Translations under genes and position numbers: made by a program
The notes under the pieces: model-generated
What the model was told of the DNA's origin: nothing
Seen by the model: the letters and a program-made list of their open reading frames with translations, nothing else
The model's database searches: none
Shown here: piece by piece, positions 1 to 36,001 of the stretch
Layout of the letters: each line of letters opens with the position of its first letter
Position numbering within the stretch: the first letter of the stretch is position 1
Assembly: GCA_005877615.1 (NCBI GenBank)
Contig: VBOD01000078.1
Coordinates: 1 to 36,001 of the forward strand
Length of the DNA: 36,001 nt
Origin: Nitrospirota bacterium
Lineage (GTDB): Bacteria > Nitrospirota > Nitrospiria > Nitrospirales > NS-4
Reading direction: 5' to 3'

Positions 1-83
1 TGGTTTTGCTGCGCGGAGCCGACAGAACGCCAACTGCATCCGCTCCACACGAAGGGATGTGGCGAGGTTTGAGGAGGCACGAT

Positions 84-782
84 ATGGATCGCACGACACA
101 GGGCACGCAGTTGCAGGAACTCCTCGGGTTGGCATTGCCACCGGTGGCGATCGCGTTCCCCGCCGCGGCTCCGGCTGGAATGGCTCGCATTGATGCGCCG
201 GCGCCGGCAGGATGCGGGTACTGGCGGCTGGCCGCGGAGGGGAAGGTCTTCTACACCGAGGCGGCGGACCACTATACCTGTCCGGTGGGCGCGCACACGC
301 ATGGCGTGGATCTTCCCCCGGAGGTAGCGAAGGAGCTCAACGGTCTCGTGCAGACCATGGTTCAGATGCAGTACATCAAGATGGAGGAGATTCCGTCCAT
401 CCCGCGCCGCCATGGCCCGTTCGGCGTCGCGCTCTACGCCCCGCTGGCCCGTGCGCCATTCGAGCCGGATGTCGTGCTGGTACGCGGGACCGTCAAGCAG
501 CTCATGCTGCTGGTGGAAGCGGCACAGGCGGCCGGCGTAGCCGGTGGCGGCGCGACGATGGGGCGGCCCACGTGCGCGGTGCTGCCGGAAGCCTTGCAGT
601 CCGGGCGGGCGGCCACGAGCTTCGGCTGCATCGGCAACCGCGTGTACACCGGACTGGGGGACGACGAAGGTTACTATGCGATTCCCGGATCGAACGTTGC
701 GGACGTCGTGGGTAAACTCGCCGCGATCGTGGAGGCGAACCGGCAGTTGGAGGCCTTTCATAAGTCGCGTGCGGTGCGCTAG
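84..782 (+). CDS. DUF169 family protein
   Basis: A 232-residue soluble protein matching the DUF169/COG2043 family, whose function is unknown. Four cysteines sit in motifs I associate with the family: CGYW (C44), YTCPVG (C66), PTCAVLP (C164) and SFGCIGNR (C182). They may bind a metal or cofactor, but that is inference. No signal peptide or membrane segment is visible. I chose the ATG at 84 because a GAGGAGG ribosome-binding site lies 6 nt upstream. The open frame continues upstream to position 6 without such a site. The gene is followed by an interspersed palindromic repeat and then an ATP-grasp ligase on the same strand. Family call confident, function unknown. Confidence 0.85.
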   Translation: MDRTTQGTQLQELLGLALPPVAIAFPAAAPAGMARIDAPAPAGCGYWRLAAEGKVFYTEAADHYTCPVGAHTHGVDLPPEVAKELNGLVQTMVQMQYIKMEEIPSIPRRHGPFGVALYAPLARAPFEPDVVLVRGTVKQLMLLVEAAQAAGVAGGGATMGRPTCAVLPEALQSGRAATSFGCIGNRVYTGLGDDEGYYAIPGSNVADVVGKLAAIVEANRQLEAFHKSRAVR

Positions 783-792
783 TCTAAGAGTC

Positions 793-891
793 GAGCGGGT
801 CCTGTCGCCGAGCAGCCCGGACGTGCTCGCTCCGCCAAGGGCAAGCAAGTCGCTGCGCTCCGCCCGGGCGCCCGCTCGGCGCCACCCGCTC
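793..891 (+). repeat. Interspersed palindromic repeat, copy 1
   Basis: A 99-bp intergenic element beginning GAGCGGGTCCTGTCGCC and ending GGCGCCACCCGCTC, so its ends are inverted repeats of each other. Positions 822-853 (32 nt) are identical, in inverse orientation, to 2255-2286 in copy 2. The element fills most of the gap between the DUF169 gene and the ATP-grasp gene. Confidence 0.85.
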
Positions 892-909
892 TAAACTATC
901 AGGGTTACA

Positions 910-2181
910 ATGCCAAGACTTCTCCTGCTGCTCCCTACTACGACTTACCGGGCTGAGGCGTTCTTGGATGCGGCTCGCAAGCTCAAACTGGATGTGGTGG
1001 TCGGCTCGAAGAGGGCCGCCATGCTGGAGGATCTGGGTGACGCGGCCTTCCTCCCGCTCAAAATGCATGATTTGGAGGAGGCGGTCCGCTCGGTCCTCGA
1101 GTTCGCCCGCACCACTCCGATTGACGTCGTGGTCGGCGTGGACGACCACACGACAGTGGTCGCGGCCGTGATCTCGGCGGCGTTGAGGCTGCCGCACAAC
1201 CCCGTGACGGCCGTGGCCGCGGCGCGCAACAAACACCGCATGCGGGAGCTCTTGCACGCGCAGGGCCTGCCGGTGCCACGCTTCGCCCTGTTTTCCGTTG
1301 ACGACGATCCCGCGGCCATCGCCGAGAAGATCGCTTTTCCGTGCGTGGTGAAGCCGATCAGCTTATCCGCCAGTTGCGGCGTGATCCGCGCGAACGACCG
1401 CGACGAATTCGTGGCGGCGTTTCACCGGGTGGCGGCCCTGCTCGAGAAGCTGGGAGGGGAGACTCTGGGAGAGGGCGCTGGCAAGATCTTGGTGGAAGAC
1501 TTCGTGCCGGGACGTGAAGTGGCGCTGGAAGGTCTGCTTACCAACGGCGAGCTGCGGGTGTTGGCCCTGTTCGACAAGCCGGACGCGCTGGATGGGCCGT
1601 TCTTCGAAGAGACGATCTACGTCACGCCGTCTCGGTTGCCGGCGGCCGTTCAGCGGGAGGTCACGTCCTGCGCGGCGCGGGCGGCGCGGGCGCTTGGACT
1701 AGGAGAGGGACCGGTGCACGGCGAACTGCGCGTGAGCGATCGCGGCGTGTGGGTCATCGAGATTGCCGCGCGCTCGATCGGTGGCCGGTGCTCCCAGACG
1801 TTGCGCTTCGTCGCCGGCCTGTCCCTGGAAGAAGTGATTCTATGCCATGCCCTGCGCATGGACATCCCCTCGCTCGATCGCGAGGGCAGAGCCGCCGGCG
1901 TCATGATGTTGCCGATCCCTCGCGCCGGGATGCTGGAGGAAGTCCGTGGGCTGGAGAAGGCGCTGGCCGTGCCGGGGATCGAAGATCTGGAGATCACTGC
2001 ACAGCTGGGGGACGAGCTGGTGCCGCTCCCGGAGGGAACACGCTATCTCGGCTTCCTCATCGCGCGCGGGGAGACACCGGAAGCAGTGGAAGCAGCGCTG
2101 CGCGACGCCCATCGCGAACTCGAGTTCGTCATCATCTCCGCACCGGCGGAGACTCAGCGATCTAGGGTAATGATTTTTTAA
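910..2181 (+). CDS. ATP-grasp ligase with LAL_C2-like C-terminus
   Basis: A 423-residue protein of the ATP-grasp superfamily, which joins a carboxylate to an amine or thiol at the cost of ATP. Residues about 1-110 form a Rossmann-like pre-ATP-grasp domain. The central part has the ATP-grasp pattern: NKHRMRELL, then FPCVVKPISLSASCGV, then VEDFVPGREVALEG, then the metal-binding stretch GPVHGELRVSDRGVWVIEIAARSIGG. The C-terminal part, MMLPIPRAGMLEEVRGLE onward, resembles the L-amino-acid ligase C-terminal domain 2. The substrate cannot be read from sequence; dipeptide or amino-acid ligation is the family-based guess. The ATG at 910 lies 18 nt after the repeat and has only a weak AGGG upstream. 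An AT-rich run directly follows the stop. Confidence 0.85.
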   Translation: MPRLLLLLPTTTYRAEAFLDAARKLKLDVVVGSKRAAMLEDLGDAAFLPLKMHDLEEAVRSVLEFARTTPIDVVVGVDDHTTVVAAVISAALRLPHNPVTAVAAARNKHRMRELLHAQGLPVPRFALFSVDDDPAAIAEKIAFPCVVKPISLSASCGVIRANDRDEFVAAFHRVAALLEKLGGETLGEGAGKILVEDFVPGREVALEGLLTNGELRVLALFDKPDALDGPFFEETIYVTPSRLPAAVQREVTSCAARAARALGLGEGPVHGELRVSDRGVWVIEIAARSIGGRCSQTLRFVAGLSLEEVILCHALRMDIPSLDREGRAAGVMMLPIPRAGMLEEVRGLEKALAVPGIEDLEITAQLGDELVPLPEGTRYLGFLIARGETPEAVEAALRDAHRELEFVIISAPAETQRSRVMIF

Positions 2182-2203
2182 ATTAAAAAGGGGACACGCA
2201 GCT

Positions 2204-2332
2204 AGAAGCCGTCATGCGTAGCGGGTGGTGCCGATCCAAGCCGCGACGCGCGCCGCGACTTGCTTGCCCTTGGCGGAGCGAGCACGGCAGCGGCCGATCG
2301 GTAACAGGACCCGCGAAGCTATGACGGCTTCT
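2204..2332. terminator. Nested inverted repeat between convergent genes
   Basis: AGAAGCCGTCAT (2204-2215) and ATGACGGCTTCT (2321-2332) form a perfect 12-bp inverted repeat enclosing repeat copy 2, which is itself palindromic. The right arm overlaps the last codons and stop of the minus-strand gene ending at 2319. The left arm follows the plus-strand gene ending at 2181. A bidirectional termination or transcript-end structure is a reasonable inference. There is no classical U-tract next to either arm. Confidence 0.5.
2220..2314 (-). repeat. Interspersed palindromic repeat, copy 2
   Basis: Read on the minus strand it begins GCGGGTCCTGTTACCGATCGG and ends ATCGGCACCACCCGCT, the same terminal signature as copy 1. 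It contains the 32-nt core (2255-2286) identical to copy 1. It lies between two convergent genes. Confidence 0.85.
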
Positions 2333-2750
2333 TGTTTATCTCCGCCGCCTGCTTTTTGGTCCACTCTTCGAGGCTGTTGGCCTGGGTGACCAGGTCCGGC
2401 AGGCCCGTCAGGTCGTGCACCCAGACCGCCTGCACCTCTTCGCCGTTCCCCTTGGCGACTTTCTGGATGTAGGCGATCTCGCTGTCGAACCGTTGGGGGA
2501 GAACGGCAAGGATGCGGTTGACCCGCCGCTTGCCCTCCGGCGTGCCGTCGGGAAGAAGATCGCAGGCGTAATGGACGATGTCCAGCTTGCCGATGGGCAG
2601 CATCTTGGCCACCATGCGATAGGTCGTCCCTTGCTTGGTGTGGATGATGGCCGACTTGTAGAGACGCTCACCCCTGTCGGGATCGACATTCAGCGCAGAC
2701 GGATCTTCGATCTTTCTCGCCGGAGCCGCGGCTTCATCCACTTCACCCAT
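2319..2750 (-). CDS. Hypothetical protein, 143 aa
   Basis: I do not recognise the family. The protein is 143 residues, hydrophilic, with no signal peptide, membrane segment or cysteine cluster apart from one Cys (YACDLLPDG). The N-terminus is acidic and alanine-rich and looks disordered (about residues 1-25). The rest reads as a compact alpha/beta domain (YRMVAKMLPIGKLDIVHYACD...AVLPQRFDSEIAYIQKVA). The ATG at 2750 has an AAGGAGG ribosome-binding site 8 nt upstream, so it is very probably a real, translated gene. It is divergent from pgi across about 125 bp and convergent with the ATP-grasp gene. Confidence 0.7.
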   Translation of the reverse strand: MGEVDEAAAPARKIEDPSALNVDPDRGERLYKSAIIHTKQGTTYRMVAKMLPIGKLDIVHYACDLLPDGTPEGKRRVNRILAVLPQRFDSEIAYIQKVAKGNGEEVQAVWVHDLTGLPDLVTQANSLEEWTKKQAAEINKKPS

Positions 2751-2875
2751 CGGACTTGCCTCCTTCCGTGAAGGAACCTTCGAGCGGATGGACTGAGCTT
2801 ATCAGACTGATTCCGCAACGGCAAGGGTGTCTAGCTAATGGACAAGACACGCTCGTTGGAATATCCTTTTCACTT

Positions 2876-4669
2876 ATGAATCCGTTTGCGCAACTCCGCC
2901 AGATCATGAGCGTCATCAGCCGCAAGCGGGAAGAGCTGCTCGGTCCGAAGCTCAGCCGGCAGACCTATGCCTTGGGCGCGCTGGACAAAGACGTGCAGGC
3001 CAAGCTCAAGGAGCTGCGGCAGACCGACTTCGTCCGCCGGCTCTGGGCCAAGGACCCCACGCTGTGGCACACGGACCCCATCCACCAGAAGATCATCCGT
3101 AACGCGCTCGGCTGGTTGCACATCACGGAACAACAGATGCACCACCTGCCACGCATCAAGGGCCTCGCCGAATCGGTGCGTACGGCGGGCTTCAAGCATG
3201 CGTTGCTTCTGGGCATGGGAGGCAGCAGCCTTTGCCCCGAAGTCTTCCGCATGACCTTCGGCGTCGTACCCGGCTACCCGGAGCTGCACGTGCTCGACAG
3301 CACCGTGCCGGCCCAGGTGCGCAGCTTCGAGAAGCGGGTGGACCTGGCGAAGACCCTGTGCATCGTCGCGAGCAAGTCCGGCACAACCACCGAGCCGCTG
3401 GTCTTCTGCCGGTACTTCTTCGAGCGCATGCGGCAGATCAAGGGCGATCGAGCCGGCGAAAACTTCATTGCGATCACCGACCCTGGCTCGCTGCTGGAAA
3501 AGCTAGCGCAGGAGATCAAGTTCCGCGACATCCTTCCGGGCGTGCCGGACATCGGCGGGCGCTATTCGGCGCTGTCCAACTTCGGCATAGTCCCGGCCGC
3601 CATCATGGGCGTCAACGTCGAGCACCTGCTCTATCGCGCCGAGCGAATACGCCATAGCTGCGACTCCTGCGTGCCGCCGGAGGACAACCCCGGCGTGGTG
3701 CTCGGCGTCGTCATGGGGGAGCTGGCCAAGCAGGGCCGGGACAAGATCACGTTCGTCACCTCGCCGGCGATCTGGGACCTCGGCGCGTGGATGGAGCAGC
3801 TCATCGCCGAGAGCACCGGCAAGGAAGGGAAGGGCATTGTGCCCGTTGACGACGAGCCGCTGGGGCCGCCGGAGGTGTACGGCCAGGACCGGCTCTTCGC
3901 GTATATCAGGTACACAGCCGGAGCAGACGTAGCGCAGGATGCGAAGGTGGCGGCGCTGGAGAAGGCCGGCCATCCGGTGATCCGCATCGAGCTGGCGGAC
4001 CTGATCAACCTGGGCGAGGAGTTCTTCCTGTGGGAGATCGCCACAGCGGTCGCCGGTTCCCTACTGGGCATCAATGCGTTCGATCAACCCAATGTTCAGG
4101 AGAGCAAGGACTACACGAAGAACTTCCTGGACGACTACAAGAAGAACGGCCACTTGCCGGAGGAAGAGCCGATCCTGACCGCCTCCGGCGTCAAAATCTA
4201 CGGGGATGCCACGAATCGCCAAGCTCTCAAAGGCGTGTCAACCCTGGAAGACGCGTTGAAAGCGCACCTCGCGCGGGTGCAGGCGGGTGATTATTTTGCG
4301 GTCAATGCCTACGTGGAACGGACCGACGCGTCACACCAGGCGCTGCAGGCCATCCGGCTGCGGGTGCGGGACAGAAAGAAGGTGGCGACGACATTGGGGT
4401 ATGGTCCGCGCTTTCTCCATTCGACCGGGCAACTGCACAAGGGGGGGCCGAACACGGGAGTCTTCATTCAGATCACGTCCGACGATGCGGAGGATCTGCC
4501 GATCCCCGGCGAGCCGTACACGTTCGGGGTGCTCAAGGCGGCGCAGGCGCTCGGCGACTTCTTCAGCTTGACTAAGCGCAACCGCCGTACGATCCGCGTG
4601 CACCTCGGGGCGGATGTGAACGCAGGGCTGAAGAAGCTGCAAGCGGCGGTGGAAAAGGTGCTGGGATAA
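2876..4669 (+). CDS. pgi: Glucose-6-phosphate isomerase (Tal-Pgi fusion type)
   Basis: Interconverts glucose 6-phosphate and fructose 6-phosphate. The 597-residue protein matches the isomerase half of bifunctional transaldolase/Pgi proteins: LLLGMGGSSLCPEVFRMTFG, VASKSGTTTEPL, DIGGRYSALSNFG, AESTGKEGKG and, near the end, GYGPRFLHSTGQLHKGGPNTG, which carries the late His/Lys of the active site. No transaldolase domain precedes it. The open frame reaches back to 2756, but that would overlap the ribosome-binding site of the divergent gene and add unlikely residues, so I prefer the ATG at 2876 (MNPFAQLRQ). The start is not backed by a strong ribosome-binding site. The ppgK-zwf-gnd genes downstream, convergent with this one, supply and consume its substrate. 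Confidence 0.88.
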   Translation: MNPFAQLRQIMSVISRKREELLGPKLSRQTYALGALDKDVQAKLKELRQTDFVRRLWAKDPTLWHTDPIHQKIIRNALGWLHITEQQMHHLPRIKGLAESVRTAGFKHALLLGMGGSSLCPEVFRMTFGVVPGYPELHVLDSTVPAQVRSFEKRVDLAKTLCIVASKSGTTTEPLVFCRYFFERMRQIKGDRAGENFIAITDPGSLLEKLAQEIKFRDILPGVPDIGGRYSALSNFGIVPAAIMGVNVEHLLYRAERIRHSCDSCVPPEDNPGVVLGVVMGELAKQGRDKITFVTSPAIWDLGAWMEQLIAESTGKEGKGIVPVDDEPLGPPEVYGQDRLFAYIRYTAGADVAQDAKVAALEKAGHPVIRIELADLINLGEEFFLWEIATAVAGSLLGINAFDQPNVQESKDYTKNFLDDYKKNGHLPEEEPILTASGVKIYGDATNRQALKGVSTLEDALKAHLARVQAGDYFAVNAYVERTDASHQALQAIRLRVRDRKKVATTLGYGPRFLHSTGQLHKGGPNTGVFIQITSDDAEDLPIPGEPYTFGVLKAAQALGDFFSLTKRNRRTIRVHLGADVNAGLKKLQAAVEKVLG

Positions 4670-4675
4670 TTCGAA

Positions 4676-4793
4676 GAGCGGGTCCTGTCGCCGCATCACC
4701 CGGACGTGCTCAGATCCTTTCGCCGTAGCAGCCACGCAGACTCGGCTGTAGGCTCTTCCGCTCCGCCCGGGTCCCATGCGGCGCCACCCGCTC
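4676..4793 (+). repeat. Interspersed palindromic repeat, copy 3
   Basis: A 118-bp copy starting GAGCGGGTCCTGTCGCC 6 nt after the pgi stop and ending GGCGCCACCCGCTC. Its interior carries the second core type (TTTCGCCGTAGCAGCC... ACTCGGCTGTAGG), shared with copy 5 and not with copies 1 and 2. It lies between the convergent pgi and ppgK genes. Confidence 0.85.
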
Positions 4794-4802
4794 TAACTTA
4801 AT

Positions 4803-4826
4803 CCCTCGCCCCTAGAGGGGAGAGGG
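4803..4826 (-). terminator. Hairpin just after the ppgK stop
   Basis: The 24-bp near-palindrome CCCTCGCCCCTAG...GAGGG directly abuts the stop codon of the minus-strand ppgK gene. It is GC-rich and would fold into a strong stem, but no U-tract follows. It could end the gnd-zwf-ppgK transcript. Confidence 0.45.
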
Positions 4827-5558
4827 TTAGTCGCGCCAGAGGGCGAGGCCGCCGAGGAGGCCGGCGACGTTGGAGACGATCTTGACGTTGCTGGGCAGTT
4901 TCACGGTGACGCGTTCGGCGTTGCCTCCGCCGATGTACAGGAGATCGTAGTTGAACACGAGATCCAGGGTGCGGATTGCTCGTACCAGACGCTTGTTCCA
5001 TTTTTTCTTCCCGACTTTTTTGAGTACGGCATCGCCCAGCAGCTCTTCGTAGGTTTTGCCCTTTTGAAACGGATGGTGCCCGAGTTCCAGGTTCGGGACT
5101 AATATCCCATCCACGAACAACCCGGAGCCAAACCCCGTCCCCAGCGTGACCACCAACTCGACGCCGTGCCCTGCGATTACGCCGAAGCCCTGCACGTCGG
5201 CATCGTTGGCGACGCGCACGGGCACGCCGAGCTTCTTCGACAGCACGTCCGCCAAGCGGAAGCCGCCCCAATTGCCGTTAAGGTTCGGCGCGGTCACAGT
5301 CACGCCTCGGCGGACCACGCCAGGAAAACCAACCGACACACGGTCGAACTCACCCTGTGCTTTTGCCAACTCGACGATGGTGTTGATCACGGCCCCCGGC
5401 GTGGCCGGTCTGGGAGTCTTCACCCGGCTCCGTTCCGTAAGGGGCTTGCCGGTTGCGCTCAGTACCACGGCCTTGATGCCCGTTCCGCCGATGTCTATTG
5501 CCAGGGTTCGTAGTTCATGGGGCCTCGGTTTTGACGGCGCCTGAACCGCAGGCTCCAT
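4827..5558 (-). CDS. ppgK: Polyphosphate glucokinase (ROK family)
   Basis: Phosphorylates glucose to glucose 6-phosphate, probably using polyphosphate as well as or instead of ATP. The 243-residue protein has the ROK phosphate-binding motif DIGGTGIKAVVL (about residues 22-33), FPGVVRRGV, NDADVQGFG with the catalytic Asp, VTLGTGFGSGLF and LELGHHPF. The order and wording of these motifs follow PpgK more closely than ATP-glucokinases. I place the start at 5558 because its ATG overlaps the zwf stop by one base (TGATG), which suggests translational coupling; a GGAG lies 9 nt upstream. The frame could extend to 5648 inside zwf, which is unlikely. It is the last gene of gnd-zwf-ppgK and feeds G6P directly to Zwf. 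Confidence 0.88.
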   Translation of the reverse strand: MEPAVQAPSKPRPHELRTLAIDIGGTGIKAVVLSATGKPLTERSRVKTPRPATPGAVINTIVELAKAQGEFDRVSVGFPGVVRRGVTVTAPNLNGNWGGFRLADVLSKKLGVPVRVANDADVQGFGVIAGHGVELVVTLGTGFGSGLFVDGILVPNLELGHHPFQKGKTYEELLGDAVLKKVGKKKWNKRLVRAIRTLDLVFNYDLLYIGGGNAERVTVKLPSNVKIVSNVAGLLGGLALWRD

Positions 5559-7072
5559 CAGAGCGTTCTCCAGGCCCGTCCGTCGCTTTCGATGAGCCGA
5601 TTCGCTTCGACCGGCCCCCAGCTTCCCACCGGATACTCCGGCAGCCATTTGGTCCCATAGGTGTTCCAGCCCTCGAGGATACCCGTGATCCAGGCCCAGG
5701 ACGCTTCCACCGCGTCACGCCGCATGAACAGCGACGCATCGCCGGCCATCACGTCCAGGAGCAGCCGCTCGTAGGCTTCGGGTGACGGCGCGGCGAAGGC
5801 CTCTCCATATTGAAAATGCAGTTCGACGGGATTGGTCTTGGCCTTCGTACCGGGGACCTTGCAGATGATGCGAAGCCCGAGCCCTTCCTCGGGCTGAATC
5901 TTCATGGTCAGAATATTCGGGTCGAGCGGGGCGTCAGGGTTGGCGTTGAACAGGATCTGGGGGATCGGCTTGAAGAAGACCGCGATCTCGCTGGCCCGCT
6001 TGGCCATACCCTTGCCGGTTCTCAGGTAGAACGGCACGCCGGACCACCGCCAGTTCTCGACGAACAGCTTGATCGCCACGTAGGTCTCGATCGTTGATTC
6101 GGGTTTGACGCCGGGCTCTCGCCGATAGCCGGGCACATCCTCGCCCTTCACCTTGCCCGGTCCGTATTGCGCCCGCACGGTGTATTTCTCGACGTCCTTG
6201 CCCGTGATCGGCCGAAGACACCGCAGGACTTCCATGCGGGCGTTGCGGACCACATCCGGGTCGAGCGAGTGTGGGGGCTCCATCGCCACCAGGCACATAA
6301 GCTGGAGGATGTGGTTCTGCACCATATCCCGCAAGGCCCCGGCCTCTTCATAATAGGTCGCTCTGGTTCCCACGCCTTCCGCCTCGGCGACCGTGATCTG
6401 GACGTGATCGATGAACTTGTGGTTCCAGATTGGTTCGAAGATGCTGTTGGCGAAGCGCAGGACTAATAGATTTTGGACGGTTTCTTTGCCGAGATAATGG
6501 TCGATGCGGAAGATCTGGGATTCATCGAAGACCCGCGACACGGCCTCGTTGATCTTCCTGGCGGAATCCAGGTCGTGCCCGATCGGCTTCTCCACGATGA
6601 CCCGCGAGAAGGGTCCCTCGCTGCTCGGTGGTTGGGCCAGACCGGCGTCTCGAAGCCCCTCCACCACATCGGCGATCGAGGTGGGCGGGATGGCGAGGTA
6701 GAAAATCCGGTTGCCGGGAAGCTTCAGGTCGGCCTCGATCTGCTCCAAGCGTGTGCGGAGGTCCTTGTACGCCTTGGGATCCTCGATCGAACCGGCGACG
6801 TAGAACAGCCGTCGCTCGAAGTCCGGCCAGACCTTTTCGCTGATCTTCTGGCGGGAGTATTTGACGATCCCCTCGCGGGCTATCTGCCGGAAGTCAGCGT
6901 CGCTGAGCGGTTTGCGCGCGTTGCCCAGGATTGCGTAGTTGGGCGGCAGGACGCCGTCCAACACTAGGTTATAGACCGCCGGGATCAGCTTGCGCCTCGC
7001 CAGATCTCCGGAGCCACCGAAGATGACTAGCGTGCAGGGTTGTGGGACGAGCGGACGGATCGGTTCTGACAT
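5558..7072 (-). CDS. zwf: Glucose-6-phosphate 1-dehydrogenase
   Basis: Oxidises glucose 6-phosphate to 6-phosphogluconolactone, the entry step of the oxidative pentose phosphate pathway. The 504-residue length is typical. Visible motifs are the dinucleotide-binding GGSGDLARRKL (about residues 19-29), VEKPIGHD, the active-site signature RIDHYLGKE and the C-terminal EAYERLLLDVMAGD. An AGGAAAGG ribosome-binding site lies upstream of the ATG. The gene starts 22 nt after the gnd stop and overlaps ppgK by one base. No separate 6-phosphogluconolactonase gene is in the window, so that step must be supplied elsewhere or occur spontaneously. Confidence 0.96.
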   Translation of the reverse strand: MSEPIRPLVPQPCTLVIFGGSGDLARRKLIPAVYNLVLDGVLPPNYAILGNARKPLSDADFRQIAREGIVKYSRQKISEKVWPDFERRLFYVAGSIEDPKAYKDLRTRLEQIEADLKLPGNRIFYLAIPPTSIADVVEGLRDAGLAQPPSSEGPFSRVIVEKPIGHDLDSARKINEAVSRVFDESQIFRIDHYLGKETVQNLLVLRFANSIFEPIWNHKFIDHVQITVAEAEGVGTRATYYEEAGALRDMVQNHILQLMCLVAMEPPHSLDPDVVRNARMEVLRCLRPITGKDVEKYTVRAQYGPGKVKGEDVPGYRREPGVKPESTIETYVAIKLFVENWRWSGVPFYLRTGKGMAKRASEIAVFFKPIPQILFNANPDAPLDPNILTMKIQPEEGLGLRIICKVPGTKAKTNPVELHFQYGEAFAAPSPEAYERLLLDVMAGDASLFMRRDAVEASWAWITGILEGWNTYGTKWLPEYPVGSWGPVEANRLIESDGRAWRTL

Positions 7073-7094
7073 GGCGATGGCCTTTCCTGTGAAG

Positions 7095-7994
7095 CTAGGA
7101 ACTCTTTTTCACGGCGTGACCGCCGAAGGCGTTGCGCATGGCGGCCAGCATCTTCTCGGCGAAGGAGTCTTCCTGACGTGAGCGGAACCGGGTGAAGAGG
7201 GCGGCCGTCAGCGTGGGCAGGGGCACGGCCTTGTCGATCGCCTCGAGGACCGTCCACCGGCCCTCGCCCGAGTCCTGAACGTAGCCCTTCAGGCCTTCCA
7301 GCTTCGGGTTCTCCTGCAGGAACCCCGCGGTCAGCTCCAGTAGCCAGGAGCGCACCACGCTCCCGTGCATCCAGAGATCGGCGATCCTGGCAAGGTCGAG
7401 ATTGTATCCGCTCTTGGACATCAGCTCGAAGCCCTCGGCATAGCCTTGCATCATGCTGTACTCGATGCCGTTGTGGACCATCTTGACGTAATGGCCCGCG
7501 CCGTGGCTCCCCATGTAGGCCCAGCCGTCCTCGGGCGCGAGGGTCTTGAAGATCGGTGCCAGCTTGTCCACGATCTCCTTCTCGCCGCCCACCATCAGGC
7601 AGTAACCGAGCTTGAGCCCCCAGATGCCGCCGCTCGTGCCGGCGTCCACGTAATGGAGGCTCTTTTTCTTGAGCTCGGCGGCGCGCCGCATGTCGTCGTG
7701 GAAGTTGGTGTTACCGCCGTCAATGATAATATCGCCGGCGGACAGCAAGGCGGCCGCCTTGTTGACGGTCTCTTCGGTCGGGGGGCCGGAGGGCACCATG
7801 ATCCAGACGGCGCGGGGCGCTTTCAACATGGAGACCATGTCCTCGAGCGAGATAGCTCCGACGCAGCCGACCTTTTCCGCCTGTTTCACGAGATCCGTCG
7901 TCCGGTCGTAGGCGACCACGCGGTGCTTGCCCTGTTGGAGGCGGGTGACCATGTTCATGCCCATCTTCCCGAGGCCGATGAATCCGAGTTCCAT
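7095..7994 (-). CDS. gnd: 6-phosphogluconate dehydrogenase, short type
   Basis: Oxidatively decarboxylates 6-phosphogluconate to ribulose 5-phosphate. At 299 residues it is the short Gnd class rather than the ~470-residue E. coli type. The Rossmann motif GFIGLGKMGMNM is at the N-terminus, followed by VVAYDRTTD. The Asp at this point, where NADP enzymes usually have NRS/T, suggests NAD preference (inference). Further motifs are DGGNTNFHDD, VDAGTSGGIWG and GHYVKMVHNGIEY with the catalytic Lys. The ATG at 7994 has a GGGAAAGGG ribosome-binding region. It is first in gnd-zwf-ppgK, downstream of a recognisable promoter and divergent from anmK. Confidence 0.95.
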   Translation of the reverse strand: MELGFIGLGKMGMNMVTRLQQGKHRVVAYDRTTDLVKQAEKVGCVGAISLEDMVSMLKAPRAVWIMVPSGPPTEETVNKAAALLSAGDIIIDGGNTNFHDDMRRAAELKKKSLHYVDAGTSGGIWGLKLGYCLMVGGEKEIVDKLAPIFKTLAPEDGWAYMGSHGAGHYVKMVHNGIEYSMMQGYAEGFELMSKSGYNLDLARIADLWMHGSVVRSWLLELTAGFLQENPKLEGLKGYVQDSGEGRWTVLEAIDKAVPLPTLTAALFTRFRSRQEDSFAEKMLAAMRNAFGGHAVKKSS

Positions 7995-8049
7995 AAGATA
8001 CCGCCCTTTCCCGTTCCGAACGGAGCGTTATGGCTTTAAAAGCAGGCAG

Positions 8050-8078
8050 ATTATAGACCAACCCTGAGGGCAACACAA
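8050..8078 (-). promoter_or_regulatory. Sigma70-type promoter of gnd-zwf-ppgK
   Basis: On the minus strand, TTGTGT (8073-8078) and a perfect TATAAT (8050-8055) are separated by 17 nt. This would place the transcript start about 45-50 nt before the gnd ATG. The -10 box is the convincing part; the -35 is weak. Confidence 0.55.
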
Positions 8079-8143
8079 AAGACGGAACCACCGGCGCGTA
8101 ATTCCCTTGATTCATTCCGAGAGGTCGGCTAGGTTCCTGTTCC

Positions 8144-9289
8144 ATGTATGTCATCGGCTTGATGTCGGGAACCTCCGCCGACGGCGTGGATGCCGCGTTG
8201 GTGGATATCCGGGGGACCGGACACGATCTGAAGATCACGCTCAAGGCGTTCCGCACGTTCCCGTACCCGACCGCCTTTCGCGAGCGGCTCTTGCAGGTGA
8301 TGACCGGTGGGACGGTGGAGGACGTGTGTCACTTGAACGGCGCGCTGGGGGAATGGTTTGCCCGAGCGGCCTTGAAGGTCCTTAAGGCGGCCGGGGTGTC
8401 GCCTCGACGAGTGGCGCTGATCGGCTCGCATGGGCAGACGCTTCATCACCTGCCGAAGCCGCGGCGCGAACCGGTCATCGGGTCGGTCCGGTCCACCCTG
8501 CAACTGGGCGCGCCGGCCGTCATCGCCGAGCGGACCGGCATCACCACGGTGGCCGACTTTCGAAGCCGAGATCTAGCGGCAGGCGGGGAAGGCGCGCCGC
8601 TGACTCCCTACCTCCATTACCTGCTCTTTCGCCATCCGTCGCGTGCGCGGGCCGTGGTCAACATCGGCGGGATCTGCAACCTGACGTATCTCCCGGCCGG
8701 GGGGGCGCTCCAGTCGGTCCGCGCGTTCGATACCGGCCCCGGGAACATGGTGGTTGACGGGGCCGTGCGCCACGTGACGGGCGGCCGGCATCAATTCGAT
8801 CGCAGCGGCCGGCTCGCGCGCGCCGGGAAAGTTGATGAGGGCCTGCTGCGACGACTTCTCCAGCATCCCTTTCTGCGGCGCCGGCCCCCCAAGTCCACGG
8901 GGCGCGAAGAGTTCGGGGAGCGGTTCATCGATCGGTTCGTCCTGCTGGGCCGGTTGGCCGGCCTTGTAGACGCGGACCTGGTCGCGACGGCCACGGCCTT
9001 CACGGCGCGGACGATCGTGGATGCGCAGAAATTCCTGCCGCGGCGGGTCGCGGAGGTGTTCATCAGTGGAGGTGGCGCGAGGAATCCCACGCTTGTGCGG
9101 ATGCTGCAAGAAGCATGGGAGGGGATTCCGGTGCGTCCAGTCGAGGCGCTGGGCTGGAACGGGCGCGCGCTGGAGGCCGTGGCGTTCGCGGTCTTGGCCT
9201 ACCAGCATGCCAAAGGCGTTCCGTGCAACCTGCCCCAGGTCACCGGTGCGAAGCGGGCGGTGGTGTTAGGGATGATTGTTCCGCACTAG
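8144..9289 (+). CDS. anmK: Anhydro-N-acetylmuramic acid kinase
   Basis: Phosphorylates and opens 1,6-anhydro-MurNAc to MurNAc 6-phosphate during peptidoglycan recycling. The 381-residue length fits the family. Signature motifs are GLMSGTSADGVDAALVDI at the N-terminus, IGSHGQTLHH, NIGGICNLTYL, FDTGPGNMVVDG and VFISGGGARNPTLV near the C-terminus, which is the ASKHA ATPase pattern. The ATG at 8144 has only a weak TAGG upstream. It is divergent from gnd, and its stop overlaps the stop of the convergent beta-propeller gene by three bases (CTAG, 9286-9289). Confidence 0.94.
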   Translation: MYVIGLMSGTSADGVDAALVDIRGTGHDLKITLKAFRTFPYPTAFRERLLQVMTGGTVEDVCHLNGALGEWFARAALKVLKAAGVSPRRVALIGSHGQTLHHLPKPRREPVIGSVRSTLQLGAPAVIAERTGITTVADFRSRDLAAGGEGAPLTPYLHYLLFRHPSRARAVVNIGGICNLTYLPAGGALQSVRAFDTGPGNMVVDGAVRHVTGGRHQFDRSGRLARAGKVDEGLLRRLLQHPFLRRRPPKSTGREEFGERFIDRFVLLGRLAGLVDADLVATATAFTARTIVDAQKFLPRRVAEVFISGGGARNPTLVRMLQEAWEGIPVRPVEALGWNGRALEAVAFAVLAYQHAKGVPCNLPQVTGAKRAVVLGMIVPH

Positions 9290-10248
9290 CGGCTATTCGG
9301 GTAGCTGGCGGCGATCCCGTTCGGCCCCTTGCCGACCTTGATCCGCTTGGCCTCGGTCAGGCTGCCCAAGTCCACGACCGAGACGTCGTCGCTCTTCGTG
9401 TTGGTCACGAAGGCATACTTGCTGTCCGGGCTGAATGAGATGCCGTGCGTCCATGCGCCGAGCGGAAGCTGCTTGACGAGCTTGTCCGTGGCGGCGTCAT
9501 AGATGGACAGCTGCGCCGACTCCTGATCGCACGAGATCAGGTACCTGCCGTCCGGGGTGACGCCGAGTTGGGCCGGGAGTTTTCCGACCGGGAGCCTCGC
9601 CACCACCTTCCGTGACGCCGCATCAATCTTGAAGACCTGGCCTGAGTTCAATCCCGTGACATAGACGAACTTCCCCTGCGGCTCGACCCAGGCCTGCACG
9701 GCGGCATCGCTCACGGGGATGGTCGCCGCAAGTTTCCGTTCTTTCAGGTCCACGACCGCCAGGTCCTTGCTGCCAAGATTGGCGACGTAGGCGAACTTGC
9801 CGTCGGGCGAGATCGCGAGGCCGTGCGGGCTCCTGCCGACCGGGATCGTGGTGAGTGGTTGCAAGGTGCTCGCGTCAGTGATCGTCACGTCGCCCGACTC
9901 AGTGTTGGTGTTCACAATGAGCCGCTGGTCCGGCGTCATGAAGATGTGCGCCGGGCCCCTGCCGACTTCCCAGCGGGCGACAATCCGGAGCTTGTCGGGG
10001 TCTATTTTGACTGCCTGGTTGGCGGGGCCGTCCGTGAGGTAGAGCATCCCGTCAGGGCCCAGGTGGATGTTGTGCGGAGCACGCAGTCCCCTGATGGTGG
10101 CGCGCTTTTTCCCTGCATCGGCGTCGATGACCGAGACGCTCCCTCCGCTTTCATTTGCAGTATAGACCCACGTGGCGGCAGAGAGGTCCGAAGCGAGGCA
10201 GGATAGGACAAGGGGAGCAGCTAGTGCAGACGCCCGAAGGATCCCCAC
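9286..10248 (-). CDS. Secreted YVTN-type beta-propeller protein
   Basis: A 320-residue protein with an N-terminal signal sequence (ILRASALAAPLVLSCLASDLSA, probable cleavage before ATW). It is followed by about seven repeats of roughly 42 residues with YVTN-like strands: YTANESGGSVSVID, YLTDGPANQAVKID, VNTNTESGDVTITD, YVANLGSKDLAVVD, YVTGLNSGQVFKID, FVTNTKSDDVSVVD. A periplasmic beta-propeller used for binding is the structural expectation; the ligand is unknown. The start is a GTG at 10248, 7 nt after the stop of the PCP_red gene, with no clear ribosome-binding site. This suggests coupling to the upstream mrp/PCP_red genes. Confidence 0.87.
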   Translation of the reverse strand: MGILRASALAAPLVLSCLASDLSAATWVYTANESGGSVSVIDADAGKKRATIRGLRAPHNIHLGPDGMLYLTDGPANQAVKIDPDKLRIVARWEVGRGPAHIFMTPDQRLIVNTNTESGDVTITDASTLQPLTTIPVGRSPHGLAISPDGKFAYVANLGSKDLAVVDLKERKLAATIPVSDAAVQAWVEPQGKFVYVTGLNSGQVFKIDAASRKVVARLPVGKLPAQLGVTPDGRYLISCDQESAQLSIYDAATDKLVKQLPLGAWTHGISFSPDSKYAFVTNTKSDDVSVVDLGSLTEAKRIKVGKGPNGIAASYPNSR

Positions 10249-10255
10249 AACTACG

Positions 10256-10984
10256 TCACATGAAGTTCATGAACTTGGTCTTGGCCTCGTCCATAATGGC
10301 TTCGGTGACCTGGCTCGCGCCGCGTTCCACGGCGATGCGTTCGATCTCGCGGCGGGCCATCGGCCGGATGAAGTCCGGAATGTTCTCCAGCCTCTTCTCG
10401 GCGGCGGGCGCCCACGGGATGCCTTCCGTGGCGTTCTTCGAGTCGTCCATGACCTGGAGCGTAATCTTCTTGTAGCCGTGCCTGTGGGCGTAGACCTCGA
10501 TGCCGCCCTTGATCATCGGGCGCACGAACGAGGGAGTCTTCTCCAACCGCTCCAGCGCGTCCGGTGTCCATTCAAACTCGGAGGTCGTTGACTCTTTCGC
10601 AGAACTGGACCCGAGGCCCATCTGGGCCACCACTGCCGAGAACGGGCAACCGCCGGTCTTCTTTTCGTCCTCGGCGGGAGCGGCCGATGTGGCCGCCGGC
10701 TGCTCGCTGTAATGCTCCTTCAGGTAGTTGGCCATCTCGGCCTGGCCTTCGCCTTCCCCGCGGAGTCCGCCGCGCGTCATCTCGAAGGGCTGGGCGGCGG
10801 CGGTGCGCCCGCCGAGCTGCACGCCGAGCGAGCTGACCATCTGGGTCTCACCGGGATTCGTGACCATTGTGAAGCGCGCCCCGCAGGACGGGCAGGCGAA
10901 GAACACCCCGAGCGAGCCCTCCGCGGGCTTCTCGACTTTCTCGAAGTTCATGTAGGTTTCGCACTTCATGCAGACGAACTTCAT
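10256..10984 (-). CDS. Zinc-ribbon protein with two PCP_red domains
   Basis: A 242-residue protein. Residues 1-45 form a zinc ribbon (C5, C8, C31, C34 in CMKC...CPSC). A linker containing GGCPF follows. Two tandem copies of the PCP_red fold (the C-terminal domain of protochlorophyllide reductase-type proteins) come next: WTPDALERLEKTPSFVRPMIKGGIE at about 138-184 and WAPAAEKRLENIPDFIRPMARREIE at about 190-238. PCP_red domains also occur in non-phototrophs, so chlorophyll synthesis is not implied. I place the start at 10984 because TAAGGAGT lies just upstream; the longer frame up to 11503 runs through mrp and is not real. It starts 11 nt after mrp, suggesting a shared role in metal or Fe-S chemistry. 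Confidence 0.82.
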   Translation of the reverse strand: MKFVCMKCETYMNFEKVEKPAEGSLGVFFACPSCGARFTMVTNPGETQMVSSLGVQLGGRTAAAQPFEMTRGGLRGEGEGQAEMANYLKEHYSEQPAATSAAPAEDEKKTGGCPFSAVVAQMGLGSSSAKESTTSEFEWTPDALERLEKTPSFVRPMIKGGIEVYAHRHGYKKITLQVMDDSKNATEGIPWAPAAEKRLENIPDFIRPMARREIERIAVERGASQVTEAIMDEAKTKFMNFM

Positions 10985-10995
10985 GGAGTGACTCC

Positions 10996-11913
10996 TTATA
11001 GTTGCTTGGCCAGAATTTTCTTGTAATCCAGGAGTGCCTTGATGCGGCTCGCGATCTCGTCGTACCGCTTGAGGGTCGGGTAGGAGGCATCCAGCAGCGG
11101 CGTGCCCTTGTCGAACGATTTCGCCATCGTCCGGTCGAACGGGATGCAACCAAGCAGCGGCAGGTCCAGCGCCTGGCACATTGCCTCCGTATCCCCTTCG
11201 AACAGCTCGCTCTCGTTCCCGCACTGCGGGCACCGGTACGTGCTCATGTTCTCGACGATCCCCAGGACCTTGATGCCGAGGTCGCGGGCGTAGGCGATAG
11301 ACTTCTGCACGACGTCCGACGCCACCTCGGACGGAGTCGTGACGACGATCGCGCCGTCCAGATCGGGAATGAAGCCGGAGATGACCGGCGGCTTGTCGGC
11401 GGCGGCGCCGGGCGGGAGGTCGGCGAGAAGAAAGTCCACTTCGCCCCAGACGATGTCGGCGATGAACTCGCGGAGGACGTTCATCTCCCACACGCCGAGC
11501 CACACGGGGCTGAGGTCCATCGGTCCTTTCCAGCGAACCGGCGAGAGCTCGTCGAGGAAGAAATCCATGGAACCGACCTTGAGGCCGAGCGGGCCGACCG
11601 GCGGGATCGCGCCCTCCGGGGTAATCGTGAACTGCTGGCCGCGCATGCCCAGCATCTTGGGCACGCAGGGGCCGTTCAGGTCCACGTCCAGCACACCGAC
11701 CTTGTGGCCTTGCCGCGCAAGGGCCAGGGCCAGGTTCACCGTGGTCATGCTCTTGCCGACGCCGCCCTTACCACTCATGACCACGAGCTTGTGGCGGACG
11801 GCCGCCATCCGGCCCGTGACGGCCTTCATCTGCTCGGTGATCTGCTGGACCACCTTGGCGTCGTCGGCATACTTCAGCCGGCCGAGGATGTCCTTCAGGT
11901 CTTTCGTCGCCAT
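10996..11913 (-). CDS. mrp: Mrp/ApbC-family iron-sulfur carrier ATPase
   Basis: A MinD/ParA-like P-loop ATPase of the Mrp/ApbC/Nbp35 group, which carries Fe-S clusters to target proteins in the cytoplasm. The 305-residue protein has the deviant Walker A GKGGVGKS (residues 48-55), VLDVDLNGPCVPKMLG, DFLLADLPPGA, and the cluster-binding CPQC (C228, C231). I chose the ATG at 11913 (MATKDLKD); an ATG at 11952 is a possible alternative. The open frame continues to 12159, but only through interspersed repeats, so that extension is rejected. It leads a minus-strand group with the PCP_red and beta-propeller genes and is separated from arsC by a cluster of repeats. Confidence 0.9.
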   Translation of the reverse strand: MATKDLKDILGRLKYADDAKVVQQITEQMKAVTGRMAAVRHKLVVMSGKGGVGKSMTTVNLALALARQGHKVGVLDVDLNGPCVPKMLGMRGQQFTITPEGAIPPVGPLGLKVGSMDFFLDELSPVRWKGPMDLSPVWLGVWEMNVLREFIADIVWGEVDFLLADLPPGAAADKPPVISGFIPDLDGAIVVTTPSEVASDVVQKSIAYARDLGIKVLGIVENMSTYRCPQCGNESELFEGDTEAMCQALDLPLLGCIPFDRTMAKSFDKGTPLLDASYPTLKRYDEIASRIKALLDYKKILAKQL

Positions 11914-11990
11914 CGCGCGCGGAGCCCTCAGAATCTGCTCCAAACCTAGCATGGGGCCTGAAATGGTGTCAATTTTTCCTGCGCGGCCAA

Positions 11991-12041
11991 GAGCGGGTCC
12001 TGCCCCCGCATAGCCCAGCGCAGCCGGGGCACCCGTTGCTC
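11991..12041 (+). repeat. Interspersed palindromic repeat, short copy 4
   Basis: A 51-bp mini-copy with the family ends (GAGCGGGTCCTG...GCACCCGTTGCTC) but almost no interior. It sits immediately next to copy 5. Confidence 0.65.
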
Positions 12042-12043
12042 TC

Positions 12044-12162
12044 GGAGTGGGTCCTGTCGCCGAGCAGCCCCGCTGAGCGGCACCTTTCGGCGTCGCAGCC
12101 CCGCAGACTCGCCTGTAGGTGCCTGGGCTCATCGGGGCGCCCCGCTCGGCGCCACCCACTCC
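12044..12162 (+). repeat. Interspersed palindromic repeat, copy 5
   Basis: A 119-bp full-length copy from GGAGTGGGTCCTGTCGCCGA to GGCGCCACCCACTCC. The G-to-A style changes at both ends (GTGGG and CCCAC) are compensatory, so pairing of the ends is kept. The core is the second type, shared with copy 3 (CCTTTCGGCGT...GCAGACTCGCCTGTAGG). Confidence 0.85.
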
Positions 12163-12166
12163 AACT

Positions 12167-12262
12167 GCAACGGGTCGAAACGCCGTCGAGGCTCCGGCAG
12201 ACCCGGCTGTACGCCCCGCGCTGCATCTGGGCGCCCATGCGGTGTCACCCGCAGGTGCGCTG
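12167..12262 (+). repeat. Degenerate repeat copy 6
   Basis: It retains parts of the second core (GCAGACCCGGCTGTACG) and the right end (CCCATGCGGTGTCACCCGC, compare CCCATGCGGCGCCACCCGC in copy 3). The left end is decayed. Together with copies 4 and 5 it fills the 361-bp gap between mrp and arsC. Confidence 0.6.
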
Positions 12263-12274
12263 CAGGAAAGGGGT

Positions 12275-12661
12275 TTAGAGTTTAGCGAGGAGCGTTTTGA
12301 CTTTTTGTTCGATCAGATCCCGTACTTTGCGGAACTCGTCTGCGGGCAGCGCTTTCGGGTCGGGGATGTTCCAGTCCTCGCGCTGTTTGGCGCGGACGTT
12401 CGGGCAGGCGTCGCTGCAGCCCATCGTCACGGCCACGTCATACTCGACCGCGGGGATCTCGGACAGCGACTTGGAGACGTGCCGGCTGAGGTCGTAGCCC
12501 ACTTCGTGCATGGACGCGATCGCCTTATGGTTGACTTGCCCGGAGGGGTTGGAGCCGGCGCTGTACGGTTCAATCGCCCCCGCGCCATGCATCCGCGCAA
12601 AGGCCTCCGCGATCTGGCTGCGGCAGGAGTTCTCGACGCACACAAACAGCACGCGCTTCAT
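12275..12661 (-). CDS. arsC: Arsenate reductase, LMW-phosphatase type
   Basis: A 128-residue member of the low-molecular-weight phosphatase fold. The N-terminal P-loop is C8-VENSC-R14 (CX5R). Further on, MGCSDACP supplies C82 and C86, giving the Cys triad of thioredoxin-coupled arsenate reductases, and DIPDP-like NIPDPKAL carries the general acid Asp. It probably reduces arsenate to arsenite; a protein phosphatase role is less likely given the Cys triad. The ATG at 12661 overlaps the stop of the TrpD-like gene (ATGA), which implies coupling. It is the last gene of the sulfur operon, with no arsenite exporter in the window. Confidence 0.87.
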   Translation of the reverse strand: MKRVLFVCVENSCRSQIAEAFARMHGAGAIEPYSAGSNPSGQVNHKAIASMHEVGYDLSRHVSKSLSEIPAVEYDVAVTMGCSDACPNVRAKQREDWNIPDPKALPADEFRKVRDLIEQKVKTLLAKL

Positions 12662-13683
12662 CGTGAAAGAAATTCGTCCAACTTCTTCTTTGCCGCGCCT
12701 GAGGCCAGGGCTTCCTGGGCCAGCGGGAGGGCGGCGCGGATGGAGGCGGCCTTGCCGCCGGTGTAGAGGATCATCGCGGCGTTCATCACGACCCACTCGC
12801 GCTGGCTTCCTTTCACCTTGTTCCCGAGAATCTTCGTGATCAGCTCAACCTCGCCGTCCGCGCCGGCCGCCGCCAGATGCTCGATCCGTTCGAACGGCAG
12901 GTCGAGGTCTTTGGGCTGAAGCGTCACCGGAGTGATCCGGTCCTCGCGCAGTTCGATGGCCTTCGTGACCGAGCTGATCGACAGCTCAGGCTCGCCTTCG
13001 AGCCCGCGCAGGATCAACGCCCGCTGCGTGCCCAGCATCCGCAAGGCTTCGGCGATCTTCTCGAAGTAGGGCGGGTGCGACATGCCGATGATGGACGCCC
13101 GGGCGTGGGCGGGATTCAGCATCCGTGAGACGGGCTGGAAAAAACTCCGCACGCCGAGTTCTTTCCTCATTTCTAGAAAACGGAAGACGAGCGGATGGTA
13201 GAGGCCGATATCCAGGTAGGCCAGCCCGTTCTTCACAAGATAGTCCGCTGCCTGCTTGGGGTCCAGGTCAGTGGGGATGCCAAGACGCGCGGCGACTGTT
13301 GCAGTAGCCAGACGGCCCGGCACGTCGTCGTATCCGTGGAGCAAGATCGGGACTCCGGCGGCCGCCGCGACGATGGCTGCGGGTAACAGGACGTGCCAGC
13401 TATCCTGCTTGCCGGCGTAGGTCGGAATGTCCACGACCCCGAGGTCGGGCGGGACCGGCAGGGGTGGCGCGTACTCGCGCGCTGTGGCGGTGAAGGCCGC
13501 CAGCTCGCTGACCGATTCGCCCTTGATCCGCATGGCGACGAGAAACGAGCCAACCTGCGCGGGTGTGGCCACGCCTTCCAGCAACAGACGCATGGCCTCC
13601 TTGGCCTCGTCGTGGGTGAGGTCCTTGGCGCCCTTCTCGCCTTTACCGACCTTGGCGATCAGGGTTTGCATGGTGCTGGACAT
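12658..13683 (-). CDS. TrpD/YbiB-like glycosyltransferase family 3 protein
   Basis: A 341-residue protein of the anthranilate phosphoribosyltransferase fold. Residues about 20-60 are the helical N-terminal domain (LTHDEAKEAMRLLLEGVATPAQVGSFLVAMRIKGES). The expected PRPP-binding glycine loop is altered: TYAGKQDSWHVLLP replaces the canonical GTGGDGxxTxNIST. This points to the TrpD2/YbiB group rather than true tryptophan biosynthesis. No other trp gene is nearby. I place the start at 13683 (MSSTMQ), 5 nt after the cysNC stop; an ATG at 13671 is an alternative. Its role inside a sulfur operon is unclear. Confidence 0.75.
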   Translation of the reverse strand: MSSTMQTLIAKVGKGEKGAKDLTHDEAKEAMRLLLEGVATPAQVGSFLVAMRIKGESVSELAAFTATAREYAPPLPVPPDLGVVDIPTYAGKQDSWHVLLPAAIVAAAAGVPILLHGYDDVPGRLATATVAARLGIPTDLDPKQAADYLVKNGLAYLDIGLYHPLVFRFLEMRKELGVRSFFQPVSRMLNPAHARASIIGMSHPPYFEKIAEALRMLGTQRALILRGLEGEPELSISSVTKAIELREDRITPVTLQPKDLDLPFERIEHLAAAGADGEVELITKILGNKVKGSQREWVVMNAAMILYTGGKAASIRAALPLAQEALASGAAKKKLDEFLSR

Positions 13684-13688
13684 ACTTT

Positions 13689-15524
13689 TTAGATCGAGTA
13701 GTGGAACTGGGGCTTGGCGCCGATCGCCTGGGCCAGCACGCCCCGCCGCTTCAGTTCTTCCATGACCTGGTCGGCGATGGCCTCGAAGTCTTTCGGCCCG
13801 GCGAAGGCCAGATCGGTGTCGGGCGGGGGTGCCTCCTCGCCCTTCGACATGTGCACGGTGATGACGGGAGTCGGGTGGACAAGGGTCCGGATCGCCTGGT
13901 GATCGGCCCCGCCCAACGCGTTGGTGGTGGACACAACAATCAGCCCCGTATCCATCAGCAGGCGCGCGACTTCGCCGAACCGCCGGACGATCTCGCCCGT
14001 GTCTTCTTCCGATAAGTCCGCGTCCAAGCCGCGTCGCAGGTTGGCGGCGTCCAGGAGATACGTGTGGCGGCCGTCGGCCACCAACTGCACTTCGAGGCGG
14101 CGGGCCAGCATGGACTTGCCGGCGTGCCGTGCGCCGGTGATGAGTACCAGGGCGGCGCGATGACCGAAGTGCCGCGCCCGGTCTTCGGCGCCCACGTCGC
14201 CCTTGACCCATGCGATGTCGCGCCGGCGGGCCTCCTCGCGCAACACGGTCTGCTCGTCCTTGACTGCTTCGGTGATGATGCCGCCGCCGGACACGTCGTA
14301 CTGGTCCACCAAGACGAACCGGCCGGTGACCGCGAAGTCGCTATAGAGGTCGAACGTGATGGGCGCCTTGGCGCGGATCGTCAGCTCGGCCACCTCATTC
14401 CGGCCGACGCTGGTCTTGACCTCGCGGGCGGCCAGATTGGTGGTGTCGATGATCCGGTGTAGGGCGACGATCTCGCATTCCACCTCACGGGTCGCCAGTC
14501 TCAATACGTACTTCTTGCCGGCCTCCAGCGGGCGGTGTCCCATCCAGAACAGGTTGCTCCGGAAGGTGGTGGAGACCAGCGGCACCGAGTCTTCGTGCGA
14601 GGCGATCTCGCCACGCTGGATGAAGATCTGCTCGTCGAGCGTGATCCCCGTGGACTGGCCGGCCGTCGCTTCCGTCGGCACCGGTTCTACGTTGAAGGCC
14701 TCGATCGTCTTGACGGTGGCGGTCTTGTTCGAGGGTGAGAAGATCAGCCGGTCGCCGACCTTGATCCGTCCGGCGGCGAGGCGGCCGGTGATGATCCGGC
14801 GGGCGTCGAATTTGTAGACGTCCTGCACGGGAAAGCGCAAAGTTTGCCGCTCGCGCGCGGTCTCTTTCCGGAACAGGCCGAGCGTCTCCAACACCGTCGG
14901 ACCGGAGTACCAGGATATCTGCGCGCTTGGCTTTGCGATGTTGTCGCCCAGCTTGGCGCTGACCGGCACGAACCGCTCCGGCGTCACCTTGAGTTGCGCC
15001 AGGAAGGCCCGGTACTCCTTCTCGATGGCGTCAAATACGTCCTGCCGGTAACCGACCAGGTCCATCTTGTTGACAATGACGGCCACCTGCCGGATGCCGA
15101 GCAGGGAGAGTAGATACCCGTGTTTCTTGGACTGCTCCCTCACGCCTTCGTGGGCGTCGATCACCAAGAGCGCCGCTTCCGCGCGCGCTGCGCCGGAGAC
15201 CATATTCTTCAGGAACTCCTTGTGGCCCGGCGCGTCGATGATGATGTAGTGGCGTCCCTCCCACGTGAAGAACGTGCGGGCGGTGTCGATCGTGATGCCC
15301 TGCTCCTGCTCCTCCAAGAAAGCGTCGAAGAGGAAGGCATACTCGAACTCCTTGCCCTGCCGGCGGCAGATGTCCCGGACCTTGTCTAGCTTGCCCTCCG
15401 GGAGCGAGCCGGTGTCGGCGTAGAGGCGTCCGAGCAGCGTGGACTTCCCGTGATCCACGTGGCCGACGATGACGATGTTGAGATGCTCACTGGCGCGCGG
15501 GGCGCTGGGTACGAGCGTCGGCAT
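13689..15524 (-). CDS. cysN: Sulfate adenylyltransferase GTPase subunit with degenerate CysC domain
   Basis: A 611-residue CysN-CysC fusion. The N-terminal GTPase has GHVDHGKS (residues 21-28), [12 protein letters not shown] and NKMD, followed by EF-Tu-like beta-barrel domains to about residue 435. With CysD it makes APS from sulfate and ATP. The C-terminal ~159 residues resemble APS kinase. They keep a Walker A (GARHAGKS, 464-471), but the family motif DGDNxRxGL is DAANLRRGL (from D492). The usual lid region (RDPKGLY...GFTGID) is missing, replaced by [21 protein letters not shown] expect the kinase part to be inactive or repurposed. It is 8 nt downstream of cysD and 5 nt upstream of the TrpD-like gene. 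Confidence 0.92.
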
Positions 15525-15532
15525 AGCATGCT

Positions 15533-16333
15533 CTACATGTACCCATCCTTACGCAACAATTCCATCCCACGGCCTTCGTCCTGCGCGCGGCCGGAGCGTT
15601 CGGCTACCGTGGTGCTGCGCAGCTCCTCGAGGATCGCATCGACGGTCTTGGCCGTGGACTTGATCGGGAATGTGCAGGGAGCGCAGCCCAGGCTCCGGTA
15701 GCGGGTCCCGTCGCCCTTGTCGAAGTAGAGGTCGATGATCGGGATGTTCTCGGCGCGGATGTATTCCCAGATGTTGATCTCTGTCCAGTCGAGCAGGGGA
15801 TGGATCCGGATGTGCGTGCCCTCGGGGAAGGTGGTCTTGAACTGATCCCACAGCTCCGGCGGCTGCTCCCGGAAGTCCCAGTCGCCGTGCTTGTCCCGCG
15901 GCGAGAAGTAGCGTTCCTTGGCGCGTGTCCCCTCCTCGTCGGCCCGCACGCCCAGGATAATGCCGGTGTAACCCTTCTCCGCGATCAGGTTCTTGAGCCC
16001 GTTGGTCTTGAGGGCGGTGCAGCACTCGACGCGGCCCAGCGTGTGATTCATGCCGTTGGCCAGAGCTTCCTTGTTCTGACCGATCACCAGATTCAGCCGC
16101 CATTCGCGGGCGATCCGGTCCCGGTATTCGATCATGGCCGGGATCTTGTAGCTCGTGTCGATGTGGACCAGCGGAAAGGGGACATGGCCGAAGAACGCCT
16201 TTCGGGTCAGCCACAGGAGGGCAGTAGAGTCCTTGCCCATGGACCACAGCATGGCGAGGTGGTCGAAGTGCTTGTAGGCCTCGCGAAGAATGTAGACGCT
16301 CTGGTCTTCGAGCTGGCGGAGATGGGAATCCAT
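15533..16333 (-). CDS. cysD: Sulfate adenylyltransferase subunit 2
   Basis: The catalytic PP-loop subunit of ATP sulfurylase, forming APS with CysN. The 266-residue protein has the pyrophosphatase loop [12 protein letters not shown] (from residue 31), [52 protein letters not shown] and the C-terminal [14 protein letters not shown]. The length is close to that of characterised CysD proteins. The ATG at 16333 lies 4 nt after the cysH stop; the open frame runs further upstream inside cysH and is rejected. It is followed by cysNC after an 8-nt gap. Confidence 0.95.
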
Positions 16334-16337
16334 AGCG

Positions 16338-17032
16338 TTATTTGACGTGCAGCCCGCACTCGGTCTTGGCAAACCCGGCCCAGCGCCCGGCCCGGGGATC
16401 CTCGCCGGGCTGCACCGGGCGGGTGCAGTAGGTGCAGCCAATGCTCGGATAGTTCTGGTCGTGGAGCGGGTTGTAGGGGACCTCATACAGCTTGATGTAG
16501 GTCCAGACGTCCTCGGTCTTCCACCGGGCGAGCGGGTTGAACTTGACCAACCCGAACTTGGGGTCCCATTCGACCAGCTTGGCGTTCGCGCGCGTGGGCG
16601 ACTGCTCGCGTCGGATGCCGGTGATCCAGGCCTTGTAACCTTTCAAGGCACGCGCCAGCGGCTCCACCTTCCGCTGGTTGCAGCACTCGTCCGGCCGGCG
16701 CTCCCAGAGCTTGTCGCCGAACTTTTCGGCCTGCTGCTCCGGCGTGAGCAAGGACTTTACCTGGATCGGCGCGATCCCGTACTTCTGGATCAGCCGGTCC
16801 CGGGTCGAGTAGGTTTCCTTGAATAGGAAGTCGGTGTCCAGGTACAAGATCGGCGTCTTGGGGTTGATCCGGTGGACCATGTCGATCAGGACGACGTCCT
16901 CCACGCCGAAGCTGCTGGCCAGCACGATGTCCGGAAAATAGGCGCCGATCGCGTAGGCTAGGACATCCTGCGGCGTCTGGGTCTCGAACGCGTCGCTGAG
17001 CGTTTGGAATTCGTCAGCAGAGATGGTCGCCA

Positions 17033-17033
<1 letters not shown>
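16338..17033 (-). CDS. cysH: Assimilatory APS reductase
   Basis: Reduces adenylyl sulfate (APS) to sulfite with thioredoxin. The 231-residue protein has CysH features [15 protein letters not shown] and [12 protein letters not shown], plus the iron-sulfur pattern C117-C118 ... C200-x-x-C203 ([11 protein letters not shown] and IGCTYC). The catalytic C226 is in KTECGLH at the C-terminus. The CC/CxxC cluster motif marks APS rather than PAPS reductases. This fits the degenerate APS kinase domain two genes downstream. The ATG at 17033 overlaps the sir stop by one base (TGATG). The frame extends upstream inside sir, which I reject. Confidence 0.93.
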
Positions 17034-19480
<2,447 letters not shown>

Positions 19481-19506
19481 GAGGCGTGCTCTCCTAATGC
19501 TGGGAG

Positions 19507-19962
19507 TCAGATGTGATACATCAACGTTCGTTGTGCTTCAAGATCACGCGCCCGGCGGCACAGGTCGGCCACCGTGGTACGGTTCAGGGCTTCCAGGACC
19601 GACGCCTTGACCTCTTCCCAGACCCCCTGAACCAAGGAGCCGTGCGAGGTCCGGTGCCCGTTTCCATTCCGGAGACGGGGCAGCACCCGAGCCGGCATCG
19701 CAATGGGGCCATCCACAGCCTGGATCACGTCTCCAATACGAATCTCGCTCGCTGGCTTGGCCAAGCGATAGCCGCCGTGCGCGCCACGAGCGCTCTCAAC
19801 GAGGCCGGCATGTTTCAGCGCACTCAGAATTTGCTCCAGGAAACGAAGCGGGATGCCTTGCCGATCCGCAATGGTCTTGGCCTGAACGGGAGCGGACCCG
19901 TTCGCCAGCGCCAGGTCCAGGACGGCCATAATGCCGTATTCTCCTTTGGCTGAGAAGTACAT
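19507..19962 (-). CDS. Rrf2-family transcriptional regulator
   Basis: A 151-residue winged-helix repressor of the Rrf2 family: MYFSAKGEYGIMAVLDLAL, ADRQGIPLRFLEQILSALKHAGLVESARGAHGGYRLAKP and IRIGDVIQAVDGP. The cysteine trio that binds Fe-S in IscR/NsrR is absent; the only Cys is in VADLCRR near the C-terminus. This resembles the cluster-free CymR type, which controls cysteine metabolism. The position as first gene of the sulfate-assimilation operon suggests it regulates that operon and itself. AGGA precedes the ATG at 19962. The effector is unknown. Confidence 0.9.
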   Translation of the reverse strand: MYFSAKGEYGIMAVLDLALANGSAPVQAKTIADRQGIPLRFLEQILSALKHAGLVESARGAHGGYRLAKPASEIRIGDVIQAVDGPIAMPARVLPRLRNGNGHRTSHGSLVQGVWEEVKASVLEALNRTTVADLCRRARDLEAQRTLMYHI

Positions 19963-19969
19963 GCGTTAA

Positions 19970-19990
19970 TTCCTACTGCTCCGATAGGAA
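19970..19990 (-). promoter_or_regulatory. Inverted repeat over the Rrf2-gene ribosome-binding site
   Basis: TTCCTA (19970-19975) and TAGGAA (19985-19990) form a perfect 6-bp inverted repeat with a 9-nt spacer. Read on the minus strand, it includes the AGGA ribosome-binding site of the Rrf2 gene and lies just downstream of the promoter. It is a candidate autoregulatory operator or a translation-controlling hairpin. Confidence 0.45.
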
Positions 19991-20005
19991 AACAGGATTA
20001 TGGAA

Positions 20006-20035
20006 CTTATATCTCGGTATTCATTGGTTTGTCAA
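20006..20035 (-). promoter_or_regulatory. Sigma70-type promoter of the sulfur operon
   Basis: On the minus strand a perfect TTGACA (20030-20035) is followed after 17-18 nt by ATATAAG (20006-20012). It would drive the Rrf2-sir-cysH-cysD-cysNC-TrpD-arsC operon, with a leader of roughly 35-40 nt. Confidence 0.7.
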
Positions 20036-20071
20036 GGGGGTGGCTCAAAAATAAAAATTCGATGGGGAGGT

Positions 20072-20099
20072 TTGACTTCTCCTTCCGACATCTTATCGT
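20072..20099 (+). promoter_or_regulatory. Possible clpB promoter
   Basis: TTGACT (20072-20077) and TATCGT (20094-20099) with a 16-nt spacer lie upstream of clpB, in a region that is AT-richer than its neighbours. I see no CIRCE element. A heat-shock sigma promoter cannot be judged by eye. Confidence 0.3.
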
Positions 20100-20147
20100 T
20101 TAATCAACAACCTACGTAAACTGCGGAGGCCTGGATAAGGAGAGCTC

Positions 20148-22739
20148 ATGATCCGGTTTGACCGAATGACCATCAAGGCGCAGGAAGCCCTTGCGGAAGC
20201 CCAGAAGCTGGCCGAAAAGGCGGGCCACCAGCAACTCGATGTCGAGCACCTGGCGCTGGCCTTGGTGCTCCAGCGCGAAGGGCTGACGCAAAGCCTGCTG
20301 AACAAGTTGGGCGCAGATCCTGACGTCCTCGCGCGTGCACTCGAGCAGGAGCTCAAGAAGATCCCGCAGGTCTCAGGGTCGGGCGCGACTGGCGTAGCCG
20401 GCATCACCCCCCGCCTCCGGGATGTGTTTTCCGCCGCCGAGCAGGAGGCGGAACGGTTCAAGGACGAATATCTCAGCACCGAGCATTTGTTGCTGGCCAT
20501 CGTGGACGCGGGCGGTACAGCCGCTGGCGTGTTGAAGCGGCAGGGCGTCTCGAAAGATCGGCTCTATGCCGCGCTGACCGCAATCCGAGGCACCCAGCGC
20601 GTCACGGACCAGGAGCCCGAGGAAAAATACCAGGCCCTCGCGAAATACAGCCGTGATCTCACCGACCTTGCCCGCAAGGGCAAACTCGATCCCGTCATCG
20701 GCCGGGACGAAGAAATCCGCCGCGTGATCCAGGTCCTCTCCCGGCGCACCAAGAACAATCCGTGCCTGATCGGTGAGCCAGGCGTGGGCAAGACGGCCAT
20801 TGCGGAGGGGCTGGCGCAGCGAATTGTGAACGGCGACGTGCCGGAAGGGCTCAAGGAGCGACGCGTGGTCGCGCTGGACATGGGAGCCTTGGTCGCCGGC
20901 AGCAAGTTCCGCGGGGAGTTCGAAGAGCGGCTCAAGGCGGTGCTGCGCGAGATCGAAGAGAGCGCCGGCTCGATCATCCTCTTTATCGATGAGATCCATA
21001 CTCTGGTTGGCGCGGGGGCGGCCGAAGGCGCCATGGACGCCTCCAACATGCTGAAACCGGCGCTCGCGCGCGGCGACCTCCGATGCATCGGGGCGACCAC
21101 GCTCGACGAGTACCGGAAACGCATCGAGAAGGACCCGGCGCTGGAACGCCGGTTCCAACCTGTGTACGTGGCCGAGCCGAGCGTGGAGGACACGGTCTCG
21201 ATCCTGCGCGGCCTCAAGGAGCGGTACGAGGTCCACCACGGAGTGCGGATCAAGGATGCGGCGCTCGTGGCCGCCGCGACGATGTCCAACCGGTACATCC
21301 GGGATCGGTTCCTGCCGGACAAGGCGATCGACCTCGTGGATGAAGCCGCGTCCCGCCTGCGTATGGAGATCGACAGCATGCCCACGCCGCTGGATGAGCG
21401 CATGCGCCGGATCCGCCAGCTCGAGATCGAGCGGGAGGGCATCCGGCGGGACAAGGATGCACAGTCGCAGGAGCGGCTGGAGAAAATCGAGCGGGAGCTC
21501 GTCCAGCTGCGCAAGGAGACCGACGCGCTCACGATGCAGTGGCAGGCCGAGAAGGACGCCATCAAGAAGATCCGCGAGATCAAGGAGAAGATGGAGCAGG
21601 TCCGCATGGAGGCGGATCGCGCGGAGCGCGAAGGCGATCTTGGCCGGGCGGCGGAGCTGCGCTACGGACGGGCCCTGGATCTGGACAAGCAGTTGAAGGC
21701 GGAGAACGAACGCCTCCAGAAGCTGCATGGCGAGACGCGGCTGCTCAAGGAAGAAGTGGACGAAGATGACATCGCGCGGATCGTCGCCAAGTGGACCGGC
21801 ATCCCCGTGACGCGGTTGATCGAAACCGAGACAAAGAAGCTCGTGCAGATGGAAGACCGGCTGCGGCAGCGGGTCGTCGGGCAGGACGAGGCGATCGTGG
21901 CGGTGTCGGACGCGGTCCGGCGGGCGCGGGCCGGCATCCAGGATCCCAAACGGCCGATGGGGTCCTTCATCTTTCTGGGGCCCACGGGCGTGGGGAAGAC
22001 CGAATTGGCACGGGCGCTGGCCGAGTTCCTGTTCGATGACGAGCAGGCGATGGTCCGGCTCGACATGTCGGAGTACATGGAGAAGCACGCGGTCGCGCGG
22101 CTGATCGGGGCGCCGCCGGGGTACGTGGGCTACGATGAGGGCGGCCAGTTAACGGAGGCCGTGCGCCGGCGACCCTATACGGTCATCCTCCTGGATGAGA
22201 TCGAGAAGGCGCACCCTGATGTCCTCAACGTGTTGCTGCAATTGCTGGACGACGGCCGGCTGACGGACGGCAAGGGGCGGACGGTGGACTTCAAGAACAC
22301 CGTGGTGATCATGACCTCGAACGTCGGTAGTCGGGAGATTCAGGAGGCAGCGGCGGATGGCAACGAAGCGGAGATGAGGAGCCGCGCCCTAGAGGTGCTG
22401 CGTGGTCACTTCCGTCCGGAGTTCCTGAACCGCATCGACGACATCGTCGTCTTCCACCCGCTGACGCCCGAGCAACTGGCGGCGATTGTGGAATTACAAG
22501 TCAAGCAGCTGATTGGCCGGTTGCAGGACAAACACATCACGCTGGTCCTCACGGACCGGGCCAAGCAGCACCTGGCGTGGGCCGGCTACGATGTCGTGTA
22601 CGGCGCTCGGCCCCTCAAGCGGTTGCTGCTGCGGGAGATCATCAATCCGCTGGCGCTCAAGCTTCTCGATGGGACTGTCAAAGAAGGGCAGACAGTGCGA
22701 GTGGACGAGAAGGACAGGCGTCTGGTCTTTCTGCCCTGA
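20148..22739 (+). CDS. clpB: ClpB protein disaggregase
   Basis: A Hsp100 AAA+ chaperone that, with DnaK, dissolves protein aggregates after heat or other stress. At 863 residues it is full length. The N-terminal Clp repeat domain covers ~1-150 ([33 protein letters not shown]). NBD1 has Walker A GEPGVGKT (209-216) and Walker [16 protein letters not shown]. The coiled-coil M domain spans ~400-520, rich in Glu/Arg/Lys. NBD2 has GPTGVGKT (611-618), [14 protein letters not shown] and the sensor-2 region [17 protein letters not shown] precedes the ATG. It stands alone, divergent from the sulfur operon. Confidence 0.97.
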
Positions 22740-22778
22740 AAATTTTACACGAGTCCTGGTCGAGTGTATTTTTCCCCC

Positions 22779-22807
22779 TTGACAGTTTCCGATCGGGCTG
22801 CTATTAG
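22779..22807 (+). promoter_or_regulatory. Sigma70-type promoter of regulator-TPR-FecR operon
   Basis: A perfect TTGACA (22779-22784), a 17-nt spacer and TATTAG (22802-22807). The expected transcript start, about 22814, gives a leader of roughly 30 nt for the regulator gene, and probably for the two genes behind it. Confidence 0.65.
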
Positions 22808-22842
22808 TACGCTCCTCTCCAGCGAAAATGTCGGGAGCGTGC

Positions 22843-23418
22843 ATGCCTGCCCGTAGAGTTGTTCATCTGCTCCTACTGACCGCCAATCCGGACCTTGCCG
22901 AGCTCTACCGCCAGGATTGTCCCGAGTGCGTCGTTACCATCGCCGTTGACGCGGCATCGGCGGTCCGCAAAGCCCCCAAGCACCGGTTCGATACCGTCAT
23001 CATCGAGTCGCGTAAGGACTGGGTTCATGAGATGAAAGTCCTGAGTGAGGTGCTGGAGCCCGTGCCCCCGTTGGTGTTGGTCGGGGAGGCGGCGTTCCTG
23101 CGCCGGGCGACCGAACCGGTCAAGGATTTGTGCAACGGCCACAGGGCGCCTCGCGGCACGACGAAGCTCCATCACGATTTGGGACTGGAGGAATTCATCG
23201 GCACGAAGCTTCGCGATTTCGTGCGCCGCATGAAACTGGGGGCGGGGTCCGACATCCATTCGCTGTTGGTCAAGGCGGTGGAGAAACCCTTGATCACGCT
23301 GGTGCTGGAAGAGACCCACGGCAACCAGAACCAGTCCGCCGCGCTGCTCGGCCTGAACCGCAACACCCTTCGCAAGAAGATCCGCGACCTCAAGATCACG
23401 ATCGCCAAGAAGGCATAG
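22843..23418 (+). CDS. Pseudo-receiver/Fis-type DNA-binding regulator
   Basis: A 191-residue regulator. Residues ~5-105 look like a receiver fold (VVHLLLLTANPDLAELYRQ ... FDTVIIESRKDW ... VPPLVLVG). The phosphoacceptor Asp expected after the third strand is replaced (VIIES), so phosphorylation is unlikely. The last ~50 residues are a Fis/HTH_8 domain (VEKPLITLVLEETHGNQNQSAALLGLNRNTLRKKIRDL), very like Fis and the NtrC tail. There is no AAA+ domain, so it should not activate sigma54 directly. I chose the ATG at 22843 because GGGAG lies 5 nt upstream; 22828 is the alternative start. It precedes the TPR-barrel and FecR genes and has its own good promoter. Confidence 0.8.
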   Translation: MPARRVVHLLLLTANPDLAELYRQDCPECVVTIAVDAASAVRKAPKHRFDTVIIESRKDWVHEMKVLSEVLEPVPPLVLVGEAAFLRRATEPVKDLCNGHRAPRGTTKLHHDLGLEEFIGTKLRDFVRRMKLGAGSDIHSLLVKAVEKPLITLVLEETHGNQNQSAALLGLNRNTLRKKIRDLKITIAKKA

Positions 23419-23432
23419 TTACGGACTTCCGG

Positions 23433-25019
23433 ATGCTGGTCAAGTCCTGCATTGTCCGGGTTTCCCTGTTGAGTGTGGCGATCTTTCTGCTCGCTGCCTC
23501 TTCATACGCGCAAGGCGCCCTTTCCTCGGAAATCTACGACCTGAATTTTTCAAAAGGGTTGGCCGAGTTCGAATCGAGGCGGTACGACTCGGCTGAAAAG
23601 TTCATCCGCAAAGCACTTGAGGCGAAGCCGGGCGATCCCCAAGCGACCTTCTACCTGGGCCAGACGCTCACCCGCGCTCAAAAGTACGGTGAGGCGGAGG
23701 CAGTGTTCCGCAATCTGCTGCAGATGCAACCGGGCTCCGGTCGTGCCTATTTGGGCTTGGGGATTGTGCTCTACAACCAAGAACGGTATCGCGAGGCGCT
23801 CGACAGCCTCGCGCTGGCTGAAAAGGCCTCCCCCAACGAGGCCCTGGTCTACTACTACCAAGGCCTCTCGCATTTCAAGCTGGCCGAGTACCAGCAGATG
23901 CCGCCACGGTTCTTGCGCGCCATGACGTTGGGTCCTGACCTGTCCTCCTCGGCCCATTACTACAGCGGCCTGGCCTATTACCAGCAGGGTATCCTGGATG
24001 AGGCCCGAGCCGAATTCGAGGAGGCGCAGAAACTGCAACCGGAATCGGAGTTCGGGAAGTCGGCCGCAGCTTACTTGGAACAGATCAAGACCGGCGTGCC
24101 CATCCAGCAGAGGAAGAGATGGGATCTGATCTTCAGCGTCAGCTCCCAATGGGATGACAACGTTGTCTTGCTGCCGAGCGGGTTCTCTCCTCCTGCTGGA
24201 CCTACCGGCATCTCACGGAGCAGCGATTATCGGACGGCCCTTTATCTGAGGGGGGAAGCCCGAGCGTTCGAGCAGGGGCCTTTCGTTGCAGGGGCCAGTT
24301 ATGCCTTGTATCAGAGCTTCCATCGGACCCTCAGCGCATTCGATGTCGAGTCGCATACGCCGACCGTCTTCGTGCAGCACACGGCCGGTCCGGTGCAGAC
24401 GCGCCTCCAGTACATCTATGATTATGTGCTGGTGGGCCGGTCGCCGTTTCTCGTCGCCCACTCCATTGCGCCGCTGATCACCGTCCGGGAGTCGCCAACC
24501 CTGCTCACGCAAGTTCTCCTCAAGTATCAAAACCTGGATTTCAAGGACGGCCGGTTCCTGTTCAACTCGTTCCGTGACGGTCATGACTGGCTGGCCGGCG
24601 CCATGCAATATTGGTTCTTTGCCAAGACGACCGGGCATGTCCGGGTCGGCTATACGTATGACGAGTACATCACGGCGGGGAAGGATGTCTCCCTGGCGGG
24701 GACGGCGTCGGCAGCGGACTGGGCCTACCGGGGGCATAAAGCATCGGTAGGAGTCAGCTTGCCCCCGTTCTATAAAATCATCCTGGATGCCGGGTTTGAT
24801 TATTACGTCCAACTGTATGACAATGCAAACTCGTTCTCACCAGGAGGGGCTGTCTTCCGGACGGACAAGCTCTATAACTATTACGCGACGGTCATGCGGC
24901 GGCTGACGGACCACTTCGCGCTGGGGCTTCAGTATGTGCATACCGACGACAATTCCAACATCGCGGCTTTTAAATACAAGCGCAACATCTATGGCCTGGT
25001 CCTGACGGGACAATTCTAA
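23433..25019 (+). CDS. TPR protein with outer-membrane beta-barrel
   Basis: A 528-residue envelope protein. A signal peptide (IVRVSLLSVAIFLLAASSYAQG) is followed by about five TPR units (~35-205; for example AEKFIRKALEAKPGDPQATFYLGQTL). From ~220 the sequence alternates aromatic and polar residues in long strands (RWDLIFSVSSQWDDNVVLLP ... RGEARAFEQGPFVAGASYALY ... RNIYGLVLTGQF) and ends in Phe, the usual signature for insertion by the BAM complex. It may secrete or display a partner such as the FecR proteins (inference). I start at 23433 because the signal peptide begins there, although no ribosome-binding site is evident. It is 14 nt after the regulator and 9 nt before FecR 1, and resembles the partial gene at the right edge. 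Confidence 0.82.
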   Translation: MLVKSCIVRVSLLSVAIFLLAASSYAQGALSSEIYDLNFSKGLAEFESRRYDSAEKFIRKALEAKPGDPQATFYLGQTLTRAQKYGEAEAVFRNLLQMQPGSGRAYLGLGIVLYNQERYREALDSLALAEKASPNEALVYYYQGLSHFKLAEYQQMPPRFLRAMTLGPDLSSSAHYYSGLAYYQQGILDEARAEFEEAQKLQPESEFGKSAAAYLEQIKTGVPIQQRKRWDLIFSVSSQWDDNVVLLPSGFSPPAGPTGISRSSDYRTALYLRGEARAFEQGPFVAGASYALYQSFHRTLSAFDVESHTPTVFVQHTAGPVQTRLQYIYDYVLVGRSPFLVAHSIAPLITVRESPTLLTQVLLKYQNLDFKDGRFLFNSFRDGHDWLAGAMQYWFFAKTTGHVRVGYTYDEYITAGKDVSLAGTASAADWAYRGHKASVGVSLPPFYKIILDAGFDYYVQLYDNANSFSPGGAVFRTDKLYNYYATVMRRLTDHFALGLQYVHTDDNSNIAAFKYKRNIYGLVLTGQF

Positions 25020-25028
25020 GGAGGCTCC

Positions 25029-26015
25029 ATGCGACACGCGTTGCGATACACAGTCCTGCTGCTGGGGATCGGGACGACCATGGCAATCGGCTGGCCGGTC
25101 GGCGCGCAAGGGCTCACGCAGCAGGCCATCGGGTTTTATTTGACGGTCATCGGCAAGCCCACTGTGGTACATGTGGGTCAACCGGCAGCGATGCCGGTGA
25201 AGCTGCGGGAGAGTGTGTATTTCAAGGACGTGATCGAGACGCAGGCGGACTCCCGTGCGAAGGCGCTGTTTGACGATGACAGTATCCTGACGGTGGGCGA
25301 GAACAGCCGGGTGGAGGTCAGCGAGTATATCTACGATCCGGCCAACAACCAGCGGAGCTCGGTGCTGCGGATGATCCAGGGCAAGGCGCGAGCGCTGGTG
25401 GGCAAGCTCTTTGCAGGACTGGGGTCCAAGTTCGAGGTGCATACACCCACTGCCGTGGCCGCGGCGCGAGGTACGTATTTTGTGGTGTGGATTGAAGAGA
25501 AGGCCAGCCGGAAGATGGGCTTGAACGAGATCGGCACGGTCCGACCGGTGTCCGTCCAGGGCCCCGAGGTGGCAGAACTGCAGGCGGGAGGGACCGGGGT
25601 CGCGAACATCGGGAGTTCCGGGAATGTCGCGTTCACATCGGGGGGGAAGACGGTGGAGGTGCCGCCGGGCAGCTATGCCTTCGCGCCGCCAGGGATGCCG
25701 CCGTTCGCGCCAGTGATCATCACGCCGACCGCGCCTCCTGGGGTCACAGGCGCGATTGCGAGTACGGAGGTGCCGGATGTGCCACAACCGGAATCACCGA
25801 GCCAGGTGGTTACAGCTTTAGGGCAAGGCGTTGTGCCGTTAGTTGGGGCGGGCGGGCCCATCATTGCGCCCCCTCCACCGGTTCTACCAGGTCTAACGCC
25901 TCCAAGCCCGATTTCAGGAGCTGGGATTTCCGCCATCATAAACACGCCAGGGATCAATCTGCTATGTGGTGTCGTTAGGGTGTGTCAAGCTGAGTGCCCG
26001 AGTTGCGCCGAATGA
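25029..26015 (+). CDS. Secreted FecR-domain protein 1
   Basis: A 328-residue exported protein with signal peptide (YTVLLLGIGTTMAIGWPVGAQG, cleavage near AQG). The FecR-type beta-sandwich covers ~35-170 (VYFKDVIETQADSRAKALFDDDSILTVGENSRVEV ... EVHTPTAVAAARGTYFVVW). A Pro/Gly-rich tail follows and ends CQAECPSCAE. It has no transmembrane anchor and no ECF sigma partner nearby, unlike classical FecR. A strong AAGGAGG precedes the ATG, 9 nt after the TPR gene, so it is cotranscribed. It is a close paralogue of FecR 2 over the first ~255 residues, after which the tails differ except for the final Cys motif. Confidence 0.85.
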   Translation: MRHALRYTVLLLGIGTTMAIGWPVGAQGLTQQAIGFYLTVIGKPTVVHVGQPAAMPVKLRESVYFKDVIETQADSRAKALFDDDSILTVGENSRVEVSEYIYDPANNQRSSVLRMIQGKARALVGKLFAGLGSKFEVHTPTAVAAARGTYFVVWIEEKASRKMGLNEIGTVRPVSVQGPEVAELQAGGTGVANIGSSGNVAFTSGGKTVEVPPGSYAFAPPGMPPFAPVIITPTAPPGVTGAIASTEVPDVPQPESPSQVVTALGQGVVPLVGAGGPIIAPPPPVLPGLTPPSPISGAGISAIINTPGINLLCGVVRVCQAECPSCAE

Positions 26016-26034
26016 TGAAGGATGATGCTGGTGA

Positions 26035-26245
26035 GAACCTATCTGATTCGATAAGGTGACTATCCTTCTATAGAAGCCTATAGAAGCTCAGCTCGAAGCG
26101 ACCGAGAAAACTTCCCAGGTCATCTCAAGAGAGCTTGCCTGGGATGGACCGTGTTTTCCGAGCGATTCTGCGATCTTCTGCACAGCCTCCTGATCCTGTC
26201 CGGAAACGTCCTTGGCTCCCTAAACAAGGCACTCTTATTGCTCAC
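26035..26245 (+). promoter_or_regulatory. Conserved FecR upstream element, copy A
   Basis: These 211 bp align with 33115-33313 upstream of FecR 3. Identical stretches include a 22-nt run starting GAACCTATCTGATTCG, CGAAGCGACCGA, a 20-nt run with CAAGAGAGCTTG, GCGATTCTGCGA, and GGCACTCTTATTGCT. CCTATC/GATAAGG (26038-26056) can form a 6-bp stem with one bulged A. CCCAGG/CCTGGG (26114-26143) encloses the CAAG-AGAG-CTTG hairpin. A weak promoter-like TTGGCT-17-TTATTG lies at 26212-26240. It may be a structured leader RNA or a conserved upstream promoter region. It does not match the c-di-GMP riboswitch consensus as I know it. Confidence 0.65.
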
Positions 26246-26258
26246 CAAAAGTAAACCA

Positions 26259-26301
26259 TGACTCAGTGATTGCTTACCCTGTTGATCGGAGTGCTGAGTC
26301 A
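26259..26301 (+). promoter_or_regulatory. Inverted repeat before FecR 2
   Basis: TGACTCAG (26259-26266) and CTGAGTCA (26294-26301) form a perfect 8-bp inverted repeat with a 27-nt loop, ending just before the AGAAGGAGGG ribosome-binding site of FecR 2. It is a possible translation-control hairpin or operator. Confidence 0.4.
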
Positions 26302-26318
26302 TTCAGAAGGAGGGTGCC

Positions 26319-27359
26319 ATGCGATACAGGTTGCGATACACGTTTCTCCTGCTGGGGATCGGGGCGACCCTGGCAATCGGCTGGCCGGTCGGCGCGCAAG
26401 GGCTCAAGCAGCAGGCCATCGGGCTTTACATGGCGATTATCGGTAAGGTCACGGTCGCGCATGTGGGGCAACCGGTGGCGGTGCCAGTGAAGCTCCGCGA
26501 GGATGTGTACTTCAAGGACGTGATCGAGACGCAGGCCAGCTCGCGCGCCAAGGCGCTGTTCCAAGACGACAGCATCCTGACTGTGGGGGAAAACAGCCGT
26601 GTGGAGGTGAATGAGTTCATCTACGATCCGGCCAATAACCAGCGGAGCACGATACTGCGGCTGTTCCAGGGCAAGGCGCGGGCGCTGGTGGGCAAGCTCT
26701 TTGCGGGCCGGGGATCCAAGTTCGAGATACACACACCCACCGCCGTGGCCACGGCGCGAGGCACGTATTTTGTGGTGTGGATTGAAGAGGAGGCCGGCCA
26801 GAAAATGGGCATGAACAAGATCGGCACAGTCCGACCGGTGTTCGACCAGGGCTTCGAGGTGATGGAACTACAGGCGGGCGGGACCGGGGTCGCGAACATC
26901 GGGAACTCCGGGGATGTCGCGTTCACCTCTGGGGGGCAGACAGTAGTGGTGCCACCGGGCAGCTTTGCTTTCGCGCCGCCAGGGATGCCGCCGTTCGCGC
27001 CGGTGAAGATCACGTCGACCGCCCCTTCAGGTGTGACGGGCGCGATTGCGGGTACGGAGGTGCCGGATGTGCCTCAACCGGAGTCACCAGGCCAGGTGGC
27101 GGCGATTTCAGGGCAAGGTGTTAGGGCGTTAAATGAGATATATACTATTCTGACCGCCCCACCGACCGCGCCGCTGGCGGCCCCGCTAACCGCGCCGCTG
27201 ACGGCTCCGCTGACCGCGCCGCTGACGGCTCCGCTGACCGCGCCGCTGGCGGCCCCGCTAACCACGCCGCTGGCGGCGCCGTTGACCTCGCCGCTGACTG
27301 TCCCAGTTGTCCCGCCTCTCCCGGCCTCACAGGCCGAATGTTCGAGTTGCGCTCAATGA
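26319..27359 (+). CDS. Secreted FecR-domain protein 2
   Basis: A 346-residue exported paralogue of FecR 1, with the same signal peptide form (LLLGIGATLAIGWPVGAQG) and FecR domain (VYFKDVIETQASSRAKALFQDDSILTVGENSRVEV ... EIHTPTAVATARGTYFVVW). The tail differs: after PQPESPGQVAAISGQG comes a run of about eleven four-residue APLT/APLA units, then SQAECSSCAQ. The final QAECxSCA motif is shared with FecR 1 and may form a disulfide or a thiol attachment (inference). AGAAGGAGGG precedes the ATG. It has its own 303-bp upstream region holding conserved element A, so it is probably regulated separately from FecR 1. Confidence 0.85.
   Translation: MRYRLRYTFLLLGIGATLAIGWPVGAQGLKQQAIGLYMAIIGKVTVAHVGQPVAVPVKLREDVYFKDVIETQASSRAKALFQDDSILTVGENSRVEVNEFIYDPANNQRSTILRLFQGKARALVGKLFAGRGSKFEIHTPTAVATARGTYFVVWIEEEAGQKMGMNKIGTVRPVFDQGFEVMELQAGGTGVANIGNSGDVAFTSGGQTVVVPPGSFAFAPPGMPPFAPVKITSTAPSGVTGAIAGTEVPDVPQPESPGQVAAISGQGVRALNEIYTILTAPPTAPLAAPLTAPLTAPLTAPLTAPLTAPLAAPLTTPLAAPLTSPLTVPVVPPLPASQAECSSCAQ
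27164..27300 (+). repeat. 12-bp tandem repeat inside FecR 2
   Basis: About eleven imperfect units of the type CCGCTGACCGCG / CCGCTGGCGGCC encode APLT/APLA tetrapeptides. Such a GC-rich tandem array is prone to copy-number change without frameshift. Confidence 0.8.
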
Positions 27360-27390
27360 TGTTTGAAGGTTGATAGTAAAGGGAAGAGCC

Positions 27391-28551
27391 TCACGGCGTG
27401 CGTAGGCTGGGCTCTCCGGCGTTGAGCTTCACATCAACACACGCTCGAATGTAGAGCGACTCTCTTGCTTTCTGGCATTCGGCTGCGATTCGGTCCTTGG
27501 TGGCCGATCGTAGCTGAATCGCCACGCCCAGATCTTTCGAACACCGCATCCGCGCCTCCTCGGAAAGCTTCGCGCAGAAGGCAAAACCGCGGTCCAGCCC
27601 TCGCGCAGTGGCCAGGTTGCTCGCAAACCCGAGCAGACAATCCGCCGCATAGGCTTCCTGTTTTGACCGGCACAGGCGTATGAGCTCGTCTTCCCGCTCG
27701 ACATACTGCGCAACCAGGGCGCGTCCAATCCCGCGGTAACAGCCCGGCTTTGTCTCACTGGAGAGCGTCTCGCAGGCCGCGAACATGGCCGGGACTGATC
27801 CTCCGCTGGCCCATGAGACAAGGGCGATGAAATAGTAGTAGCAGTCGCTGCGGAGGTGCGGCTCGACGGCCGCGCACAGGTTGAGGTGGTGACGCGGGTC
27901 TGACGGCGGGGTCTGGGTTTTGACGATCTCGAAGGACCGTTCCATGAAGACGCCCAGGGCGCAAAATTTTCGCCCCAGCGGGAGAGAAAACTCCTTGCAG
28001 GCCGTTAAGGCTTGCTGGACATCAGAGAAATGGTGGGCGAGGCCGTGCCCCACTCCGTGCGCGCACTGCCAGTACGTGCGCCCATCACCAAGCTGGTCTT
28101 TCGGGCAGAGACGCGCCAAGGCCGGTGATGCCTCCTGAGGAAGCTGACGGAGGTACGCCGTCAGGACTGCGTGCTGACAGGCGTAGGCACAGCCTTCCTG
28201 GCAGAGGGCCATCGCCTCGGAAACGTTTCCGACCCGTGCATACATGGCTTCACTGAGGTGGTGGGCGGCCACATGGCAGAAGTTGCCAAACCCCGTTGAG
28301 GCGTCTGCTAGTTGGTAAAGCGTGAGCATGGCGATGGTCGGTCCCTGCGTCCGTAGGATTTCATGCAAGAGCCTGGTGTAACAGTTCTGGGGTTCCTCGC
28401 CGGGCGGAAGTCCGCTACCAGGCGGTTCACAAATCTTAATCAAGGCCTTGATGGAGTCTGGCGTGTTAGGCGTCGAGAGGGATTCAGCAGCCGCCTGGGA
28501 GCCGGTCGCCAGCACCACCGCTCCTACTGCCCACCATGCGGCATGCCTCAT
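27391..28551 (-). CDS. Secreted Cys-pair helical repeat protein
   Basis: I do not recognise a named family. The protein has a signal peptide (HAAWWAVGAVVLATGSQAAAES) and then helical repeats, each with cysteines about ten residues apart: CAAVEPHLRSDC, CETLSSETKPGC, CRSKQEAYAADC, CAKLSEEARMRC, CQKARESLYIRAC. These would suit one disulfide per repeat in an oxidising periplasm. The middle carries a His/Cys-rich stretch (CQEGCAYACQHA ... CAHGVGHGLAHHF) that could bind metal or heme. No CxxCH heme-c motif is present. I prefer the start at 28551, where the signal peptide begins; the frame continues to 28611, and neither start has a clear ribosome-binding site. It is convergent with FecR 2 and divergent from the first cyclase. 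Confidence 0.75.
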   Translation of the reverse strand: MRHAAWWAVGAVVLATGSQAAAESLSTPNTPDSIKALIKICEPPGSGLPPGEEPQNCYTRLLHEILRTQGPTIAMLTLYQLADASTGFGNFCHVAAHHLSEAMYARVGNVSEAMALCQEGCAYACQHAVLTAYLRQLPQEASPALARLCPKDQLGDGRTYWQCAHGVGHGLAHHFSDVQQALTACKEFSLPLGRKFCALGVFMERSFEIVKTQTPPSDPRHHLNLCAAVEPHLRSDCYYYFIALVSWASGGSVPAMFAACETLSSETKPGCYRGIGRALVAQYVEREDELIRLCRSKQEAYAADCLLGFASNLATARGLDRGFAFCAKLSEEARMRCSKDLGVAIQLRSATKDRIAAECQKARESLYIRACVDVKLNAGEPSLRTP

Positions 28552-28640
28552 CACGGCTAGGAAGGCTGCGTGCCCCCAAGGTCTCCGGCTGGGCCAATGC
28601 ATGGGGCACATCTTAATGAGTCGTACCAGTCAACACAAGC

Positions 28641-28679
28641 CGTTCACGGTTGAACGCGCAGTGCTTCTTTCAGGCTGAA
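28641..28679. promoter_or_regulatory. Two short palindromes between divergent genes
   Basis: CGTTCACGGTTGAACG (28641-28656) is a perfect 6-bp inverted repeat with a 4-nt centre. TTCAGGCTGAA (28669-28679) is a second palindrome. A possible -35, TTGACT (28682-28687), follows immediately. Both are candidate operators for the divergent Cys-repeat and cyclase genes. Confidence 0.35.
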
Positions 28680-28746
28680 CATTGACTTGAGCTTGCACAG
28701 TGACTACCCTGCCTCCACGGGCACAACAAGAGGGTACGCGACCAAC

Positions 28747-30897
28747 ATGCTCACGGTCTGGCTCGGGAAGACAAAGCGAATCGAACGGTTGGGGCTTGAC
28801 TTGGCCGTGCTTGTCACGATCGTCATGCTGACTTTGTTCATGCTGAACCCCTACCTGCTGGTCCGACTGGAAAACACCTCCCTCGATGCTCGATTCGTAC
28901 TGCGCGGCACTCGCCCTGCAGGCCATGAGGTCAAGCTCGTGCTGGTGGACGAGCCGAGCATCCGAGAGCTGGGTCGCTGGCCCTGGTCACGCGACAAACA
29001 CGCCCGCCTTATCGAACCCCTGAGCGAAGATGGCGCCAAGGTGATCGCCTTTGATTTCATCTTCAGCGAAGCCGAGGTAACAGAGAATCTGAAAGGGCTG
29101 AGGGAAATCAGCCAGGCGGCTGGCCTGGAGAAGAAAACTCCTTCGGAACTCCTGGCGATCCTGCGAAGCAAGATGGAAGCTGCCGACACCGACGCTCAGT
29201 TTGTGCGGAGCCTGGGCAGGGCCGGCAACGTCGTGCTGGCGCTTCCTTTGATTGTGCCGGAGGGGGACGTTGTCACCACAAATCCCAGGTTTCCCGGGGC
29301 GCCGGAATTTATCCAGAAAGCGCAGTTCATGTTAGTTCGTGAGTCCCGCAGCGGGGAAGCTCTAGAACCGTATCAGGCCAAGGACTCGATCCCGCCTCTC
29401 AAGCATTTCGCCGATGCAGCGGTGAGCCTCGGGCATGTATTCAGCATCCCCGATCTCGACGGCATCACCCGGCACGAGTATCTGGCCATCCGGTATGGCA
29501 ACGAGCAAGAGTACTACCCGTCGTTTGGGCTGGAAGTTGCGCGGCTCTATCTCGGCATGCCCCGCGAACGGATGTCGCTGATTCTGGGAGTCGGGGTACG
29601 CCTTGGCGACATCGTGATCCCAACCGACGGGAAAGCTCGAATGCTGATCGATCACATCGGCCCAGAGGAGAGCCTCCCGCACGTTTCGGCTTCCGACGTG
29701 ATTCACAGGCGGTTCTCTCCAGGAACCTTTACAGGGAAGGCCGTGTTGATCGGGGCCTCGGCCCTCGGCACATACGATCAGAAGGCCATCCCCTTCTCGG
29801 CCAATTTCCCCGGAGTAGAGAAAAACGCCACAGTCGTCGAAAACATTCTCCATCGCCGGTTCTTGCAGAGGAGCGTGTGGGCCGCTCCGGCGGATTTCGG
29901 ACTGATCCTCCTGTTCGGCTTGGGGTTCGGCACGGCGTTGACACGTATGCGCGCCCTGCAGGGTACCGCCCTTGCGGTGTCCGCGATCGTCGGCTATATC
30001 GTGCTCGCGCAGTACCTGTTCGTCGCGCACGGTCTCTGGATCGGTGCCGTGTATCCCCTGCTGACGGGGGGGCTGGTCTTTACCTCGATTACCGTATTGA
30101 AGTTCATGACCGAGGAAAAGCAGGCGAAGGAGATCCGTACCATGTTCTCCAGCTACGTGAGCCCCCGGATCGTCAGCGAGCTCATCAAGGATCCCGAAAA
30201 GGCGCGTCTGGGCGGCCACCGCAGGGAGCTGACCATGTTGTTCTCCGACGTTGTAGGATTCACGACGTTCAGCGAGCAGCATACGGCCGAGGAAGTTGTC
30301 ACCCAGTTGAACGAATATCTGGGTGCCATAACCGACGTGGTCTTCCAGTGGAATGGCACGCTGGACAAGTTCGTCGGCGATGCCGTGGTGGTCTTCTGGG
30401 GAGCCCCGCTCGACCAGCCTGATCACGCGGAACTGGCGGTCAAGTGCGCCCTGCATATGCGGAAGCGGCTGGAGGAACTCCAGGCAAAGTGGCGCGCGGA
30501 AGGGAAAGTCCCGCTGGACAACGGAATCGGGATCAATACTGGAGAAGCTCTCGTCGGGAACATGGGCGCCGAAGGGAAAAAGATGGACTACACGATGATC
30601 GGCGATCACGTCAATCTCGCCGCGCGGGTCGAGGGCTTGACCCGGAAATTCAAGGCCCCGATCATGATCACGGAATACACGCTGGAGTGCATCAAACCCC
30701 TCCTCACGGCCCAGGGCCACCCCGACAATCGAGCTCCGCTCGGGCACGTTCTGATCCAAGGCCTCGGCACGGTCAAGGTCAAGGGCAAGGACAAGCCGGT
30801 GGTGGTGTATTCGTTGAGGACGCTCGACCACAACGAGCCGTCACGGATCGTGGAGAGCGAGAGCCTCGCCCCGCAGGAGATCGGGAGCGATCACTAG
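28747..30897 (+). CDS. CHASE2-domain adenylate/guanylate cyclase 1
   Basis: A 716-residue membrane signalling enzyme. One N-terminal membrane helix (LDLAVLVTIVMLTLFML) leads into a periplasmic CHASE2 sensor (~45-330; DARFVLRGTRP ... VKLVLVDEPSIRELGRWPWSRDKHA ... GAKVIAFDFIF). Three membrane helices follow (~375-455), then a class III cyclase domain (~490-690). The catalytic set is complete: metal-binding D501 (FSDVVGF) and D545 (VGDAVVVF), base-recognising K541, and transition-state N623 and R627 (VNLAARVE). It should make cAMP, or possibly cGMP. The ATG at 28747 has AGAGGG about 12 nt upstream; a TTG at 28687 is a less likely start. It is followed by cyclase 2 after 39 nt. Confidence 0.9.
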   Translation: MLTVWLGKTKRIERLGLDLAVLVTIVMLTLFMLNPYLLVRLENTSLDARFVLRGTRPAGHEVKLVLVDEPSIRELGRWPWSRDKHARLIEPLSEDGAKVIAFDFIFSEAEVTENLKGLREISQAAGLEKKTPSELLAILRSKMEAADTDAQFVRSLGRAGNVVLALPLIVPEGDVVTTNPRFPGAPEFIQKAQFMLVRESRSGEALEPYQAKDSIPPLKHFADAAVSLGHVFSIPDLDGITRHEYLAIRYGNEQEYYPSFGLEVARLYLGMPRERMSLILGVGVRLGDIVIPTDGKARMLIDHIGPEESLPHVSASDVIHRRFSPGTFTGKAVLIGASALGTYDQKAIPFSANFPGVEKNATVVENILHRRFLQRSVWAAPADFGLILLFGLGFGTALTRMRALQGTALAVSAIVGYIVLAQYLFVAHGLWIGAVYPLLTGGLVFTSITVLKFMTEEKQAKEIRTMFSSYVSPRIVSELIKDPEKARLGGHRRELTMLFSDVVGFTTFSEQHTAEEVVTQLNEYLGAITDVVFQWNGTLDKFVGDAVVVFWGAPLDQPDHAELAVKCALHMRKRLEELQAKWRAEGKVPLDNGIGINTGEALVGNMGAEGKKMDYTMIGDHVNLAARVEGLTRKFKAPIMITEYTLECIKPLLTAQGHPDNRAPLGHVLIQGLGTVKVKGKDKPVVVYSLRTLDHNEPSRIVESESLAPQEIGSDH

Positions 30898-30936
30898 GCG
30901 TACGGCTTAGCTCGCTGTCACAAGGCGCATCACGCA

Positions 30937-32994
30937 ATGACCGCCTGGTCCCAAAAGTCAACATGGCTCTGGAGGCGTGGCGCTCTGTTCGGAGCCGTGG
31001 TGATGCTCGCGTCCGTCCTGGGGTTGATGGAAGGGATCGAGCGATGGGCCTACGACGTCATGTTCCACCTGCGTGGTCCGATCCAGCCGAAATCGCCCAT
31101 CATCATCGTTTCGATTGGAGAAGACTCCTTCGACGAACTGAACCTTCAATGGCCATGGCCCCGGGCGCTACACGGACAGTTTTTGGATATAGTGAGCCAA
31201 GGCAAGCCGGCTGCCATCGGCTTCGACATCGTGTTTCCGGAGCCCTCCTCCAGGGGCAGGAAAGATGACCAAGCCCTGGCCGAAGCGATCGGACGTGCCG
31301 GCAATGTAGTGTTGGCGGCTGCGCTCGCCCAAACCAAGGGCGCGCATTCCATCAAACACGATCTCAATGCCCCGATTCCCATCATTCGCGAGCGGGCAGC
31401 CGCTCATGGATTTGTCAATTTCAATCAGGACGAAGACGCCTTTGTGCGATCGGCATCGCTCGTCCGTCAGTTCCAAGGAAAGAAGATTGCCAGCTTCGAT
31501 CTTCAACTGTACCAGCTTGCGGTCAAAGCTGGGCTTCAAGCGGCGCCTCTCCCGGGAAAAGATTCCTTTCTCGTTAACTACCAGGGTGGACCACAATCAT
31601 TCGCGACGATTCCGTACTACCAAGTTTTGAATGGTGAGATAAAGCCCGATGTGTTCGCAGGCGCGATCGTCCTGCTGGGGGCAACGAGTCCGATCCTTCA
31701 TGACGTCTTCCCCACGCCGTTCGCCACGAGCGGTGAAATGCCGGGAGTGGAGATACACGCCAACATGCTTGAGACGCTTTTTCAGGGCAGCTGGCTTAGA
31801 AGGTCGCCTCTCTGGGTAAGCATTATCCTCACCTTGGCCGTTTGTTTTCTGGGGGTCTGGATCACGGACCGTCTCCGTCCGCTTGCTGCGCTCTTCGCGA
31901 TTGTAGGGTTGGCCTCCGGGTATGCCGTTGCAGCCCATGCGGCGTTTTTGTGGACCAGGCTCTGGTTGGACATCGCTCCAGTCCCTGTTGCCTTGTTATT
32001 GAGCTACGGTGCGACCGTCGTGGAGAACTTCATTAAGGTGCAGAGTGAGACGCGCAGACTCTCGCACTACTTCTCGCCTGACGTGGTGTCAGAGATCATC
32101 CGGCAAAAAGATGATGCGAGTCTGGCAAGCTCCCGTCGGCGACTCACAATCCTGTTTTCTGACATCCGTGGGTTTTCGGCGATGTCAGAGAAGATGTCTC
32201 CCGAGGAAGTGGTGACCTTCCTCCGTGAATATCTCACGGTCATGACAGACGTAGTGTTCCAGCACGGTGGCACGGTTGACAAGTACATCGGCGACGCCAT
32301 CATGGCGCTCTACAACGTGCCATTCGATCAGCGGGACCACGCGGCGCAAGCCGTGCGGACCGCACTCGCTTTTCAAGAGCGCCTCAGGCCGCTGGCAGCC
32401 CGCATTCTGTCGAAGTACGGCACGGACCTTCGATACGGGGTCGGCATTCATACTGGTGATGCTGTTGTGGGGACCATCGGAGCGGAACAACGTCTAGAGT
32501 ACACAGCCATCGGGGACACCATCAACCTGGCCTCCCACCTCGAAAGCATCACCAAGGATTTCAAAGTCTCCATCATCATCAGCGAGTCCACCCATGCGGA
32601 GATCAAAGACCAGTTCCTGACGCGGTATCTCGGAGAGGTGAAGGCCAAAGGCAGGGAGATTCCGGTCAGAATTTACGAGGTCGCTGAGGCAGACTTGCGC
32701 AAGGGGGAGCGTGTGGCGGTGAAGGCCGCTGTCGATATCGTCGAGGATAACGCAAGAGTTCACGCTACCGTGAGCGAGCTGAGCGAGAGCGGGTTACTCG
32801 TCGAGCATCTCCCGAAGGAATTCGAAAAGGGGAAAATCCTGCCTCTTCGCCTTGAGCTGTTCGGAGGCGCTCAGACCGTTGACGTCATCGCAAAAGTGGC
32901 GTGGAGCCGTGAGGATAAAGCAGGCTTCACCATCCTCTATCTTAAGTCTGATGACCGAACGATTATTGAGCGATTTATTATCCAGAACCGATGA
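30937..32994 (+). CDS. CHASE2-cyclase 2 with C-terminal PilZ domain
   Basis: A 685-residue paralogue of cyclase 1. An N-terminal helix (GALFGAVVMLASVLGLM) precedes a CHASE2 sensor (~35-275; DVMFHLRGPIQPKSPIIIVSIGEDSFDELNLQWPWPR). Three membrane helices and a class III cyclase domain (~400-575) follow. D409, K449, D453 and N530 are kept, but the transition-state Arg is H534 (INLASHLES, codon CAC), so activity may be lowered or altered. Residues ~585-685 form a PilZ-like domain with RxxxR (R588-R592) and ELSESG (614-619) in place of the usual D/NxSxxG. This suggests c-di-GMP input into cyclic nucleotide output. It probably shares a transcript with cyclase 1; the 39-nt gap has no strong ribosome-binding site. 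Confidence 0.88.
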   Translation: MTAWSQKSTWLWRRGALFGAVVMLASVLGLMEGIERWAYDVMFHLRGPIQPKSPIIIVSIGEDSFDELNLQWPWPRALHGQFLDIVSQGKPAAIGFDIVFPEPSSRGRKDDQALAEAIGRAGNVVLAAALAQTKGAHSIKHDLNAPIPIIRERAAAHGFVNFNQDEDAFVRSASLVRQFQGKKIASFDLQLYQLAVKAGLQAAPLPGKDSFLVNYQGGPQSFATIPYYQVLNGEIKPDVFAGAIVLLGATSPILHDVFPTPFATSGEMPGVEIHANMLETLFQGSWLRRSPLWVSIILTLAVCFLGVWITDRLRPLAALFAIVGLASGYAVAAHAAFLWTRLWLDIAPVPVALLLSYGATVVENFIKVQSETRRLSHYFSPDVVSEIIRQKDDASLASSRRRLTILFSDIRGFSAMSEKMSPEEVVTFLREYLTVMTDVVFQHGGTVDKYIGDAIMALYNVPFDQRDHAAQAVRTALAFQERLRPLAARILSKYGTDLRYGVGIHTGDAVVGTIGAEQRLEYTAIGDTINLASHLESITKDFKVSIIISESTHAEIKDQFLTRYLGEVKAKGREIPVRIYEVAEADLRKGERVAVKAAVDIVEDNARVHATVSELSESGLLVEHLPKEFEKGKILPLRLELFGGAQTVDVIAKVAWSREDKAGFTILYLKSDDRTIIERFIIQNR

Positions 32995-33114
32995 CAAGGT
33001 CGAACTGCCTAACCCAGCCTTCGGTTTTCTCGCAGACAGGCGGCCAGCTTCATGTCCCGAGAGGTCTGGAATGGCCTGTACGTCCTGTCGAGCAGCACGG
33101 CGCGCTCCAGGCAC

Positions 33115-33313
33115 GAACCTATCTGATTCGATAAGGAAGCTATCCTTCTTAATAGGAGCACAGCCCGAAGCGACCGAAAAGGATTTCCCAAGTTGTCTCA
33201 AGAGAGCTTGCCTGGTAGGAACGTGTTTTTCCCTGCGATTCTGCGAGACTTAGCATAGCTTCCTGTCAGGAAAACATCCTTGGCTTCCTAAACAGGGCAC
33301 TCTTATTGCTTAC
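33115..33313 (+). promoter_or_regulatory. Conserved FecR upstream element, copy B
   Basis: The counterpart of copy A (26035-26245), here upstream of FecR 3. The CCTATC/GATAAGG stem with bulged A (33118-33136), the CAAGAGAGCTTG hairpin (33199-33210), GCGATTCTGCGA and the TTGGCT-17-TTATTG pattern (33280-33308) are all kept. In the stem CCTTG...CARGG near the 3' end, A changes to G, which still pairs with U. Downstream, TTATTGCTTACAA is directly repeated (33303-33329). The element lies in the 416-bp gap 32995-33410; the first 120 bp of that gap show nothing recognisable. Confidence 0.65.
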
Positions 33314-33410
33314 AAGTTATTGCTTACAAACGAAAAACTGATCAGCGATTTCTCGTTCCGTGTCCGGAGTGGACAACACACCACTCGAAAAATGAAAGAG
33401 GGACGCACAC

Positions 33411-34409
33411 ATGAGACAAAGCGGGCTGTATAAGTTCATAGCCGTCCTGCTTCTCCTGTCCGCCCTCTGGCCTTCTCTGAGCTGGGCCGAGGCACTGCGC
33501 GGAGTCGGTATTGTGATCACCCTCATGGGACAAGCGACCGTTGTCAGGTCCGCTATACCCCAGCAAGTATTGCCGCTTAAGTTTCGGGACGAGCTGTTCT
33601 ACCGGGACCGTATCAGCACGCAGGAGCGCTCGATTGTCCGAGTGCTCATGGGAGACAAGGCTCTGGTCACCGTCAGGGAGCTGTCGGAACTGACGATCAC
33701 CGACGAGCCAGGCCGTCCTTCCATCGTGGATTTGGCGATGGGAAAAGTGAGTCTGGCCGTTACCCGCTCACGGATGAAGCCGGGCGAACCCATCGAGGTG
33801 CGCACCCACAATGCCGTCGTAGGGATCCGCGGCACAGTGCTGGTCGTCGAAGTCACGCCGGCTTTCACGACAGAGGTCTATGTCCTCAAAGGTTCTGTTG
33901 AAGTGATTCCCAGCGGCGCGCCTTCTGCCGCCGTTTTTGTGAACGCCTTCCAACACGTCACTGTCAGAGGGAATGGTGTGGGACCGATCACCTCGATTCC
34001 GCCTTCAGCGGTAGATCAGATTGTCCAAGACCTCAAGCCCTCCTATCAGCACACTGAGATCCCGGATGAGATGAAACAGGCGGTGAAGGAAATAGAGCAG
34101 TATAAGACCCAGGCGCTTGCAAAGGCACTCGCTTCTAAGCCGGCAACGCAGGAAATAGCCGAGTACCAGTTACAGGAAGCGACAAACCAAGACGCCAAAC
34201 CGATCCCAAAAGTGAAGGAGCCGAAACCCTCCCAGGTCCCTTCGCTTTCGATTACGGAATCCGAACCAGTCACCGCGACGACAGCCGCGACCTCCTCTGG
34301 TGGGCCTTCGCCTTCAGCTTCCATCACCGCGACGACGGGGCCGACACCCTCTAGGGGTCCTTCGCCTTCAGCTTCCATCATCGCGACGACGGGGCCGACA
34401 CGCCGCTGA
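33411..34409 (+). CDS. Secreted FecR-domain protein 3
   Basis: A 332-residue exported protein with signal peptide (FIAVLLLLSALWPSLSWAEA). The FecR domain covers ~40-190 (LFYRDRISTQERSIVRVLMGDKALVTVRELSELTI ... EVRTHNAVVGIRGTVLVVEV ... VYVLKGSVEVI). A charged helical linker and a Ser/Thr/Pro-rich tail with an 18-residue repeat (GPSPSASITATTGPTPSR) follow. It is clearly diverged from FecR 1 and 2 and lacks their C-terminal Cys motif, although it shares the upstream element with FecR 2. AGAGGG precedes the ATG. It is convergent with the TPR-barrel gene at the right edge. Confidence 0.85.
   Translation: MRQSGLYKFIAVLLLLSALWPSLSWAEALRGVGIVITLMGQATVVRSAIPQQVLPLKFRDELFYRDRISTQERSIVRVLMGDKALVTVRELSELTITDEPGRPSIVDLAMGKVSLAVTRSRMKPGEPIEVRTHNAVVGIRGTVLVVEVTPAFTTEVYVLKGSVEVIPSGAPSAAVFVNAFQHVTVRGNGVGPITSIPPSAVDQIVQDLKPSYQHTEIPDEMKQAVKEIEQYKTQALAKALASKPATQEIAEYQLQEATNQDAKPIPKVKEPKPSQVPSLSITESEPVTATTAATSSGGPSPSASITATTGPTPSRGPSPSASIIATTGPTRR
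34303..34404 (+). repeat. 54-bp tandem repeat inside FecR 3
   Basis: Nearly two units with a 54-bp period (CCTTCGCCTTCAGCTTCC starts at 34305 and 34359) encode an 18-residue Ser/Pro/Thr-rich repeat at the C-terminus. Confidence 0.75.
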
Positions 34410-34423
34410 GGGTCTGTTGCCTT

Positions 34424-34451
34424 CAACGACGGGGTCCCACGCGCCTCGTTG
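34424..34451 (+). terminator. Weak inverted repeat after FecR 3
   Basis: CAACGA (34424-34429) and TCGTTG (34446-34451) can pair shortly after the FecR 3 stop. There is no U-tract, so a terminator role is uncertain. Otherwise I see nothing in the 135-bp gap between these convergent genes. Confidence 0.25.
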
Positions 34452-34544
34452 ACAATTACCGCGATCCAAGCAAACACGCAGAACGCCATTCTCCTGCTGA
34501 TCAAGTAAGCCTAATGGTTCGTGGCTTCCAGTTGGGAGATACTT

Positions 34545-36001
34545 TCAATACGTCCAGGTGAGAATCAGCGAGAAGACATTCCGATGAAAGTCGAAGACGG
34601 CGAGGTTGGACTCGCTGAAGTCGCCCTGGTACTCCGCAGAGAGCGTCAGGTTATTCGGCAAGGGCTTCTCTATTCTGAAGAAATGGAACTGCTCGGTGTC
34701 TTTTCGCCTGACGGTGTAGGCGCGAAAGTGGATTTCGTAATCATAGCGCAGGCGAGTGCCTCCCCACGGGGTGGTATATTGGCCTCCGGCTAGACTCCGG
34801 TGCCCCGTGTAACTGAAGTTGCTCCCCTCGGCGTCCTCGAGGTCGAATTGATAGCCGAACCGAAGCAAGTGCTTATCGGCCCCGAAGCGAAAGGCGTGCA
34901 CAAAGCCCACCATCCAGTTCCTGGCGTCTCGGTTGTCCACCGGCGTGGTGGCAGCATCCTGGAAGAAGTTCTTGAATTGTAGCCGCCCCACGAGTGTCGT
35001 CAGGTTGCCCGGATTCTCAATGAGTGCGCCGAACCAGGTGATCGTGTGGCGTTCCAGAAACGGGGCGTCGTCGAGCAGGAGATAGTCATAGGTGTACTGG
35101 GTTCCGAGCTGAAAGGGCAGGGCCCCGACGACGCCCCGATAGAAGCCTCCCAGTTCACCCAGGTGGTCCTGAATTTTGCCGAAGCGCAAAAGACCGTGAT
35201 CGTATGGCTGGATATGAAGGAAAGAATAGGTGGCGGTGGCCTCCCAGGGACCATTCCGTAGCCAAGAATAATCCAGGCGTGCTGTCGCCAGCTCGCCGGG
35301 AGCGCGGCTCTTCCGTGTTCGAAGGCTCTCCGCCCTCGGATCATTGCTGGGTTGGGGGTTGAGAGATACATTGTCGTCATAGAAGAACCCGAGACGGACT
35401 TCTGCCCGTAAGCGACCCTCGCGTTCCCGAGCGGTGACGATGGTTTCCCGGATACGATCAGCCGGGCCCGTCTGTGGTGAACCGGGCTGAATCTTGAGCG
35501 CTTCTTCCACCTCAGCAGCCGCCCGCTCGGGCAAGCCCAAGAATCCCAGCGTGAGCCCTGTGTAAAATCTCGTGAGCTGTTGGATCGTGGGATCCGCCGA
35601 TGTTCCGGTCTTGAAGGCGTTGAGGGCACCTTGATAGTCGTCTCGCCGGTAACGCATGACGCCCACGTAGTAGCCCAGCGCTTCCAACTGTGGCTGCTCG
35701 CGAAAGATCTGCTCAAGCAGAGGACTTGCTTTCTCGTATTGCTCAAGCGCGAAGTAAGCGACCCCAAGCTGATAGAGGATAGACAGGTTGGTGGGGTTCT
35801 TCTCACGAGCCTTTTCGAAGTTCTGGACGGCTAGAGTCGGGTTCTTCTGGGCCAGATAGACCAAGCCGGTGTAATAGAGGGCGTCTACATGAGCCGGGTC
35901 TAATTTCAGCGCCTTTCGGAGCAGCCCGAGCGCCTCTTCGTACCGCCTGTCATCGTAGGCCAGGATGGCCTGCCCCACAAAGACATCGGCTTCGGATTGC
36001 T
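34545..36001 (-). CDS. TPR protein with outer-membrane beta-barrel (5' end beyond window)
   Basis: A partial gene: the reading frame is open to the window edge (…EADVFVGQAILAYDD) and the start is not included. At least 485 residues are visible. TPR units come first (YEEALGLLRKALKLDPAHVDALYYTGLVYL, AVQNFEKAREKNPTNLSILYQLGVAYF and more). A barrel-like half follows (RAEVRLGFFYDDNVSLNP ... WEATATYSFLHIQPYDHG ... RNVFSLILTWTY) with a C-terminal aromatic residue. The architecture, the DDNV motif at the TPR/barrel junction and the RNxxxLxLT ending match the TPR-barrel protein at 23433-25019, so the two are diverged paralogues at the two ends of the signalling island. The signal peptide should lie outside the window. 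Confidence 0.82.
   Translation of the reverse strand, partial: QSEADVFVGQAILAYDDRRYEEALGLLRKALKLDPAHVDALYYTGLVYLAQKNPTLAVQNFEKAREKNPTNLSILYQLGVAYFALEQYEKASPLLEQIFREQPQLEALGYYVGVMRYRRDDYQGALNAFKTGTSADPTIQQLTRFYTGLTLGFLGLPERAAAEVEEALKIQPGSPQTGPADRIRETIVTAREREGRLRAEVRLGFFYDDNVSLNPQPSNDPRAESLRTRKSRAPGELATARLDYSWLRNGPWEATATYSFLHIQPYDHGLLRFGKIQDHLGELGGFYRGVVGALPFQLGTQYTYDYLLLDDAPFLERHTITWFGALIENPGNLTTLVGRLQFKNFFQDAATTPVDNRDARNWMVGFVHAFRFGADKHLLRFGYQFDLEDAEGSNFSYTGHRSLAGGQYTTPWGGTRLRYDYEIHFRAYTVRRKDTEQFHFFRIEKPLPNNLTLSAEYQGDFSESNLAVFDFHRNVFSLILTWTY

Follow-up and report, generated by a model that had tools for sequence, protein, structure and literature searches.

The window analysed here, the whole of a 36,001-nucleotide contig from an uncultured Nitrospirota bacterium, raises the question of why two strongly diverged genes for exported FecR-domain proteins, FecR2 and FecR3 (29% amino acid identity, in agreement with the original prediction), are each preceded by nearly the same 200 bp of noncoding DNA. 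The original prediction had taken the better conservation of this element than of the genes behind it as a sign of function, and had suggested an RNA switch, perhaps one responsive to a nucleotide. Our analysis indicates that the element is very probably functional, as a complete sigma-54-dependent promoter region that combines a promoter box with an enhancer for a bacterial enhancer-binding protein (bEBP), was duplicated within the locus, and would co-activate FecR2 and FecR3 with surface, pilus and secretion genes. The features on which this reading rests are collected in Table 1.

Table 1. Positions of the element, its predicted parts and the genes discussed (window coordinates, unless a locus is named).
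Feature	Position	Strand	Remark
Copy 1, predicted enhancer-to-promoter region 5' of FecR2	26035..26245	+	aligned with copy 2
Copy 2, predicted enhancer-to-promoter region 5' of FecR3	33115..33313	+	aligned with copy 1
Putative operator core CTATCTGATTCGATAAGGTGACTATC, copy 1	26039..26064	+	exact pattern; dyad 1 26039-26054, next half-site 26060-26064
ATAG, right arm of second dyad, copy 1	26080..26083	+	invariant columns in alignment
Putative operator core CTATCTGATTCGATAAGGAAGCTATC, copy 2	33119..33144	+	exact pattern, invariant arms; dyad 1 33119-33134
Dyad 2 of copy 2, CTATC-N6-AATAG, 21 bp on	33140-33155	+	
Sigma-54 promoter GGCACTCTTATTGCT, copy 1	26228..26242	+	consensus score 10/11; -24 GG 26228-26229, -12 GC 26240-26241
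Sigma-54 promoter GGCACTCTTATTGCT, copy 2	33296..33310	+	consensus score 10/11
Untranslated leader of FecR2	26246..26318	+	~50 nt weakly homologous to copy-2 leader
FecR1	25029..26015	+	element absent upstream; orthologue in G003 likewise without element
FecR2, exported FecR-domain protein, tandem duplicate of FecR1	26319..27359	+	PF04773
FecR3, exported FecR-domain protein	33411..34409	+	PF04773; orthologous in G001/G002, homologous in Rokubacteria
Fis-type DNA-binding protein	22828..23418	+	PF02954; kept here in 4/4 genus genomes
Homologous GAF-domain enhancer-binding proteins near CTATC operators, two families	L222:2973-4559, L226:7407-8915, L233:7507-8979		

As had been predicted, the two regions were homologous over their full length (local score 201; the best of 500 shuffles reached 28), with identity at 172 of 194 ungapped positions (88.7%), or 78.5% over 214 columns when gaps were included. 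The 5' boundary of the element is sharp, and beyond its other end a weaker homology, missed by the original prediction, continues for ~50 nt into the leaders of FecR2 and FecR3 (score 39, a value that none of 1000 shuffles attained). The leader has not diverged significantly faster than the element (p = 0.21). No third copy was found in the 1.82 Mb of the window's own genome (G000, 90.5% complete), and a search of 58 relatives and 396 genomes of the phylum with the element DNA returned no further copy. Of three weak extra matches, those in G257 and G252 lie in apparently coding sequence and the third is in G286; an exact 22-mer of the element had no match among the genome contigs searched. The lengths of most indels separating the two copies are not divisible by 3, which makes a small coding sequence within the element unlikely.

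The identical blocks of 12-22 nt noted earlier are present, but they are no evidence of selection, since blocks of 10-22 nt are expected by chance at 84% identity over 205 alignment events. Clustering of the mismatches was not significant (p = 0.37), so that the two copies alone give no proof of blockwise selection. The comparison with the FecR genes was also unfair, because the split between FecR2 and FecR3 came first and the copying of the element was a later, independent event: FecR2 is a tandem duplicate of FecR1 (74% amino acid identity, dS 0.52) and FecR3 an old, separate paralogue. Recent duplication may by itself explain why the ~130 bp between operator and promoter box are well kept between the copies; this stretch differs from that of other operator-bearing promoters.

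Both copies end in GGCACTCTTATTGCT, likewise missed earlier, in which a -24 GG and a -12 GC lie exactly 12 bp apart in the YTGGCACG-N4-TTGCW context by which we recognized sigma-54 promoters; the consensus -26 T is missing from both. When both strands of the window were scanned, these two boxes were the only strict sites, and transcripts are predicted to start from them at ~26252 and ~33320. The same genome carries rpoN (PF04552, E = 3e-60) and 12 bEBP genes (12 PF00158 matches), and its other strict sigma-54 sites stand upstream of a type IV pilin and exported proteins. Copy 2 also contains a 14-nt tandem duplication (TTATTGCTTACAAG/TTATTGCTTACAAA, window 33303-33331) at the -12 box, near the predicted transcript start.

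The 5' part of the element reads CTATC-N6-GATAA-N5-CTATC, with dyads that repeat every 21 bp, or two helical turns. Its core lies at about -204 from the predicted start in copy 1, where an 8-nt insertion has shifted the right arm of the second dyad. The window's genome has three instances of the exact 26-nt pattern CTATCN6GATAN6CTATC, one in each copy of the element and one on contig C80. Among its nearest sampled relatives, which are members of the same genus, G001 and G003 have two each and G002 has one. The resulting eight occurrences in four genomes compare with about 0.06 expected (~0.016 per genome from base counting); the other 393 genomes together contained 14. At all eight genus sites a sigma-54 box scoring 10/11 lies 130-162 nt away, against a background in control loci of one such box per 105 kb. 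Since a single promoter accounts, through its orthologues, for four of the eight, and the duplicated copies for two more, the number of independent promoter families is four to five. The arrangement is that of bEBP enhancers, which are palindromic sites ~80-200 bp upstream, often in helical phase and common to co-regulated promoters. In a six-way alignment of both copies with the C80 promoter family from four species, the operator and the -24/-12 box were the only invariant runs, which is what the footprint of a two-part promoter would look like. A CAAG-AGAG-CTTG hairpin, to which attention had been drawn earlier, is present in both copies, but neither it nor GCGATTCTGCGA and the other blocks are kept in the C80 family; this hairpin and GCGATTCTGCGA, considered as shared operators, were also not convincing at the genome's other sigma-54 promoters. 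The box, the operator, their joint recurrence, rpoN and the 12 bEBP genes can all be read directly from the DNA.

From this arrangement we infer the binding, looping and activity of a bEBP, as follows. RNA polymerase bearing RpoN would bind the -24/-12 box and wait there as a closed complex, while the bEBP would bind the tandem dyads CTATC-N6-GATAR, about 190-205 bp upstream and two helical turns apart, loop back and drive promoter opening with ATP. In this way the few surface, pilus and secretion genes that bear the same operator would be switched on jointly with FecR2 and FecR3.

A structured 5' leader RNA, acting on FecR2 and FecR3 as a nucleotide-sensing riboswitch or attenuator, would account for the inverted repeats in the element and for a fold of copy 1 somewhat better than that of shuffled sequences (z = -2.0), and would suit the cyclase genes that lie between the copies; the upstream genes are co-directional, so that read-through RNA is possible, although it is not needed. 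Copy 2, however, folds no better than chance (z = -0.3), the lowest-energy folds of the two copies differ, and only 1 of 49 pairs in the two-sequence consensus is compensatory. Rfam gave 0 matches at the gathering threshold and only spurious ones at a permissive threshold, and a covariance model built from the two copies found no member beyond them in 58 genomes. The bulged stem-loop and the competing CTATCC from which a switch had been proposed do exist as motifs, but they correspond to the tandem DNA dyad, whose arms are fixed rather than covarying over ten sites while the spacers change. At other operator sites the outer G of GATAAGG is lost, which would break the RNA pair and leaves the DNA operator intact. 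The 3' stem with its pairing-preserving A-to-G change is also present, but it overlaps the sigma-54 box, and the change is the base just before the GG. Because transcription is predicted to start at ~26252 and ~33320, the element would lie upstream of, and outside, the transcript made from the sigma-54 promoter. Nothing that we found ties the element to cyclic nucleotides, and upstream of FecR genes in relatives there is no homologous copy, the short operator alone recurring, before other genes. We therefore regard an RNA switch as very improbable.

We give an equally small chance to a dispersed or mobile (MITE-like) repeat, or to a recent duplication without function, even though there are two copies only, with a sharp 5' boundary and unclustered mismatches, and none at the same genes in congeners. 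Further copies are lacking, and the operator and sigma-54 box recur jointly at unrelated loci in four species; because of this recurrence, the copied DNA represents a functional kind of promoter, however recent the duplication. The view that this is upstream promoter DNA, which the original prediction had held in reserve, was right in kind and wrong in the promoter assigned. An ordinary sigma-70 promoter (TTGGCT-17-TTATTG) with unrelated DNA upstream, suggested earlier by two weak hexamers, is the least credible of these alternatives: a consensus scan found no sigma-70 site in either region, and TTATTG coincides in part with the -12 half of a near-perfect sigma-54 box. We regard the sigma-54 promoter with its upstream enhancer as the highly probable reading.

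The locus itself (window 20148-36001; L040, L041 and L042) is a variable island between clpB-fis and thrS. G003 carries a single cassette there, with a TPR/outer-membrane protein, FecR1 and CHASE2a, and G001 and G002 carry the other, with CHASE2b, FecR3 and a TPR/outer-membrane protein; the island of the window genome holds both FecR/CHASE2/TPR-outer-membrane cassettes together. The element is absent at the corresponding places in G001, G002 and G003, whose FecR genes have neither the operator nor a sigma-54 box of at least 9/11 upstream. Control of FecR by the CTATC operator is therefore not conserved in the genus, and among the genomes sampled the recruitment of FecR2 and FecR3 to this operator appears specific to the window genome. 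The Fis-type protein beside the island is without an AAA+ domain and is therefore not itself a sigma-54 activator. Two further features of the island concern its proteins: FecR2 has a proline-rich repeat tail (PLTAPLTAPLAAPL..., window 27155-27320) that FecR1 does not have, and the CHASE2-cyclase at window 30937-32994 has a PilZ domain at its C terminus and may be a point where cAMP/cGMP and c-di-GMP signalling converge.

Besides the FecR genes, the operator precedes in this genus an exported Lon-like protein, a prepilin operon (contig C251 of G003) and a T2SSE/MshEN secretion-ATPase region (C13 of G001). The promoter of the Lon-like gene, that of C80, is conserved in 4/4 genus genomes, and its gene product (L227:2437-3399) is exported and has a Lon_C-like domain, without any match to an ATPase. 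A diverged operator and a sigma-54 box also precede an OmpL47-type surface protein on contig C85 of the window genome. The operator also occurs close to RTX genes of two Nitrospiraceae genomes (G041 and G181), where a box scoring 9/11 stands on its other side at a distance of 110 nt; several near-identical sigma-54 boxes, TGGCAC[CT]GATGTTGCCATA, were seen around RTX-repeat genes of these genomes (L225, L226 and L234).

The neighbours of these operators point to a candidate activator. In G003 the gene immediately preceding the prepilin operon encodes a GAF-domain bEBP, and the promoter of this operon contains a related operator (L222, dyad at ~4633 and box at 4765). A homologue of this bEBP in G181, 2.2 kb from the operator, is 56% identical to it over 491 amino acids, and one in G041 lies about 8 kb from the operator. 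Because the genes neighbour operators and this identity exceeds the ~37-49% seen among the remaining long bEBP matches compared, the GAF-bEBP is the leading candidate for the activator of the CTATC operator, its cognate role being suggested by gene order and similarity. No orthologue was located among the bEBPs examined of the window's genome. The best NCBIfam match of the candidate was NifA, below the cut-off (448.6 of 528.9 bits), and it also fell below that of PEP_resp_reg (339 of 503 bits).

A separate link between sigma-54 and FecR was seen in Rokubacteria, where sigma-54 boxes lie upstream of homologues of FecR3 in 10 of 13 loci (mean 0.7 and maximum 3 in shuffles). In four of the Rokubacterial FecR loci a bEBP gene is found within about 1-4 kb, of the receiver type in both of the two examined by Pfam. 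The exact CTATC pattern occurs in none of the Rokubacteria loci examined, and the activator site is therefore probably a different one; sigma-54 control of this type of FecR seems to recur with different activator sites. Across Nitrospirota generally, 2 of 20 FecR genes had a sigma-54 box upstream, no more than in shuffles. Rokubacterial FecR loci (L080-L083, L086-L090) often also have a bEBP gene and, in convergent orientation, a gene for a TPR/outer-membrane protein, and L087 has two FecR genes, each with a sigma-54 box.

Several known systems resemble this arrangement in part. The PEP-CTERM cis-regulatory element of Proteobacteria combines an activator motif 1 with a sigma-54 motif 2 and occurs with PrsR/PrsK (Haft et al. 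2006, PMC1569441). Like that element, the one studied here occupies a large intergenic region before exported surface proteins, with an upstream activator motif and a -24/-12 box. It differs in having CTATC-N6-GATAR tandem dyads where a TTTACA motif is mentioned in the upstream part of the PEP-CTERM element (PMC1569441), in its targets (FecR, prepilin and other exported genes), and in that the candidate activator nearby is a GAF-bEBP and not the receiver-type PrsR. That sigma-54 governs the bacterial exterior is a published theme, with sigma-54 promoters before envelope and exterior genes as here (Francke et al. 2011, PMC3162934), although FecR does not appear in the main text of that work, and here a specific operator and gene set are found in an uncultured Nitrospirota genus. 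In the BiofilmReg operon of Burkholderia (PMC5192318) a FecR-domain protein likewise adjoins a CHASE2 sensor; unlike the window locus, this operon has a CreB-type regulator with a histidine kinase and a single operon promoter, and sigma-54 is unmentioned.

Regulation by GAF-bEBPs of the NifA/FhlA type uses palindromic, paired upstream activating sequences, the NifA site being TGT-N10-ACA. The candidate activator, with GAF and sigma-54 activator domains, and the palindromic upstream sites follow this type, whereas the operator here is CTATC-N6-GATAR and the targets are surface and pilus genes.

We found no Nitrospirota sigma-54 regulon with a CTATC-N6-GATAR operator in the literature searched. 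On balance we favour, with modest confidence, the existence of such a regulon, run by a GAF-bEBP through the tandem operator, that controls pilus, secretion and surface genes and recently took over two FecR envelope genes of this species by promoter duplication. Comparable switches, few in number, stand before pilus and surface genes of related soil Nitrospirota, and the element would be one of them. What was at first an ill-defined stretch of conserved noncoding DNA can now be tested as a promoter with an operator, and its reading as an RNA switch has been corrected. Apart from the recurrent association of sigma-54 with FecR in Rokubacteria, the analysis provides a 26-nt pattern by which a limited number of genes for surface, pilus and secretion functions can be picked out in uncultured Nitrospirota, and a case of promoter copying that would bring a second gene under the same control.
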